DNA from: Acidovorax sp. Leaf160
GTDB lineage: Bacteria; Pseudomonadota; Gammaproteobacteria; Burkholderiales; Burkholderiaceae_C
Reading direction: 5' to 3'
NCBI RefSeq assembly: GCF_001424265.1
Contig: NZ_LMOV01000024.1
Span: 1-64,000, forward strand
Length of the DNA stretch: 64,000 nt
The translations under genes were made by a program, and so were the position numbers. The notes under the pieces were generated by a model. That model was not told where the DNA came from. It did no database searches and saw nothing but the letters and a program-made list of their open reading frames with translations. Of this stretch, positions 1 to 64,000 are shown in pieces (the first letter of the stretch is position 1; each line of letters opens with the position of its first letter).

Positions 1-7
1 AATGCGA

Positions 8-32
8 ACGCCCGATGCAGTGCATCGGGCGT
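8..32. other. Perfect hairpin at the window edge
   Basis: An 11-bp perfect inverted repeat (arms about 8-18 and 22-32) with a three-base loop. No T-run follows on either strand, so it is only a possible Rho-independent terminator for a gene lying left of the window. The rest of 33-305 shows no supported gene; the reading frame of the following dehydrogenase happens to stay open through it, but family length and the ribosome-binding region place the real start at 306. Confidence 0.4.
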
Positions 33-305
33 CATTGGCCGGATAGTCCGGCTGGAGTTTTAACAGTCCCTCAGTGTCAACGCTATTCAGGACGGGTCAC
101 CCGTTCGCTGGCTGCACGCCCTTCTCCACCCTTCCCTGGCCTTCCCGCACGCACCGGCATCCACCGCGGTTCAGCCAGGTGCGCCCCGCCCGCTCACGCC
201 GTTCTGCACACAGTGGGGACGGCAGACACGGCGCGATGGCCGACAAAACCCGCACGGCAACGCTCCGTAGGCTCGCGACTCCGCATCACCCAGGAGTTCG
301 CACCC

Positions 306-1469
306 ATGAAGGCTCTCACCTACCAAGGCGCCAAGAAGGTTCGCGTGGAGACGGTCCCCGATCCCGTGCTCTATGCGCCCGACGACATCATCCTGCGGGT
401 CACCGCCACCGCCATCTGCGGCTCCGATCTGCACATCTACCGCGGCAAGATCCCGGAGATGAAGGACGGCGACATCCTGGGCCATGAGTTCATGGGCGTG
501 GTGGAAGACGTGGGGGCCGGCGTCACCGACCTGCGCCCGGGCGACCGGGTGGTGATCCCGTTCGTGATCGCCTGCGGCAGCTGTTACTACTGCGACAAGA
601 CACTGTTCGCGGCCTGCGAGACCACCAACCCCGGCCGTGGCGCGATCATGAACAAGAAGTCGGCCACGCCCGGCGCGGGCCTGTTCGGCTATTCGCACCT
701 GTACGGCGGCTATGCCGGCGGACAGTCGGAATTCGTGCGCGTGCCGCAGGCCAACGTGGGGCCGCTCAAGGTGCCGGACGTGCTGAGCGACGAGCAGGTG
801 CTGTTCCTCTCGGACATCCTGCCCACCGGCTACCAGGCGGTGGTGAATGCGGAGTTGGGGCGCGGGTCCTCGGTGGCCATCTTCGGCGCCGGCCCGGTCG
901 GTCTGATGTCGGCACTGTGCGCGCGGCATGTGGGCGCGGAGCAGATCTTCATGGTAGACGACAACCCAGCGCGGCTGGCGTTCGCCGTCGAGCACTACGG
1001 CGTCACGCCGATCAACTTCGCCACTGAGGACGACCCGGCCGAGGTGATCCTGCAGGCCACCGCCGGCCATGGCGTGGACGCCACCATCGACGCCGTGGGC
1101 TTCGAGGCCAAGGGCAGCGCACTGGAGACGGCGCTCACCGCCATCAAGCTGGAAGGATCGAGCGGCAAGGCGCTGCGCCAGTGCATCGCCGCCACGCGGC
1201 GCGGCGGCGTGGTCAGCGTGCCTGGCGTGTATGCGGGCTTCATCCACGGCTTCCTGTTCGGCGACGCCTTCGACAAGGGCCTGACCTTCAAGATGGGCCA
1301 GACGCATGCCCAGCGCTACATGCCGGAGCTGATCGAGCTCATCGGCGAGGGCCGGATGCGGCCCGACGTCATCATCTCCCACCGTATGAAGCTCGGCGAA
1401 GCCGAACAGGCCTACGAGATGTTCGACAAGGCGCAGAACGACTGCCGCAAGGTGGTGCTGACGCCCTGA
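306..1469 (+). CDS. Zinc-dependent alcohol dehydrogenase, formaldehyde-dehydrogenase-like
   Basis: A 387-residue medium-chain dehydrogenase/reductase that oxidises an alcohol or hydroxymethyl group with NAD(P). The catalytic zinc region is CGSD (38-41) and GHE (59-61). The structural zinc loop has Cys90, Cys93, Cys96 and Cys104. The Rossmann motif GAGPVG is at 194-199. The inserted segment around 110-135 and the overall length resemble glutathione-independent formaldehyde dehydrogenase-like members rather than short yeast-type enzymes. The frame is open far upstream, but the family starts at this MKALTYQG sequence. The substrate cannot be set from sequence. It stands alone, followed by a tiny hydrophilic gene. 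Confidence 0.85.
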
Positions 1470-1538
1470 GCCTCGCCCGCGATCGCTGGTCCACGCTTTC
1501 ACCCCGTTCCCCTTCACCGACTTCATAGGAGGCCCCTC

Positions 1539-1721
1539 ATGGTCACGCAACTCGACTCCCCCGACGGCAAGCCCCGCAAGGACGACGACCGGCCGAGCCC
1601 GGCGCTCGTCGAAACCGACAGCAGCACCCAACCGTCCAAGCCGGCCTACCAGCCGCATCCGGACAACGAACGCCCGCAGCACCAGCCTTCTGGCCCGGAC
1701 GAAGGCAAGACGGATCGCTGA
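1539..1721 (+). CDS. Small hydrophilic hypothetical protein
   Basis: A 60-residue protein preceded by a near-ideal ribosome-binding site (ATAGGAGG, 8 bases before the ATG), which is the main reason to believe it. It is extremely polar and rich in Pro, Asp, Gln and Lys, with no hydrophobic core, so it is probably disordered. It has no signal peptide or membrane segment. It may be cotranscribed with the dehydrogenase 69 bp upstream. I do not recognise the family and propose no function. Confidence 0.55.
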   Translation: MVTQLDSPDGKPRKDDDRPSPALVETDSSTQPSKPAYQPHPDNERPQHQPSGPDEGKTDR

Positions 1722-1806
1722 GCCAAGTCCTCCCTGCGGTCAGGAACTGCCGATGCGAAGATAGGCGCTTCGCCATGAAGGCTCCGCACCTCGCCCCGAC
1801 CGCTCG

Positions 1807-2700
1807 ATGACTTTCGCCAGCAACCCGCCTCCCGCCCGTCTCCAACGCCGACTTCTGCTGCAGCAGGTCCTGGGCTGCGCCAGCGCCCTGTCGCTGCCGG
1901 CGTGGGCCGCCGCCCCGGCCCGCACGGCCGACACCGCCGTGTGGCCACGCCATTCGGCAGTGCCGGGCGGCGTGGCGCGGCTGTCGCTCGGGCCGGCCAC
2001 CGAGCGGCCCGTGGTGCTGGCGAACGGCATCCCCGTCCTGGTGCTGGGCGACATGATCGAATGGACGGCCATCGTGGGCATTCCGCTCTCGGCCCCGGTC
2101 GGGCCGGCATCGGTCACCGTGCGGGCTGCGGGCGAGCCGGAACGCCGCGTGGCCTATGAGGTGGCGCCGCACCAGTACCGCGAGCAGCGGCTCAACGTGG
2201 CGCCGCGCACGGTCGATCTGTCGGCCCAGGACCAGGCGCGCTACGAACGCGAGCGCGACCACCAGCAGGGGGTGATGGCGACCTATTCCACGCCGCTGCC
2301 ACGGGCGGAAGACCTGCGCATGCAGGTCCCGGTGCCGGGCCGCCGTTCCAGCTCCTTCGGCTTGCGCCGCGTCTTCAACGGACAGGCGCGCAGCCCGCAC
2401 AGCGGCATGGACATCGCCGCCGCCACGGGCACGCCCGTCGTCGCGCCGCTGCCAGGCCGCGTGATCGACACGGGCGACTATTTCTTCAACGGCAATACCG
2501 TCTGGCTGGACCACGGTGGCGGCCTGCTGACCATGGCCTGCCACCTGAGCGCGACCGATGTGCGCGTGGGCGACGTGGTGGCCACGGGCCAGGCCTACTG
2601 CCGCGTGGGCGCCACCGGCCGGGTGACCGGCCCGCACCTGCACTGGGGCGTGATGCTCAACCGGACGATGGTGGACCCGGCGCTGTTCCTGGCCGCCTGA
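1807..2700 (+). CDS. M23-family metallopeptidase (LytM/peptidoglycan endopeptidase), exported
   Basis: A 297-residue protein. The N-terminus has a twin-arginine (QRRLLLQQ) followed by a hydrophobic stretch ending in AWA, so export is likely, possibly by Tat. The C-terminal half is an M23 domain with the zinc-binding HSGMD (His198, Asp202) and HLHWG (His277/His279) motifs, so the active site looks complete. The expected job is cutting peptide cross-links in peptidoglycan during growth or division. The middle part (about 60-150) is a beta-rich linker common in such peptidases. It converges with gltS 64 bp away. Confidence 0.85.
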
Positions 2701-2764
2701 AGCGGGAAGCGGGGAGCGGGGAGCGGCCGGGGCCGCAGCGGAGTGCAGGCCGCGCGCGGTGGGG

Positions 2765-3979
2765 TCAGCGCAGCACGTTCATGAAGCCGGTGATGATGAA
2801 CGCGTTGAAGAAGTCGATGAAGAGCGAGCCCACCAGGGGGATCACGAAAAACGCCTTCACCGACGGGCCGTTGACGGCCGTGAAGGCCTGCATGTTGGCC
2901 ATGGCGTTGGGCGTGGCGCCGAGTCCGAAGCCGCAGTGGCCGGCGGCGATGACGGCGGCGTCGTAGTCGCGGCCCATCACCCGGAAGGTGACGAAGTAGG
3001 CGAAGCCGAACATCAGCGCGGTCTGCGCGATCAGGATGACCAGCAGCGGGCCGGCCACCTCAGCCATTTCCCAGAGCTTCATCGACATCAGTGCCATGGC
3101 GAGGAAGAAGCCCAGCGACACGTTTCCCACCACGTCGAACTGCGCCGCCGGCAGCACGCCGTTGCGCCAGTCGATCAGGTTGCGCAGCGCCGCTGCGACC
3201 AGCATGGGGCCCAGATAGGCCGGAATGACGATGCCTGCATCCGCCAGCCACTGCACGATCACCGTGCCCGCGCCGATGGCCAGCGCGATCAGCATGGTGG
3301 CATGCATCATGGTGCGGGAGTTCGTGTCCTCGGTTTCGTTCGCGGTGACGACATGGCCGGCAGCGGGCACGGCTGCGGTCCCTGCAGCGGCGCCAGGCTT
3401 CGGGCCGGTCAGCCCGTGGCGGCGCATGAGCAGCGAGCCCACTGGCCCGCCAATGGCCGAGCTGGACACCAGCCCCCAGGTGGCCGCCGCAATGGCGGCC
3501 GGCAGCGCTCCGGCGGCGCCGGCCTGTTCCAGCAGCGGCCCGAAGGCCGCCGAGGTGCCATGCCCGCCGGTGAGCGACACCGACCCTGCCGCCAGCCCGA
3601 TCAGCGGATGTGCGCCGAGCAGGGCCGCCACGCCCACACCCACCACGTTCTGCAGCAGCACCAGCGCCACCGCCGCGGCGAGGAAGATGGCCACGCCCAC
3701 GCCGCCCTTCTTGAGCATCTCGAAGCTGGCGGAAAAGCCGATGGTGGTGAAGAAGACCAGCAGCAGGAAGGCGCGGATGCTGGCGTCGAACTGGATGGAG
3801 AAATACCCGCCCTGGTAGCCTGCCAGCGCTGCGAGCGAAAACAGCACGCCGCCGATCACCGGCCCGGGAATGAAATAGCGCGACAGCAGCGCGACGCGGT
3901 TGCGGATGAATTCCCCCACCACCAGCAGGACGGCGGCCACGCCCACGGTCTGGGCAATATCGAGCGAAATGGTGATCAT
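2765..3979 (-). CDS. gltS: Sodium/glutamate symporter
   Basis: A 404-residue inner-membrane protein with two five-helix halves, each carrying a Gly/Ser-rich re-entrant loop ([11 protein letters not shown] in the first, [17 protein letters not shown] in the second), the signature of the ESS/GltS family. It imports glutamate with Na+. The central cytoplasmic loop (about 215-240) is longer and Ala/Pro-rich but no helix is lost. It starts at ATG 3979. The 220 bp upstream contain one copy of the GCTAT-type hairpin repeat and then rluE on the opposite strand. Confidence 0.9.
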
Positions 3980-4072
3980 GGCGAAAGGCCGGCGCGCTGC
4001 GCCAGGGTCGAGAAACGCGGGAAAGACGACGAGGCCGAGGCGCGCAGCGGGGGTGCGTCGGCGGAATTTCGC

Positions 4073-4120
4073 TATCGAAAAGATAGCTGGCTGCGCTCAT
4101 GGATCGAGCGCGAGGGGCGC
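4073..4120 (+). repeat. GCTAT-type intergenic hairpin repeat, copy 1 (diverged)
   Basis: Begins with the perfect hairpin GCTATC-GAAAA-GATAGC. This is followed by TGGCTGCGCTCATGGATCGA, which resembles the downstream part of the better copies at 4811, 40624 and 53347. It lies between gltS and rluE. The similarity is short, so membership is tentative. Confidence 0.45.
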
Positions 4121-4201
4121 ATTCTATCCAAGCGCCCAGCCGCTTCGGCCGGCCTTGCGCACGGCGGCGCGGGCATCGCGAGCCGCTATGCTGGCGGCCC
4201 C

Positions 4202-4828
4202 ATGTCCCTGCCCCGCCCCCCGCGCCCGACGCTTGCCCGGCCCGTCGCCCGCCCCGGCCCTTCCGCCGGCACGCCCCGGCTGATCCGTTTCAACAAGCCG
4301 TACGGCGTGCTGAGCCAGTTCACGCCCGAGGGCCGCTGGCGGGGGCTGAAGGACTTCATCGACCTGCCGGGCGTGTATGTGGCCGGCCGGCTCGACGCCG
4401 ACAGCGAAGGCCTGCTGCTGCTGACCAGCGACGGCCGGCTGCAGGCACGCATTGCCGACCCGCGTTTCAAGATGGAAAAGACCTACTGGGTGCAGGTGGA
4501 GGACGAGCCTGGGGATGAGGCGCTGGCGGCCCTGCGCCGCGGCGTGCAACTGAATGATGGCGTCACGCTGCCGGCCCGCGCCGAACGCATGGACCCACCA
4601 GCCACGCTCTGGGAGCGCGATCCGCCGATTCGCGTGCGCCAGGCGCGGCCCACGGCCTGGATCGCGCTCACCATCCGCGAAGGCCGCAATCGCCAGGTGC
4701 GCCGCATGACGGCCGCCGTCGGCCACCCCACGCTGCGGCTGGTGCGTGCGGCCATCGGCCCCTACACGCTGGATGGGTTGGCGCCGGGCGATTGGGCAGG
4801 CACCGAGGAATTGCTATGTTTTTCATAG
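4202..4828 (+). CDS. rluE: 23S rRNA pseudouridine synthase E (RluE-like)
   Basis: A 208-residue RsuA-family pseudouridine synthase. The catalytic motif is [18 protein letters not shown] with the active Asp in GRLD. The flanking [13 protein letters not shown] and the basic [11 protein letters not shown] motif are typical of RluE, which modifies U2457 of 23S rRNA in E. coli. There is no S4 domain, as expected for RluE. The Pro/Arg-rich first 28 residues are an extension. The last residues (LLCFS) and the stop codon are encoded by the left arm of the repeat that starts at 4811, so the natural C-terminus appears to have been replaced or extended by the repeat. Confidence 0.85.
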
Positions 4829-4860
4829 CAACAAAACCATATATACCAAGCGCCAGCGAC
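4811..4860 (+). repeat. GCTAT-type intergenic hairpin repeat, copy 2
   Basis: A hairpin TTGCTATG-TTTTT-CATAGCAA followed by an A/T-rich stretch and AAGCGCCAGCG. It overlaps the 3' end of rluE and supplies its TAG stop. The remaining bases up to the nuclease gene at 5102 show only a possible -10 (TATAGT, about 5065). Confidence 0.7.
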
Positions 4861-5101
4861 AGAAAACACCTGTATTCCAGGCATGACTCCAGAGGGCATC
4901 GAGTTATGCCCGCAGCCTGTGGGTCGATCTGTGGACAAGCCTCGGAACAACCCCCGCGAGGCCGCGCCAGTGCTGGGTTTCAGCGCAGTGCCTTGTTTTT
5001 AGGCAGCCGCCAGGGCTTGCGGCCTTCGCCCCATCCGGGGCGCTTCCGCTACGAGGGGGAGGTATAGTGCGCGGCTTTTTCCTGCGCCACCACCCTGCCC
5101 C

Positions 5102-5545
5102 GTGTCCGCCATCGCCACCTCCCTCTTCTGCCTGGTCGTCGCCATCAGCGACGGCGACACGCTCACCGTGCGCTGCGGCACGCCGGGCGAATACCGGCCC
5201 CAGCGGGTGCGCATCGTCTCCATCGACGCGCCCGAAAGCAAGCAGGCCTTCGGCCAGCGGGCCCGCCAGAACCTGGCGCAGCTGTGCTTTCGACAGCAGG
5301 CCATGCTGCGCACCGCCGGACACGACACCTACGGCCGGCTGCTGGCCCATGTGCGTTGCGGCGGCCGCGACGTGGCGGCCGAACAGGTGCGCGCGGGCCT
5401 GGCCTGGGTGTACACGCCCCATGCATCGCGCTACCCCGAACTGGCCGCACTGCAGCGCAAGGCCCGCGCAGCCCAGGTCGGGCTCTGGTCGCAAAAGCGT
5501 CCGCAGCCCCCGTGGGACTACCGGCGCCGACATGCGCAGCGCTGA
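5102..5545 (+). CDS. Staphylococcal-nuclease-like (thermonuclease) protein
   Basis: A 147-residue SNase-fold protein with the calcium/catalytic motifs: SDGDTLTVRC near residue 19, VRIVSIDAPES (catalytic Arg, then Asp and Glu) around 39-50, and the later YGRLLAHV Arg motif. Homologues are usually secreted nucleases. Here only a short, weakly hydrophobic N-terminus precedes the domain and it lacks positive residues, so either export is inefficient or the start is wrong. The chosen GTG has no clear Shine-Dalgarno. The MFS gene follows after 179 bp of spacer with nothing obvious in it. Confidence 0.75.
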   Translation: MSAIATSLFCLVVAISDGDTLTVRCGTPGEYRPQRVRIVSIDAPESKQAFGQRARQNLAQLCFRQQAMLRTAGHDTYGRLLAHVRCGGRDVAAEQVRAGLAWVYTPHASRYPELAALQRKARAAQVGLWSQKRPQPPWDYRRRHAQR

Positions 5546-5724
5546 GGGACGACGGCAGGCGCGCCCTGCCCGCCGCACGCCCGGTGGACGAAGCGGCTAG
5601 CATCAGCCGCTTTCAGCGCTCTCTGCGCTTTCACCGGCTGCACACCGGACCGCCCCGCCCGGCGGTCCCCGAGCGATGCCCCGCACCGGCTGCGATCTCG
5701 CGCCCCCTCCCGCCCCCCGTCCTG

Positions 5725-7005
5725 ATGTCCAACGAACCCACCCCGTCCGCCGGCCCCTCGCCAGCCCCCAGCGTGTACCGCCACCCCGGCTTCATGGCTT
5801 TTCTGCTGGCGCGGCTCGCCGCCGTCTTCGCCACGCAGGTGCAGGCGGTGGTGGTCGCCTGGCAGGTCTACGACCTCACGCGCGAGCCGATGGCGCTGGC
5901 CTATGTGGGCCTGGCCCAGTTCCTGCCCATGCTGTGCCTGCTGCTGCCGGCGGGCGACCTGATCGACCGCTACAGCCGCAAGCGCATCCTCACGGTGAGC
6001 TGGTCGGTGGGCGCCGTGTGCAGCGGCCTGCTGTGGTGGCTGTCGGGACATGGCTCGGCCGGTGTCATGGGCATCTACGCGGTGCTGGTGCTCTTCGGCT
6101 GCTCGCGTGCGTTCTCGGGGCCCGCGTTGCAGAGCCTGCTGCCGCAGATCGTGCCGCGCGAGCAGCTGGCCCAGGCCATCGCCGCCAACAGCATGCTGAT
6201 GCGCTCGGCCAGCATCGGCGGGCCGTTCCTCGGTGGCCTGCTGTACGCAGCCGGCGGTGGAGAGCTGACCTATCTGGTCTGCCTGGCCAGCCTGGCGCTG
6301 GGCACCCTGCTGCTGCTGCGCGTGCCGGTGGCGCATGCCGCCCCGCTGGGCCCCACGCAGGGCAGCATGGTGGAGCGCTTCGGCGCAGGCATTCGCTTCA
6401 TCCGCTCGCGCCCGATCATCCTGGGCACCATCTCGCTCGACCTGTTCGCCGTGCTGCTGGGCGGGGTGGTTGCGCTCCTGCCGATCTATGCGCACGAGGT
6501 GCTGCACGTCGGGCCGCAGGGCCTCGGCGCGCTGCGCAGCGCGATGGCCATTGGCGAGGTGGCCACGGGTCTGTATCTCAGCGCCCGGCCGTTCAATCGC
6601 CAGGTCGGCCGCACCATGTTCATCGCCGTCGCGGTCTTCGGCGTGGCCAATCTGGTGTTCTCGCTTTCCACCGTGTTCTGGATCTCGTTCGCCGCGCTGA
6701 TGGTGGCGGGCGCGGCCGACATGGTGAGTATGTACATCCGCGGCGCGCTGGTGCAGTTCTCCACCCCCGATGCGATGCGCGGCCGCGTCAACGCCGTGAA
6801 CATGCTGTTCATCGGCTCGTCGAACGAGCTGGGCGAGTTCCGCGCCGGCACCAGCGCCGCCTGGGTGGGCGTGGTGCCGGCCGCCGTGCTGGGCGGTGTG
6901 TGCACGCTGGGCGTGGTCGGCGCATGGGCGGTGCTGTTCAAGCCGCTGCGCAAGGTGGACCGGTTCGAGGACGCCACACCAACCGTGGCGCAAGGCAGCC
7001 GTTGA
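5725..7005 (+). CDS. MFS transporter (EntS/MFS_3-like exporter)
   Basis: A 426-residue membrane protein with about 12 predicted helices. It has the family loop motif GDLIDRYSRKR between helices 2 and 3 and a long central loop around residues 205-225. The overall pattern (short tail, HPGFMAFLLARLAAVFATQVQAVVVAWQ-type first helix region) matches the MFS_3/EntS group, which includes siderophore and drug exporters. The substrate cannot be predicted, and no siderophore gene is adjacent. The GTG/ATG-rich upstream region stays open in frame, but the proline-rich leader before 5725 does not look like protein. Confidence 0.8.
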   Translation: MSNEPTPSAGPSPAPSVYRHPGFMAFLLARLAAVFATQVQAVVVAWQVYDLTREPMALAYVGLAQFLPMLCLLLPAGDLIDRYSRKRILTVSWSVGAVCSGLLWWLSGHGSAGVMGIYAVLVLFGCSRAFSGPALQSLLPQIVPREQLAQAIAANSMLMRSASIGGPFLGGLLYAAGGGELTYLVCLASLALGTLLLLRVPVAHAAPLGPTQGSMVERFGAGIRFIRSRPIILGTISLDLFAVLLGGVVALLPIYAHEVLHVGPQGLGALRSAMAIGEVATGLYLSARPFNRQVGRTMFIAVAVFGVANLVFSLSTVFWISFAALMVAGAADMVSMYIRGALVQFSTPDAMRGRVNAVNMLFIGSSNELGEFRAGTSAAWVGVVPAAVLGGVCTLGVVGAWAVLFKPLRKVDRFEDATPTVAQGSR

Positions 7006-7127
7006 GCTGGGCGCCCGCCCCACAGGCCGATACATCTGTGTCGCCCGGGTAAAAGCCGGGCCGCCCCCTTGCGGCAGGCCATGCGGCGGCGCACCATGCG
7101 CGGCATCAGCCACTCCAACCACCTGCC

Positions 7128-8792
7128 ATGCTGTCGTACAAGCCCGCTGCGCTGCCCTCCGCGCCCCTCGGAGCGGCTTCCCCTGCCGGCGCGGCCGACG
7201 GCCCCGCCCAAGGTGTGCGGCGCCGGGAATGGCTGGCAGCCGTGGCCGTGGCGGCGTGGTCGGCACCGGCATTCAGCAGCGGGGCGGTGCCCTTCGCACC
7301 GGGTGCCGGCATGGCGCAGCCCTCCTCCCCGCAGGCTGGGGACGCCGCCTTCGGACTGCATCTGCTCGACCGGCTGACCTGGGGCGCAAGCAGCGCCTCG
7401 GTCGATGCGTGGCAACGCGGCGGCAGCGCAGCCACCGTCGCCGCCCTGCTGCGGCCGGCGTCTCCCGCCGTGCTGCCGCCGGCCGCGCAGGCGCAGATCG
7501 ACGCGATGACCATCACCCGCACGCCGATGGATCAGCTCGCCATCGACATGCAGGCGCGCCAGCAGTCCATCAAGGACGAGGCCACGGAAGACGCCCGCAA
7601 GGCCGCCCAGGAAAGCTACCAGCGCGACATGCGCGCCCTGCAGCGCGAGGCGGAGCGCCGCTTCGTGCTGCGCGCCGTGCATTCGCCCGCCCAGCTGCAG
7701 GAGAAGATGACCTGGTTCTGGATGAACCATTTCAGCCTCTTCGCGGGCAAGGCGGATATCCGCGCGATGGTGGGCGACTATGAAGACCGTGCCATCCGCC
7801 CGCACGCACTGGGGCGCTTTCGCGACCTGCTGGGCGCCACCGTGCGGCACCCGGCCATGCTCCGCTATCTGGACAATGCCCAGAACGCGGCCGGGCGCAT
7901 CAACGAAAACTATGCGCGCGAGCTGATGGAGCTGCACACGCTGGGCGTGGACGGCGGCTACACGCAGCGCGACGTACAGGAGCTGGCGCGCGTGCTCACG
8001 GGCCACGGCGTGTCGCTGCGCCCCCTGGACGATCCGGCGCCCAAGCTCAAGCCCGAATGGGCGCACCAGTACGTGCGCCGGGGCCTCTACGAATTCAACC
8101 CGCAGCGCCACGACTGGAACCCGAAGGAGCTGCTGGGACAGCCGCTGCAGGCGCAGGGCATGGCCGAGCTGGACGAAGCGCTGGACCGCCTGGCGCGCGC
8201 ACCCGCCACGGCGCGCTTCGTCTGCCGCAAGCTCGCCCTGTACCTGGTGGGCGACACGCCCTCGCCCGCGCTGGCGGAGGCCCTCGCCGACCGCTTCACC
8301 CGCAGCGACGGTGACATCGCCGCCGTGCTGGAGGCCTTGATCGGCAGCCAGGCCTTCACCGCGTCACTGGGCAGCCGGCTGCGCGACCCGGTGCAGTACG
8401 TCATGGCCGGCCTGCGGCTGGGGTATGGCGACCGCGTGCTGGCCAACCCGGACCCGGCGCTGTCCTGGCTGCAGCGGCTGGCCGAGCCGCTCTATGGCCG
8501 GGCCACGCCGGACGGCTACCCGCTGGAGGCTGCGGCCTGGACCAGTTCCGGCCAGCTGGCCGTGCGCTTCGAGATCGCTCGCGCCCTGGGCGGCGCGGGT
8601 GCCGGCGCCCTCTACCGCGTGGAAGGCGCTCCGGCCCCGAAGGTGGCGCCGCCCGACATCGCCCACAGCGGCGCTTTCCGCACGCTCGAACCGCTGCTCG
8701 CGCCGGCCACCCGCGTGGCGCTGGCCCGGGCGGCGTCGCCTGCCGAATGGAACACGTTCCTGCTGGCTTCCCCCGAATTCATGTACGCCTGA
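7128..8792 (+). CDS. DUF1800 family protein, Tat-exported
   Basis: A 554-residue protein whose N-terminus has RRREWLAAVAVAAW, a good twin-arginine signal. The rest is the DUF1800 domain, with recognisable EKMTWFWMNHFSLF, NENYARELMELHTLGVDGGYTQ and the C-terminal SPEFMYA. The function of the family is unknown. It is almost always paired with a DUF1501 protein, as here, where the next gene begins 20 bp downstream. The pair is probably translated from one transcript and works in the periplasm. Some authors link DUF1800/1501 pairs to extracellular polysaccharide or metal redox, but nothing here decides. Confidence 0.85.
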   Translation: MLSYKPAALPSAPLGAASPAGAADGPAQGVRRREWLAAVAVAAWSAPAFSSGAVPFAPGAGMAQPSSPQAGDAAFGLHLLDRLTWGASSASVDAWQRGGSAATVAALLRPASPAVLPPAAQAQIDAMTITRTPMDQLAIDMQARQQSIKDEATEDARKAAQESYQRDMRALQREAERRFVLRAVHSPAQLQEKMTWFWMNHFSLFAGKADIRAMVGDYEDRAIRPHALGRFRDLLGATVRHPAMLRYLDNAQNAAGRINENYARELMELHTLGVDGGYTQRDVQELARVLTGHGVSLRPLDDPAPKLKPEWAHQYVRRGLYEFNPQRHDWNPKELLGQPLQAQGMAELDEALDRLARAPATARFVCRKLALYLVGDTPSPALAEALADRFTRSDGDIAAVLEALIGSQAFTASLGSRLRDPVQYVMAGLRLGYGDRVLANPDPALSWLQRLAEPLYGRATPDGYPLEAAAWTSSGQLAVRFEIARALGGAGAGALYRVEGAPAPKVAPPDIAHSGAFRTLEPLLAPATRVALARAASPAEWNTFLLASPEFMYA

Positions 8793-8812
8793 AGCGCCGC
8801 GAAAGGTTCGTT

Positions 8813-10063
8813 ATGCCCCGCTCTGCCCATCCCTCCCTGCCATCACCCCGCCGCAGGCAGTGCCTGCAGGCCCTGGCTGCGCTTGCCGCGCCGGGTGTGC
8901 TGCAGGCCAGCCTCGCCGCCACGCCCGAAGGCGCCACCGACGCGCGCTTCCTGCTGGTCTTTCTGCGCGGCGGCTACGACTGCGCCAGCCTGCTGGTGCC
9001 CACGGCCAGCGACTACTACTACGCCACGCGTCCGAACATCGCCATCGCACGGCCGGGCAGCGCGGGTGGTGCGCTGCCGCTCACGGCCGACTGGGGTCTG
9101 CATCCGGCGCTGGCGGGCTCGCTGCAACCGCTCTACGAACGCAAGCAGGTCGCCTTCGTTCCGTTCTCGGGCACCGAAGACCTGACGCGCAGCCATTTCG
9201 ACACGCAGGACAGCATCGAGTTGGGGCAGCCGGTGGGCACGCGGCGCGACTACCGATCGGGCTTTCTCAATCGCCTGGCGCTGGAGCTGGGCGCTCAGCC
9301 GCGCTGGCATGACCACCTGTCGCCCATGGCCTTCACCGACACGCTGCCGCTGGTGCTGCGCGGCGGCTACGAGGTACCCAATACGGCGCTGGCTGCGGCC
9401 GGCGCGGCGAAGCCGGGCATCGACGACCGGCAGGCCGCCCTGATCGCCTCCATGTACCAGGGCACCGCCCTGGCCGGGCCGGTGGCCGAGGGCTTCCAGA
9501 CCCGCGACGAGGTGGCGCGCACCATGCAGGGCGAGATGGACGCTGCCAGCCGCAACGCGCTCAGCACCAAGGGCTTCGAAGGCACGGCGCGGCGCATGGC
9601 GCGCCTGATGCAGTCACGCTACAACCTCGGCTTCGTGGACGTGGGCGGCTGGGACACCCATGTGGGCCAGGGCAACGCCACGGGCGCGCTGGCCAAACGC
9701 TTCGAGGAACTGGGCCGGGGCCTGGCCGCGTTCGCCGACGAGATGGGGCCGGCGTGGAACCGCACGACCGTCGTGGTGGTCAGCGAGTTCGGCCGCACCT
9801 TCCGCGAGAACGGCAATCGCGGCACCGACCACGGGCACGGCAGCGTGATGTGGGTGCTGGGCGGCGGTATCGCCGGTGGCCGCATCGTGGGCGAGCAGCA
9901 GGCACTGACGGCCACCACCCTGTTCCAGAACCGCGACTACCCGGTGTTGAACGACTACCGCAGCGTGCTGGGCGGCCTCTTCGCCCGGACCTATGGTTTG
10001 CGCCCCGCCGCGCTGGCGCGGGTGTTCCCGCAGGCCCGGCCGGTCGATCTGCGGCTGGCCTGA
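8813..10063 (+). CDS. DUF1501 family protein (alkaline-phosphatase superfamily fold), exported
   Basis: A 416-residue partner of the DUF1800 gene. The start at 8813 is set by GAAAGG 9 bases upstream. Earlier in-frame codons would overlap the previous gene. A Tat-like leader (SPRRRQCLQALAALAAPGVLQA) is followed by LLVFLRGGYD, the GGWDTHVGQGN motif and VVSEFGRTFRENGNRGTDHGHGS. These are the metal-site-like motifs of the DUF1501/sulfatase-alkaline phosphatase superfamily. The enzyme activity has not been established. It runs in the same direction as, and close to, the DUF1800 gene. Confidence 0.85.
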   Translation: MPRSAHPSLPSPRRRQCLQALAALAAPGVLQASLAATPEGATDARFLLVFLRGGYDCASLLVPTASDYYYATRPNIAIARPGSAGGALPLTADWGLHPALAGSLQPLYERKQVAFVPFSGTEDLTRSHFDTQDSIELGQPVGTRRDYRSGFLNRLALELGAQPRWHDHLSPMAFTDTLPLVLRGGYEVPNTALAAAGAAKPGIDDRQAALIASMYQGTALAGPVAEGFQTRDEVARTMQGEMDAASRNALSTKGFEGTARRMARLMQSRYNLGFVDVGGWDTHVGQGNATGALAKRFEELGRGLAAFADEMGPAWNRTTVVVVSEFGRTFRENGNRGTDHGHGSVMWVLGGGIAGGRIVGEQQALTATTLFQNRDYPVLNDYRSVLGGLFARTYGLRPAALARVFPQARPVDLRLA

Positions 10064-10114
10064 GCCGCGCTTGGCGGCCGGCGAGCGGTCAACGGTGGGG
10101 CGCCCGGCGTGGCG

Positions 10115-11047
10115 TCATGCGGTGAACTGGCCGCTCAACAGTTCTGGCAGCCGCTCCGCGCCCATGCGGAAACCGCAGGCCTGGGCGTGCCCGCCCCCGC
10201 CCATGGTCACGGCCAGGAGCGAGCAGTCGTAGCCGCGCTGCGAGCGCAGGCCGACCTTGACCTTGCCATCCTTGCCCACCGTCCACATCAGCGCGAAGGT
10301 GCCGCTCTGGGCGGAAAGCAGTTCCCCGACCAGGCTGTGGAAGGCGCCGGGCGCATTCACCATCAGGCCGGCCTCGCCGTTGAACACCAGCGGCTGCGCG
10401 CCGCCGGCCACGTCCTGCGCCAGATGCCGGAATTTCTCGTCCATGGCCTGCCCGCGCGCGACGAACGCGGCCGTTTCGGATGGGGTGAACGCCGCCATCT
10501 GCTGCCAGCGGGCGAAGTCGAACGGCTCCATGTCGAGCGCGGCGACGAAGCCCGCGGTTTCGGGGAATTTCCACGCCCACAGGTCGCGGTCTTCGATGAA
10601 GCGCACCAGATCGGGCAGCGGCGCGTCAGGATGGAAAAAGTCCCACGCCAGACGTGCGCCGGACTTGCTCATGTCGAAGTGCACCACGCCGCAGCGGCAG
10701 GCGAAGCCGATCAGCTGTTCGGCAGCGCTCTTGTGGTGATCGAGCAGCACCAGCTTGGCGGCGCGCTCGTCGATGGCGCCCAGCAGATCGGGCGCGAAGG
10801 CGAAGTCGAGAATGTAGACCGCCCGGCCGTCCAGCGGGGGCAGGTCTTCCACCGAGGTGGCCTGGCCATGCGACAGCCCGACGCATTCGACCTGGCCGCC
10901 GTAATAGGTCCAGGCAGCCAGGGCGGCGCCGAAGCCGTCCGCGCAGCGGCCGTGGTAGAGCACCAGCGGTTGCGGGTCGTGCGGGTCGGGGGCCACCAGC
11001 AGTTGGCGGGGCAGCAGGGTCGGGGCGTTCGTTTTGATCGGGGTCAT
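10115..11047 (-). CDS. DHH-family phosphoesterase
   Basis: A 310-residue protein with a split DHH/DHHA1 architecture. The N-terminal part has YHGRCADGFGAALA, LDFAFAP and the name-giving LLDHHKSA, which bind two metal ions. The C-terminal substrate-binding part has GGGGHAQACGFRMG. Relatives degrade short oligonucleotides (nanoRNA), cyclic dinucleotides or polyphosphate. The short two-domain form without extra sensory domains fits an oligonucleotide- or nucleotide-phosphatase role but does not prove it. It is an isolated minus-strand gene that converges with the DUF1501 gene. Confidence 0.8.
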   Translation of the reverse strand: MTPIKTNAPTLLPRQLLVAPDPHDPQPLVLYHGRCADGFGAALAAWTYYGGQVECVGLSHGQATSVEDLPPLDGRAVYILDFAFAPDLLGAIDERAAKLVLLDHHKSAAEQLIGFACRCGVVHFDMSKSGARLAWDFFHPDAPLPDLVRFIEDRDLWAWKFPETAGFVAALDMEPFDFARWQQMAAFTPSETAAFVARGQAMDEKFRHLAQDVAGGAQPLVFNGEAGLMVNAPGAFHSLVGELLSAQSGTFALMWTVGKDGKVKVGLRSQRGYDCSLLAVTMGGGGHAQACGFRMGAERLPELLSGQFTA

Positions 11048-11200
11048 TGCTGCGATTGTCGGGCAGGCGGGGGCCTGGGCCAGCCTGGGGCATGCGGCGC
11101 ATTCCTACAGACGCGCCGCGACCCGCGCCTCAAGGATCGGCCGTCATCTCCGTCCTCCCCTTTTTCTCTGCACAAGGTATCGCACGAAGGAGCGAAGCGA

Positions 11201-11785
11201 ATGACCCGATGTTCCGATCATCCCGAGCACCCCGGCCGCCTTTGGACGCGCCGCAGCCTGGGCCTGGCCGCAGCCTGCCTGGCAATGCTGGCCGCTGCGC
11301 CCGCATGGTCGCAAAAACCGCTGACGCGGGCCCTCACGCCGCAGGAGTCTCATTTCCTCGACACCGCTGCGCGCAACGGGCTCGCCGAAATCGCCGCCGC
11401 CCGGCTGGCACAGGGCAAGGCCCGCACGACAGAGGTGCGTGCCTTCGCGCAGCAAATGGCCGACGACCATGCGGTCGTCAACCGCGAACTGGCCAGCCTG
11501 GCCACCGCCCGCAGCCATGCCCTGCCCCGCACGCCCGACGCGGCACAACAGGCGCAGATCGAACGGATGGCCCCCCTGGCGCCGGAAGCGTTTGAACGGC
11601 AATACGTGGAAGTGCTGGGCGTGCAGGCGCACCGCGCCAGCGTGGCGCTCTTCGAGCAGGTGGAGCGGAGCACGCAGGACCGGGACATCCAGGAGTTCGC
11701 CGCACGGACGCTGCTGAACCTGCGCCGGCACCTGGAACTTTCGCAATCGCTCCATCAAGCCCTGTCGGGCAAGCACGGAGGATGA
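11201..11785 (+). CDS. DUF4142 domain protein, exported
   Basis: A 194-residue protein with leader TRRSLGLAAACLAMLAAAPAWS and then a ferritin-like four-helix DUF4142 domain: LTPQESHFLDTAARNGLAEIAAARLA, FAQQMADDHAVVNREL, YVEVLGVQAHRASVALFE. Such proteins are periplasmic and often found in stress loci, with unknown activity. An upstream in-frame extension exists but has no leader. ACGAAGGAGCGAAGCGA before 11201 gives a strong AAGGAG Shine-Dalgarno. It is coupled to the next gene by an ATGA overlap. Confidence 0.8.
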   Translation: MTRCSDHPEHPGRLWTRRSLGLAAACLAMLAAAPAWSQKPLTRALTPQESHFLDTAARNGLAEIAAARLAQGKARTTEVRAFAQQMADDHAVVNRELASLATARSHALPRTPDAAQQAQIERMAPLAPEAFERQYVEVLGVQAHRASVALFEQVERSTQDRDIQEFAARTLLNLRRHLELSQSLHQALSGKHGG

Positions 11786-12096
11786 ACGCGGCAGTGAACC
11801 GCGCATCCGGCCGCCTCATCGAGCACGCCACCATGTCCATGGAACTGCTGCGCCAGCTGGCCTTCTGCGAAGTGTTTCCCGTCCTGGTGAAGGACGAAAC
11901 CTCGGTGGATCATTTGCGCGTCCTGCGCGCCGCCGGGATGGTGGAGGCCCAGTTGCCCGACGAGCCCGGACACCCCGCTTGGGTGCACGGAGTCACGGGT
12001 GTCGGGCGCGCCATGCTGCGAGCGGATGACGCGCGCAAGGTGCTGGAGCTGCGCGGCAGCCGCCAGATGGCCGCGCACCGGGCGCTCACCCGCTAG
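11782..12096 (+). CDS. Hypothetical protein coupled to the DUF4142 gene
   Basis: A 104-residue cytoplasmic-looking protein whose ATG shares the ATGA with the stop of the DUF4142 gene, so translation is probably coupled. An alternative start is the internal ATG at 11833. The C-terminal part (VHGVTGVGRAMLRADDARKVLELRG) is helical. I recognise no domain. The 90 bp after it carry no feature I can name. Confidence 0.55.
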   Translation: MNAAVNRASGRLIEHATMSMELLRQLAFCEVFPVLVKDETSVDHLRVLRAAGMVEAQLPDEPGHPAWVHGVTGVGRAMLRADDARKVLELRGSRQMAAHRALTR

Positions 12097-12188
12097 GCAG
12101 CCCGCTCTCTTTCGGGCCGCCGGATCGCGGGGCTTGCCGCGGGTCCTGCAGAACGAGAGCGGCGTCGGCAGCTGTGCGGCGGATCGCT

Positions 12189-12470
12189 TTAGGGAAAAGC
12201 GATCACACTCTTGCCTTCTTCGGCCACCTGCCCGGGCTGGGGCGCCTGCACCCACTTTCGCAAGCCGTCCTGCCCCGAAGCCGCACGCAGCAACAACGCG
12301 CCCGCCACCAGGGCGCGGCCGACGGCCTGGCCGCGCGATGGCGCCGTGAGTGCGCAGGCCAGCAGCCCGCAGCCCGCCAAGGCCACCAGGCCGTGTTCGA
12401 AGGGCGCACTGGCGCGCGCATCGTCATAGGCCAGCAGTTCTTTCAACGCATCCCGCAATTCGTCGACCAT
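12189..12470 (-). CDS. Small hypothetical membrane-associated protein
   Basis: A 93-residue protein that starts at the ATG with AAAGGAACC just upstream; a further in-frame ATG at 12503 lacks that site. The sequence has an amphipathic N-terminus (MVDELRDALKELLAYDD) and one or two short hydrophobic helices (GLVALAGCGLLACALTA and ALVAGALLL). This recalls small inner-membrane proteins of the ElaB/YqjD kind, but the similarity is too weak to name it. It converges with the preceding hypothetical gene. Confidence 0.5.
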   Translation of the reverse strand: MVDELRDALKELLAYDDARASAPFEHGLVALAGCGLLACALTAPSRGQAVGRALVAGALLLRAASGQDGLRKWVQAPQPGQVAEEGKSVIAFP

Positions 12471-12644
12471 GGCTGGGTTCCTTTCTGGGGTCAAAGCCTG
12501 CAAGCTACGAACCCGCCGTGACGCTGCGGGACGTCCGGAAAGCCTTGGGCGTGTAGGAGAACCTTGCGCAGCGAGTGCGCTACTGGTGCGCAGCGGGTGC
12601 GCTGCGGGGCCGGAACCAAAGATCGCGGCCTAAATCACAGAGGG

Positions 12645-13127
12645 ATGCTCAAGACACTTCACGAATTCCTCGACACCCTGGGATTTGCGAGCGCGGAGGC
12701 CACTGAGGCTGAACGCCTGCATGCCGTGCAGCTGGCCACCGCGGTGCTGCTGGTCGAGGTCGCGCACGCCAAACCCCAAGCGGGCGACGCCGAGCGGCAG
12801 GCGGTTGCGCGGGCGCTTTACGAACGCTTCAGCCTGCAGGCCGCTGATCTGGAGCTTCTGCTGAAGCAGGCAGACGCAGCCGCCCGCACGGCGTATGACT
12901 TCCAGCACTTCACCTCGGCCCTGAACGAGCACTGGACGCAGCCGCAGAAGATCAGCTTCGTGGAGGCGCTCTGGCGGGTGGCCTACGCCGACGGGCACGC
13001 CGGCGTGGAGGAGCAGCACGTCATCAACAAAGTAGCCGGTCTGTTGTATGTGACGCATGGCGAGTACATCGCTGGAAAGATGTATGCGCAGGAGGCGGTT
13101 GCACAGTCGAGGTGCGGAATGGCCTGA
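12645..13127 (+). CDS. TerB-like protein
   Basis: A 160-residue all-helical protein of the TerB/DjlA N-terminal-like family: LATAVLLVEVAHAKPQAGDAERQAVARAL followed by a matching second repeat, VEALWRVAYADGHAGVEEQHVINKVAGLLYV. The acidic Asp/Glu at equivalent positions in both repeats are the presumed metal-binding residues. TerB proteins are named for tellurite-resistance operons, but stand-alone copies such as this one are common in Burkholderiales and have no known role. AGAGGG precedes the ATG. No ter genes are nearby. Confidence 0.75.
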   Translation: MLKTLHEFLDTLGFASAEATEAERLHAVQLATAVLLVEVAHAKPQAGDAERQAVARALYERFSLQAADLELLLKQADAAARTAYDFQHFTSALNEHWTQPQKISFVEALWRVAYADGHAGVEEQHVINKVAGLLYVTHGEYIAGKMYAQEAVAQSRCGMA

Positions 13128-13233
13128 CGGCCTGGCGCTCACGGTGTGCGTCGCTGGAGCGCAGGAAGGGCAAAACCGTGAAGCGAATACAATTTGGTAC
13201 AAATCCGCCCTCCCGCCGTCTCACTCCTTCTTT

Positions 13234-15063
13234 ATGCCGCCCCTGTCATCCGCTTCGGAAAGCCTGCCCGACGTAGTGTTTTCCGAACAGCATGCGTGGA
13301 TCGCGGCACTGCTGGAAGGCATCGGGGCTCCCGTGGCCCTGGTGGATCAGCAGCATCTTCTGCACTGCAATGCTGCCTGCAAAGCCTTGCTCGGCTATGC
13401 GCCGGATGAGCAGGTCGGGTCGCTGACCTGGCCTCAGGCGGCGCCCGGTGTGCTGGATGGCATGGTCACGTTCCACGGGCGCGACGGCCTGCCCACACCG
13501 TGCCATGTGACCATCCGGGCCCTGCCGAGCGCCGAGGGAGATCATCGCGGAATGCTGTGGACGCTGGCGCGCAGCACGGGCGAGCTGCCCCCCGCGCCCA
13601 CCACGATCCAGCGGCTCAACGACGAACTGGAGCAACTGGTGCTGGACCGCACGGCGGAGCTGCGTACCACCGTCACCAACCTGCACCGCGAGATCCACGA
13701 CCGCAAGCTCGACCAGGAGCGCATCTACTGGCTGGCGCACTACGACGCGCTCACCGGCCTGCCCAACCGCACGCTGCTGGCCGAACGCAGTCAGCAGGCG
13801 ATCCGTCTGGCCCAGGAAAACGGCACGCCGCTGGCCGTGATGTTCCTCGATCTGGACCATTTCAAGCACGTCAACGACTCGCTGGGTCACCGCGTGGGCG
13901 ACGACCTGCTGGTCGAGATCGGCAAGCGGCTGCGCGCCATCGTGCGCGAGCGCGACACCGTGGCCCGGCTGGGCGGCGACGAGTTCGTGCTGCTGCTGCC
14001 GGGCGCCAATGCGGCTGGCGCGGCGCGGGTCGCCGGCAAGCTGCAGGAGGCTTCGCGCCAGCCCTATCAGATCGGGCATCACGAACTGACCATGGCGCCC
14101 TCCATGGGCATCGCCCTCTTCCCGCAGGACGGCGCCGACTTCGAGGCACTGACCCAGTCGGCCGACACGGCCATGTACCGCGCCAAGTCGGACGGCCGGA
14201 ACACCTTCCGCTTCTTCACGCCCGAGATGCACGCCCAGTCCGCCCGCGCCCTGCGGCTGGAAAATGCGCTGCGCCGGGCGCTGGAGCGCGACCAGCTGCA
14301 TCTGCACTACCAGCCCCAGGTCACGCTCAGCACGGGGGCGATCCGCAGCGTGGAGGCGCTGCTGCGCTGGGACCATCCGGAGCTGGGCTCGGTGTCGCCC
14401 GCCGAATTCATTCCCATCGCGGAAGATACGGGACAGATCCTGCAGATCGGCGAGTGGGTACTGCGCACCGCGCTGGCGCAACTGCATGCCTGGCACGCGC
14501 TCGGCCTGCACAGCTTGAAGGTGGCGGTCAACCTGTCGGCCGTGCAGTTCCGGCAGCCGCAGCTGCCCGAGCTGGTCAGCCGCATTCTGGAAGAAGCGGT
14601 GCTGCCCGCCCATGTGCTGGAGCTGGAATTGACGGAGGGCGTGGCGGTGGATGATCCGCGCTCGGCCATTGCCACTATGGACCAGTTGCGCGAACGCGGC
14701 GTGCACATGTCGATGGATGATTTCGGCACGGGCTACTCGTCGCTCAGCCATCTGAAGCGCTTCCAGATCTACAAGCTGAAGATCGACCAGTCCTTCGTGC
14801 GCGACCTGGGGCACGATCCCAACGACCGCGCCATCGTCAGCGCCATCATCCGCATGGCGCAGGCGCTGGGCATGCGGACCACCGCCGAGGGGGTGGAAAC
14901 AGCGGAACAGATGGCCTTCCTGCGGCAACAGGGCTGTGACGAGGCACAAGGCTACTTTCTCAGCCGGCCCATGCCAGCCGATCAGATCACGCCGCTGCTG
15001 CGTGGCAGTCTGGCCCTGCCGACACCGTCTGCGGAGCAGGACCTGTCGGCACTGGTCAGCTGA
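13234..15063 (+). CDS. PAS-GGDEF-EAL cyclic-di-GMP protein
   Basis: A 609-residue soluble protein. A PAS-like sensor occupies roughly 20-130 (GIGAPVALVDQQHLLHCNAACKALLGY). A coiled-coil linker (about 140-175) follows. The GGDEF domain has an intact RLGGDEF near residue 247, preceded by a D-x-L-D-x-F-K metal motif. The EAL domain has VEALLRW near 374, the ELTEG metal residue, the DDFGTGYSSL loop and the AEGVET Glu. Both active sites look complete, so it could make and break c-di-GMP with the PAS part choosing. The start codon is uncertain because no strong Shine-Dalgarno is visible. It is monocistronic. Confidence 0.9.
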   Translation: MPPLSSASESLPDVVFSEQHAWIAALLEGIGAPVALVDQQHLLHCNAACKALLGYAPDEQVGSLTWPQAAPGVLDGMVTFHGRDGLPTPCHVTIRALPSAEGDHRGMLWTLARSTGELPPAPTTIQRLNDELEQLVLDRTAELRTTVTNLHREIHDRKLDQERIYWLAHYDALTGLPNRTLLAERSQQAIRLAQENGTPLAVMFLDLDHFKHVNDSLGHRVGDDLLVEIGKRLRAIVRERDTVARLGGDEFVLLLPGANAAGAARVAGKLQEASRQPYQIGHHELTMAPSMGIALFPQDGADFEALTQSADTAMYRAKSDGRNTFRFFTPEMHAQSARALRLENALRRALERDQLHLHYQPQVTLSTGAIRSVEALLRWDHPELGSVSPAEFIPIAEDTGQILQIGEWVLRTALAQLHAWHALGLHSLKVAVNLSAVQFRQPQLPELVSRILEEAVLPAHVLELELTEGVAVDDPRSAIATMDQLRERGVHMSMDDFGTGYSSLSHLKRFQIYKLKIDQSFVRDLGHDPNDRAIVSAIIRMAQALGMRTTAEGVETAEQMAFLRQQGCDEAQGYFLSRPMPADQITPLLRGSLALPTPSAEQDLSALVS

Positions 15064-15162
15064 AGTCCGTCCGAAGCCGCCGAGAGACCACCCGGCGGTC
15101 TTCTGCAGCGCGGCGGCTGCCGGGCCCACCTGACGCCGTGCCGGCGCGGGGGAATACTGCGC

Positions 15163-16497
15163 TCAGCCGGCCCGGGCGGCATCCACCAGGCGTTGCGCGC
15201 AGCGATTGGCCTGCTCCGCCTCACGCGCCTCCACCATCACCCGCAGCAGCGGCTCGGTACCGCTGGCCCGGATCAGCACCCGCCCGCTGTCGCCCAGTTC
15301 GGCTTCCGTGGCCGTGATGGCATCCGACAACACCCGGTTGGCCTTCCAGTCCTGGCCAGGAGCCAGCCGCACGTTGAGCAGCACCTGGGGGAACAGCGTC
15401 ACATCGTCCAGCAGCTGCGGCAACGTGCGGCCGCTGCGCACGCATGCCTGCAGCACCTGCAGGGCGCTGACCAGACCGTCGCCCGTGGTGTGGCGGTCGA
15501 GCGCCAGCAGATGGCCCGAACCTTCGCCACCCAGCAGCCAGCCGTTGCGGGCCAGCTCTTCGAGCACGTAGCGGTCCCCCACCTTGGCCCGCACGAACTG
15601 CACGCCGCGCTGTCGCAGTGCCACTTCCACCGCCATGTTGGTCATCAGGGTACCGACCACGCCGGGTACCGCTTCGCCCCGGTTCAGGCGGTCGGTCGCC
15701 ATCAGATAGAGCAGTTCGTCGCCGTTGTAGAGGCGACCGCCGGCATCGACGATCTGCAGGCGGTCCGCGTCGCCGTCCAGCGCAATGCCGTAGTCGGCGT
15801 GATTGGCCCGCACGGCGCGCACCAGCGCATCCGGATGGGTGGCACCCACTTCGTGGTTGATGTTCAGGCCGTCGGGCGAACAGCCGATGGCCAGCACCTC
15901 GGCGCCGAGTTCGTGGAACACCTTGGGCGCGATGTGGTAGGCCGCGCCATGGGCGGCATCGACCACGATCTTGAGCCCGCGCAGCGTCAGGTCATGCGCG
16001 AAGGTGCTCTTGCAGAATTCGATGTAGCGGCCGGCCGCGTCGTCGAGCCGGCGCGTCTTGCCCAGCGAGGCCGAGTCGGCCCAGACCGGTTCCGCCTCCA
16101 GCGCCCGCTCGACCGATTGCTCCCAGGCGTCGGACAGCTTGGCGCCCTGGGCGTTGAAGAACTTGATGCCGTTGTCGGGATAGGGGTTGTGGCTGGCGCT
16201 GATCACCACGCCCAGGCTGGCGCGCTGCGCACGGGTCAGGTAGGCCACGCCGGGCGTGGGCAGCGGCCCGAGCAGCACCACGTCCACGCCAGCAGAATTG
16301 AAGCCGGATTCCAGCGCGCTCTCGAGCATGTAACCCGAGATGCGCGTGTCCTTGCCGATGAGCACCGTGGGGCGCTTGTCGGTTTCGCGCAGTACCCGAC
16401 CCACGGCGTGCGCGAGCCGCAACACGAAGTCGGGCGTGATCGGTGGCTGGCCCACCGTGCCGCGAATGCCGTCGGTGCCGAAATAGTCTCTTTTCAT
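15163..16497 (-). CDS. glmM: Phosphoglucosamine mutase
   Basis: A 444-residue enzyme that converts glucosamine-6-P to glucosamine-1-P for UDP-GlcNAc, peptidoglycan and LPS. The phosphoserine loop is [14 protein letters not shown] (Ser near 101). The metal loop is DGDADR. The sugar-recognition loop is GEGSGH and the C-terminal phosphate site is [18 protein letters not shown] precedes the ATG. It follows folP, as in most proteobacteria, 165 bp downstream of that gene. Confidence 0.95.
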
Positions 16498-16662
16498 TGT
16501 TTCTTCCTCTCTATCTGGTTGTTTGGGTCGGCACTGTCTCGAAGGAAGGTGGTTTGGCGGAGCCGATACCGCTTCATAGGCTGCGCCTCCTGCGCCTCCT
16601 GCGCAGTCCGCGACACCGGCTCTCCCTGCCCCGCCTGTGCGGGGAAGCGACGCGGGCGTGGG

Positions 16663-17595
16663 TCACTGTGGCTGCGTCGCCGAACTCCCGCGCAACGCAT
16701 CCTGTTGCGCCTGCATCGCCTGCCACACCCGCAGCGCCGCGACCGTATCGCGCACATCATGCGCACGAACGATGCGGGCGCCCCGCTCCACGGCCAGCAC
16801 CGCGGCGGCGACGCTCGCGCCCAGCCGCTGATCGACCGGCAAACCGGTGACGGCGCCCAGGGACGACTTGCGCGACCAGCCTGCCAGCCACGCATAGCCG
16901 GCCGCCTGCAAGCGCGCTTGCTGCGCCAGCAGCGCGAAGTTCTGCTCGACCGTTTTGCCGAAGCCGATGCCCGCATCCAGAACGATGCGGGACTTTTCCA
17001 CCCCCAGCCCTTGCAGATCCAGGGCTGCGCGCTCCAGAAACGAGAGCACCTGCTGGACAGGATCGCCCTCCATGGGCGCTTGCTGCATGGTCTGGGGATC
17101 GCGGTGCATGTGCATCAGGCAAACGCCGCACTGCGGATGGCTGGCCACCACCTGCGCGGCCCCCGGCTGCCTCAGCGCCCAGATGTCGTTGACGATGTCG
17201 GCACCCAGATCGAGCACGGCGCGCATCACCTCAGGCTTGTAGGTGTCCACCGAGAGGGGCACGTTCAGCCGCGTGGCTTCCCTCACGACCGGCAGGACAC
17301 GGGCCAGCTCTTCTTCCAGCGGGACGGCCGGGCTTCCCGGACGCGTCGATTCGCCGCCGATGTCCAGGATATTTGCGCCGTCCGCCAGCAGCTGCTCGCA
17401 GTGGGCGAGCGCTGCGGAGGTGTTCGCATTCCGTCCGCCATCGGAAAACGAGTCCGGCGTGACGTTGACGATGCCCATGACGAGGGGCGCGGAAAGGTCG
17501 AGCAGGTAGCGGGACGTCCGCCAGCGGCTGACGGACTCGGCGGGACCAGTCACCGGGTTGCCGCCGGCGGGATCGACTGTGGTTGATTCAGGCAA
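16663..17595 (-). CDS. folP: Dihydropteroate synthase
   Basis: A TIM-barrel folate enzyme that joins p-aminobenzoate to the pterin pyrophosphate and is the sulfonamide target. Visible motifs are VMGIVNVTPDSFSDGG, DIGGESTRPG, SVDTYKP, DAGIGFGKT and GWSRKSSLG. No ATG lies at the right place. The best start is a TTG at 17595 placed 8 bases after GAGGG, giving 310 residues. A longer TTG at 17610 has no such site. The order ftsH-folP-glmM is conserved in the group. Confidence 0.93.
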   Translation of the reverse strand: MPESTTVDPAGGNPVTGPAESVSRWRTSRYLLDLSAPLVMGIVNVTPDSFSDGGRNANTSAALAHCEQLLADGANILDIGGESTRPGSPAVPLEEELARVLPVVREATRLNVPLSVDTYKPEVMRAVLDLGADIVNDIWALRQPGAAQVVASHPQCGVCLMHMHRDPQTMQQAPMEGDPVQQVLSFLERAALDLQGLGVEKSRIVLDAGIGFGKTVEQNFALLAQQARLQAAGYAWLAGWSRKSSLGAVTGLPVDQRLGASVAAAVLAVERGARIVRAHDVRDTVAALRVWQAMQAQQDALRGSSATQPQ

Positions 17596-17614
17596 GGTAG
17601 GCACCCTCAACGAG

Positions 17615-17645
17615 AACGGGGCCCCAAGGCCCCGTTGCTTTTTTT
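17615..17645. other. GC-rich hairpin between ftsH and folP
   Basis: Arms AACGGGGC and GCCCCGTT with an intervening CCAAGG-type loop, then TTGCTTTTTTT on the plus strand only. On the transcribed minus strand there is no U-run, so it is not a terminator for ftsH. It may instead act as a pause, a processing site, or a stop for antisense transcripts. Confidence 0.4.
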
Positions 17646-17658
17646 CCGACCCGGTGCT

Positions 17659-19578
17659 TCACGCAGCAGTGGGCGCCGGATCGGTGTTCACCGCAGGCGT
17701 GCCGCCCCCGGGATGGTCCCCCCCGGAGGAAGGAGTGCGAGGCGTCCAGTCCTTGGGAGGACGGGGCGGGCGGCCGGCCATGATGTCATCGAGCTGCTCG
17801 GCGTCGATGGTTTCCCATTCGAGCATGGCGTTCGCCATGGCGTGCATCTTGTCCTGGTTCTCTTCGATGAGCCGGCGCGCCAGGGCGTACTGCTCATCGA
17901 TGATGCGCCGCACTTCGCTGTCCACCTTGTGCATGGTCTGCTCGCTCATGTTAGTGGTCTTGGTGACCGAGCGGCCCAGGAACACTTCGCCTTCGTTCTC
18001 GGCATACACCATGGGGCCCAGGGCCTCGGTCATGCCGTAACGGGTGACCATGTCGCGGGCGATGGACGTGGCACGCTCGAAGTCGTTGCTGGCGCCGGTG
18101 GTCATCTGGTTCATGAACACTTCCTCGGCGATACGGCCACCGAACAGCATGCTGATCTGGTTGAGCATGTATTCGCGGTCGTAGCTGTAGCGGTCCTTCT
18201 CCGGCAGGCTCATCGTCACGCCCAGGGCGCGGCCACGGGGAATGATGGTGACCTTGTGGACCGGGTCGCACTTGGGCAGCAGCTTGCCGATCAGGGCGTG
18301 GCCGGCCTCGTGGTAGGCCGTGTTGCGGCGCTCTTCCTCGGGCATGACCATGCTCTTGCGCTCGGGGCCCATGATGATCTTGTCCTTGGCCTTCTCGAAG
18401 TCCTGCATCTCCACGGTGCGGGCGCTGCGGCGCGCGGCCATCAGCGCAGCCTCGTTGCACAGGTTGGCGAGGTCGGCGCCCGACATGCCAGGCGTGCCGC
18501 GGGCGATGACGCTAGGGTTCACGTCCTGCGCCACGGGGATCTTGCGCATGTGCACATTGAGGATCTGCTCGCGGCCCCGGATGTCGGGCAGCGTCACGTA
18601 GACCTGGCGGTCGAACCGGCCGGGACGCAGCAGGGCGGCGTCCAGGATGTCGGGCCGGTTGGTCGCGGCCACCACGATCACGCCCAGGTTGGTCTCGAAG
18701 CCGTCCATCTCGACCAGCATCTGGTTGAGGGTCTGCTCGCGCTCGTCGTTGCCACCGCCCAGGCCGGCGCCACGTTGGCGGCCCACGGCATCGATTTCAT
18801 CGATGAAGATGATGCAGGGCGCGTTCTTCTTGGCGTTCTCGAACATGTCGCGCACGCGGGACGCACCCACACCCACGAACATTTCGACGAAGTCGGAGCC
18901 GGAGATGCTGAAGAAAGGCACCTTGGCCTCGCCAGCGATGGACTTGGCCAGCAGCGTCTTGCCGGTGCCGGGCGGGCCGACCAGCAGCAGGCCGCGGGGA
19001 ATCCGGCCGCCGAGCTTCTGGAACTTCTGTGGGTCTTTCAGGAAGTCGACGACTTCCTTCACTTCTTCCTTGGCCTCGTCGCAGCCCGCCACGTCGGCGA
19101 AAGTGATGGTGTTGCTGTTCTCGTCCAGCAGGCGCGCCTTGCTCTTGCCGAAGCTGAAAGCTCCGCCCTTGCCGCCGCCCTGCATCTGCCGCATGAAGTA
19201 CACCCACACGCCGATCAGCAGCAGCATCGGGCCCCAGCTGACCAGCAGCGTCATCAGCAGCGAGCCTTCTTCGCGGGGCTTCACGTCGAACTTGACGTTG
19301 TTGTTGATCAGATCGCCGACGAGGCCCCGGTCGAGGTAGGTGGCGGTCGTGCGGATCTTGCGATCATCGTTGGTGACGGCGACGATCTCGGTGCCGCCCT
19401 GCCCTTCCTGGATGGTGGCGCTCTTGATGCGGTTGCTGCGCACCTCGTCCAGGAATTCCGAGTAGCCGACGGCGCCGGCGCCGGCACCGGCACGGGTGTC
19501 AAACTGTTTGAACACCGTAAAAAGCACCATGGCGATGACGAGCCAGACGGCGACTTTTGAAAACCACTGATTGTTCAA
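17659..19578 (-). CDS. ftsH: ATP-dependent zinc metalloprotease
   Basis: A 639-residue membrane AAA+ protease that degrades misfolded membrane proteins and LpxC/sigma-32-type substrates. It has an N-terminal membrane helix ([12 protein letters not shown]), a periplasmic domain, a second helix ([19 protein letters not shown]), Walker A GPPGTGKT, Walker B IIFIDEID, the second region of homology, and the zinc motif HEAGH. The start is TTG 6 bases after GGAG. The Pro-rich acidic tail is normal for the family. It lies between rlmE and folP in one probable transcription unit. Confidence 0.96.
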
Positions 19579-19744
19579 GCGGAACTCCAGATAGGGAAGG
19601 GTGGAACAGCCATGAACCCGTCATGAAGCCGTTCTATCTCAGTTGAGGCGCATTTTAGGCGTTTCAAGCTGGGCGCCGGAGTGGCTTACCCCAGCCGAGA
19701 TCATGGTCACCGCCCGGGCGTCCGCCTGCCAAAGGGCGGCCGCG

Positions 19745-20398
19745 TCACTTCAAGCCGATGCCGACCAGGAAGGTTTCGGCCGAACGATCACGCGACGCCT
19801 TGGGCTTGAAGGGCTTCACGGTCCGGAAGTTGTCCTTGAAGAGCTTGACCAGCTCGTCATAGCCCGCCCCGTGAAACAGCTTGGCGACGAGTGCGCCTTC
19901 GGGCTTCAAGTGCGACTTGGCGAAATCCACCGCCAGCTCGATCAGGAGAGAGATGCGGGCGGCGTCGGCCGATGCAATGCCGGAGAGATTGGGCGCCATG
20001 TCCGACACCACCACGTCGACCGCCCGCCCCTGCACGGCCTCCTGCAGCTGGGCGAGGATCTCGTCTTCCCGGAAGTCGCCCTGCAGGAAGGTGACGCCCT
20101 CGATCGGCTCCATGGGCAGCATGTCGAGCGCGATGATGGTGCCGTTGAGCGTGCCGGAGGCGGCACCCCCGGGCGACAGGCGCCTGCGCACGTACTGGCT
20201 CCAGGCGCCCGGGGCCGAACCCAGGTCGACCACCACATGGCCAGGGCGGATGAGGCCGAGCTGCTCGTCGATCTCCTTGAGCTTGTACGCCGCACGCGCC
20301 CGGTAGCCGTCCCGCTGCGCCTGTTTGACGTAGGGATCGTTCATGTGGTCGTGCAGCCAGGCCTTGTTGACCTTCTTGGGTTTGTTGTCGGCTTTCAT
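19745..20398 (-). CDS. rlmE: 23S rRNA (uridine-2552-2'-O) methyltransferase
   Basis: A 217-residue RrmJ/FtsJ enzyme that methylates U2552 in the A-loop during 50S maturation. It has a lysine-rich N-terminus ([21 protein letters not shown]), the SAM motif [12 protein letters not shown] and the K-D-K-E catalytic set (Lys in YRARAAYKL, Asp in [11 protein letters not shown], Lys in [10 protein letters not shown]). The ATG at 20398 is chosen by family alignment; an upstream in-frame ATG at 20446 would add an unrelated leader. It is divergent from yhbY. Confidence 0.95.
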
Positions 20399-20475
20399 CT
20401 GTTTTTTCGCTGTGCATTCACCTGCCGCGGAGCCGGTTGCCGGCACCAGCCCGGCGCATTGAGATAATACGGCCC

Positions 20476-20949
20476 ATGCCCCTCATTCAATTGACTCCCG
20501 CCGAGCGCCGGGAACACCGCGCCGAAGCCCACCACCTGGACCCCGTCGTCCTGATCGGCGGCGACGGCCTGACCCCCGCCGTGCAAAAAGAGGTGAACGC
20601 CGCCCTCAACGCGCACGGCCTCATCAAGGTCCGCGTGTTCAACGACGACCGCGTGGCGCGCGAGCAGATCTACCAGCAGCTCGCCAATGACCTGAACGCC
20701 GCTCCCATTCAGCACATCGGCAAGCTGCTGGTGCTGTGGCGGCCGATCCCGCCCAAGGAGAAAACCGTGGACGAGGACCGCATGCCCGGCCCGCGCGACG
20801 TGAAGGTGCTGAAATTCAGCAAGCGCGGCGGCCAGCGTCCAGAAGTCAAGCAGCTGCGGGTGCTGGGCAACCAGCGGCTCACCCCGGGCGGACAGATCAA
20901 GCGCGCCAAACCCAAGCAGAAGTCGGTCAAGAAACGGCAGGCCGATTGA
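20476..20949 (+). CDS. yhbY: YhbY/CRS1-type RNA-binding protein
   Basis: A 157-residue protein with the CRM domain in its first 95 residues ([49 protein letters not shown]). It has a basic low-complexity tail (about 120-157, rich in Lys/Arg/Gln) typical of betaproteobacterial copies. YhbY associates with the pre-50S subunit. It is divergent from rlmE, another 50S assembly factor, and shares the 77-bp intergenic promoter region; GAGATAATAC about 15 bases before the ATG could be its -10. It is coupled to the next gene. Confidence 0.92.
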
Positions 20950-21692
20950 TGCCTGGCGCCTCGGCGCCGGAGCGCCACGTCATCTGCATGAAGTGGGGCA
21001 CGAAATACGGCCCCGAATACGTCAACCGGCTCTACGCCATGGTGCGCCGCCACCTGAGCGGCGATTTCCGCTTCGTCTGCCTGACGGACGACCCCCAGGG
21101 CATCCGCAGCGAAGTGCTGTGCCTGCCCATTCCGCCGCTCGACCTGCCCGCAGGCATTCCGGAGCGCGGCTGGACCAAGCTCGCCACATTCAGCGCAGAC
21201 CTGCACGGGCTGCGGGGCACGGCGCTGTTCCTGGACGTGGACGTGGTCGTCACCGGCAGCCTGGACGATTTCTTCACGCAGCCGGGCGAATTCGTGATCA
21301 TCCACGACTACAAGCGCCCCTGGCGGGTCACCGGCAACTCGTCGGTCTACCGCTTCGAGATCGGTGCGCACCCGGACGTGCTGGAGTACTTCCGCGGGCA
21401 TTTCGACGAGATCCGAAGCCGGTTCCGCAACGAGCAGGCCTACCTGTCCGACTTCCTGCATCGCCAGAACAAGCTGTCCTACTGGCCCGACGCGTGGTGC
21501 CCGAGCTTCAAATACCACAGCATTCCCGCCTGGCCGTCCAATTACTGGAAGGCGCCGGCAGTGCCGCCGGGCGCACGCATCGTGATCTTCCATGGGGAAT
21601 GCAACCCGCCCGATGCGCTGGCGGGTCGGCGCAACCGGCGGTTTCGGCACATCCAGCCGGCCACCTGGGTGGCCGAGCACTGGCACGAATGA
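20949..21692 (+). CDS. Glycosyltransferase-like protein (GT-A fold)
   Basis: A 247-residue soluble protein whose ATG overlaps the yhbY stop (TGATG). Key features are HVICMKWGTKYGPEYVNRLYAMV at the N-terminus, FRFVCLTDDPQGI, and ALFLDVDVVVTGSLDDFF, where DVD is the metal- and nucleotide-sugar-binding DXD motif. The late FHGECNPPDAL is also characteristic. This resembles a family of uncharacterised glycosyltransferases near rlmE/yhbY. The acceptor is unknown, and no LPS or capsule cluster adjoins. Confidence 0.75.
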   Translation: MPGASAPERHVICMKWGTKYGPEYVNRLYAMVRRHLSGDFRFVCLTDDPQGIRSEVLCLPIPPLDLPAGIPERGWTKLATFSADLHGLRGTALFLDVDVVVTGSLDDFFTQPGEFVIIHDYKRPWRVTGNSSVYRFEIGAHPDVLEYFRGHFDEIRSRFRNEQAYLSDFLHRQNKLSYWPDAWCPSFKYHSIPAWPSNYWKAPAVPPGARIVIFHGECNPPDALAGRRNRRFRHIQPATWVAEHWHE

Positions 21693-21744
21693 GCCAGACA
21701 AAGCAGTAAATCTGCGGGGCGGCCGGCTCGGCGCGCCCTGCCCT

Positions 21745-21774
21745 CCAGCACCAGCACCAGCACCAGCACCAGCA
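21745..21774. repeat. Five tandem copies of CCAGCA
   Basis: A 6-bp unit repeated five times without change in the 127-bp space between two convergent genes. It lies 52 bp from the glycosyltransferase stop and outside any supported gene. It could vary in number by slippage, but no promoter or reading frame depends on it here. Confidence 0.8.
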
Positions 21775-21819
21775 CGAGCCGCAGTGGCCGGGCTGCAGCC
21801 TGGGGCGCACAGCGGACTA

Positions 21820-22275
21820 TCAGTCAGCCGTTGTCGCGGCAGCGGGAGGCAAGGCGGGAGCGGACACCAGCGGCCGGGCGATGCGCCAGAGCACGAGCAG
21901 CGCGCACAGCCACTGGAGCGCATACAGCACCGTGCCGACCGAATGCCAGACCTTGAGGTTCTGCCGGGCGACGATGCGCGGCGACACGCCGTACTGCGAC
22001 ACCAGCGCCAGCAACAGGCCGCCGATGATGAAAACCATAGCAGCGCGCGCCCATGCCTCCTCGACTTCCGCATACTTTCGCTTGGAAAGCACCAGCAGCA
22101 GGGCGCCACATGCTATCGAAATGAAAGTCTGCGCCTCGAAAAGGCGGGCGGCCATGGCCCCCGCCAGCGCAGGCGTGGGCAGGTGCACGAACAGCAGCGG
22201 CACCACCACGAAACCGATGGCCGAGAGGCTGCCCCACCACAACGCGGCAGCCAGAAGGGGCAGACGTTCCTGCAT
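21820..22275 (-). CDS. DUF4149 membrane protein
   Basis: A 151-residue inner-membrane protein with four predicted helices (LLAAALWWGSLSAIGFVVVPLLF; FISIACGALLLVL; AAMVFIIGGLLLALVS; GTVLYALQWLCALLVLWRI). The spacing and conserved Trp/Gly in helix 1 fit DUF4149, found in the same place next to greA in many Burkholderiales. Its function is unknown. It begins 29 bp after greA and is probably cotranscribed. Confidence 0.85.
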   Translation of the reverse strand: MQERLPLLAAALWWGSLSAIGFVVVPLLFVHLPTPALAGAMAARLFEAQTFISIACGALLLVLSKRKYAEVEEAWARAAMVFIIGGLLLALVSQYGVSPRIVARQNLKVWHSVGTVLYALQWLCALLVLWRIARPLVSAPALPPAAATTAD

Positions 22276-22304
22276 GGCGCGCGCCTCTTGCGATTCCTGG
22301 GATC

Positions 22305-22781
22305 TCAGCGGTAGCTGACCGCCACCACGTCGTAGCGACGCAGGCCGCCGGGTGCCTGCACTTCCGCCGTATCGCCCTCCTCCTTGCCGATGAGCGCGCG
22401 GGCGATGGGGCTGGACACATTGATCAGCCCCAGCTTCAGGTCCGCCTCGTCCTCGCCCACGATTTGATAGGTCACGGCCTCGCCGCTCTCCTCGTCTTCC
22501 AGTTCCACCGTCGCGCCGAACACGACCTTGCCGCCAGCATCCAGCTGGGTCGGGTCGATGATCTGCGCGGCAGACAGCTTGCCTTCGACTTCCTGGATGC
22601 GGCCTTCGATGAAGCCCTGGCGATCCTTGGCAGCCTCGTACTCGGCGTTCTCGCTGAGATCGCCCTGCGCGCGCGCTTCTGCGATCGCGTTGATCACAGC
22701 GGGACGCTCAATGGTCTTCAGGCGGTGCAGCTCTTCCTTCAGCTTCTCTGCGCCGCGCTTGGTAATCGGAATGGTGGCCAT
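22305..22781 (-). CDS. greA: Transcription elongation factor
   Basis: A 158-residue GreA. The N-terminal coiled coil (about 1-75, with the acidic tip in [20 protein letters not shown]) enters the RNA polymerase secondary channel to stimulate cleavage of backtracked RNA. The C-terminal FKBP-like domain ([27 protein letters not shown]) binds polymerase. The length is exactly typical. It follows carB on the same strand after a 12-bp hairpin. Confidence 0.96.
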
Positions 22782-22882
22782 GGGTGATCTCTCCGTTCAA
22801 CTCGTTGCCGCGCGACGAACGCGCGGCGCTGCTCGGCGCGCAAGCCACACTGCCTTGCAGTGCCGCGACGCCACCAAAAGCA

Positions 22883-22910
22883 AACCGCCGCGCGTTGCCG
22901 CGCGGCGGTT
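22883..22910 (-). terminator. Strong hairpin between carB and greA
   Basis: A 12-bp perfect GC-rich stem (AACCGCCGCGCG and its complement) with a four-base loop. On the transcribed strand it is followed by TGCTTTT. It probably terminates or attenuates carAB transcription ahead of greA; the weak U-run suggests leakage. Confidence 0.6.
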
Positions 22911-23037
22911 CTTGGTTCGACAGGGGATTATGCCGCGTTTGCAGCTGCACTCTCCCTCTGGAAAGCCCGTGGACCCTGCGGCCGGCACGGGCGGGCCCGG
23001 CGTCCGGGCGGGCCCTGGCGCACAGCCCCGGGCCCTC

Positions 23038-26296
<3,259 letters not shown>

Positions 26297-26304
<8 letters not shown>

Positions 26305-27481
26305 TCTTGTTCTCCGTCTTGTGCTTTTCCATCAGGGCCGTGAAACGGTCGAACAGGTAGGCGATGTCGTGGGGTCCGGGCGAAGCTTCGGGGTGGCCCT
26401 GGAAGCAGAAGGCCGGCCTGTCGGTGCGCTCCAGGCCCTGCAAGGTGCCGTCGAACAGGCTGATGTGCGTCGGGCGCAGCGTGGAGGGCAGCGAGTCGGT
26501 TTCCACCGAGAAGCCGTGGTTCTGGCTGGTGATGCTCACGCGACCGTCGTCCAGATCCTTCACGGGGTGGTTCGCGCCGTGGTGGCTGTTGTCCATCTTG
26601 AAGGTCTTGGCGCCGCTGGCCAGGGCCATGATCTGGTGTCCCAGGCAGATGCCGAAGGTCGGCACGCCAGCATCGATCACCTGGCGCGTGGCTTCGATGG
26701 CGTAGTCGCAGGGCGCCGGATCACCGGGGCCGTTGGCGAGGAACACGCCATCGGGGTTCATCGCCAGCACGTCGGCGGCCGGCGTCTTGGCGGGCACCAC
26801 GGTCAGCTTGCAGCCCCGCTGCGCCAGCATGCGCAGGATGTTCTTCTTCACCCCGAAGTCGTAGGCCACCACGTGGAACCGCGGCTGCTCCAGCCGGCCG
26901 TAGCCCGAGCCCAGCTGCCACTCGGTCTGGTCCCAGACGTAGGAGGTCTTGGTGCTCACGACCTGCGCCAAGTCCAGGCCCTTCATGCTGGGGGCCGCCT
27001 TGGCGGCTGCCAGGGCTTCGTCCACGCGCGCCTGCGTCACGGCCTCGCCCGCCGCCAGGCCCAGGATGGCGCCGTTCTGCGCGCCCTTGTCACGCAGCAG
27101 ACGGGTGAGCTTGCGGGTGTCGATGTTGGCGATGGCGACGGTCTTCTCGCGCACGAGGTACTGCGACAGCGTCTCGGTGCTGCGGAAGTTGCTGGCCAGC
27201 AGCGGCAGATCTTTGATGATGAGGCCGGCAGCGTGGATCTTGTCAGCCTCGATGTCCTCGCCATTGACACCATAGTTGCCCACATGCGGATACGTCAGGG
27301 TGACGATCTGCTGGCAATAGCTGGGGTCGGTGAGGATTTCCTGATAGCCGGTGATGGCGGTGTTGAACACCACTTCGCCGACGGTGGTGCCGGTGGCACC
27401 GATCGAGTTGCCGATAAAGACCGTGCCGTCTGCGAGCGCCAGGATGGCGGGCGGGAAGGATCCCTGTAAAGACAAGAGCAC
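26297..27481 (-). CDS. carA: Carbamoyl-phosphate synthase, small (glutaminase) subunit
   Basis: A 394-residue class-I amidotransferase that releases ammonia from glutamine for CarB. The N-terminal CPSase domain begins with [20 protein letters not shown]. The glutaminase domain has the nucleophile loop GICLGHQI and the His-x-Glu pair in GHPEASPGP. No ATG fits. GTG at 27481 stands 6 bases after GGAG and gives the family length, so the open frame further upstream is not used. A perfect -10 (TATAAT) lies 120 bp before it. Confidence 0.96.
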
Positions 27482-27798
27482 TGGGTTCTCCGAATGGTTA
27501 CGGGTCGCCCGGAGCCCGCAGGAAGGCGTTCCTGAGGACTGCTGCTTGTTGGGGAATTGCTTTGGGTGCGGCCGGGCGACGTTTTTGCGGGAAAGCCCCC
27601 GATTATATCCGCAGGTGCCGGCCGGACCCGCCATGAGCGCGGGATAACCCGCATCGATCACGCCGCCCGGCAGGGTGCCGGGCAGGGTTTCGTGGCGGGC
27701 TGTTTTGCGTGCCGGCCAGGCACGGCGAGCGCCGTCGCTCCCTCACCATCAGGTAGCATGTCCGGTTTCCCCCTCGCCGCGCGAATGCGCGCCTCTCC
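27482..27798. promoter_or_regulatory. carA/crtZ divergent intergenic region
   Basis: 317 bp without a gene. On the minus strand the -10 TATAAT for carA is at 27602-27607 with only a weak -35 17 bases upstream. This leaves a 120-base untranslated leader in which I see no leader peptide or clear pyrimidine attenuator. On the plus strand nothing better than AGGTAGCAT about 45 bases before crtZ suggests its promoter. This gap marks the left edge of the carotenoid cluster. Confidence 0.5.
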
Positions 27799-28299
27799 AT
27801 GGACACGCCACTCGCCTCGCTCGGAATCCTGGTTGCCACGGTGGCCGGCATGGAGGTTTTCGCGTGGGCTGCGCACCGCTGGATCATGCACGGCTGGGGC
27901 TGGGGCTGGCACCGCTCCCACCACGAGCCCGCGACGGGCTGGTTCGAGAAGAACGACCTCTATGCGGTGGTGTTTGCTGGCGTGGCGATCGTGCTGATCG
28001 CCCTGGGAACGTCGGGGCACTGGCCGCTGCAGTGGGTGGGCGCGGGAATGACGCTGTACGGCGCGCTCTATTTCTTCGTGCATGACGGGCTGGTGCACAA
28101 GCGGTGGCCGTGGCGCTGGGTGCCACGGTCCGGCTACCTGAAACGCCTCTACCAGGCCCATCGCCTGCACCACGCGGTGCATGGCCGGGAAGACTGCGTG
28201 TCGTTCGGCTTCCTGTGGGCGCCTGCGCCGGATCGGCTCAAGCAGCGCCTGCAGCAAGTGCAGCGACTGCGCAAGGAACGCCGCCCGAGCCGGGGCTGA
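27799..28299 (+). CDS. crtZ: Beta-carotene 3-hydroxylase
   Basis: A 166-residue di-iron membrane hydroxylase that converts beta-carotene via beta-cryptoxanthin to zeaxanthin. The fatty-acid-hydroxylase histidine clusters are all present: HRWIMHG and HRSHH near the N-terminus, FVHDGLVHKR in the middle, and HRLHHAVHGRED near the C-terminus. They are separated by membrane helices (AVVFAGVAIVLIALG, GAGMTLYGALYFF). It is the only crt gene on this side pointing right and converges tail-to-tail with crtB 24 bp away, the arrangement of Pantoea-type crt clusters. Confidence 0.93.
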   Translation: MDTPLASLGILVATVAGMEVFAWAAHRWIMHGWGWGWHRSHHEPATGWFEKNDLYAVVFAGVAIVLIALGTSGHWPLQWVGAGMTLYGALYFFVHDGLVHKRWPWRWVPRSGYLKRLYQAHRLHHAVHGREDCVSFGFLWAPAPDRLKQRLQQVQRLRKERRPSRG

Positions 28300-28323
28300 G
28301 CGGCTGTCCCCTGCCCTCTTCGC

Positions 28324-29274
28324 TCAGACCGGGCGCTGAAAGAGTTGCGGATCTCTTGGCGCCGGACCGTGCGTCCTGGACGCGACAGCCTGCGCGGCGG
28401 CAGCCACCACCCAGCCGATTTTTTCCACGCCCGACGTGCGGGCGCGGGTGTCCCATGCGGCAGGACCGCGGTGGTGCACCTTGCGACCAATGGCCCGGTA
28501 GACGCAACGCGCCGTGGCAATCGACCAGGCGGAGCGTAGCGGCAGCGAAGGCAGACCCGCCATCGCCGAGTCATAGTACGGCTCGGCCGTCTGTACCAAC
28601 CGCTGGGCCACGCGCGCCAGCGCCGCGCGGTGCTGCGGTTCCGCCAGCCGCGCGTCACTTGGCAGGCCTTCGGCGGCCAGCCAGTCGGCAGGCAGGTACA
28701 CGCGGCCGATGGCGGCGTCCTCGACCACGTCCCGGGCGATGTTGGTGAGCTGGAACGCCATGCCCAGGTCGCAGGCACGATCCAGCGTGGGCGCATCGCT
28801 GCGGCCCATGATCTGCGACATCATCACGCCGACGACGCCGGCCACGCGCCAGCAGTAGGCCAGTATGTCGTCCAGGCTGGCGTAGCGCTGGCCCGCCACA
28901 TCCATGGCGAAGCCGTCCAGGTGGTGCTCGAAATAGACCGGCGCGATGCGGTGGCGCCGCACCACCTCGGCCAGCCCGGCAAAGACCGGGTCGTCCTGCG
29001 GCAGACCGCTGCACGCCTGGCGCGTGGAATGGCGCAACTGGGCAAGCAAGGCAGCGCTGTCACCCGGGTGCGCAGCCCGTTGACCGTGACCCAGGGTCTG
29101 GCCATCCACCACGTCATCACAGTGCCGGCACCATGCATACAGCATCACCGCAGCTTCCCGCACCTCGGGCGCAAACAGCCGGGCCGCGGCGGCGAAGCTG
29201 TGCGAGCCAGTCCGAATCGCCGCATCGCCGTGCGCGATGACCCGGGCCGCCGCAGGCGTGTGCGCGCGCATCAT
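28324..29274 (-). CDS. crtB: Phytoene synthase
   Basis: A 316-residue enzyme that condenses two geranylgeranyl diphosphates head-to-head to phytoene. It has the first Asp-rich motif in MLYAWCRHCDDVVDG and the second in NIARDVVEDAAIGRVYLP, which bind Mg-diphosphate. It starts at the ATG that overlaps the crtI stop (ATGA), so the two are translationally coupled; the open frame upstream lies inside crtI and is ignored. It is the last gene of crtX-Y-I-B. Confidence 0.95.
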   Translation of the reverse strand: MMRAHTPAAARVIAHGDAAIRTGSHSFAAAARLFAPEVREAAVMLYAWCRHCDDVVDGQTLGHGQRAAHPGDSAALLAQLRHSTRQACSGLPQDDPVFAGLAEVVRRHRIAPVYFEHHLDGFAMDVAGQRYASLDDILAYCWRVAGVVGVMMSQIMGRSDAPTLDRACDLGMAFQLTNIARDVVEDAAIGRVYLPADWLAAEGLPSDARLAEPQHRAALARVAQRLVQTAEPYYDSAMAGLPSLPLRSAWSIATARCVYRAIGRKVHHRGPAAWDTRARTSGVEKIGWVVAAAAQAVASRTHGPAPRDPQLFQRPV

Positions 29275-30770
29275 CGGCCCGCCTCCTCGAGCATCAGGCC
29301 GGCGGTGGCCTTGGCGGAGCCGACCACGCCCGGGACGCCCGCGCCCGGATGCGTGCCGGCACCGACGATGTAGAGGTTGGGAATCTCCGCATCGCGGTTG
29401 TGCGGGCGGAACCATGCACTCTGGGTCAACACCGGCTCAAGGGAGAAGGCGGAGCCGTGGTGCGCGTTCAGCTCGTCCCGGAAGTCGGCTGGCGTGAACA
29501 TCCGGCTGGTGACCAGGCTCTCGCGCAGGCCCGGCATGTAGTGCGCTTCCAGGTAGTCGAAGATGCGGTCGCGCAGGCGTGGCCCTTCCACCGACCAGTC
29601 GACCGGCGCATTGCCCAGGTGCGGCACCGGGGCCAGCACGTAGTGGCTGGAGCAGCCGGCAGGCGCGAGCGACGGGTCGGTGGCGCAGGGCGCATGGAGG
29701 TAGAGCGAAAAATCCTCGGGGATTTCGCTGCCGTGAAAAATGTCCCGGATCAATTCGCGGTAGCGCGCGCCGAAGCACACCGTGTGGTGCCGCAGCTGGG
29801 GCTGTGGCCGTGACAGCCCGAAGTGCACCACGAACAGCGACATGCTGAACCGCTTGCCCTTCAGACGCCGCGCCTCGGCCTGTCCGCGCGGAGTGTGGCC
29901 GAGCAAGCGCTCGTAGGTGTGAACCACGTCCGCGTTCGATGCGACCTGATCGAAGCCATGGGACTGCCCACCGGCCACGACGGCGCTTGCACGGCCCGAC
30001 TGCACCTCGATACGCTCCACCGGCGTGGACAGCCGGAGCGTGCCGCCCATGTCCTCGAAGCAACGCACCATGCCCTGCACCAGCGCACTGGTGCCGCCGC
30101 GCGGAAACCAGACACCCCATTCGCGCTCGAGCGCGTGGATCAGCGCGTAGATGGAACTGGTCTCGAACGGGTTGCCGCCGACGAGGAGCGAGTGGAACGA
30201 AAAGACCTGCCGCAGCTTCTCGTCCTTGATGAACTGCGACACCTTGCTGTAGACGCTGCGCCAGGCCTGCAGCTTCACCAGAGCCGGGCCGGCGGCCACC
30301 ATGTCGCGGAAATTCAAGAAGGGGACGGTGCCGAGCTTGCGGTAGCCCTCTTCGAACACCGCGCGGGAGTACTCCAGAAAGCGTTGGTAACCCTCGACAT
30401 CGTCGGGGGAAAACGCCCGCAGCTGTGCGTCCAGCGCCTGCTGGTCGTTGGCGTAGTCGAGCGTGGTGCCATCCTCCCAGCACAGGCGATAGAAAGGCGC
30501 GACCGGCAGCAGCTCCACATAGTCGGCCAGCGATCGGCCGGAGAGCGCGAACAGCTCCTCCAGCGCCGAAGGGTCGGTGATCACCGTCGGCCCGGCATCG
30601 AACGTGAAGCCTTGGTCGCGATAGACATAGGCCCGCCCGCCGGGCTTGTCACGCGACTCGAAGACCGTGGTCTGCACACCAGCGGCCTGCAGGCGCATGG
30701 CGAGCGCCAGGCCGCCGAAGCCCGAACCGATGACTGCGGCAGTGGCCGCTGAAGAAGAGGAAGGATTCAT
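29271..30770 (-). CDS. crtI: Phytoene desaturase (lycopene-forming)
   Basis: A 499-residue FAD enzyme that introduces four double bases' worth of desaturation, turning phytoene into lycopene. It has the dinucleotide fold [17 protein letters not shown] with downstream [10 protein letters not shown], and the C-terminal carotenoid-desaturase signature [20 protein letters not shown]. Length and motifs are those of bacterial CrtI. The ATG overlaps the crtY stop by four bases. Pfam-type amine-oxidase motifs are intact, so it should be active. Confidence 0.95.
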
Positions 30771-31999
30771 TCAGGGGATGCCGTGACAGATGGACGAAAC
30801 GAAGAATCGGAAGGCGCGTCCGGTACGGGATGCAGCGCTGCACGAATGGCAGCCGCCACGGGCACTGGCGGGCGGCCCGTCAGGACGCGGGCTTTGTCTC
30901 GCCAGGTGGGCCGACCTGCGTAGAAGCGGTGGATGAGGCCTGCCTTCAGCCGGTAGAAGCGCTCCATCACCACCCGCCGCGCGGCGGGTTCTGCCGCCAG
31001 GAACAGCATGCGGTTGAGCAGGCGAAAGAACCCGTCGGACTTCCACTGAGCGACGGCAGCGGCGCGCACGGCGGAGAACACCTGCGCCGGGTCGTCCCAG
31101 GCGCTGCGCGGCAAGGCCGCCAGATGATCCGCCAGCCGGACCGCCTGCGCCAGCGAATAGCCCGTGGTGGGATGGAACAGGGCAGCGGCCAGCCCGGCTT
31201 TCGGCACGCCTTGAGCGTCACGCCAGAGGCTTTCGACATCGCCGGCAAGTGCAATCGGCAGCACGCCCTCTTCTTCTCGCAGCAACTCGGCCACACGCCA
31301 CCCGCGGCCAGCCACGTAGTCTGCGATGTGCGCGCGGAGCCGCTCTCGCGACAGGTCGCTGCCGTCGGCGTAGACGGTGTCTTCCACCAGCACGGTATCT
31401 GCCGTGAACGGCAGCACATAGACGAAGCGATAGCCGTCGACCTGATCGACGGTGGCGTCCATCAGCATCGGCGCGGTGAGACCGTGGTGCCGTTCGAGAC
31501 GCAGCTCCTGGCCGAGAAATTTCTGGAATCTCAATGCCAGGTGGGCCGTCTCCGGCGCGCCCCGTGCGTCGATCACCGCGCGGGACCGCAGCACCTGTCC
31601 ATTCTTGAGATGCACACTGGTAGGCGCGACGGTATCGACCTGGCAACCGAGCCGAACATCGACGCCGGTTCGCGTGCGCAGGAATTCATCGAAGCGGTCG
31701 GAGGTGACGCTGCAGTAATCGCCTTCCACGCGGCGCTGGTAGCCGGGAAAGGCGACATCGTGCGCCGGCCATCGGTACACGACCAGCGGGGAGATCCAGG
31801 CCTGTTGGGCCGCGGACAGGTCGGAAGCGTGGAAGCTCCAGGTGTGATTGCCGCCCAGCGTGTCTCCAGCCTCCAGCAGCAGGATACGCATGCCCGGCCG
31901 GGCTTCGCTCAGCCGCCGGGCGATCAGACCATTTGCGAGCCCGCCGCCCACCAGCAGCAGATCGGCGTCCAGGGAACATGCGGCGGCGGTATCACGCAT
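30767..31999 (-). CDS. crtY: Lycopene beta-cyclase
   Basis: A 410-residue CrtY-type cyclase that closes both ends of lycopene to beta-carotene. It has the NAD(P)/FAD-binding [18 protein letters not shown] near the N-terminus, the family motif GGNHTWSFH, the [10 protein letters not shown] segment, and [10 protein letters not shown] late in the protein. The ATG at 31999 lies 8 bp inside the end of crtX. The longer open frame beyond it is a crtX shadow. The Ala/Pro-rich tail after residue 385 is less conserved. Confidence 0.94.
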
Positions 32000-33329
32000 G
32001 GATGGCCTGGCTTGTTGCCGCACTGGCGGCCGCAGAACGCGGGTGGACTGACGGCGCGGCCCGCAGGCCTGGTGTAGCCGGGCCGAGAGCCGCCTCCACG
32101 ATGTCCGCCGCCCGTTCAGCGCCGCCCGCAGCAGCGACCTCTCTGCCAAGCACCCGCGTACGCTCGGCAAACTGCGGCTCGCTCAGCAGCGTGCGCAGCG
32201 CACGCCGCATCGCCCGCACGCTGGCAAGCGGCGGAAGCAGCTTGATGCCGGTGCCGGCATGGGCGATGCGCGCAGCCACGCCTGGCTGATCGAAAGCCAG
32301 CGGCAGCGCCAGCTGCGGCGTGCCTGCCTCCAGCGCATCCATCGCCGTGTTCAGGCCCGCATGGGTCACGACCAGATCCGCTCGCGCCAGGGCAGTGCGT
32401 TGCGGCGCAAAGCCGGTCACTGCGCAAGCCCCGGCTTGCACCAGGGCGGCCGCCTGCGCACCGTTCAGACGGTCGCAGTGCGCTATGAGCAATTGCAGGC
32501 CCTCGGCGCGGCACGCGCGCGCAATGCGCTGGAAGAGCCCCAAGCGGCCACCTTGCAAGGTGCCCAGGGACGCGAAGACGAAGGGTCGGGAGTCGTTGAG
32601 TTCAAGGTCCAGCGGTGGTTCCGCCACCAAAGGCCCGCGCAGTGGACCGACATGGTGGAAATGCGCGGGCAGATCCGCGCGGGGGAAGTCGAAACCGGCG
32701 GTGGTCTGGCTGATCTGGGCGATGGGCGAGAGGCAATCGGCCAGCGTGCGCCGGCCTTCCAAGCCGAAATGTTCCGCATGCCGCTGGATCACGCGCTCAT
32801 GGGGTGTCATCAACCAGTCGTACACCCGGGTGCTGCCCTCATTCAGCTGCTCGCCGCGCTGATCCTGGGCGTAACCCCAAGGCATGACCGGCAGCGGCAC
32901 GCGCGGATCGCGGTTCACCGGCAGGGCGCACGCCACCGAAATGAATGGCAAACCCAGACCGGCCGCAAGCAGGCCACCCGCCGCTTCCATCTGGTCGGCG
33001 ACGATGACCTCCACGCCATGCCGCGCCAGCACCGCTGGCGCCTCACGGCACAGCATGTCGGTTCCGCTGGCTACGTCGCCGATCACCCTGCGCAGGCCGC
33101 CGACGCCGCCCGGATTCGCAGCGCGGGCGACGATGGTTTCGAGCTGTCCTGCCGGATGCGTCGATGCACCCAGCGCGTGGAATTCGATGCGCTGGTCATG
33201 CAACAGGGGCGAGACATCTGCCTGATGCAGCCAGCTCACCCGATGGCCCCGGTTCAGCAGCACCGACGCCAGGGCCTCCAACGCGCGCACATGGCTGGTG
33301 AAAGGCGGAGCGATGAAGGCGAAATGCAT
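31992..33329 (-). CDS. crtX: Zeaxanthin glucosyltransferase
   Basis: A 445-residue GT-B glycosyltransferase that adds glucose from UDP-glucose to the hydroxyls of zeaxanthin. The N-terminus [20 protein letters not shown] binds acceptor. The UDP-binding signature runs from [17 protein letters not shown] to [13 protein letters not shown]. The product would be zeaxanthin mono- and diglucosides, polar yellow membrane pigments. It is the first gene of the minus-strand crtX-Y-I-B unit and is divergent from crtE. Confidence 0.92.
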
Positions 33330-33444
33330 GGGCGTGTGTTCCTGGCGGCAAACCAGGAGCCGACCGGGCTATTGTGTCCACCTCGGCTGTAGGACGCGGG
33401 CCCGAGTTGCGCCCCGCGACCGTTCAAGCGCTGCCTTTGTGACT

Positions 33445-33471
33445 AAGGTGCCAACCTTGGCGTCCGGTTGG
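33445..33471. promoter_or_regulatory. Palindromes in the crtX/crtE divergent promoter
   Basis: The 167-bp space between crtX and crtE holds a 14-bp palindrome AAGGT-GCCA-ACCTT (33445-33458) overlapping a second inverted repeat, CCAACC-N9-GGTTGG (33451-33471). Their location between the two divergent starts makes them candidate operators for joint control of the pigment genes. No -35/-10 pair is convincing, and no regulator gene for them is visible in the window. Confidence 0.4.
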
Positions 33472-33496
33472 CGGGCGCACCAATGAGTGTCACACC

Positions 33497-34432
33497 ATGC
33501 TTGCCCTCCCTGCGGTCTTGCCGTCCTTCGCCCTTCCCGTTGCTCCCATCGCCCAGCCCGCCGAGCATTCGACGGACGAGTTGCGGCGGATGATCGACGA
33601 GCGACTTGGCATGCTACTGCCTGCGGCCGATGCGCAACAGGATCGCGTGGCTGCCGCCATGCGGTACGGTGTGCTGGCACCAGGCAAGCGCGTGCGGCCG
33701 CTGCTGGTGCTGCTGGCTGCCCGCGGGTTCCAGCTCGATCCCACCGACGTGCTCGACGCGGCATGCGCCCTGGAGATGGTGCACGCTGCTTCCCTCTTCC
33801 TGGACGATCTGCCCTGCATGGACGATGCGAAGCTGCGCCGGAGCCAACCGACGGTGCACATCGCATTCGGGGAAGACGTCGCCATGCTGGCATCCATCGC
33901 GCTGCTGGCCCGGGCGTGGCGGATCACCGCCACCGCCGCGGCCATTCCTGCTCATGTCAGGACCGAGATGGTTGCGGTCCTCTCCGACGCCGTGGGCATC
34001 GAAGGGCTGGTGACGGGACAGTACCGCGATCTGCATGCCGCAGCCGGCGAGTCGAGCAGGCCGCACATCGCGCGAACGAATGAACTGAAGACCGGTGTGC
34101 TGTTTGCCGCCGCCTTCGACATTGCGGCGCTGGCTGCGGGCGCCGACGCCGGCACCCGGGGCCTGCTGCGAGAGGCTGCAGACGCGTTGGGCCAGGCCTT
34201 CCAGCTGGCCGACGATCTTGCCGATCTCGAAATGGAGCCAGCGACGCTGGGCAAGGACTGCCACCAGGACGCGGGCAAATCCACGCTCGTGTCGATGGTG
34301 GGCCCCCGGCAGACGCGTCGCATCCTGAGCGCCCAGGTGGAGCGGGCCGAAACCCTGATCGCGCAGGCCATGCCCCTGGAACAGTGCTTGCCGGCACTGG
34401 TTCGCACTCTCTTCGCCTCCAAGCTGCACTGA
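33497..34432 (+). CDS. crtE: Geranylgeranyl diphosphate synthase
   Basis: A 311-residue trans-prenyltransferase supplying GGPP to CrtB. It has the first Asp-rich motif FLDDLPCMDDAKLRR with the DDxxxxD spacing usual for type-II bacterial CrtE, and the second Asp-rich motif LADDLADLE, followed by GKDCHQDAGKSTLV. A flexible Ala/Pro leader of about 25 residues precedes the domain, and no clear Shine-Dalgarno supports the ATG. No isopentenyl-diphosphate isomerase gene accompanies it, so precursors come from the chromosomal MEP pathway. Confidence 0.93.
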   Translation: MLALPAVLPSFALPVAPIAQPAEHSTDELRRMIDERLGMLLPAADAQQDRVAAAMRYGVLAPGKRVRPLLVLLAARGFQLDPTDVLDAACALEMVHAASLFLDDLPCMDDAKLRRSQPTVHIAFGEDVAMLASIALLARAWRITATAAAIPAHVRTEMVAVLSDAVGIEGLVTGQYRDLHAAAGESSRPHIARTNELKTGVLFAAAFDIAALAAGADAGTRGLLREAADALGQAFQLADDLADLEMEPATLGKDCHQDAGKSTLVSMVGPRQTRRILSAQVERAETLIAQAMPLEQCLPALVRTLFASKLH

Positions 34433-34521
34433 CCGCGCAACGGCTGGCCCGGCCGATCCACTGGAACACGAAGGCGCCCCCATCAGTCGCGCGCCGTGCT
34501 GCGCGGGCACAGCGGGCGCAG

Positions 34522-34555
34522 AAAAAATGGGCTACGCCTTGCGGCATAGCCCATT
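34522..34555 (-). terminator. Terminator after tRNA-Pro
   Basis: A stem ATGGGCTA-GCC / GGC-TAGCCCAT with one internal mismatch and a four- to six-base loop, followed on the minus strand by TTTTTT. It is placed right behind the tRNA and ends the long minus-strand operon that begins at thrS. It also separates that operon from crtE. Confidence 0.85.
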
Positions 34556-34571
34556 GATTCGATCGATAAAA

Positions 34572-34648
34572 TGGTCGGCGTGGCGGGATTCGAACTCGCG
34601 ACCCCTTGCACCCCATGCAAGTGCGCTACCAGGCTGCGCTACACGCCG
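34572..34648 (-). tRNA. tRNA-Pro (anticodon GGG)
   Basis: A 77-nt cloverleaf. Acceptor stem CGGCGTG pairs with CACGCCG. The D-arm is AGCGCAGCCTGGTAGCGC. The anticodon arm is CTTGC-ATGGGGT-GCAAG with GGG at positions 34-36. The T-arm contains GTTCGAATC, and the CCA end is encoded. It lies 27 bp downstream of the merR-type gene. It marks the junction with the carotenoid cluster, and tRNA 3' ends are common insertion points. Confidence 0.97.
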
Positions 34649-34675
34649 ACAAGACCGCAATTATAGGACGGAAAT

Positions 34676-35101
34676 TCAGCCTTCCGAAAGAAGCTCGCGA
34701 ATTTCGCGCAATTCTTTGCGAATCGATTCCGCATCCAGCCCCGCACCGGCCATGGATACCGCCGCGCCATGGAGCAGGGGCGCCGTGACAGCCACCTCTG
34801 GGGGCGCAAGCTCCGAGCCGCCCACCGCGAAGTCCTCTTCGATCGCCGGGCCATCCTGAAGGCGGTTGCGCGCGCCACTGATGGTGAAACCCTGGTCGTA
34901 GAGCAAGTCCCGGATGCGCCGGATCATCAGCACTTCGTGATGCTGGTAGTACCGCCGGTTGCCGCGGCGCTTCATCGGCCGCAACTGGGTGAACTCCTGC
35001 TCCCAATAGCGCAGCACGTGCGGCTTGACGCCGCAAAGCTCGGCCACCTCACCGATCGTGAAGTAGCGCTTTGCGGGAATGGACGGAAGCGATGTGCTCA
35101 T
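34676..35101 (-). CDS. MerR-family transcriptional regulator (ihfA-linked)
   Basis: A 141-residue protein with the MerR winged helix at the N-terminus (YFTIGEVAELCGVKPHVLRYWEQEF, then RGNRRYYQHHEVLMIRRIRDLLYDQGFT). A variable C-terminus shows no cysteine cluster and no B12-binding domain. It is therefore neither a metal sensor of the MerR/CueR kind nor a CarH/LitR photoreceptor. This short form is regularly found directly after ihfA in beta- and gammaproteobacteria. Its target is unknown. It probably belongs to the end of the pheST-ihfA transcript. Confidence 0.85.
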   Translation of the reverse strand: MSTSLPSIPAKRYFTIGEVAELCGVKPHVLRYWEQEFTQLRPMKRRGNRRYYQHHEVLMIRRIRDLLYDQGFTISGARNRLQDGPAIEEDFAVGGSELAPPEVAVTAPLLHGAAVSMAGAGLDAESIRKELREIRELLSEG

Positions 35102-35184
35102 GGAACTTCGCGGACGAAAAGGCCAGCCGGCAAGCGTACCCCAGGGCCCTGCGGCTTGCCAGTGCCAAATCGCAAGGCCACGCT

Positions 35185-35511
35185 TTACGCTGCGGGCGGA
35201 TTCTGGATCTGATCCTTGAGCTTGCTGCTCGCATGAAACGTCACCACCCGCCGCGCTTCGATGGGAATGGCCTCCCCGGTGCGCGGGTTGCGACCAGGCC
35301 TGGGCGCTTTCGTGCGGATCTGGAAGTTGCCAAAGCCCGACAGCTTCACATCGCGCCCTTCCACCAGGCTCTGGGCGATCAGATCGAAGAACGCGTCCAC
35401 CATGTCCTTGGACTCGCGCTTGTTCAGCCCGATGTGATCGAATAGCAGATCGGCCAGTTGCGCCTTGGTGAGCGCCGGCGTCTCCAGGCTTTCCACGGTG
35501 AATTCCACCAC
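35185..35511 (-). CDS. ihfA: Integration host factor, alpha subunit
   Basis: DNA-bending protein that forms a heterodimer with IhfB. The core runs from [16 protein letters not shown] to [29 protein letters not shown], where the Pro in RPGRNP intercalates into DNA. The chosen GTG at 35511 has AAGGAAGG seven bases upstream. An ATG at 35532, one base after pheT, gives seven more residues but has no ribosome-binding site, unless it is reached by coupling. The 83-bp gap to merR has no clear terminator. Confidence 0.93.
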
Positions 35512-35533
35512 GTCTGAACCTTCCTTCAACATG

Positions 35534-37978
35534 TCACCGCAGCCTCGCGCCGGTGCGGCGCGACAGCTCCTGCAATGCCGCTTGCACGGCCCCGTCGATC
35601 TCGGCTTCTGTCAGCGAGGCGACGTCGCTGCCCAGGGTCAGCCGCACCGCCAGACTCTTCTCGCCCGCCGCCAGTGCGCCTGCAGACGGCACCTCACCGT
35701 CGCGCAAGGGCTTGGGCCGGAAGACGTCGAACAGCACGGCAGAACGCAGCACGTCGGCAGACACTGCGGAGCGGATGGCGGCCATGACCTCGGCATGGGT
35801 GACTCGCTCGGCGACCACCACCGCGATGTCGCGTTCGGCCGCCTGGTGCTTGGCCACGGCCGAGAACACCGGCACGGGGCGGCGCAGCACGGCTTCCAGG
35901 TCCAGCTCGAAGGCTATAGGCGCCAGCGGCAATCCCCAGGACTGGCGCCATTGCGGGTGCAGCTCGCCAACGTGGCCGATGACTTCTCCGTCCAGCACCA
36001 CTTGCGCACAGCGCCCTGGGTGCATGGCCGGGTGCGTGCCCGGCTCGAAGGTGGCGGCCAGCGGCGCGAGCAGCGCCTGCACGTCTCCCTTGCCGTCGAA
36101 GAAATCGACCGGGGTGGTCTTGGCACTCCATTGCAGCATGTCCGCCGGACCGTAGGCCAGGCCGGCAACGCGCATCGGCTGATGCACACCCGCCACCGTG
36201 GTGTCGCTGTCGACCACAGAGCCGTCGCGCAGGAACACGCGGCCCAGCTCGAACACCCGCACGCGATCGGCCTTGCGGTCCAGATTGAACTTCAACACCT
36301 GCAGCAGCGAGCCCAGCAGCGACGAGCGCATCACGCTCAGCTGGCTGGCGATGGGGTTGAGCAGCTGGATCGGTTGCGCATTGGCCGCGAGATCACGCTC
36401 CCAGGCCGCTTCCACGAAGCTGAAGTTGATGGTTTCCTGATAGCCCAGCGCGGCCAGCTCGCGGCGCACGGCGAAGGCGCTGCGGCGCGATTCGGCCCGC
36501 AGCTTGGGCGTGATGGGTGCGAGCGGCGGCGTCGTGGGCAGCTGCTCGTAGCCGATCATGCGTGCCACTTCTTCGATCAGGTCTTCTTCGATATTGATGT
36601 CGAAGCGGTAGGAAGGCGCCACGACCTGCAGCACACCGCCCTGCGCCGTCACGTCCAGGCCGAGGCGCTCAAGCGCATCGACGCACTGTTCCTGCGTGAG
36701 CGGCATGCCGATGACCTTGGCCGCGCGGGCGACGCGCAGGGTGACGGTCCTGGGCTGGGGGATGTCCAGCACCTGGTCGTCCACCGGGCCACATGCCGTC
36801 TCGGGGGTGCCGCAGATGTCCAGCACCAGCTGCGTGATGCGCTCGATGTGCTCCACCGTGCTCTTCGGATCCACGCCACGCTCGAAACGGTGCCCGGCGT
36901 CGGTCGAGAAGTTGAACCGGCGCGAACGACCAGCCACCGCCTTGGGCCACCAGAAAGCCGCTTCGATGTAGATGTGCCGCGTGTCGTCCGACACCGCAGT
37001 GGCGTCGCCGCCCATGATGCCGGCCAGCGATTCGACGGCCTGCCGGTCGGCGATCACACCGACGGCTCCGTCCACGGTCACCGTGTTGCCGTTGAGCAGC
37101 TTGAGCTGTTCACCCTCACGGCCCCAGCGCACTTCCAGGCCGCCGTCGATCTTGTCCAGATCGAAGATGTGGGAGGGCCGGCCCAATTCAAACATCACGT
37201 AGTTGGAGATGTCCACCAGTGGCGACACGCTGCGCTGCCCGCAACGGGCCAGCCGGTCCACCATCCATTGCGGCGTGGCCACCCGCGTGTTGACGTTGCG
37301 CACCACCCGGCCGGAGAACCGTCCGCACAGGTCGGCGTCGACCACCGCCACGGGAAGGCGCTCCTCCAGTTGCGTCGCCACGGCGGGAAAGCCGGGCGAC
37401 TTCAAGGGCGCGCCAGTCAGCGCGGACAGCTCCCGGGCAATACCGTACACGCTCAGCGCGTGGGCCAGATTGGGCGTGAGCTTCAGGGTGAAAAGCGTGT
37501 CGTCCAGGTCCAGCTGCTCCCGGATGTCACGGCCCGGAACGGCGTCGCCGGCCAGCTCCAGCAGTCCGCCGTGGTCGTCGGCCAGCTGCAATTCCTTGGC
37601 CGAGCACAGCATGCCCTGGCTTTCGACGCCCCGCAGCTTGCCGAGCTTGATCAGGAACGGCTTGCCGTCTTCACCCGGCGGGAGTTCGGCGCCGACCAGC
37701 GCGCACGGCACCTTGATGCCGGCGCGCGCATTCGGGGCGCCACAGACGATGTTCAGCAACACGTCCTGGCCCACGTCGACCTGGCACACACGCAGACGGT
37801 CGGCATTGGGGTGCTGCACGGCCTCCTTGATCTCGCCGACGACGATGCGCGTGAAAGCCGGCGCTACCGGGCGCAGCTCTTCCACTTCGAGGCCCGCCAT
37901 GGTCAGCGTCTCGGCCAGTTCGGCGGTGGTCAGCGGCGGGTTGCAGAACTCGCGCAGCCAGGATTCTGGAAATTGCAT
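35534..37978 (-). CDS. pheT: Phenylalanyl-tRNA synthetase, beta subunit
   Basis: An 814-residue subunit of the (alpha-beta)2 enzyme. It begins with [16 protein letters not shown] and a tRNA-binding/EMAP-like domain ([21 protein letters not shown]). The B3/B4 editing domain lies around 220-390, B5 follows, a catalytic-like domain occupies the middle, and a C-terminal FDX-ACB anticodon domain ([13 protein letters not shown]) ends it. All are complete. It lies 77 bp after pheS and ends 1-22 bp before ihfA, the standard pheS-pheT-ihfA order. Confidence 0.96.
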
Positions 37979-38055
37979 TTTCGGATTCTCTAGATTCGGT
38001 CGATGGTCGGGCCGCTGTGCAGCCCCTGGCGTTCAGGCCTCAGGGCCGGCGCGCT

Positions 38056-39108
38056 TCACTGGAACTGCGTGAGGAAGCGGACGTCGCCGTCGAAGAACAG
38101 GCGCAGGTCGTTGACGCCATAGCGCAGCATGGTCAGCCGGTCGGGGCCCATGCCGAAGGCAAAGCCGATGTAGGTTTCCGGATCCAGGCCCATGTTGCGG
38201 ACCACGTTCGGGTGCACCTGGCCGGAGCCGGCCACTTCCAGCCAGCGGCCGGCGAGCGGTCCGGTCTGGAATTGGATGTCGATCTCGGCACTGGGCTCGG
38301 TGAACGGAAAGAAGCTGGGCCGAAAGCGCAGCACCAGGTCATCGCTCTCGAAGAAGGTGCGGCAGAACGCCGTGAACACGACCTTCAGGTCCTTGAAGCT
38401 CACGTTCTCGCCGATCCACAGGCCTTCGCACTGGTGGAACATCGGCGAATGGGTGGCGTCACTGTCGACGCGGTAGGTGCGGCCGGGCGCGATGACGCGG
38501 ATCTCGGGCATGCCCTGCCCTGCATCGATCTTCGCGCGATGGCGCTTGACGTGCTGCATCGCGTGGCGCACCTGCATGGGACTGGTGTGGGTGCGCAGCA
38601 GGTGCGGCGCATCGGGGGTGCCACCTTCCACGTAGAAGGTGTCGTGCATGGAGCGCGCGGGATGATCCTGCGGCGTGTTGAGCGCGGTGAAGTTGAACCA
38701 GTCGGTCTCGATCTCGGGGCCCTCGGCCACCTCGAAACCCATCGAGCCGAAGATCTGCTCGATCCGCTCGAGCGTGAGCGTGACGGGGTGCAGGCCACCC
38801 CGGCCCCGTTGGCGTCCTGGCAGGCTCACGTCCAGCGCCTCGGCCTTGAGCTGGAGCTGCAGTTCCGCATCGGCCAGCGCCTGGCGGCGGTCGGTCAGTG
38901 CCGCTTCCACGGCCTGCTTGGCCAGGTTGATCGCAGCGCCGCGCGACTTCTTCTCTTCCACCGTCAGCTGCGCCATGCCTTTCATGAGGTCGGTCAGGCG
39001 GCCGGACTTGCCCAGAAACTGCGCCTTGGCGTTTTCCAGATCAGCAGGGGTTGTGCTTTGCGCGAACAGTTGCCGCGCGCTCTCGACCAGGGAATCCAGC
39101 TCGTTCAT
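38056..39108 (-). CDS. pheS: Phenylalanyl-tRNA synthetase, alpha subunit
   Basis: A 350-residue catalytic subunit. The N-terminal coiled coil (about 1-85) contacts tRNA. Class-II motif 2 is in [23 protein letters not shown], and motif 3 is [25 protein letters not shown]. The phenylalanine pocket segment [16 protein letters not shown] is intact. No strong Shine-Dalgarno precedes the ATG. Between rplT and pheS there is a repeat-derived hairpin with a terminator-like U-rich tail, so pheST may be less expressed than rplT. Confidence 0.96.
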
Positions 39109-39125
39109 ATCGACTCGTGAAAATA

Positions 39126-39199
39126 AACAAGGGCTAGTGCCTTTTCAAGCTCTAGCCCTTGTTGTTAGTGCGCAGACTGCTATCTATTCAGTAGCAGTC
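39126..39199 (-). repeat. GCTAT-type intergenic repeat copy with terminator-like hairpin between rplT and pheS
   Basis: Two stems on the transcribed strand. The first is the perfect GACTGCTA-N9-TAGCAGTC (39175-39199). The second is a 12-bp stem AACAAGGGCTAG-N14-CTAGCCCTTGTT (39126-39163) followed by TATTTT. The pair is collinear with the repeat at 40624-40690. The second stem should work as a partial terminator inside the operon. No phenylalanine-rich leader peptide was found in the 100 bases. Confidence 0.7.
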
Positions 39200-39209
39200 G
39201 ACCGTGAAC

Positions 39210-39569
39210 TCAAGCAGCCAGCTTGGCCTTGACTTGTTCCACGATGCTGCCGAAGGCAGCCTTGTCGTGCACCGCGAGGTCGGCCAGCATCTTGCGGTCG
39301 ATCTCGATGGAAGCCTTCTTCAGGCCGTTCGTGAACTGGCTGTAGGTCAGGCCCAGTTCGCGCGAAGCGGCGTTGATACGGGCGATCCACAGTTGGCGGA
39401 ACACGCGCTTCTTGGTGCGGCGGTCACGGTAGGCATATTGCCCAGCCTTCATCACCGCCTGCTTGGCGATGCGGAAGACATTACCGCGGCGACCACGGAA
39501 ACCCTTGGCGAGGGCTAGAACTTTCTTGTGACGGGCACGGGCCGTTACACCACGTTTGACGCGAGGCAT
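39210..39569 (-). CDS. rplT: 50S ribosomal protein L20
   Basis: A 119-residue ribosomal protein essential for early 50S assembly and, in many bacteria, repressor of its own operon. It has the classic [18 protein letters not shown] start, a long basic N-terminal helix and the globular C-terminal part with [17 protein letters not shown]. It lies 26 bp after rpmI. A reader of the opposite strand would also see open frames here, but the protein sequence is unmistakable. Confidence 0.97.
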
Positions 39570-39595
39570 GTGAGTACTCCTTGTTCGTCAGTAAA

Positions 39596-39799
39596 TTAAA
39601 CGCCCATGCCGGGCAGCATCTGTGAAATCGAGCCCATGTTGGTCTCGTGCACAGCAACCGCACCACGCAGATGGCGCTTGTTCTTGGTGGTCTTCTTGGT
39701 CAAGATGTGACGCTTGAAGGCTTGACCGCGCTTGACGGTGCCACCGGGACGAACGCGGAAACGTTTTTTCGCGCTGCTCTTGGTCTTCATTTTGGGCAT
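39596..39799 (-). CDS. rpmI: 50S ribosomal protein L35
   Basis: A 67-residue basic protein with the family start [16 protein letters not shown] and [14 protein letters not shown]. It lies between infC and rplT in the usual order. Strong AAGGAGCATTC precedes the ATG. The 205 bp back to infC are gene-free and contain two hairpins, GACGGCG-TTTT-type at about 39902-39921 and GGGGC-TTGATCA-GCCCC at about 39936-39952. These could be the L20 or processing sites that set the ratio of IF3 to ribosomal proteins. Confidence 0.97.
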
Positions 39800-40004
39800 G
39801 TGAATGCTCCTTCTTGTTTGTGCTCGTGAGGCGTTTGCAAACCGATTCGCAAACTTGTTGGCCCCGAGCCACTTTTAAGCAGCTGCATCGCTGCGCTGCG
39901 CGACGGCGTTTTCACGCCGTCTCATGCCGCGCGGGGCTTGATCAGCCCCACGCCGCACATTCTTCAAGACACCGCTGGCGGACCTGAACGATCCGCCTCT
40001 CGCA

Positions 40005-40607
40005 TCAGGCCGCCGGAGCGGCGCTGCCTGCGGCCTCGCCCGCAGGCTTGGCTGCCGCAGGCTTCTTGCGGCCTGGCGCGATCATCATGATCATCTGGCG
40101 CCCTTCGAGCTTGGGGAATTGCTCCACCAGGATCGTGTCGCCCAGATCGTCACGGATGCGGTTCAACAGTGCCAGCCCCAGTTCCTGGTGGGTAATTTCC
40201 CGTCCACGGAACCGCAGCGTGATCTTGCACTTGTCACCTTCCGCCAGGAAGCGGCGGATGTTGCGCATCTTGATGTTGTAGTCGCCGTCGTCGGTACCGG
40301 GACGGAACTTCACTTCCTTGATTTCGATGACCGTCTGCTTGGCCTTGGCCTCCGCCGCGCGCTTTTGTTCAAGGTACTTGAACTTGCCGTAATCCATGAG
40401 GCGGCAAACGGGGGGGCTGGCCGTGGCGGCAATCTCCACCAGGTCCACATCCAACTCGCCCGCCATGCGGAGAGCTTCCATGAGGCTCACAACACCCAAA
40501 GGCTCGTTGTCAGGACCCGAGAGGCGGACCTCAGGGGCCATGATTTCCCGGTTCAGGCGGTGCTTGCGCTCTTCACGGTGGCGACGATCACGAAATTCAG
40601 TAGCGAT
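40005..40607 (-). CDS. infC: Translation initiation factor IF-3, ATC start codon
   Basis: A 200-residue IF-3 that controls start-codon fidelity. Conventional gene calls begin at the ATG 40541, but 22 conserved codons lie before it ([22 protein letters not shown]). They begin with ATC at 40607, eight bases after AAGGA, and an in-frame TGA closes the frame just beyond. E. coli infC uses AUU so that IF-3 can repress its own translation; ATC here would serve the same loop. The N-domain, Lys-rich linker and C-domain (MMIAPGRKK) are complete. The Ala-rich tail is usual in the group. Confidence 0.92.
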
Positions 40608-40623
40608 GGCTCTATTCCTTCAA

Positions 40624-40690
40624 TCAAAATGCTACAAAAATAGTAGCTAATGCCGCACTGTCCACGCGGGCTAAAGCATGTTTTCAACCA
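40624..40690 (+). repeat. GCTAT-type intergenic hairpin repeat between infC and thrS
   Basis: A hairpin AATGCTACaaaaatAGTAGCTAA, then GCCGCACTGTCC-CGCGGGCTAAAGCATG. It fills almost the entire 85-bp space between thrS and the infC start, ending two bases from the thrS stop. It is therefore transcribed within the operon, as an RNA hairpin just upstream of the infC ribosome-binding site. Confidence 0.7.
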
Positions 40691-40692
40691 AA

Positions 40693-42612
40693 TCAAGCTT
40701 TAGAGGCGATATCTTCTGCGATGAGCGCGACGAACGCTTCGAGAGACATCACACCGAGGTCTCGATTGCCTCGGGCGCGCACTGCGACGGCGCCGGCTGC
40801 CTTTTCCTTCTCGCCTGCGACGAGGATGTAAGGCAGCTTTTGCAACGAATGCTCGCGTATTTTATACGTGATCTTTTCGTTACGCAGATCGGTCACGACT
40901 CTAAGGCCTTGATTCGGCAATGCTTTTTGAAGCTTTGCAGCAATTTCGCGACAGTATTCGTCCTGCGCGCCCGTGATGTTGAGCACCGCGACCTGCACCG
41001 GCGCCAGCCACGTGGGCAGTGCGCCAGCGTGCTGTTCGATCAGGATGCCGATGAATCGTTCCAGGCTGCCGACGATCGCGCGGTGCAGCACGATGGGGGT
41101 GTGGCGCGCACCGTCTTCGCCCACATATTCGGCGCCCAGCCGCTCGGGCATCGACGGATCGACCTGGATCGTGCCGCACTGCCAGTGGCGGCCGATGGCG
41201 TCACGCAGCGTGTACTCCAGCTTCGGGCCGTAGAAGGCGCCGTCGCCCACCGCGATCTGGTAGTCGCAACCCGAGGCCTTCAGGCTTTCGATCAGCGCGT
41301 TCTCGGCCTTGTCCCAGCTTTCTTCCGAACCGATGCGTTTCTCGGGCCGCGTGGCGACCTTGTAGATGATGTCGGTGAAGCCGAAGTCCTTGTAGACCTT
41401 CTGCAGCAGTGCCGTGAAGTTGATGCATTCCTGCTGGATCTGGTCTTCCGTGCAGAAGATGTGGCCATCGTCCTGGGTGAAGGCGCGCACGCGCATGATG
41501 CCGTGCAGGCCGCCCGTGGGCTCGTTGCGGTGGCATTGACCGAACTCGCCGAAGCGCAGCGGCAGATCGCGGTAGCTCTTCACCCCCTGGTTGAAGATCA
41601 GGATGTGGCCCGGGCAGTTCATCGGCTTGAGCGCGTAGTCGTGCTTTTCGCTCTCCGTCGTGAACATGTTCTCGCGGTACTTGTCCCAGTGGCCGGTCTT
41701 CTCCCACAGATGCTTGTCGAGGATCTGCGGGCCCTTCACCTCCTGGTAGCCGTTGTCGCGGTAGACCTGGCGCATGTACTGCTCCACGCCCTGCCACACC
41801 GTCCAGCCCTTGGGGTGCCAGAAGACGGTGCCCGGCGAATACTCGTCGATGTGGAACAGGTCGAGCTCGCGGCCCAGCTTGCGGTGGTCACGCTTCTCGG
41901 CTTCCTCGATGCGCTGGATGTAGGCGTCCAGGTCCTTCTTGTCGGCCCAGGCCGTGCCGTAGATGCGCTGCAGCTGCTCGTTCTTCGCATCGCCGCGCCA
42001 GTAGGCGCCCGACACGCGGGTGAGCTTGAACGCCTTCAGGAAGCGCGTGTTCGGCACGTGCGGGCCGCGGCACATGTCCACGTATTCCTGATGGTAGTAA
42101 AGACCCATGGCGGTCTCATCGGGCATGTCCTCGATCAGCCGCAGCTTGTACGCCTCGCCGCGCGACTTGAAGACTTCGATCACCTCCGCGCGCGGCGTCA
42201 TCTTCTTGATGACGTCGTAGTCGAGCGCGATCAGCTCCTTCATGCGCTGCTCGATGGCGGCCATGTCTTCGGGCGTGAAAGGCCGCTCGAAGGCGATGTC
42301 GTAGTAGAAGCCCTCTTCGATCACCGGACCGATCACCATGCGGGCGGTCGGATAGAGCTGCTTGACGGCATGCCCCACCAAGTGCGCGCAGGAGTGACGA
42401 ATGATTTCCACCCCTTCCTGGTCGCGCGGCGTGATGATCTGCAGGCGTGCGTCGTGGTCGATGAGGTCGCTGGCATCCACCAGCTTGCCATCCACTTTGC
42501 CGGCCACCGTGATCTTGGCCAGACCGGGGCCGATGGAGCGGGCCACTTCGGACACCGTGACCGGGCCGGGGAATTCGCGCTGGGAGTTGTCGGGAAGCGT
42601 GATCTGAATCAT
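40693..42612 (-). CDS. thrS: Threonyl-tRNA synthetase
   Basis: A 639-residue class-II synthetase. It has an N-terminal TGS domain (1-60), the N2 editing domain with [11 protein letters not shown] and a later Cys/His set, and the catalytic core with motif 2 in [20 protein letters not shown]-like sequence. Zinc ligands occur in MNCPGH and nearby His, and the C-terminal domain is the anticodon-binding one. The ATG at 42612 (MIQITLP) has AGGA seven bases upstream; an upstream ATG at 42633 would add seven atypical residues. It heads the thrS-infC-rpmI-rplT-pheST-ihfA operon and lies behind the attenuator described separately. Confidence 0.97.
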
Positions 42613-42660
42613 TCGAAAATCCTGTTCGTCCATTCATCCGGAAGAGCCCGCGCAACGCCC

Positions 42661-42696
42661 GAAAGCAAAAAGCGCGGAACATGCGTCCGCGCTTTT
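42661..42696 (-). terminator. Intrinsic terminator in the thrS leader (attenuator helix 3:4)
   Basis: On the transcribed strand there is an 11-bp perfect stem AAAAGCGCGGA / TCCGCGCTTTT with a seven-base loop, followed by TGCTTTC. It lies 49 bases before the thrS ATG and after the putative leader peptide, so unless prevented it would stop transcription before thrS. Its 5' arm can instead pair with 42728-42736. Confidence 0.85.
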
Positions 42697-42780
42697 GGAT
42701 GGAAGGTGCAGCAATGGGTGTGTGCAGGCGCGAACGTCCAGCCTTTACAGGCCGGTGGATGGCTCCGATGTAGTTCGCGG
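42684..42780 (-). promoter_or_regulatory. thrS attenuator: competing helices 1:2 and 2:3
   Basis: Segment 1 is CGCGAAC (42773-42779, inside leader codons 3-5). Segment 2 is CGUUCGCGC (42728-42736, just after the leader stop). Segment 3 is GCGCGGACG (42684-42692, the 5' arm of the terminator). Segments 1 and 2 pair over 7 bp without mismatch. Segments 2 and 3 pair over 9 bp with one G-U. Segments 3 and 4 form the terminator. A ribosome stalled at the Thr codons would mask segment 1 and free segment 2 to block termination. A ribosome at the stop codon would cover segment 2 and favour termination. All this is inference from base-pairing. Confidence 0.8.
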
Positions 42781-42786
42781 TGTCAT
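42745..42786 (-). CDS. Putative thrS leader peptide, threonine-rich (MTPRTTSEPSTGL)
   Basis: A 13-residue frame with threonine at positions 2, 5, 6 and 11 (ACA, ACT, ACA, ACC), two of them adjacent. AAAGG lies ten bases before the ATG. A weak -10 (TTAAAAT, 42829-42835) lies about 43 bases upstream. The stop is eight bases before attenuator segment 2. Its size, codon bias and position match leader peptides of attenuated operons such as E. coli pheM before pheST. The product itself is not expected to have a function. Confidence 0.75.
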   Translation of the reverse strand: MTPRTTSEPSTGL

Positions 42787-42885
42787 AACCAGATTGCCTT
42801 TCTCGCCCTTGTGCGTTGAGATCGGGGGATTTTAACCCGTCCCGCCGCCGACCCCACACCTCGGGTCGCCGCCGCCCCGAATGAC

Positions 42886-42911
42886 GAAGCCCGGCACTGG
42901 CCGGGCTTCCG
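42886..42911. terminator. Hairpin between aceA and the thrS promoter
   Basis: A 10-bp stem GAAGCCCGGC / GCCGGGCTTC with a four-base loop, 40 bases after the aceA stop. No U-run follows on the minus strand, so it is a weak candidate for the aceA terminator. It also insulates the thrS promoter region (42790-42885), in which no further gene is seen. Confidence 0.5.
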
Positions 42912-42950
42912 TGGCACGGACGGCACCTGGGCCGCCTAAAGCTCGGCAGA

Positions 42951-44282
42951 TCAGTGGAACTGCTCTTCTTCGGTGGACCCCGTCAGCGCCTTCACGCTGG
43001 AGGAGCCGCCCTGGATCACGGTGGTCACGTCGTCGAAATAACCCGCGCCCACCTCTTGCTGGTGCGACACGAAGGTGTAGCCCTTTTCGCGCGCTGCGAA
43101 TTCGGGTTCCTGCACCATTTCGGTGTAGTGCTTCATGCCTTCGCCGCGAGCATAGGCATGGGCAAACTGGAACGTGTTGTACCAGTTGATGTGAATGCCG
43201 GCCAGCGTGATGAACTGGTACTTGTAGCCCAGTGCGGACAGATCTTCCTGGAACGACGCGATCTGCTTTTCATTGAGGTTCTTCTTCCAGTTGAAGGAAG
43301 GCGAGCAGTTGTAGCTCAGCAGCTTGCCCGGGCAGGCGGCATGCACGGCCTGCGCGAATTCGCGGGCAAAGCCGATGTCGGGCACGCCGGTTTCGCACCA
43401 CACCAGATCGGCGTAGGGGGCGTAGGCCACGCCGCGGCTGATGGCTTGTTCCAGGCCGTTCTTCACGCGGTAGAAGCCTTCCTGCGTGCGCTCGCCCGTC
43501 AGGAAGGGCTTGTCGTTGGCATCGTGGTCGGACGTGATCAGGTTGGCGGCTTCCGCGTCGGTGCGGGCCAGGATGATGGTCGGCACGCCCATGGTGTCGG
43601 CGGCGAAGCGCGCGGCCAGCAGCTTTTCGATGGCTTCCTGGGTGGGCACCAGCACCTTGCCGCCCATGTGGCCGCACTTCTTGACCGCAGCGAGCTGGTC
43701 TTCGAAGTGAACGCCGGCAGCCCCGGCAGCGATCATGTTCTTCATCAGCTCGAAGGCGTTCAGCACGCCGCCGAAGCCGGCTTCCGCGTCCGCCACGATG
43801 GGCAGGAAGTAGTCGATGAACTCCTTGTCGCCCGGGTTCACGCCGCGGCCCCACTGGATTTCGTCAGCGCGCTTGAAGGTGTTGTTGATGCGGCGGACCA
43901 TGGTGGGCACCGAGTCGTAGGCGTACAGCGACTGGTCGGGATACATGGTTTCGGAGGTATTGCCGTCGGCAGCCACCTGCCAGCCCGACAGGTACACCGC
44001 TTCCAGACCTGCCTTGGCCTGCTGCATGGCCTGGCCGGCGGAGATGGCACCAAAGGCATTCACGTAGCCCTTCTTGGCGCCGCCGTTGATCTTGTCCCAG
44101 AGCTTTTCCGCGCCGCGCTGCGCATAGGTGTGCTCTGGCTGCACGCTGCCGCGCAGGCGCACCACGTCGGCCGCGGAATAGTTGCGCTTCACGCCCTTCC
44201 AGCGCGGGTTCTGAGCCCAATCGAGTTCAAGGGCTGCGATCTGTTGTTCACGGCTCAGTTGGGCGTTCAGCGATTGGGGCAT
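42951..44282 (-). CDS. aceA: Isocitrate lyase
   Basis: A 443-residue glyoxylate-shunt enzyme that splits isocitrate into glyoxylate and succinate, allowing growth on acetate and fatty acids. It has the catalytic loop [16 protein letters not shown] (active Cys in KKCGH), the WCETGVPD substrate residues, and C-terminal [16 protein letters not shown]. The ATG at 44282 follows GGAG. An in-frame ATG 28 codons upstream gives a leader unlike the family. Malate synthase is not adjacent. Its promoter carries two palindromes, described separately. Confidence 0.96.
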
Positions 44283-44344
44283 GGTTCTCTCCAGAAAGGG
44301 AAGTTTCAGACACATCGGGCGTTGGCCCTTGGGATCAACTTTAA

Positions 44345-44388
44345 GTCTTCTATAAGACCTGCGCAAGCTCTTATGTCTTATACAAGAG
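44345..44388 (-). promoter_or_regulatory. Two palindromic operator-like sites upstream of aceA
   Basis: GTCTT-CTAT-AAGAC (44345-44358) and GTCTT-ATAC-AAGAG (44375-44388) are 14-bp palindromes whose starts are exactly 30 bp apart, about three helical turns. They lie 63-106 bp upstream of the aceA start in an unusually A/T-rich stretch (44340-44480). This fits a dimeric regulator binding the same face of the DNA, such as a GntR-type repressor, though no such gene is in the window. Confidence 0.6.
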
Positions 44389-44488
44389 TTAAATATTTCC
44401 TTTTGAATTCAATGGCTTGGCATGCCAATCTTTCCATGTGAAAAAACATTTCTCATATCAAGAAATTTTTGTGCAACGCCGCATCGCC

Positions 44489-44998
44489 TTATTTCACATG
44501 GTGGGAGAGCGTTTCCACCGTTTGAACGTCCAGTTCCACCTCGGTCAGTTCGGCCTGCTGCGGCGGCACCACCTGAAACCAGTCCCCATGCAAGAGCCGC
44601 GCCGTGGCTTCCGCAAACCGGGGGTGGATCTCATACATGAAGCATTCGACAGGCTGGCCCCCCACCTCGACCACCACATCCCGCTTGGCGTACTCATCCA
44701 GGTCCTGCGCCGGCAGGTCCAGCCGCAGGCCTTCGATCACATCCAGTTGCCGCTCCAGTGCCTCGCTGACGGCGTAGACCTCGCCGATCACCGGCGGATC
44801 GTCCTCGCCATGCCCTTCGAGCCGCATGCCCGGATAAGGGCCCAGCCCATAGAGCACTCCGCGCAACCTGGCGGTGCCAACCAGCCGAGGCGCGGGACGC
44901 AACCGGGTGATGTCGTTGCTGCCGCCGCGCCGCAGCGTGCCATAGACGAAGACATGGCGCTCCGGCGCCGGCTGTTCGGTGGTGGATTCGTGGGGCAT
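44489..44998 (-). CDS. Gamma-glutamylcyclotransferase-family protein
   Basis: A 169-residue GGCT-fold protein with the substrate-loop signature VFVYGTLRRGG near the N-terminus, a catalytic Glu expected in the IGEVYAV region, and the LDVIEGL stretch. Members cleave gamma-glutamyl or similar amide bonds to give 5-oxoproline, acting in glutathione turnover or as gamma-glutamylamine cyclotransferases. The C-terminal 40 residues are extra and less conserved. It is divergent from the EamA gene, with only 33 bp between the starts. Confidence 0.8.
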   Translation of the reverse strand: MPHESTTEQPAPERHVFVYGTLRRGGSNDITRLRPAPRLVGTARLRGVLYGLGPYPGMRLEGHGEDDPPVIGEVYAVSEALERQLDVIEGLRLDLPAQDLDEYAKRDVVVEVGGQPVECFMYEIHPRFAEATARLLHGDWFQVVPPQQAELTEVELDVQTVETLSHHVK

Positions 44999-45031
44999 GA
45001 TCGGATCTCCAATGATTTGTGCCGCAGTCTA

Positions 45032-45994
45032 GTGAATACGCCCAGCCGCCCCGTCGCCTACCTCTGCCTCGCACTGAGCATGTCGCTGGTGGGCAGCTAC
45101 GTTGCCCTGTCCAAGCCGCTGGCTGCCGCCTTTCCGGTGTTTCTGCTGGCCTGGATGCGGTTCGGCATCGGCGGCGTCGCCATGCTCCACTGGCTGCGCA
45201 AGCCGGCAACGGAAGCCCCGCTCCCCGGCCGCACCGTGGGCCTGCTGTTCCTGCAGTCGCTGCTCGGCAATTTCCTGTTCACGGTATGCATGATCTATGG
45301 CGTCAGCATGACGAGCGCCACATCGGCGGGTGTGATCATGTCGTCCATCCCAGCAGCGGTGGCCGTGATGAGCTGGGCATTCCTTAGAGAGCGCGTGGCC
45401 TTGCGCACCTGGCTGTCGGTCGCCATGGCGGTGGTGGGCATTCTGCTTTTTTCGCTATCGAAACCAGAGCACCATGCTGTTGATCCATCGGCGCTGCAGC
45501 CGCAAAACGCCCACAATCTGGTCTGGCTGGGGTACGCGTTGCTGGTCGCGGCCTCGCTGTGCGAGGCGGCCTATTCGGTGATCGGCAAGAAGCTGACCGG
45601 CACGCTCGGCCCCCGGCGCATCACCTCGCTCATCAATCTCTGGGGGTTCGTGATCGCGACGCCCTTTGGCATCTACACCGCGTGGCGGTTCGACTTCAGT
45701 GCCGTGGGCGCCGGCACCTGGCTGCTGCTGGTGTTCTACGCGCTGGCGGCCTGCGTGTGGAGCGTGTGGCTGTGGATGACCGGCCTGAAGGCCGTGCCCG
45801 CTGCACAGGGAGGCATCTTCACGGTGCTGCTGCCCGTCAGCGCCACGCTGGTGGGTGTGCTGGTGCTGGGCGAACGCATGACGCCCATGCAACTGGTGGC
45901 CTTCGGCATTGCGCTGGCGAGCGTGGTACTCGCCACCCTGCCCGTTCCCCGTGGCCGTGCGCCAGCCAGACCCCCGGCCTCCGGGCCGCGCTAG
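45032..45994 (+). CDS. EamA/DMT-superfamily transporter
   Basis: A 320-residue inner-membrane protein with ten predicted helices in two EamA halves (AYLCLALSMSLVGSYVAL starts helix 1; a second repeat begins at AHNLVWLGYALLVAASLCEAAYSVIGK). Such proteins usually export metabolites or drugs. No ATG precedes helix 1. GTG at 45032 is the best start, without a strong Shine-Dalgarno. Its stop and that of the convergent Lrp-type gene share the palindrome CTAG. Confidence 0.8.
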   Translation: MNTPSRPVAYLCLALSMSLVGSYVALSKPLAAAFPVFLLAWMRFGIGGVAMLHWLRKPATEAPLPGRTVGLLFLQSLLGNFLFTVCMIYGVSMTSATSAGVIMSSIPAAVAVMSWAFLRERVALRTWLSVAMAVVGILLFSLSKPEHHAVDPSALQPQNAHNLVWLGYALLVAASLCEAAYSVIGKKLTGTLGPRRITSLINLWGFVIATPFGIYTAWRFDFSAVGAGTWLLLVFYALAACVWSVWLWMTGLKAVPAAQGGIFTVLLPVSATLVGVLVLGERMTPMQLVAFGIALASVVLATLPVPRGRAPARPPASGPR

Positions 45995-46482
45995 CGGCCC
46001 GTGACCTTGCGGATGGGCGGTCGGATGGCGTCCCGACGCGCCGGCAGCAACGGGGCATGCTCGCGCGCGGCGTTCAGCACGATGCAGGTGGACGTCTGGG
46101 CGAGGAGGCAGAACCCGGTCACCACGGCGTCCAGGTGGCTCACATCGATGACCGCGATCTCCAGGATCCAGCTGTCTTCCCCGGTGACGTTGAAAGCATT
46201 CAGCACTTCGGGCGTGTTCTCGATGAGCCTCACCACGCGTGCGTACTCGGCCCGGCCCACCCGCACCAGCGCGCGGATGCCGTAGCCCAGCCGCTCATGG
46301 TTCACCCGCGCCCCGTAGCCCTGGATGACACCGGCCGCCTCCAGCTTACGCACCCGCTCGGTCACCGCCGGCTGGCTGAGGTGCACCCTGCGGCCCAGCT
46401 CGGCCATGCTCAGGCGGCCATCCGCCTGCAGCTCGGCCAATATACGGCCATCGTGCGCATCCATTCCCAAAGTTTCGGTCAT
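45991..46482 (-). CDS. Lrp/AsnC-family transcriptional regulator
   Basis: A 163-residue regulator. The N-terminal helix-turn-helix (DGRILAELQADGRLSMAELGRRVHLSQPAVTERVRKLEAAGVI) is followed by an alpha-beta ligand-binding domain (VTGEDSWILEIAVIDVSHLDAVV). It starts at ATG 46482 (a GTG directly before is possible). It is divergent from the second EamA gene 93 bp away, which makes that exporter its likely target; Lrp/EamA pairs commonly control amino-acid export. The effector is unknown. Confidence 0.85.
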   Translation of the reverse strand: MTETLGMDAHDGRILAELQADGRLSMAELGRRVHLSQPAVTERVRKLEAAGVIQGYGARVNHERLGYGIRALVRVGRAEYARVVRLIENTPEVLNAFNVTGEDSWILEIAVIDVSHLDAVVTGFCLLAQTSTCIVLNAAREHAPLLPARRDAIRPPIRKVTGR

Positions 46483-46575
46483 CACACCATTTAACCAGCA
46501 ATAACCAGGCGAGCGCGCATTTCAACCTTGAAACGGCCATGGCCGTGTGGCAACCCGGTGGGTAGCATTCCCGGC

Positions 46576-47514
46576 ATGAACACCTGGTCCTGCCACCCCG
46601 CGCGGTGGTTCACGCCGACGCGATCGGCGCCCGTTGTGCTCGCGCTACTGGCGTGCTATCTCGTCTGGGGTTCCACCTATCTGGCGATACGGGTCGCGCT
46701 GGTGAGCTTTCCGCCCTTCTTTCAGATGGGCTCGCGATTCCTCGTCGCAGGCCTTTTGTTGATGGGCTGGGTCCTGGGGCGCCGCGTGCTCTCCAGCGGC
46801 GACCGACCGGCGTTCGCGCTGCCCACGGCGCGGCAGTGGGCCCATGCCGGAGTCATCGGCAGCCTGATGCTCGGGGCAGGAATGGGCTTGACCGCACAAG
46901 CCAGCGTGGCCATTGGCTCCGGGCTGATCGCAGCCTGCATCGCGGTGGTGCCGATGATGATCGGCGGCTGGGGACTGCTCTGGGGGCGGCGGCCTTCTGT
47001 GAGCGAATGCCTGGGGATGGTGCTCGGGCTCGGAGGCGTGCTGCTGTTGGTGCGCGGCGCCAGCTTCGCGGCGTCGCCGCTCAGCATGCTGTGCATGGTG
47101 GGCGCCACGGCCGCCTGGTCGCTGGGTTCGGTTTTGTCGACCACGCGCTATCCGCTCGCGCCCGGCGCGGCGGGCTTCGCCAGCGAGATGCTTTGCGGGG
47201 GCGTGGTTCTGCTCGCGGTGTCCTGGGCGCTGGGTGAGCGGCCGAGCTGGCCGCCGCAGCCGGCGGCCGCAGCCGCGTGGCTCTATCTGGTGGTGCTGGG
47301 CTCCCTGGTGGCCTTCAGTGCCTATCTCTACCTGCTGCGCCATGCCAGTCCGGCGCTGGCCTCCAGCTATGCGTTCGTCAACCCGCTGATCGCGTTGCTG
47401 CTGGGCAGCGTGATGGCTGGGGAGGCCGTGAGCCCGCGCGAATGGATGGCCTGCGGCGTGATCATGACGGCCGTACTGGTGATCTTGCTGGCCCGCCAGA
47501 GCCGCCGGGCGTGA
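46576..47514 (+). CDS. EamA/DMT-superfamily transporter (YedA-like)
   Basis: A 312-residue protein with ten helices. The first helix motif CYLVWGSTYLAIRVALVSFPP is characteristic of the YedA group of the drug/metabolite transporter superfamily. The second EamA repeat starts near SPLSMLCMVGATAAWSLGSV. The ATG 46576 is preferred over an upstream in-frame ATG because the latter adds a Pro-rich leader. It was probably acquired or kept with the divergent Lrp regulator. The substrate is not predictable. Confidence 0.82.
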   Translation: MNTWSCHPARWFTPTRSAPVVLALLACYLVWGSTYLAIRVALVSFPPFFQMGSRFLVAGLLLMGWVLGRRVLSSGDRPAFALPTARQWAHAGVIGSLMLGAGMGLTAQASVAIGSGLIAACIAVVPMMIGGWGLLWGRRPSVSECLGMVLGLGGVLLLVRGASFAASPLSMLCMVGATAAWSLGSVLSTTRYPLAPGAAGFASEMLCGGVVLLAVSWALGERPSWPPQPAAAAAWLYLVVLGSLVAFSAYLYLLRHASPALASSYAFVNPLIALLLGSVMAGEAVSPREWMACGVIMTAVLVILLARQSRRA

Positions 47515-47861
47515 TCCGCAGGCGTCGGCCCGGGAGTGTTGGGCCGCAAAACCCCCTAGCGACCCTCTGCATGAATCGCCGCGCCGTGTGCCTCTGCGGA
47601 TTCGGGCAGTCTGCGGCGTTGCAAATCCTCGCCATAGCCCCGCCATGGCTGCGGTTTGCGCCTTGCAGCCCCTCCCGATCCGCAGCGCCCACTTTCCGCT
47701 CGATTCGGGCAGAGCTTCCCTAGCGCAGCGGCGCAACATCTAGAGGCAAAAAAAAGTTTCCCACCTTGGATTCGCGTTTTTTTCCTATTAGCATCGCCAC
47801 AGCCAGTGGGAAGCAGGTTTTCGCTGGTAACGTATTTCACTTCCAACAAGGAAAACCCAAC
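47515..47861 (+). promoter_or_regulatory. Gene-free region upstream of the SWIB gene
   Basis: 347 bp without a supported gene. The last 110 bp are A/T-richer than the surroundings and hold a run AAAAAAAG. They also hold an inverted pair TTCCCAC (about 47757) / GTGGGAA (about 47807) that would fold the leader RNA into a large loop, and AAGGAAAACCC before the SWIB ATG. A promoter is likely within 47740-47800, but I cannot place a -35/-10 pair. Confidence 0.35.
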
Positions 47862-48170
47862 ATGGCAACTGCAAAAAAAGCGCCGGCCTCCGAAGCCAAG
47901 GCTGCCGCCCCCGCTAAGAAGCGCACTCCCAACGCCGCCTTCATGAAGGCCCTGACCCCCAGCCCCGCCCTGGCCGCCGTGGTCGGCTCGACGCCGCTGC
48001 CCCGCACCGAAGTCATCAGCAAGCTGTGGGTCTACATCAAGGCCAACAACCTGCAAGACGCGTCCAACAAGCGGATGATCAACGCTGACGCCAAGCTCAA
48101 GGAAGTGTTCGGCAAGCCCCAGGTGTCGATGTTCGAAATGGCCGGCCTGATCGGCAAGCACGTCAAGTAA
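47862..48170 (+). CDS. SWIB/MDM2-domain protein
   Basis: A 102-residue basic protein. Residues 1-30 are an Ala/Lys-rich tail resembling histone-H1-like sequence. Residues 32-102 are a complete SWIB domain (ALTPSPALAAVVGSTPLPRTEVISKLWVYIKANNLQD, then INADAKLKEVFGKPQVSMFEMAGLIGKHV). SWIB is best known from eukaryotic SWI/SNF complexes and chlamydial topoisomerase and related proteins; stand-alone bacterial copies are presumed nucleoid-associated. A strong intrinsic terminator follows. Its codon use resembles highly expressed genes. Confidence 0.88.
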   Translation: MATAKKAPASEAKAAAPAKKRTPNAAFMKALTPSPALAAVVGSTPLPRTEVISKLWVYIKANNLQDASNKRMINADAKLKEVFGKPQVSMFEMAGLIGKHVK

Positions 48171-48202
48171 GGCGTTGCGCCCCGGGCGGATGCCTCGGAA
48201 AC

Positions 48203-48228
48203 AAACCGGCCTGCGTGCCGGTTTTTTT
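48203..48228 (+). terminator. Terminator after the SWIB gene
   Basis: A stem AAACCGGC-CTGCGT-GCCGGTTT running into a seven-T tract, 33 bp after the stop. It is a typical strong Rho-independent terminator and ends a monocistronic unit. Confidence 0.9.
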
Positions 48229-48342
48229 GTGCCCGGTCCGGGCGTCCGGGCAGATCCGGGCGCTCCATCCGTGCCCGGCAGGCCATGCGGCGCCCAGCCC
48301 GTTCTTACGTTGCCTTACCCCTCCTTTGACGATAGAAATTGC

Positions 48343-48368
48343 AAATGCGATGAATTCGCATTTATAAT
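48343..48368 (+). promoter_or_regulatory. bfd promoter with palindromic (Fur-like) operator
   Basis: An 8-bp-arm palindrome AAATGCGA-N5-TCGCATTT (48343-48363) whose right end touches a perfect -10, TATAAT (48363-48368), 39 bp before bfd. Position over the -10 and the iron-linked genes downstream suggest Fur. The sequence matches the enteric Fur consensus only in part, so another iron regulator is possible. Confidence 0.55.
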
Positions 48369-48406
48369 CGCGCCATCTTCAACAGCCAGCCAACACTGCC
48401 TGCCCC

Positions 48407-48676
48407 ATGATCGTCTGTGTCTGCCGCCGTGTGTCCGACCGCGAAATTGCACGCCATGCGACGGCGGGCATGAGCTTCGACGAGATCCAGTTCGAGTTGG
48501 GTGTCGCCACACAGTGCGGCCGATGCGAAGACTGCGCTCGCGCCGTGGTGGCGCAGTGCGGTGTGTCGTTTCCGGTGGCCGCGCTGCACAACGAGACGAC
48601 GCAGACGATCCAGCTTGCCAAATCCATCGTGGAAAGCAAAGCATGGAACTCCTCTCCACACTCGCTGGCAGCCTGA
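48407..48676 (+). CDS. bfd: Bacterioferritin-associated ferredoxin-like (2Fe-2S) protein
   Basis: An 89-residue BFD-type protein with the four-cysteine pattern CVCRRVS (Cys4, Cys6), CGRCEDCA (Cys38 and Cys41 region). It holds a [2Fe-2S] cluster and in E. coli/Pseudomonas releases iron from bacterioferritin during starvation. The C-terminal 35 residues are longer than in the enteric protein. It opens the bfd-tonB-exbB-exbD unit behind the palindromic promoter. No bacterioferritin gene is in the window. Confidence 0.85.
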   Translation: MIVCVCRRVSDREIARHATAGMSFDEIQFELGVATQCGRCEDCARAVVAQCGVSFPVAALHNETTQTIQLAKSIVESKAWNSSPHSLAA

Positions 48677-48717
48677 TCCTCGTCGTCGGCTCGGTCTGCT
48701 GGATTCTCCGTAAATAA
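48643..48717 (+). CDS. Possible 24-residue membrane peptide overlapping bfd
   Basis: MELLSTLAGSLILVVGSVCWILRK, a single hydrophobic helix with a positive C-terminus. It has GGAAAG six bases before its ATG and ends 60 bp before tonB. It overlaps the last 34 bp of bfd in another frame. A short membrane peptide between bfd and tonB could attach to the ExbBD-TonB complex, but it may be chance; conservation in relatives would decide. Confidence 0.4.
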   Translation: MELLSTLAGSLILVVGSVCWILRK

Positions 48718-48777
48718 CTTCTCCGGCCTCCAGGCCGCCGGCGGGCCGTGAGGGCGGCGCCGGCCGTACCTATTCCT

Positions 48778-49479
48778 ATGTCCCAGTTCGATCGATATGG
48801 CTCCTCCGGGGGCTTGAGCCGCAACGCGGTCATCGCCGGTTCGGTGGTGCTGCTGCACGTGGCGGGTTTGTGGGCGCTGCAATCCGGCCTGCTGCGCCGT
48901 GCCGCCGAGGTGATCGTTCCAGCCGAAGTGCTGAGCGAGTTCATCACCCCGCCCGCACCGCCCCCTGCCCCAGTGCCGCCCCCACCGAAGCCGGCCCCCC
49001 CGCCCCCGCCCAAGCCGGCACCGCGTGCGCCAGCACCGCGGCCTGCGCCCATGCCCGTGGCCATTCCCGACCCGACCCCGGCTCCGAGCGCTCCGACCGG
49101 CACGGTCGAACCGCAGCCCCCGGCGCCGCCGATCCAGGCTCCGGTGGCGCCACCGGCACCCGCCCCGGCTCCGCCCGCGCCGCCGGCACCGCCCAAGATC
49201 GAGATGCCGTCGAGCGACGCGGCCTACCTGAACAATCCGAAACCCACCTATCCGGCCATCAGCAAGCGCCTGGGTGAGCAGGGTAAGGTGATCCTCCGGG
49301 TGCTGATCGGCACAGACGGCCTGCCCCAGAAGGTGGAAGTCAACAAGTCCAGCGGCTTCGACCGGCTGGACCGCCAGGCCCAGGATGCCGTCATGCGCTG
49401 GCGCTTCGTTCCGGGCAAGCGCAATGGTGTGCCAGAGACCATGTGGAACCTGGTCCCCGTCAATTTTGTTCTCGAATAA
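48778..49479 (+). CDS. tonB: TonB-like energy transducer
   Basis: A 233-residue protein. A single N-terminal membrane anchor (NAVIAGSVVLLHVAGLWAL) is followed by a long periplasm-spanning Pro/Ala-rich region (about 58-140, with PPPPKPAPPPPPKP-type repeats) and a C-terminal TonB domain (NPKPTYPAISKRLGEQGKVILRVLIG, ... MRWRFVPGKRNGVPET). It transmits proton-motive force from ExbBD to outer-membrane siderophore and heme receptors. It is followed after 15 bp by exbB. Confidence 0.93.
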   Translation: MSQFDRYGSSGGLSRNAVIAGSVVLLHVAGLWALQSGLLRRAAEVIVPAEVLSEFITPPAPPPAPVPPPPKPAPPPPPKPAPRAPAPRPAPMPVAIPDPTPAPSAPTGTVEPQPPAPPIQAPVAPPAPAPAPPAPPAPPKIEMPSSDAAYLNNPKPTYPAISKRLGEQGKVILRVLIGTDGLPQKVEVNKSSGFDRLDRQAQDAVMRWRFVPGKRNGVPETMWNLVPVNFVLE

Positions 49480-49494
49480 TCTTCAGGAGTTTTC

Positions 49495-50211
49495 ATGGAA
49501 TCGCAATTCGGCATCGCCAACGTCTGGATTCAGGGCGACTTCGTCACGCGCGCCGTGGCAGTGTTGCTGCTCGGCATGTCGCTGGCGTCGTGGATCGTCA
49601 TCCTCATCAAGGCGCTGGACATCGTCAAATTCAAGAAGCACGCCCGCATGGCGCGCGACTTCTGGCATAGCGAGGATTTCGCCGCCGGCATGGAAAAGCT
49701 GGGCAACGACAACACCAACCCTTTCCGCCACCTGGCGCTGGAGGGCCGCGAAGCCACTGCCCACCACCGCAACACCAAGGCGCATCTGCACGACAGCCTG
49801 GACGTGAGCGACTGGGTCACGCGCAGCCTGCGCAATTCCATCGACGAATTCACCGCGCGCCTGCAGTCGGGCCTCGCCATCCTGGCCTCGGTGGGTTCCA
49901 CCGCCCCTTTCATCGGCCTGTTCGGTACGGTCTGGGGCATCTACCACGCGCTGGTGGCCATCGGAACGTCGGGCCAGTCCACCATCGACAAGGTCGCCGG
50001 CCCCATCGGCGAGGCACTGATCATGACGGCGCTGGGCCTGGCCGTGGCCATTCCTGCCGTGCTGGGCTACAACGCCCTGGTGCGCGGCAATAAGTCGATC
50101 CTGAACAACCTGAACAGCTTCGCGCATGACCTGCATGCCTATTTCGTCACCGGCGCCCGCGTCAGCGCGCCCGGTGAGCAGGCCAAGGTGCTGCCGATCA
50201 AGAAGGGTTGA
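49495..50211 (+). CDS. exbB: TonB-system proton channel subunit ExbB
   Basis: A 238-residue MotA/TolQ/ExbB-family protein with three membrane helices (AVLLLGMSLASWIVILIKAL; ILASVGSTAPFIGLFGTVWGIYHAL; MTALGLAVAIPAVLGYNAL) and the cytoplasmic loop between the first two. The Gly/Thr-rich second helix with GLFGTVWGI is the family hallmark. It forms the pentameric channel with ExbD. AGGAG precedes the ATG. exbD starts 6 bp after its stop. Confidence 0.95.
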   Translation: MESQFGIANVWIQGDFVTRAVAVLLLGMSLASWIVILIKALDIVKFKKHARMARDFWHSEDFAAGMEKLGNDNTNPFRHLALEGREATAHHRNTKAHLHDSLDVSDWVTRSLRNSIDEFTARLQSGLAILASVGSTAPFIGLFGTVWGIYHALVAIGTSGQSTIDKVAGPIGEALIMTALGLAVAIPAVLGYNALVRGNKSILNNLNSFAHDLHAYFVTGARVSAPGEQAKVLPIKKG

Positions 50212-50217
50212 TGCGCC

Positions 50218-50628
<411 letters not shown>

Positions 50629-50768
50629 CCACCGCCGGGCTGCCGGGCAGGTGGGCAGCCGTAAATGCGGCCCATCTGCGCGCCATCGGGAACGGCTTCC
50701 CTCCGCCAGCGATTCACTTTCTTACCAAATGCCGGTGGCAAAGCTGCACTGAGGCTTGACTATCAATT

Positions 50769-50787
50769 GCGAATGGTTATCATTAAC
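50769..50787 (+). promoter_or_regulatory. Fur box upstream of hemP
   Basis: GCGAATGGTTATCATTAAC matches the 19-bp E. coli Fur consensus at 15 positions by my alignment and lies 28 bp before the hemP ATG. Iron-replete Fur should repress hemP, as known for hemP of other proteobacteria. Confidence 0.75.
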
Positions 50788-50814
50788 TCAACCGCAACGC
50801 AAAGAGGATTTCTC

Positions 50815-51045
50815 ATGCAAGCCACCCTGACCGCTCCCTCCGCCTCTTCCTTCTTCGCCGGCCAGCCGTTCGACGGGCGCGGCGCCGGTGATTCCGGCTC
50901 TGCCGCCCGGCAGGATGCCGGCTCGGCCCACTCTGTGGACAGCAGCGCACTGCTGCAGGGCCAGAAGACGGTGTCGATCAGTCACAACGGCTCGGTGTAC
51001 CGCCTGCAGGCCACGAAACTGGGCAAACTGATCCTGACCAAGTAG
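50815..51045 (+). CDS. hemP: Hemin uptake protein HemP
   Basis: A 76-residue protein. The C-terminal 35 residues (LLQGQKTVSISHNGSVYRLQATKLGKLILTK) are the HemP/HmuP domain, here with the typical final LILTK. The N-terminal half is a disordered Ser/Ala/Gly-rich stretch. HemP is needed for expression of heme receptors in Burkholderia and Bradyrhizobium. AGAGGA stands before the ATG. It follows exbD by 187 bp with its own Fur box and precedes copy A of the structured element. Confidence 0.9.
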   Translation: MQATLTAPSASSFFAGQPFDGRGAGDSGSAARQDAGSAHSVDSSALLQGQKTVSISHNGSVYRLQATKLGKLILTK

Positions 51046-51108
51046 GCAGGCAAGCCCGCTGGCCGGCCGCCAGCACATCATCACAGCTCGCTGTGCCCAA
51101 CAATCAAC

Positions 51109-51209
51109 GGTTTCATCGTGGGGCGACTCCAGAATCCGCAGCCAGCGGATTCGAAGGGTCGTTTTAGCCAGCCAACAGGCATACCGCCTGCGTAGCCAGG
51201 CCTTTTTTC
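51109..51209 (+). ncRNA. Conserved structured element, copy A (downstream of hemP)
   Basis: Shares with 60951-61042 the blocks GGTTTCATCGTGGGGCGACT(CCA), GAAGGGTCGTTTT, GCCAGCCAA and CGTAGCCAGGC plus a T6-7 run. Between them are hairpins with different sequence but conserved pairing: GAATCCG/CGGATTC (51132-51138 with 51146-51152) and CAGGC/GCCTG (51176-51190). GCGAC (51123) can pair with GTCGT (51158). It begins 63 bp after the hemP stop and ends in CCAGGCC-TTTTTT, so it could be a 3'-UTR-derived small RNA. Strand is inferred from the T-run. Confidence 0.6.
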
Positions 51210-51245
51210 CCCTGGGCCGCAATGACCGGCTGCCACCGCTGACCC

Positions 51246-51280
51246 CACAAAAAAACCGGCACAAGGCCGGTTTTTTTGTG
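51246..51280. terminator. Bidirectional terminator after hemP
   Basis: A 15-bp stem CACAAAAAAACCGGC / GCCGGTTTTTTTGTG with a five-base loop, T-rich on both strands. It ends the hemP-element A transcript from the left and could also stop minus-strand transcription from the HbpS-like gene. Confidence 0.9.
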
Positions 51281-51342
51281 GGTGCACGAAACGATGACGA
51301 TCTCCATCGTTTTGTGCCCCATGCCCTGGCAGAACCAGTGCA

Positions 51343-51367
51343 GAATGCTATCGAATGTATAGCAAAT
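51343..51367. repeat. Isolated GCTAT hairpin
   Basis: ATGCTAT-CGAATGT-ATAGCAAAT has the hairpin of the intergenic repeat family but lacks the following AAGCGC-type part. It is therefore a possible remnant. It is located just after the stop of the minus-strand HbpS-like gene. Confidence 0.4.
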
Positions 51368-51381
51368 GCAGCTGCTCGGCG

Positions 51382-51789
51382 TCACAGGCCCAGCGCGGCG
51401 ATGCCGGCGCGTGCGATCTGCGCGTCTTCCGTGGACTTCACGCCGCTCACACCCACGGCCCCCAGGCACTGGCCGTCTTTCATGATCGGCACGCCGCCTT
51501 CCAGCAAGCCGTCGACGCCGGGCGCCGTGAGGAAGGCCGTGCGGCCGCCATTGATGATGTCTTCGTAGACCTTGCTTTCGCGACGGCCCAAGGCAGCGGT
51601 ACGGGCCTTGGCCGGGCCGATCAGCGACGAGATGGCTGCGGCACCGTCCAGGCGCTGCATCCACAGCAGATGGCCGCCGTCGTCGACGATGGCGATCGTG
51701 ACGGCCCACTGGTTCTTCAAGGCTTCCGCTTCCGCAGCGGCAGCGATCTTCTTGACGTCGGCGAGTTCGAGTTCGTGTTTGGTCTTCAT
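51382..51789 (-). CDS. GlcG/HbpS-family protein
   Basis: A 135-residue single-domain protein. LADVKKIAAAAEAEALKNQWAVTIAIVDDGGHLLWMQRLDGA begins the fold, GPAKARTAALGRRES follows, and GGVPIMKDGQCLGAVGVSG ends the sheet. Streptomyces HbpS of this family binds heme and iron, while other members sit in glycolate loci. Here it neighbours the heme block but is transcribed toward it, so the link to heme is only suggestive. No signal peptide is present. The ATG is at 51789. Confidence 0.8.
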   Translation of the reverse strand: MKTKHELELADVKKIAAAAEAEALKNQWAVTIAIVDDGGHLLWMQRLDGAAAISSLIGPAKARTAALGRRESKVYEDIINGGRTAFLTAPGVDGLLEGGVPIMKDGQCLGAVGVSGVKSTEDAQIARAGIAALGL

Positions 51790-52040
51790 GGGCAGTGCCG
51801 TCTGGCGGATGAATAAAGGACAACAAAGGAGCCGCAGAGCATAGCGGCGTGCATAGCCAGCACGTGTGCGGCCTGGGCAAAACAATGCATCCCAAAAGTG
51901 CGGGATCGGCCGCGGGGCAGGCAGCGGCGGCGGACCGGGCCCAAAGTACGGGACGACGCGCGGGTATTGCAATGCGGTTTTGGTGCTGCACCTAGAATTT
52001 GATGACCCGCAACCTGCGGGCACTCAGGAGAATCCACATC

Positions 52041-52733
52041 ATGAACACCGAAGTCACCTCCCTCGGCACTGCGGGCTACGGCATTTCGCAGGAGCAGCGC
52101 CACAAGGTGCTGCGCAATACCTACTGGCTGCTGGCCTTGAGCATGCTCCCCACCGTGCTGGGCGCATGGGTGGGCGTGGCCACGGGCATCACCCAGTCGC
52201 TGCGCGGCGGCGTGGGCCTGATCGTGTTCCTGGGCGGCGCGTTCGCCTTCATGTACGCCATCGAGAAGACCAAGCGTTCGGCGGCCGGCGTGCCCGTGCT
52301 GCTGGCCTTCACCTTCTTCATGGGCCTGATGCTGTCGCGCCTCATCGGCATGGTGCTGGGCTTCTCCAACGGCGCCGAGCTCATCATGACGGCCTTCGCC
52401 GGCACGGCAGGCGTGTTCTTCGTCATGGCCAGCCTGGCCAGCGTCATCAAGCGCGACCTCTCCGGCATGGGCAAGTGGCTCTTCGTGGGCGCCATGGTGC
52501 TGATGGTCGGCGCGGTCATCAACATGTTCGTGGGCTCGTCGGCCGGCATGATGGCGATCTCGGTCGCCGCGATCGGCATCTTCAGCGCCTACATGCTGTA
52601 TGACCTCAAGCAGATCCTGGACGGCGGCGAAACCAACTACATCAGCGCAACGCTGGCCCTGTACCTGGACGTCTTCAACGTGTTCCAGAGCCTGCTGGCG
52701 CTGCTGGGCATCATGGGCGGCGAACGCGAGTGA
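52041..52733 (+). CDS. Bax inhibitor-1/YccA-family membrane protein
   Basis: A 230-residue protein with seven predicted helices. The N-terminal hydrophilic segment (about 1-27) precedes the first helix. Near the C-terminus there is an Asp in SAYMLYDLKQIL and a further Asp in ALYLDVFNVFQSLLALLG, residues that gate calcium leak in characterised BI-1 homologues. YccA in E. coli binds FtsH and modulates it. It starts at 52041, after a CAGGAG. A perfect terminator follows, so it is a single-gene unit. Confidence 0.9.
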   Translation: MNTEVTSLGTAGYGISQEQRHKVLRNTYWLLALSMLPTVLGAWVGVATGITQSLRGGVGLIVFLGGAFAFMYAIEKTKRSAAGVPVLLAFTFFMGLMLSRLIGMVLGFSNGAELIMTAFAGTAGVFFVMASLASVIKRDLSGMGKWLFVGAMVLMVGAVINMFVGSSAGMMAISVAAIGIFSAYMLYDLKQILDGGETNYISATLALYLDVFNVFQSLLALLGIMGGERE

Positions 52734-52775
52734 GCGTGGCTGCCTGCGTGAACCACGCCGGCCAAGCCAGCTGCC

Positions 52776-52797
52776 AGGCCTCTTCGGAGGCCTTTTT
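52776..52797 (+). terminator. Terminator after the BI-1 gene
   Basis: AGGCCTC-TTCG-GAGGCCT followed by TTTT. It has a 7-bp stem capped by the stable UUCG tetraloop, 43 bp after the stop. Confidence 0.92.
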
Positions 52798-52870
52798 CAT
52801 GCCCGGTGGATCGGAGCGGCCTGCACGATGGGCCTCAATTAAGCCGGGCCGTTGCCGATAAGCTCACCAC

Positions 52871-53269
52871 ATGACTGCCCTTTTGCACCCACTGCACGCC
52901 TCCGTTCGCCGCTGCTGGCTGGCCTCGGTACTGGTTCTGCCGCTGCTAGCCGGCTGTGAGATTCCTGGACTGGGCCCGGATCCGCGCACGGTCGCCAAGG
53001 AGTCAGAGGCCAAGGCGGTGGGCGGCGCCTGCCGGCACGCGATGCGCGGGCTGGAGGACTGCTTCGTCCTGAATCCGAAAGCACCCAAGGCGCAGGTCTT
53101 CGCCGGGTGGAAGGAAATGGACGGCTACATGCGGGAGAACAAGATCGAGGGCACGCCCTCGGTGCTGGGCAAGGTCGAGGAAAAACCCGCCACGCCCGCC
53201 AAGCGCGCCACGGACGGCGAAGGCTCGGGCGGCCGGTCCGGGGAATCCACCGCCCGCACGCGCGGCTGA
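52871..53269 (+). CDS. Putative small lipoprotein
   Basis: A 132-residue protein with a lipoprotein signal: positive start (HASVRRCW), hydrophobic LASVLVLPLLAGC with Cys29 as the acylated residue. The mature part has two further cysteines (GGACRHAMRGLEDCFVLNP) that may form a disulfide, and a disordered, Gly/Ser/Thr-rich charged tail from about 100. I do not recognise the family. Similar small lipoproteins occur in Comamonadaceae genomes. Confidence 0.65.
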   Translation: MTALLHPLHASVRRCWLASVLVLPLLAGCEIPGLGPDPRTVAKESEAKAVGGACRHAMRGLEDCFVLNPKAPKAQVFAGWKEMDGYMRENKIEGTPSVLGKVEEKPATPAKRATDGEGSGGRSGESTARTRG

Positions 53270-53346
53270 GGCCAGGCGGCGGTTCGCGAGCGCGCTGCGG
53301 CCTGATAGAACGAGCTGGCCGGGCTGGCCGGGTGGAACAGCGCACA

Positions 53347-53415
53347 ATTGCTATACTTTTTATAGCGACATGCGCCGATGGATAGGGCGCTGAAGCCCTC
53401 TATGACCCTGAAAAG
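53347..53415 (+). repeat. GCTAT-type intergenic hairpin repeat, near-complete copy
   Basis: A hairpin AATTGCTATA-CTTTT-TATAGCGAC is followed by a second inverted pair around GCGCC...GGGCGC and CTGAAGCCCTCTATGACCCTGAAAA. It is the clearest example of the two-stem layout. It lies between the lipoprotein and rlmD (convergent genes), touching neither reading frame. Confidence 0.7.
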
Positions 53416-53477
53416 AGGCCCGTGCAGAGCCCCGGGTCACGGCCGAGGCCGCGCCCCGCCCTGCAACGCCAGGCCCC

Positions 53478-54974
53478 TCAAGCCCGCTCGAACACCGCCA
53501 TGCTCTCCACGTGCGCGGTGTGCGGGAACATGTTGACCACCCCCGCCGCCACGCAGCGGTAGCCCGCCAGGTGCACCAGCAGGCCGGCGTCGCGCGCCAG
53601 CGTCGCGGGGTTGCAGCTCACGTACACGATGCGCTGCGGAGGCGTCCAGCCGTCCGCCGCTGCCGGCAGGGGCGCCGCATCTTCGGCGCCGATGCGTGCC
53701 TGGTGGATGTCCGCCAGCGCCTTGGCCAGGGCAAAGGCGCCTTCCCGGGGGGGATCGACCAGCCACTTGTCGGCGGCGCCGTCGGCCACCAGCATCTCGG
53801 GGGTCATCTCGAACAGGTTGCGCGCAACGAAGCCGGTGGGTGCCAGCGGCTGGCCCTGGGGGGCGGCGGCCTGGTTCAGCTGGTAGTTCTCGCGGGAGCG
53901 GGCGACCAGCGTCTCGCTGCCCTCGATGCCCAGCACCTCGCGCGCCTGCGTGGCGATGGGCAGCGTGAAGTTGCCCAGGCCGCAGAACCAGTCGATCACG
54001 CGCTCGTCCTTGCGCGCGTCCAGCAGGCGCAGCGCCTTGGTCACCAGCACGCGGTTGATGTGCGGGTTCACCTGCGTGAAGTCGGTGGGCTTGAACGGCA
54101 TCGTGATGCCGAAGTCGGGCAGCGCGTAGGACAGCTGCGGCCCGCCTTCGTCCAGCAGCTTGACGGTGTCCGGCCCCTTGGCCTGCAGCCACCACTGCAC
54201 CGACTGTTCGGCGGCGAAGGCGCGCAGGCGGGCCAGGTCGGCCTCGGACAGGGGCTCCAGGTGCCGCAGCACCAGCGCGGTGACGTCGTCGCCGCAGGCC
54301 AGCTCGATCTGCGGACAGGTATCGCGCGCATCCATCGACGCGATGAGTCCGCGCAGCGGCACCAGCATGGCGCTCACGTGCGGCGGCAGCACCGGGCAGA
54401 CGGCCATGTCGGCGATGTAGCGGCTCTTGCGCTCGTGGAAGCCCACCAGCACGGTGCCCTTCTTGATCACGTGGCGCACCGCCAGCCGGGCCCGGTAGCG
54501 GTAGCCCCAGGCCGGGCCCTCGATGGGGCGCATCACGGTTTCGGCCTTCACCTTGCCCAGGTGCCAGAGGTTGGCTTCCAGCACGCGCTGTTTGGACGCC
54601 ACCTGGGCGCCCACGTGCAGATGCTGCATCTTGCAGCCGCCACAGGCGCCGGCGTGCAGGCCGAAATGCGGGCAGCCCGGGCGTACGCGCTGCGACGATT
54701 CGCGGTGGATGGCGGTAAGGCTGGCCTGCTCCCAGTTGTTCTTCTTGCGGTGGGTGTTGGCGCTGACGATCTCGGAGGTCAGCGCGCCGTCGATGAAGAC
54801 GACCTTGCCGTCGGGCTTGCGGGCGACGCCCTGGGCGTCCATGTCCATGGACGTGACTTCGAGCCAGCCTTCGGGCAGGTCGGACGCGGGGGTGCCGGGG
54901 GCAGGCAAGGGGCCGGAGGCTTCGGCGATGACCTCGGCGCGGCGTGTTTTTTCGGTATCTTTGGGGGCGCTCAT
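53478..54974 (-). CDS. rlmD: 23S rRNA (uracil-1939-C5)-methyltransferase
   Basis: A 498-residue RumA/TrmA-family enzyme. It has an N-terminal TRAM domain ([28 protein letters not shown]) and a cysteine set for the [4Fe-4S] cluster in [19 protein letters not shown] plus a later Cys. The SAM site is [13 protein letters not shown]. The catalytic nucleophile region is [13 protein letters not shown]. All are complete. It is an isolated minus-strand gene; the frame running past the ATG at its 5' end is not needed. Confidence 0.94.
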
Positions 54975-55058
54975 AACCCGCCATTGTCTCAGGCTGCGGG
55001 GCGGCCGACCGGCGCCGCGGGCCGGCGGCTGCGCGAGGGACAGGTCGGGCGCGGCGCC

Positions 55059-55358
55059 TCAGCCCCGGTCGGCGCGGGCCGGGCGGGGCACGTAGCCCAC
55101 GGCGTTGTAGCCGGTGCTGCCCGGCAGGCGGTTGATCTCGATCTCGCAGCCATAGGTGTCGAGCGTGAACACCATGGTGCTGCCCGGCGCCACGCGGGGC
55201 AGCGTCTCATGCAGCTGGCGCGACATGTCCACCGGGGGCAGCTGGGAGCGGTAGATCACCTGCTTGTCGGCCGAATACACCACGTAGCACGCCGCCAGGG
55301 CACCCTGGCTGCAAAGACCTGCCAGCAACGCGGCGGCGGCAAGGCGAATGGATCGCAT
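55059..55358 (-). CDS. Small secreted hypothetical protein
   Basis: A 99-residue protein. The ATG at 55358 follows GAGGGAAAAGCC. The signal peptide is MRSIRLAAAALLAGLCSQGALA with cleavage expected after ALA. The mature part begins with CYVVYSADKQVIYRSQLPPVDMSRQL and keeps a second Cys (DTYGCEIEI), so a disulfide is likely. It resembles small periplasmic proteins found in Burkholderiales but I cannot name the family. It is divergent from nothing and probably monocistronic. Confidence 0.65.
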   Translation of the reverse strand: MRSIRLAAAALLAGLCSQGALAACYVVYSADKQVIYRSQLPPVDMSRQLHETLPRVAPGSTMVFTLDTYGCEIEINRLPGSTGYNAVGYVPRPARADRG

Positions 55359-55488
55359 GGCTTTTCCCTCGATTCGGTGATGGATACGGAGGGCGATTAT
55401 TGCGGAGCCGGTGCCCAAACGTGCCGGGCGAACACGCACATTTCGTGTCAGCGGCACCGCTCAGGGCAGCGCAGTGGGGGGGCAGGCC

Positions 55489-55956
55489 TCAGCCAATGGG
55501 CAGATGGCTCGAGTGCTTGACCTCTTCCATCACCGCGTAGGTGCGGGTTTCGCGCACCCCCGGCAGCTGCCACAGCACATTGCCGGCGAAGGCGCGGTAG
55601 GCCGTCATGTCGGCGCTGCGGGTCTTGAGCAGGTAGTCGAACCCGCCAGCCACCATGTGGCACTCCATGATCTCGGGATGCACCTGCACGGCGACCTTGA
55701 ACTGGTCGAACACGTTGGGCGTGGTGCGGTCCAGCAAGACCTCGACGAACACCAGCATGCCGGCGCCGAGCTTGAGCGGATCGAGCCGGGCTTCATACCC
55801 CAGGATGAAGCCGTCGCGCGTGAGGCGCTGCACGCGCGCCAGCACGGCCGTGGGCGATAGCGCCACCGCCTCGGCGAGCTTCAGGTTGGCGATGCGGCCG
55901 TCCTCTTGAAGAATCTTCAGGATCTTGCGGTCGATGCGGTCCAGATCGTGCTGCAT
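55489..55956 (-). CDS. putR: Lrp/AsnC-family regulator of proline catabolism (PutR-like)
   Basis: A 155-residue regulator with HTH DRKILKILQEDGRIANLKLAEAVALSPTAVLARVQRL and an alpha-beta effector domain (VQVHPEIMECHMVAGGFDYLLKT). In this orientation, divergent from putA across 130 bp, relatives (PutR of Rhodobacter and Agrobacterium) activate putA in response to proline. Because PutA here lacks its own DNA-binding domain, this gene is the likely switch. The name rests on context, not on a unique motif. Confidence 0.8.
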   Translation of the reverse strand: MQHDLDRIDRKILKILQEDGRIANLKLAEAVALSPTAVLARVQRLTRDGFILGYEARLDPLKLGAGMLVFVEVLLDRTTPNVFDQFKVAVQVHPEIMECHMVAGGFDYLLKTRSADMTAYRAFAGNVLWQLPGVRETRTYAVMEEVKHSSHLPIG

Positions 55957-55981
55957 GGCGATTAGCTCTGGCGAATGATTC

Positions 55982-56015
55982 GGTGATACATGCCATTTTC
56001 AGTGATTTATTCACC
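55982..56015 (+). promoter_or_regulatory. Inverted repeat in the putR/putA intergenic region
   Basis: GGTGA (55982-55986) and TCACC (56011-56015) frame a 34-bp A/T-rich stretch. It is located midway between the two divergent starts and is a candidate site for the PutR-like protein. A second GTGAT motif lies inside. Confidence 0.45.
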
Positions 56016-56086
56016 CCGCAAAGCCAGATCATCGCCACATCCCCGGCCCGCGCGTGCGCCGGGCCAGCTTTCAACCTCCGCCAGCC

Positions 56087-59000
56087 ATGCCCCAACCCCT
56101 TGCCGCCTTCGCTCCCCGCCCTGCCGACCCGGCACTGCGCCAGGCCATCACCGACGCCTACCGGCGGCCTGAGCCCGAGGCGCTGGCCCCGCTGCTGGAA
56201 TCTTCCCGCCTGCCGCAGCCGATGGCGGCCGACATCCAGGCGATGGCGCTGCGCCTGGCCGGTGGCCTGCGCGAGCGCAAGAGCGCGGGCGGGCGCGCCG
56301 GCATCGTGCAGGGGCTGCTGCAGGAGTTCGCGCTCTCGTCGCAGGAGGGGGTGGCGCTGATGTGCCTGGCCGAGGCGCTGCTGCGCATTCCCGATGCCGC
56401 CACGCGCGACGCGTTGATCCGCGACAAGATCAGCCACGGCGACTGGGAGCCGCACCTGGGCAAGAGCCCGTCGCTCTTCGTCAACGCCGCCACCTGGGGC
56501 CTGCTGCTGACCGGCAAGCTCGTGGCCACGCACAGCGAGACGGGCCTGACGGCTTCCTTGCGCCGGCTCACGGCCAAGGGTGGCGAGCCGCTGATCCGCA
56601 AGGGCGTGGACATGGCCATGCGAATGATGGGCGAGCAGTTCGTCACGGGCGAAACCATCGCCCAGGCACTGGTGCACGCGCAGCCGCTGGAAGCGCAGGG
56701 CTTTCGATATTCGTACGACATGCTGGGCGAAGCCGCACTCACCGCACAGGACGCGGCGCGGTATCTCGCCTCGTACGTGGAAGCGATCCACGCCATCGGC
56801 CGTGCATCGGCCGGGCGCGGCGTGTACGAAGGCCCCGGCATCTCGATCAAGCTGTCCGCCCTGCACCCCCGCTACAGCCGCGCGCAGCACGCCCGGGTGA
56901 TGGACGAGCTGTACCCCATCCTCCTGCAGCTGACCGAACTGGCGCGGGGCTACGACATCGGCCTCAACATCGACGCGGAAGAAGCCGACCGGCTGGAGCT
57001 GTCGCTCGACTTGCTGGAGCGCCTCTGCCACGCCCCGTCGCTGGCCGGCTGGAACGGCATCGGCTCCGTCATCCAGGCCTACCAGAAGCGCTGCCCGTTC
57101 GTCATCGACTACTGCGTCGACCTGGCCCGCCGCAGCGGCCACCGGCTGATGGTCCGCCTCGTCAAGGGCGCCTACTGGGACAGCGAGATCAAGCGCGCCC
57201 AGGTCGAGGGCCTGGCCGACTACCCCGTCTACACGCGCAAGGCGCACACCGATGTCTCCTACATCGCCTGCGCCCGCAAGCTGCTGGCGGCACCCGACGC
57301 GGTGTACCCGCAGTTCGCCACGCACAACGCACAGACGCTGGCCACCATCTACCAGCTGGCCGACCCTGCCGCCTGGCAGCCCGGGCAATATGAGTTCCAG
57401 TGCCTGCACGGCATGGGCGAGCCGCTCTACGAGCAGGTGGTGGGCGCCGCCGGACTGGGCCGGCCGTGCCGCATCTACGCGCCGGTCGGCACGCATGAAA
57501 CGCTGCTGGCCTACCTGGTGCGGCGCCTGCTGGAAAACGGTGCCAACACCTCGTTCGTGAACCGGGTGGCCGACGCCACGCTGCCGCTGGCCACGCTGGT
57601 GGGCGACCCGGTCGCCACCGTGGACGCCACGGCCGCGAGCGAGGGCCGCGCCGGGCTGCACCACCCGCGCATCCCCCTGCCGGCTGCTCTCTACGGCCCG
57701 GCCCGGGTCAACTCCTCGGGCATCGACCTGTCCAACGAGCACACGCTCACGGCGCTGAACGCCGCGCTGGCCGACAGCGCCACGCGCACCTGGCAGGCGG
57801 GGCCGATGATCGCCGGGCCGGTGCAGGCGGGCGCGGCCGCCCCTTCGGCGCTGCGCAACCCCGCCTGCCTGGCGGACGTCGTTGGCCAGGTGCAGGAGGC
57901 ATCGCTCGCCGATGTGGACACCGCCATCGCAGCCGCCCAGGCCGCCCTGCCCGCCTGGGCCGCCACGCCGCCCGCCGAGCGCGCCGAGCTGCTGCTGCGC
58001 ACGGCCGAGCTGCTGGAGGCCGGCATGCCCGAGCTGCTGGGCCTCTTGATGCGCGAAGCGGGCAAGACCTGCGCCAACGGCGTGGCCGAGGTGCGCGAGG
58101 CGGTGGACTTCCTGCGCTACTACGCCGCGCAGACGGCCCAGCACCTGGACAACGCCACGCACCGCCCGCTGGGGCCGGTGGTGTGCATCAGCCCGTGGAA
58201 TTTCCCGCTGGCCATCTTCATGGGCCAGGTGGCTGCGGCGCTGGCTGCGGGCAACACGGTGCTGGCCAAGCCGGCCGAGCAGACCCCGCTGGTCGCGGCC
58301 CTGGCCGTGCAGGCGCTGCACCGGGCCGGCGTGCCCGCAGCCGCGGTGCAACTGCTGCCCGGCGCGGGCGACACCGTCGGCGCGCGGCTGGTGGCCGATG
58401 AGCGCGTGATGGGGGTGATGTTCACCGGCTCCACCGAGGTCGCCCGCCTGCTGCAGCGCGCGGTGGCGGGCCGGCTGGACGCGCAGGGCCAGCCGATCCC
58501 GCTCATCGCGGAAACCGGCGGGCAGAACGCGATGATCGTGGACTCGTCTGCCCTGGTGGAGCAGGTGGTGGCCGACGTCGTGGCCTCGGCCTTCGACAGC
58601 GCCGGCCAGCGTTGTTCTGCCCTGCGCGTGCTGTGCGTGCAGGCCGACGCGGCCGACCGGGTGCTGGCCATGTTGCGCGGCGCCATGGGCGAGCTGCAGA
58701 TGGGCGACCCGGGCCGCCTGGCCACCGACGTGGGCCCGGTGATCGACGCCGAGGCCCAGTCGGGCATCCAGCGGCACATCGATGCGCTGCGTGCCCAGGG
58801 CCGCGCCGTCTTCCAGCCCGCCGTGGCGCCCGAGGTGCTGGCGCAAGGCACCTACGTGCCCCCCACGCTGATCGAGCTGGACCGCATCGGCGAGCTGAAG
58901 CGCGAGGTGTTCGGCCCGGTGCTGCACGTGGTGCGCTACGAGCGCGCGCGGCTGGACGACCTGCTGGACGAGATCAACGCCACCGGCTATGGCCTGACGC

Positions 59001-59824
59001 AGGGCCTGCACACGCGCATCGACGAGACGGTCGAGCACGTGGTGCGCCGTGCCCATGCCGGCAACCTCTACGTCAACCGCAACATGGTGGGCGCGGTGGT
59101 GGGCGTGCAGCCCTTCGGGGGTGAGGGACTGTCGGGCACCGGGCCGAAGGCCGGCGGGCCGCTCTACCTGCTGCGCTTGCTGGCGTCGCACCCGGCGCAG
59201 GCGGCGCTGGCAGCCATCCGCAGCACCTCGGCCGCCGAGCCCGACAGCGCTGGGCAGGCCGACCGGCAGGCTCCGCTGCAGGCACTCGCAGCCTGGGCGC
59301 GTGCTTCGGGCAGCGGCGACACGGCCCTGGCCCAGCGGTGTTCGGTGCTGGCGGGCGCGTCGGTCGCCGGCCTGGCCTGCGCGCTGCCCGGCCCCACCGG
59401 CGAGCGCAACCAATACCTGCTGGCGGCGCGCGAGCGCACGCTGTGCCTGGCCGCCGACGACACCGACCGCCTGACGCAGCTGGCGGCCGTGCTGGCGGTG
59501 GGCGGCACCGCCGTCTGGCCGCGCCAGCAGGCCGCGGCCCTGCACGCCCGGCTGCCTGCGGCGGTGCAGGCCCGCATCGCCCTGGTGGATGACTGGCAGG
59601 ATGCCGCGGCCGTACCGATCGACGCCGTGCTGCACCATGGCGATGCGCAGTCCCTGCGCAGCGTCTGCGAGGCCGTGGCCCGGCGCCCGGGCCCCATCGT
59701 CGGCGTGACGGGCCTGCGGCCGGGCGATGGCGAGGTGCCGCTGACGCGCCTGGTCATCGAGCGGTCGTTGAGCGTGAACACCGCTGCCGCAGGCGGCAAC
59801 GCCAGTCTGATGACCATGGCCTGA
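56087..59824 (+). CDS. putA: Bifunctional proline dehydrogenase / delta-1-pyrroline-5-carboxylate dehydrogenase PutA
   Basis: A 1245-residue enzyme that oxidises proline to glutamate. The FAD barrel holds VIDYCVDLARRSGHRLMVRLVKGAYWDSE around 340-365. The aldehyde dehydrogenase domain has ISPWNFPLAIF, catalytic Glu in IAETGGQN (about 807) and Cys in GQRCSAL (about 841). The extra C-terminal ALDH-like domain ends in the conserved NTAAAGGNASLM motif. No ribbon-helix-helix domain is present at the N-terminus, so unlike the E. coli protein it is not its own repressor. The start at 56087 is chosen because the longer frame adds a Pro-rich leader. Confidence 0.95.
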   Translation: MPQPLAAFAPRPADPALRQAITDAYRRPEPEALAPLLESSRLPQPMAADIQAMALRLAGGLRERKSAGGRAGIVQGLLQEFALSSQEGVALMCLAEALLRIPDAATRDALIRDKISHGDWEPHLGKSPSLFVNAATWGLLLTGKLVATHSETGLTASLRRLTAKGGEPLIRKGVDMAMRMMGEQFVTGETIAQALVHAQPLEAQGFRYSYDMLGEAALTAQDAARYLASYVEAIHAIGRASAGRGVYEGPGISIKLSALHPRYSRAQHARVMDELYPILLQLTELARGYDIGLNIDAEEADRLELSLDLLERLCHAPSLAGWNGIGSVIQAYQKRCPFVIDYCVDLARRSGHRLMVRLVKGAYWDSEIKRAQVEGLADYPVYTRKAHTDVSYIACARKLLAAPDAVYPQFATHNAQTLATIYQLADPAAWQPGQYEFQCLHGMGEPLYEQVVGAAGLGRPCRIYAPVGTHETLLAYLVRRLLENGANTSFVNRVADATLPLATLVGDPVATVDATAASEGRAGLHHPRIPLPAALYGPARVNSSGIDLSNEHTLTALNAALADSATRTWQAGPMIAGPVQAGAAAPSALRNPACLADVVGQVQEASLADVDTAIAAAQAALPAWAATPPAERAELLLRTAELLEAGMPELLGLLMREAGKTCANGVAEVREAVDFLRYYAAQTAQHLDNATHRPLGPVVCISPWNFPLAIFMGQVAAALAAGNTVLAKPAEQTPLVAALAVQALHRAGVPAAAVQLLPGAGDTVGARLVADERVMGVMFTGSTEVARLLQRAVAGRLDAQGQPIPLIAETGGQNAMIVDSSALVEQVVADVVASAFDSAGQRCSALRVLCVQADAADRVLAMLRGAMGELQMGDPGRLATDVGPVIDAEAQSGIQRHIDALRAQGRAVFQPAVAPEVLAQGTYVPPTLIELDRIGELKREVFGPVLHVVRYERARLDDLLDEINATGYGLTQGLHTRIDETVEHVVRRAHAGNLYVNRNMVGAVVGVQPFGGEGLSGTGPKAGGPLYLLRLLASHPAQAALAAIRSTSAAEPDSAGQADRQAPLQALAAWARASGSGDTALAQRCSVLAGASVAGLACALPGPTGERNQYLLAARERTLCLAADDTDRLTQLAAVLAVGGTAVWPRQQAAALHARLPAAVQARIALVDDWQDAAAVPIDAVLHHGDAQSLRSVCEAVARRPGPIVGVTGLRPGDGEVPLTRLVIERSLSVNTAAAGGNASLMTMA

Positions 59825-59895
59825 CCGGGAAGAGGCAGGGGTCGCCGCCGATCGCCATGGCCAATTGCCATGGCCGTCCAGGCGATGGCGGTGGC

Positions 59896-59968
59896 GCCCT
59901 GAAATCAAAGCCTTTTAGGCATCAAGCGCCCGTATTTAATAGGTCTTTAGCTACTATTTTTATAGCAA
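59896..59968 (-). repeat. GCTAT-type intergenic hairpin repeat, inverted copy
   Basis: Read on the minus strand: TTTGCTATAAAAATAGTAGCTAAA, then TTAAATACGGGCGCTTGATGCC and AAAGGCTTTGATTTC. It is the longest match to the family. The stop codon and the last residues (HLL) of the DUF2325 gene are encoded in the hairpin, the same relation as between copy 2 and rluE. Confidence 0.75.
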
Positions 59969-60757
59969 ATGATCTGATTGGGCATGGTTGCTGGCCCTGG
60001 CGGCGTCCGGCGTGTCGGCCGACTGCAGCTCCCGCGTCCAGTGCACGACCTGCGGCCGGTCCACCATCACGCAAGCCTTGCCCGTCCGCTTGCAGTGATC
60101 CTGCACCCGCCAATAGTCGTTGTGGCCCAGGCACCCCGTCTGGCAGATCACCAGGTCGGCAGCGACCAGGCTGGCCTCCAGCGCCTGGGGATCAGCGCAT
60201 TCCAGAGCCAGGGCATTGAAGGCGCCGGGGGTGTGCCGGGCTGCGGCTTCCTGGGGCACCGGGCTCCCAGCGCCCGGCCCCGACTGTCGCGTCACCCAGC
60301 CGCCGACGTCGCTGCGGGCGATCCACAGCACCGAACGCGGTAGCGTGGCCGACGGCTGGGGGTGTCGGCCCTCCGCGCGAGCACCCACGCCGCCATCGCT
60401 GGCCGGTCCGCCGCCCGCCGGGCCCGCGCCGCGGCCCGCACGCCATTGCCAGTGCAGCACCTCGCGGGCCAATGCCTGCATGCGCTGGGCCAGGTGCTCG
60501 GCCTGCGCAGCCAGGGCGCGGCGCCGGGGCAGGCCCGGCAGGCTGGCGACGAGCGCCGCGTGATCTTCCTGCGCAAACGCCCACTGGCTGTCGCGGACGA
60601 TGGCCCGGGCTCGCAGCCGCATGGCCTGGGCCTGCAGCCGCTCGATCTCTTGCTCCTGCCAGGTCAACAGCTCAGTGCAACGCAGTTGCGACCGGCCGTA
60701 GTGGGCCAGCAGGGCGCGGTGTTCGCTCAACAGATGATCGAAAGGTGTGGTTGTCAT
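59960..60757 (-). CDS. DUF2325-domain protein
   Basis: A 265-residue protein. The N-terminal 100 residues are an Arg/Gln-rich helical, partly coiled-coil region (LTWQEQEIERLQAQAMRLRARAIV). The middle (about 105-160) is Gly/Pro-rich linker. The C-terminal DUF2325 domain has ADLVICQTGCLGHNDYWRVQDHCKRTGKACVMV, whose two Cys and His could hold metal or act in redox. The function is unknown. It is divergent from the Fur-like gene across a region with a Fur-box-like site, so iron control is likely. Its C-terminus is formed by the repeat. Confidence 0.75.
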   Translation of the reverse strand: MTTTPFDHLLSEHRALLAHYGRSQLRCTELLTWQEQEIERLQAQAMRLRARAIVRDSQWAFAQEDHAALVASLPGLPRRRALAAQAEHLAQRMQALAREVLHWQWRAGRGAGPAGGGPASDGGVGARAEGRHPQPSATLPRSVLWIARSDVGGWVTRQSGPGAGSPVPQEAAARHTPGAFNALALECADPQALEASLVAADLVICQTGCLGHNDYWRVQDHCKRTGKACVMVDRPQVVHWTRELQSADTPDAARASNHAQSDHLL

Positions 60758-60876
60758 GGGCGGGCGGAGCCGGTCGGGCAGCCGGCTAAGGGTTTGCAGG
60801 CGATTAGTTCAGCGGCTCCGGGCCCTGGATCCGGTCCACCGAACTGCATCCATTGAAAAAAGTTATTTCTCTGATT

Positions 60877-60895
60877 GATAACCATTCTCATTCAA
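60877..60895 (+). promoter_or_regulatory. Fur-box-like site between the DUF2325 and Fur-like genes
   Basis: GATAACCATTCTCATTCAA agrees with the enteric Fur consensus at about 13 of 19 positions by my alignment and is framed by ATTGA...TCAAT. It is located in the A/T-rich centre of the 326-bp divergent region (60758-61083) that otherwise holds only copy B of the structured element. Confidence 0.7.
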
Positions 60896-60950
60896 TGCTA
60901 CACTGCCGTCAATCGCTGGCCAGTGCGCTGAATTTGCACCCGCCAGCCCC

Positions 60951-61042
60951 GGTTTCATCGTGGGGCGACTCCAGGACCATCCGGTCCGAAGGGTCGTTTT
61001 TGCCAGCCAACGGGTTTGTGCCCGCGTAGCCAGGCTTTTTTT
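60951..61042 (+). ncRNA. Conserved structured element, copy B (upstream of the Fur-like gene)
   Basis: Same blocks as copy A. The first hairpin is GGACC-ATCC-GGTCC (60974-60987) where A has GAATCCG/CGGATTC. The second is CGGG-TTTGTG-CCCG (61011-61024) where A has CAGGC/GCCTG. GCGAC near 60964 can pair with GTCGT near 60993. It ends with CCAGGC and seven T, 42 bp before the Fur-like ATG. Here the T-run lacks a strong stem of its own, so read-through into the gene is possible. It could be a small RNA or a 5' leader. Confidence 0.6.
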
Positions 61043-61083
61043 CGCCCACGCAAGCCGCCGACGCTTCATCGCTTCCAGCCGCC

Positions 61084-61506
61084 ATGTCCGCCGATCTCCA
61101 GGCCTCCGGCCTCAGACCCACCCTGCCCCGCATCCAGGTACTGGAGGCGTTTCGCACCAGCACCGAACGCCATCTGGCGGCGGAAGACGTCTATCGCCTG
61201 CTACTGCAGAAAGGCGTCGATCTGGGGCTGGCGACGGTGTACCGGGTGCTGGCACAGTTCGAGCAGACCGGCATGCTCAAGAAGAGCCAGCTCCATCAGG
61301 GCAAGGCGGTGTATGAGCTGAACGACGGAGAGCAGCACCACGGCCACGTCGTGTGCACTGCCACCGGCGCGGTGCATGAGTTCCACGACCCGGTGATCGA
61401 AGAGCGGTTGCGGGTCATCGCCGCGGGCATGGGGTTCAATCTGCACGCCTACACGCTGACCGCATACGGCCGGCCCGGCGGGGCGAGCCCGAGCGAGCCA
61501 GCATAG
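61084..61506 (+). CDS. Fur-family regulator with degenerate metal sites
   Basis: A 140-residue protein. The N-terminal winged helix is Fur-like (LRPTLPRIQVLEAF, HLAAEDVYRLLLQKG, DLGLATVYRVLAQFEQTG). The dimer domain keeps YELN and QHHGH. It reads VCTATG where Fur has a C-x-x-C zinc site. The Glu of QREIA is replaced by Val, and the end YGRPGG lacks the His and Cys of YGHC. At least the structural zinc and one regulatory site are therefore changed. It may sense something else or act as a modulator of the main Fur. It is preceded by the Fur-box-like site and element B. Confidence 0.85.
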   Translation: MSADLQASGLRPTLPRIQVLEAFRTSTERHLAAEDVYRLLLQKGVDLGLATVYRVLAQFEQTGMLKKSQLHQGKAVYELNDGEQHHGHVVCTATGAVHEFHDPVIEERLRVIAAGMGFNLHAYTLTAYGRPGGASPSEPA

Positions 61507-61561
61507 GCGCCCATCGGCAAACAGGCTTTTGCTGCCGGCGCCGTGGCGCCTGCGCCGGCCT

Positions 61562-62179
61562 TCAGTCGCCGTTGCAGGGGCGCGTGATGATTTCGTAGTC
61601 GATCGGCTTGAAGCTGCCGTTGTTCGAATTTTCCGCCGAGCAGGAGGTGAGCCCGCAGATCAGGTTCATCTCGGCACGCAGCTCGATGTAGTCGCCCGCC
61701 CGGGACAGCGGCGGCTTCACGGCGACCGCCCCGTCGGGGCCCACTTCGACGTTCATGAACACGTTGAAGGTCGTGCCGATCTGCTCCGGCCGAATGCCGA
61801 ATTGGCCCAGTGCGGTGTACAGGTTTTCAAAGCAGCTCGGGTGGTGGCCCTGGTGCTTGTAGAGGATCTCGAACATCTCCTGGCTGCACGGCGTCAGCAG
61901 GAAGTCGTGCCGCCCCACGGTGTCTTCGAGGATGCGGAACATCACCCGGCTGTCGTTGGAATAGAGCGGATCCCCTTTGGTCAGGTAGATCGTCGACGCG
62001 TAGTCGATGCTGCGGCCCGATGACAGGGCGCAGCGGTGATCGTCTTCGGCGAACGCGAACAGATCGGCCACCTGCTCACCCATCGGGTCGTAGATACGCA
62101 GCACTTCGCTGGCGCGCAGCTGGAAGGCGACGCCCGACTGGGGCGGGATTCGGCAGGTGGAGTGGCGGCATTCATGCAT
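61562..62179 (-). CDS. DUF1989 (urea-carboxylase-associated) family protein
   Basis: A 205-residue protein with DUF1989 features: VLRIYDPMGEQVADLFAFAEDD, SIDYASTIYLTKGDPLYSNDSRVMFRI, NVFMNVEVGPDG, and the Cys-containing end CGLTSCSAENSNNGSFKPIDYEI. Two proteins of this family form carboxyguanidine deiminase (CgdAB) in guanidine degradation; others are uncharacterised. No urea or guanidine carboxylase gene is near. It overlaps the upstream GntA-like gene by 8 bp, so the two are coupled. Confidence 0.85.
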   Translation of the reverse strand: MHECRHSTCRIPPQSGVAFQLRASEVLRIYDPMGEQVADLFAFAEDDHRCALSSGRSIDYASTIYLTKGDPLYSNDSRVMFRILEDTVGRHDFLLTPCSQEMFEILYKHQGHHPSCFENLYTALGQFGIRPEQIGTTFNVFMNVEVGPDGAVAVKPPLSRAGDYIELRAEMNLICGLTSCSAENSNNGSFKPIDYEIITRPCNGD

Positions 62180-62879
62180 GTTCGGGGGCCTTGGAATGAA
62201 ACGGACATTTCCAGCCGGCCTCTACGGCGCGGCCTGAATACTGGCGGGCTTCGGACGATTCGCCGAAGCGGGCGAGCACCGGGTTGATCGAGCCCTGCAA
62301 GGCCACGTCGCGGGCGCGGATGGCGTCCTGCATCACCGTGTACTTGCCCGTGGCTTTCAGGTGCTCGAACTGTTGGTGGAAATTGAACACCAGGCTGGGG
62401 ACGGGGGTGCGCCGCGCCAGGCGCGACGCGCCAGGGTGCAGTCCCACCACGAAGAATGCCCGGCCTCCGACGCTGAAGGAGAAATCCTCGCGCTCCGGGT
62501 CGTCGCTCACGCCCTCGGCCCATGCCGCGCCTTGCTCCCGGTCGTGTTCGTGCAACTGCTGCAGCTGCTGCCAGAGTGCCTGCTCGAAAGCCCGTTCATC
62601 GCCGGCGCCGTCGCCTTGCGGCTCGAAGAGGGCCACGAAGCTCACGGGCAGGTTGCCCGGGTCCGGGTACTCGGCCGAGAAATCCAGCAACTGCTGGTAA
62701 AGCGCTGCGGTATGGGCCGGATCGGCAAGGCGGCCGAAAGACCGCGTGTGCAGCCGCCCCTTGTTCAGCGCCGACTTCGCGCCGACGCAGGGAAACATCT
62801 TGTCTGCAACGAAGTCGTGAATGGCCGGATCGGGTGCTGCTGCCGGTGCGGCAGCAGGTTGGGAGGCGATGGAGTTCAT
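62172..62879 (-). CDS. YqcI/YcgG-family heme N-hydroxylase-like protein (GntA-like)
   Basis: A 235-residue PF08892-type protein. The landmarks are FVADKMFPCVGAKSALNKG near the N-terminus, SFSVGGRAFFVVGLHPGASRLARR, LVFNFHQQFEHLKATGKY and the C-terminal WKCPFH motif with Cys and His. Characterised relatives (GntA of guanitoxin synthesis, DcsA of D-cycloserine synthesis) are heme enzymes that hydroxylate a guanidino nitrogen. The substrate here is unknown. It is the first gene of a two-gene unit with the DUF1989 gene. An Ala-rich N-terminal leader (about 20 residues) is extra. Confidence 0.82.
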   Translation of the reverse strand: MNSIASQPAAAPAAAPDPAIHDFVADKMFPCVGAKSALNKGRLHTRSFGRLADPAHTAALYQQLLDFSAEYPDPGNLPVSFVALFEPQGDGAGDERAFEQALWQQLQQLHEHDREQGAAWAEGVSDDPEREDFSFSVGGRAFFVVGLHPGASRLARRTPVPSLVFNFHQQFEHLKATGKYTVMQDAIRARDVALQGSINPVLARFGESSEARQYSGRAVEAGWKCPFHSKAPEHA

Positions 62880-63163
62880 GCATTGAAGCTAAGGGTGCGG
62901 CGCAGCCCCACCCGTTCCCGACAGGCCAGCTTGCTCGTGGGATCGGTCGCCCCACCGCTGTAGGCAACCACGCCACCGTTGGGTTCTCCGGCGAGGCCCA
63001 CCTGGTGGCACGGGTGCGCTGCGGCCCAGGGCTGGCCGCCTCCTACAGCCACACGCGGCCGCAGATGGCAGGAGAGCTGGGCCTGTGCCAGAGGATGGCG
63101 GCAAACGCGGCAGCCCGCGGACCGCCGCCCCCTTCTTCCATCCGCTTCACGGAGCGCCCTCGC
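62880..63163. other. Gene-poor gap between the GntA-like gene and the PQQ-type gene
   Basis: 284 bp with no supported gene. A minus-strand frame reading ...GGVVAYSGGATDPTSK... ends at 62876, its TGA overlapping the GntA-like ATG (ATGA). It looks more protein-like than chance, but a start and a family are lacking. No guanidine riboswitch motif was recognised. The plus-strand promoter of the dehydrogenase must lie near 63100. Confidence 0.3.
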
Positions 63164-64000
63164 ATGACAGCCCCCTCCCCTCTGCACCGTTCGGCCCTGC
63201 TCGCTGCCTGCCTGGCTGCCGCCCACTTCCATGCCATCGCGCAGCTTCCGCCCGGCGACGGCCCCGTGGCCGTGACTGGCGGCGTGGTGGAGCCGACCCC
63301 GGTGAAGTTCGATGACGGTCTGCTGCGCCAGCTCAAGGTGCCGGCCGGTTTCACGGTGTCCGTCTTTGCCCGCGATCTGCAGAACGTGCGCTGGCTGGTG
63401 GTGGCCCCGAATGGCGACGTGTATGCCAGCCGGCGCGAACAGGGCGACGTGCTGCTCTTGCGCGACACCGATGGCGATGGCCGAGCCGACCAGCAGAAGG
63501 TGGTGCTGCAAAACGCGAAATATGCCCACGGGCTCGCGCTGCGCGACAACCAGCTCTATCTGGTGACCGACAAGAAGGTGATGGTGGCGGAGGTGCAGAC
63601 GGACGGCAGCCTGTCCACGCCGCGCGTGTTGCTGGACGACCTGCCCGACGCCGGGCAGCACCCCAACCGCACGCTGGCCTTCGGCCCGGACGGATGGCTG
63701 TACGTGACCGTCGGCTCGACCTGCAACAACTGCCGCGAGACGAATGGCGAATCGGCCACCATGGTGCGGATGCGGCCCGACGGCACGGGGCGCGAAGTGG
63801 TCGCACGCGGTTTGCGCAACACCATCGGCTTCGGCTGGCACCCCACCACGGGCACGCTCTGGGGCTTTGACCACGGCTCCGACTTCCAGGGCGACGACGA
63901 GCCGCCGGAAGAGCTGAACGCCATCCAGATGAACAAGCACTACGGCTGGCCGTTCTGCTGGGGCAACAAGCAGGTGACCCGCTTCCAGGTGAACGAGCCG
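63164..64000 (+). CDS. PQQ-dependent sugar (sorbosone-type) dehydrogenase, cut by the window end
   Basis: The first 279 codons of an exported beta-propeller. The signal peptide is LHRSALLAACLAAAHFHAIAQ. The fold then starts with LKVPAGFTVSVFARDLQNVRWLVVAPNGDVYAS. DTDGDGRAD is a calcium-like loop, and GQHPNRTLAFGPDGWLYVTVGSTCNNC carries the vicinal-type Cys pair typical of this family. GLRNTIGFGWHP and YGWPFCWG continue the propeller. Relatives (L-sorbosone or aldose dehydrogenases) oxidise sugars in the periplasm using PQQ. GGAG is near the ATG. The stop lies outside the window. Confidence 0.85.
   Translation, partial: MTAPSPLHRSALLAACLAAAHFHAIAQLPPGDGPVAVTGGVVEPTPVKFDDGLLRQLKVPAGFTVSVFARDLQNVRWLVVAPNGDVYASRREQGDVLLLRDTDGDGRADQQKVVLQNAKYAHGLALRDNQLYLVTDKKVMVAEVQTDGSLSTPRVLLDDLPDAGQHPNRTLAFGPDGWLYVTVGSTCNNCRETNGESATMVRMRPDGTGREVVARGLRNTIGFGWHPTTGTLWGFDHGSDFQGDDEPPEELNAIQMNKHYGWPFCWGNKQVTRFQVNEP

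Follow-up and report, generated by a model that had tools for sequence, protein, structure and literature searches.

A putative threonine leader-peptide attenuator in front of thrS in Acidovorax sp. Leaf160 and other Burkholderiales

Ribosome-mediated transcription attenuators are known in Escherichia coli for the trp, his and thrABC operons and for pheST, whose leader is pheM, while T-box leaders are another means by which synthetase genes are controlled by tRNA charging. Then, could the threonyl-tRNA synthetase (ThrRS) gene thrS be controlled by a leader peptide? A 2010 paper by Lopatovskaya, Seliverstov and Lyubetsky, whose title reportedly covers aminoacyl-tRNA operons, may already predict a thrS attenuator. 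Our literature search on thrS leader peptides and attenuation found, within the collection of papers covered, no description for the group studied here, in agreement with a preliminary description of the locus, which knew of no threonine leader for thrS in Comamonadaceae. That statement has to be confined to the group, as a short Thr-containing ORF, thrL, has been proposed as a thrS leader peptide in Streptomyces lividans (PMC8079986). According to the accessible part of that source, its peptide, MKRVRPFLETTPGFVPAR, has a leaderless start and no U-rich tract, and termination is unclear (PMC8079986). In E. coli, the thrS operator is described, in the available parts of two papers, as a tRNA mimic that is bound by ThrRS, with repression of translation (PMC9976931, PMC3858243). 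As far as their accessible text goes, Naville and Gautheret (2010; PMC2965389) name threonyl-tRNA synthetase just as the E. coli case of autoregulation, and Korolev et al. (2016; PMC4833913) treat leader genes in general.

Here, we explore the region upstream of thrS in Acidovorax sp. Leaf160, within a window of 64,000 nt (the whole stretch of DNA that was analysed), together with the corresponding regions of related genomes. Based on sequence comparison, we suggest, with a probability of roughly 85%, that it contains a transcription attenuator operated by a translating ribosome, of the same type as those of trp, his and pheST, which would sense charged tRNA-Thr and control thrS. The features are listed in Table 1. 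As had been described, thrS comes first and is followed by the genes for IF-3, L35, L20 and PheRS; these identities were borne out by Pfam (L35 by eye), and it is presumed that thrS-infC-rpmI-rplT-pheST form one transcript whose genes would respond together.

Table 1. Features of the thrS leader and neighbouring genes in the window of Acidovorax sp. Leaf160.
Feature	Position	Strand	Basis
TAAAAT, likely -10 box in the promoter for the thrS leader	42829..42834	-	Direct reading and enrichment across leaders
Shine-Dalgarno-like AGAAAGG of the leader ORF	42797..42803	-	Ten bases between AGAAAGG and ATG
Possible GGU-UAUGAC-ACC hairpin, leader start codon in loop	42779..42790	-	RNAalifold on A1 alignment
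Leader peptide ORF MTPRTTSEPSTGL	42745..42786	-	ATG 42786-42784, stop TAA 42747-42745
Segment 1 CGCGAAC, codons 3-5	42773..42779	-	Direct reading, duplex analyses
Inner hairpin CCGGCC/GGCTGG, stop codon in loop, part of 1:2 structure	42738..42755	-	Compensatory changes in A2
Segment 2 GTTCGCGC, may pair with segment 1 or segment 3	42728..42735	-	Duplex analyses, constrained folds, A2 pair counts
Segment 3 AAAAGCGCGGACG, 5' arm of terminator and partner of segment 2	42684..42696	-	Direct reading, duplex fits, A2 pair counts
Segment 4 TCCGCGCTTTT (42668..42678) with U-tract to 42667, intrinsic terminator	42667..42678	-	Direct reading, A1, A2 pair counts
thrS, threonyl-tRNA synthetase, first gene of presumed operon	40693..42612	-	ORF; ATG 42612; Pfam class II core, TGS, tRNA_SAD and anticodon-binding domains
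infC (IF-3)	40005-40541	-	ORF, Pfam IF3
L35-like frame (rpmI)	between infC and rplT	-	Recognised by eye in translation
rplT (L20)	39210-39569	-	ORF, Pfam L20
pheS	38056-39108	-	ORF, Pfam PheRS chain
pheT	35534-37978	-	ORF, Pfam PheRS chain

The leader ORF, the four segments and the U-tract were all confirmed by direct reading at the positions given in the preliminary description. The ORF has 13 codons, with Thr at 2, 5, 6 and 11, and the pairings 1:2, 2:3 and 3:4 are all present in the window, with one G-U pair in 2:3. A simple pattern scan of 42300-43200 reported neither a terminator nor a sigma-70 promoter, probably because the U-tract pairs with an A-tract and no -35 box fits. For Rfam, the single match in the window at the gathering score is a tRNA elsewhere, with no family at the leader, and at an E value of 10 the region around the leader gave a chance microRNA match alone. 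A T-box was thus rejected, since none was matched at either level, despite a T-box-like TGG and ACCGCG. For the window, the idea that the hairpin ends transcription of the isocitrate-lyase-like gene lying upstream (Pfam ICL) was rejected, because that gene is followed by a separate hairpin at about 42880-42910, with the TAAAAT box between the two, as seen by eye.

A side observation concerns the gap between rplT and pheS, where a strong terminator-like hairpin, AACAAGGGCTAG...CTAGCCCTTGTT, followed by TATTTT, is found at 39120-39163 on the minus strand, in the place that pheM occupies in E. coli. A hairpin of -10 kcal/mol or stronger before a T-run is present in this gap in 64/65 relatives, and Phe-rich small ORFs occur in 9/65, none being visible by eye in the window.

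The element is widespread in the family of the window, a Comamonadaceae-like group whose named ThrS relatives include Comamonas, Acidovorax, Variovorax and Hylemonella. The motif GGTNATGRCACCGCGRAC was found in 105/130 family genomes (102/126 genera), with a single match per genome, and is absent from the other 25; the reversed pattern had no match in the same 130 genomes. This search covered about one genome per genus, and the thrS context was read in sampled loci. Among 80 named thrS loci, at least two of which (L074 and L076) belong to Lysobacterales or Luteimonas, outside the family, the strict MTPRT pattern occurs in 56 and a looser one in 58. An MTPRT pattern is also carried by 65 of 80 thrS upstream regions from further family genomes, which are mostly one per genus and come from the better-scoring part of the matches listed. 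A hairpin with a T-run is present in 124/124 regions having the leader motif, and the Shine-Dalgarno columns GAAAGGCA are mostly at least 90% conserved in A1. In addition, of 119 distinct leaders, 103 have a TANNNT between 80 and 28 nt upstream of their ATG, compared with 47.0 in shuffled sequences, and the exact TAAAAT is found in 41/119 leaders compared with 3/1140 control windows in thrS coding sequence. The preliminary description had made its proposal depend on conservation of the Thr codons and of the 2:3 pairing in relatives. Both comparisons came out in its favour: Thr codons, a stop near segment 2, Shine-Dalgarno sequence, terminator and alternative pairings are found again in the majority of the family members sampled.

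The two family sets also contain 22/80 and 15/80 regions without a leader. A CGCGG/CCGCG hairpin with a T-run is retained in 18 of these 37, often 33-38 nt past a TAAAAT-like box; therefore, the hairpin may serve another use. Leaderless loci with a terminator-like hairpin soon after a TAAAAT-like box were seen, for example, in L028, L038, L060, L079, L119 and L146. As a separate observation, the within-family identity of the N-terminal 306 residues of ThrS is bimodal among the matches listed, being either 83-100% or at most 67%. The leader accompanies both types, and in-place replacement of the gene with the leader kept is possible. Two other searches were set aside. A terminator-spacing pattern, found in 10/12 family genomes and 2/387 others of the order (both probably by chance), was too narrow and missed the L201 leader, and a two-mismatch motif search was too noisy, the reversed control often matching, and was superseded by the search of 130 genomes.

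The element is not confined to the Comamonadaceae-like genomes; a related leader occurs elsewhere in the order. In 79 genomes from other families of Burkholderiales, we inspected 80 regions upstream of thrS, using a strict rule (a short ORF with in-frame CGA-AC, i.e., Arg-Thr, within the first nine codons) that was chosen after viewing the first 40 sequences. Such a leader is present in 27/80 regions, compared with a mean of 4.1 and a maximum of 11 in shuffles and with 4 on the reverse strand. Examples are MFRTCTTTWC, MFKRTTTTRISR, MQLNRTTTTS and MTPRTTTWLWENR. CGA is followed by ACT in 21 leaders, by ACG in 4 and by ACA in 2, and Thr makes up 38 of 195 residues after the Arg-Thr pair (vs. 14.6). 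A terminator was found in 25/27; a few of the 27 are probably chance matches, among them L222 and L211, which have no terminator. For the 25 leaders with a terminator, the 2:3 pairing is significant jointly (Fisher p 5e-5; 5/25 alone) and 1:2 is weak (Fisher p 0.02; 2/25 at p<=0.05). The CGA-AC leader is absent from the other 53/80 regions, although three of them (L196, L217 and L218) contain short ORFs that bear Thr and have a different codon in the Arg position. A loose search for Arg-Thr only (16/40 vs. 11.3 in shuffles) was uninformative and was dropped. In 20 of the 27 leader regions (among L195-L274), ARAGORN identified a tRNA-Val(GAC) gene, and in those loci the terminator of the attenuator may also serve to end transcription of that tRNA gene.

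Other orders of the class differ. From the best-scoring of 93 matching genomes outside the order, with L280 set aside as belonging to the window's own family, 28 regions were obtained, and the CGA-AC leader occurs in 0/28; shuffling of 29 regions gives an expectation of 1.1. An E. coli-type operator, TCGTR...YCACCAC, is present in 9/28 of them and in 0/240 family and order regions, and a looser TCGT hairpin in 14/28 vs. 6/240. The 240 regions are the two family sets plus the order set, L074 and L076 from elsewhere included, and the pattern (TCGTR loop, YCACCAC arm before the start) was written after the other-order sequences had been seen. The same arrangement precedes thrS in E. coli (GTGATCTTTCGTGTGGGTCACCAC). 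An operator of this type was rejected for the 240 regions of the window's family and order. Among L276-L304, hairpins like GTGGTCTCTCGTA...ATCACCAC occur just before thrS and resemble the E. coli ThrRS operator, and L292 seems by eye to have more than one copy. From these distributions we infer that, early in the order to which the window belongs, a leader peptide took the place of the operator, which suggests that one gene, thrS, is under two unrelated controls in neighbouring groups.

Past MTPRT, the family leaders vary in sequence and are mostly 11-22 codons long, L030 stopping after codon 5. Thr accounts for 246 of 1178 in-frame residues past codon 5, compared with 85 ± 8 in shuffled sequences (118 distinct leaders; L111, whose frame has no nearby stop, was dropped), and for 25/1178 and 29/1178 in the other two frames, which argues that selection acts on the leader as a reading frame. 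The first codons are nearly constant, as ACA CCG CGA AC(U/G) takes up codons 2-5 in almost all of the 119 distinct leaders: codon 2 is ACA in 118, codon 4 is CGA in 117, and codon 5 is ACT in 105 or ACG in 14. In 57 thrS genes, ACA, CGA and ACU make up just 3.3%, 3.2% and 4.4% of their codon families and ACG 55.7%; ACC, with 36.6% of Thr codons, is yet never used at leader codons 2 and 5. In the pattern used for the search, GGT and ATG were set, as were bases one and two of codons 2, 4 and 5, and codon 3 could end in G or C only. The third bases of codons 2, 4 and 5 were free, so their constancy carries weight. The role given to the Thr codons in the preliminary description needs an amendment: Thr2 is replaceable (MAPRT in L175 and L178), and the near-fixed core is CGA plus a Thr codon. 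This constancy may partly serve the 1:2 pairing and the GGU/ACC hairpin at the start codon, which do not account for CGA-ACU being usual outside the family. The 1:2 pairing alone is insufficient to explain why CGA is kept, as CGA remains the common codon in the leaders of other families, whose 1:2 pairing is weak.

The same codons bring up another explanation, in which the leader is a general sensor of slow translation and any stalled or slow ribosome (at the rare CGA or ACU, under Arg starvation or with inhibitors) would act, not loss of Thr-tRNA alone. Arg4 and its rare codon are indeed fixed like the Thr codons, and outside the family CGA is used in 21/24 Arg-Thr short ORFs with at least two Thr. 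However, Thr tops the variable part, ahead of Gly (139), Ser (127) and Arg (119), and the controlled gene is thrS, so we consider this explanation improbable. As for the reading in which charged tRNA-Thr is sensed, a speculative extension, more doubtful than not by a good deal, is that the CGA-AC(U/G) pair is itself the sensor. The inosine-adenine wobble of CGA in the P site would slow the next Thr codon and make it hypersensitive to the loss of Thr-tRNA, and the pair would have been kept at the nucleotide level through the order-wide replacement of the ThrRS operator by the leader peptide. At any rate, with this rare and almost invariant codon pair it can be tested whether codon context, beyond codon identity, tunes attenuation.

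The alternative pairings were assessed with anchored duplexes and with alignment A2, which superseded consensus folding of A1, where the start-codon hairpin and the terminator were found and neither 1:2 nor 2:3. For 118 leaders, the mean duplex energies are -12.2 kcal/mol for 1:2 and -16.5 kcal/mol for 2:3, compared with -9.3 and -13.9 kcal/mol in dinucleotide shuffles. Swapped partners match these strengths in 0 (1:2) and 0.3% (2:3) of 2000 permutations, in which relatedness is not removed. Singly, 55/118 leaders reach p<=0.05 for 1:2 and 26/118 for 2:3. The partner sites of segments 1 and 3 overlap by at least 3 bases in 101/118 leaders. The 2:3 pair beside the core is CG in 107 fits, TA in 5 and TG in 4, best-register duplex fits being of a kind that favours pairing.

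A2 consists of 33 leaders chosen because [TG]TCGCG follows their ATG at a constant spacing, so that the constancy of segment 2 is partly by construction. In its stop-codon hairpin, 90.9% of cells are paired and both sides change at one pair that is GC, AU or CG and at another that is GC or CG; this hairpin is the source of all 6 two-sided-change cells of the 1:2 structure. The position of segment 2 just past the stop codon holds as previously described, the stop lying close before segment 2, with the refinement that the stop codon itself sits in a hairpin with compensatory changes. The covariation score of the whole 1:2 structure is reached by 0/500 shuffles and its two-sided pair count by 17/500; the 1:2 pairing proper cannot covary because segment 1 hardly varies. 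For 2:3, the corresponding values are 2/500 and 249/500. Its pair 57:109 is UA in 25, GC in 3 and UG in 2, while the other 3 leaders have it broken; column 109 shows covariation with segment 4 as well, and the remaining pairs are invariant or one G-U apart and hence uninformative. For 3:4, the values are 0/500 and 330/500.

Constrained folds were computed for 10 hand-picked leaders of the 119. The terminator forms in 10/10 as naked RNA and in 10/10 with a ribosome at the stop. When the ribosome is stalled at codon 5 before segment 4 has been transcribed, 2:3 forms in 7/10, the window included, and fails in L067, L143 and L029; in the full RNA at equilibrium it wins just 2/10. A ribosome at the stop still leaves 2:3-like pairing in 2/10 as long as segment 4 is unmade. 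Since 2:3 is mostly lost once segment 4 is present, the switch would have to be kinetic and depend on timing, and classical attenuators are likewise kinetic switches.

Another way to set termination would be for ThrRS to bind the leader RNA as in E. coli, where, according to the accessible part of the source, it binds its own mRNA (PMC9976931), the ORF being secondary. The possible GGU-loop-ACC hairpin around the leader start codon, which is nearly fixed, would suit such binding. RNAalifold found this hairpin on A1, where one pair is broken in 2/58 (L030 and L051), which counts against it; L175, L176 and L178 have loop changes only, L177 breaks one other pair, and invariance in A2 leaves it with no covariation support. 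Against binding by ThrRS speak the missing E. coli-type operator pattern in the 240 regions, the enrichment of Thr codons in frame only, and the way in which the stop position follows segment 2. The 2:3 partner begins a median 6 nt past the first base of the stop (118 leaders), and starts 0-20 nt past the stop in 80/118, compared with 44 expected if evenly placed; in L144, L148, L150, L157 and L158 (5/119), just 21-31 nt separate the stop from the terminator core and the ORF enters the segment-2 region. Binding by ThrRS is consequently very improbable. That the nascent MTPRT is an arrest peptide, stalling the ribosome upon a small molecule, is hardly credible, for although MTPRT is near-invariant in the family (as the search pattern itself favours), third codon positions that a peptide would not need are fixed too, MAPRT and, outside the family, varied residues before R-T occur, and five residues barely enter the exit tunnel.

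Attenuation by a threonine leader peptide in front of thrS, as put forward in the preliminary description, is therefore the reading that comparison across the family and the order favours. The element has an observed anatomy, with conserved parts and overlapping alternative pairings, and rises above chance in conservation, in-frame Thr enrichment, duplex energies against shuffles and pair counts. The features of an attenuator can be recognised: an ORF with its own conserved ribosome binding site and predicted translation, regulatory codons in frame, a terminator between the ORF and thrS, an antiterminator (2:3) that is computationally exclusive with the terminator, and, within the family, a protector (1:2) that overlaps the regulatory codons and is weak outside. 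We infer that RNA polymerase would start about 35-40 nt upstream of the leader ORF and be followed by a ribosome translating the Thr-containing leader. With ample Thr-tRNA, the ribosome would reach the stop or leave, so that 1:2 forms or segment 2 is covered; segments 3 and 4 would then form the terminator, and thrS would stay untranscribed. With scarce Thr-tRNA, the ribosome would stall at the Thr codons over segment 1, segment 2 would already be paired with segment 3 by the time segment 4 emerges, and the polymerase would enter thrS, with readthrough probably extending into infC-rpmI-rplT-pheST. This provides a testable account of the control of threonyl-tRNA synthetase, and possibly of IF-3, L35, L20 and PheRS too. 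Its points of interest are its breadth, the rare codon pair that has stayed fixed, and the contrast with neighbouring orders in which an operator is found.

Compared with known systems, the Acidovorax thrS leader resembles T-boxes in the control by tRNA charging and differs in having no match to the T-box covariance model of Rfam. The E. coli operator, whose pattern is missing here, controls the same gene, and in the available parts of the sources no leader ORF is described for it (PMC9976931, PMC3858243). In S. lividans (Actinobacteria), a Thr leader before thrS has already been proposed, and thrL, as far as it is presented in the accessible part of the source, has no evident likeness to the MTPRT leaders (PMC8079986). 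The thrS attenuator belongs to a known class, sharing with E. coli trp, his, thrABC and pheM-pheST a leader ORF with regulatory codons, segments 1-4 and a terminator/antiterminator switch. The likeness is closest to pheST, in which a synthetase gene also lies downstream of the leader. Unlike in these E. coli attenuators, a threonine leader here precedes thrS, stands at the head of thrS-infC-rpmI-rplT-pheST, and carries the near-invariant codons ACA, CGA and ACU.
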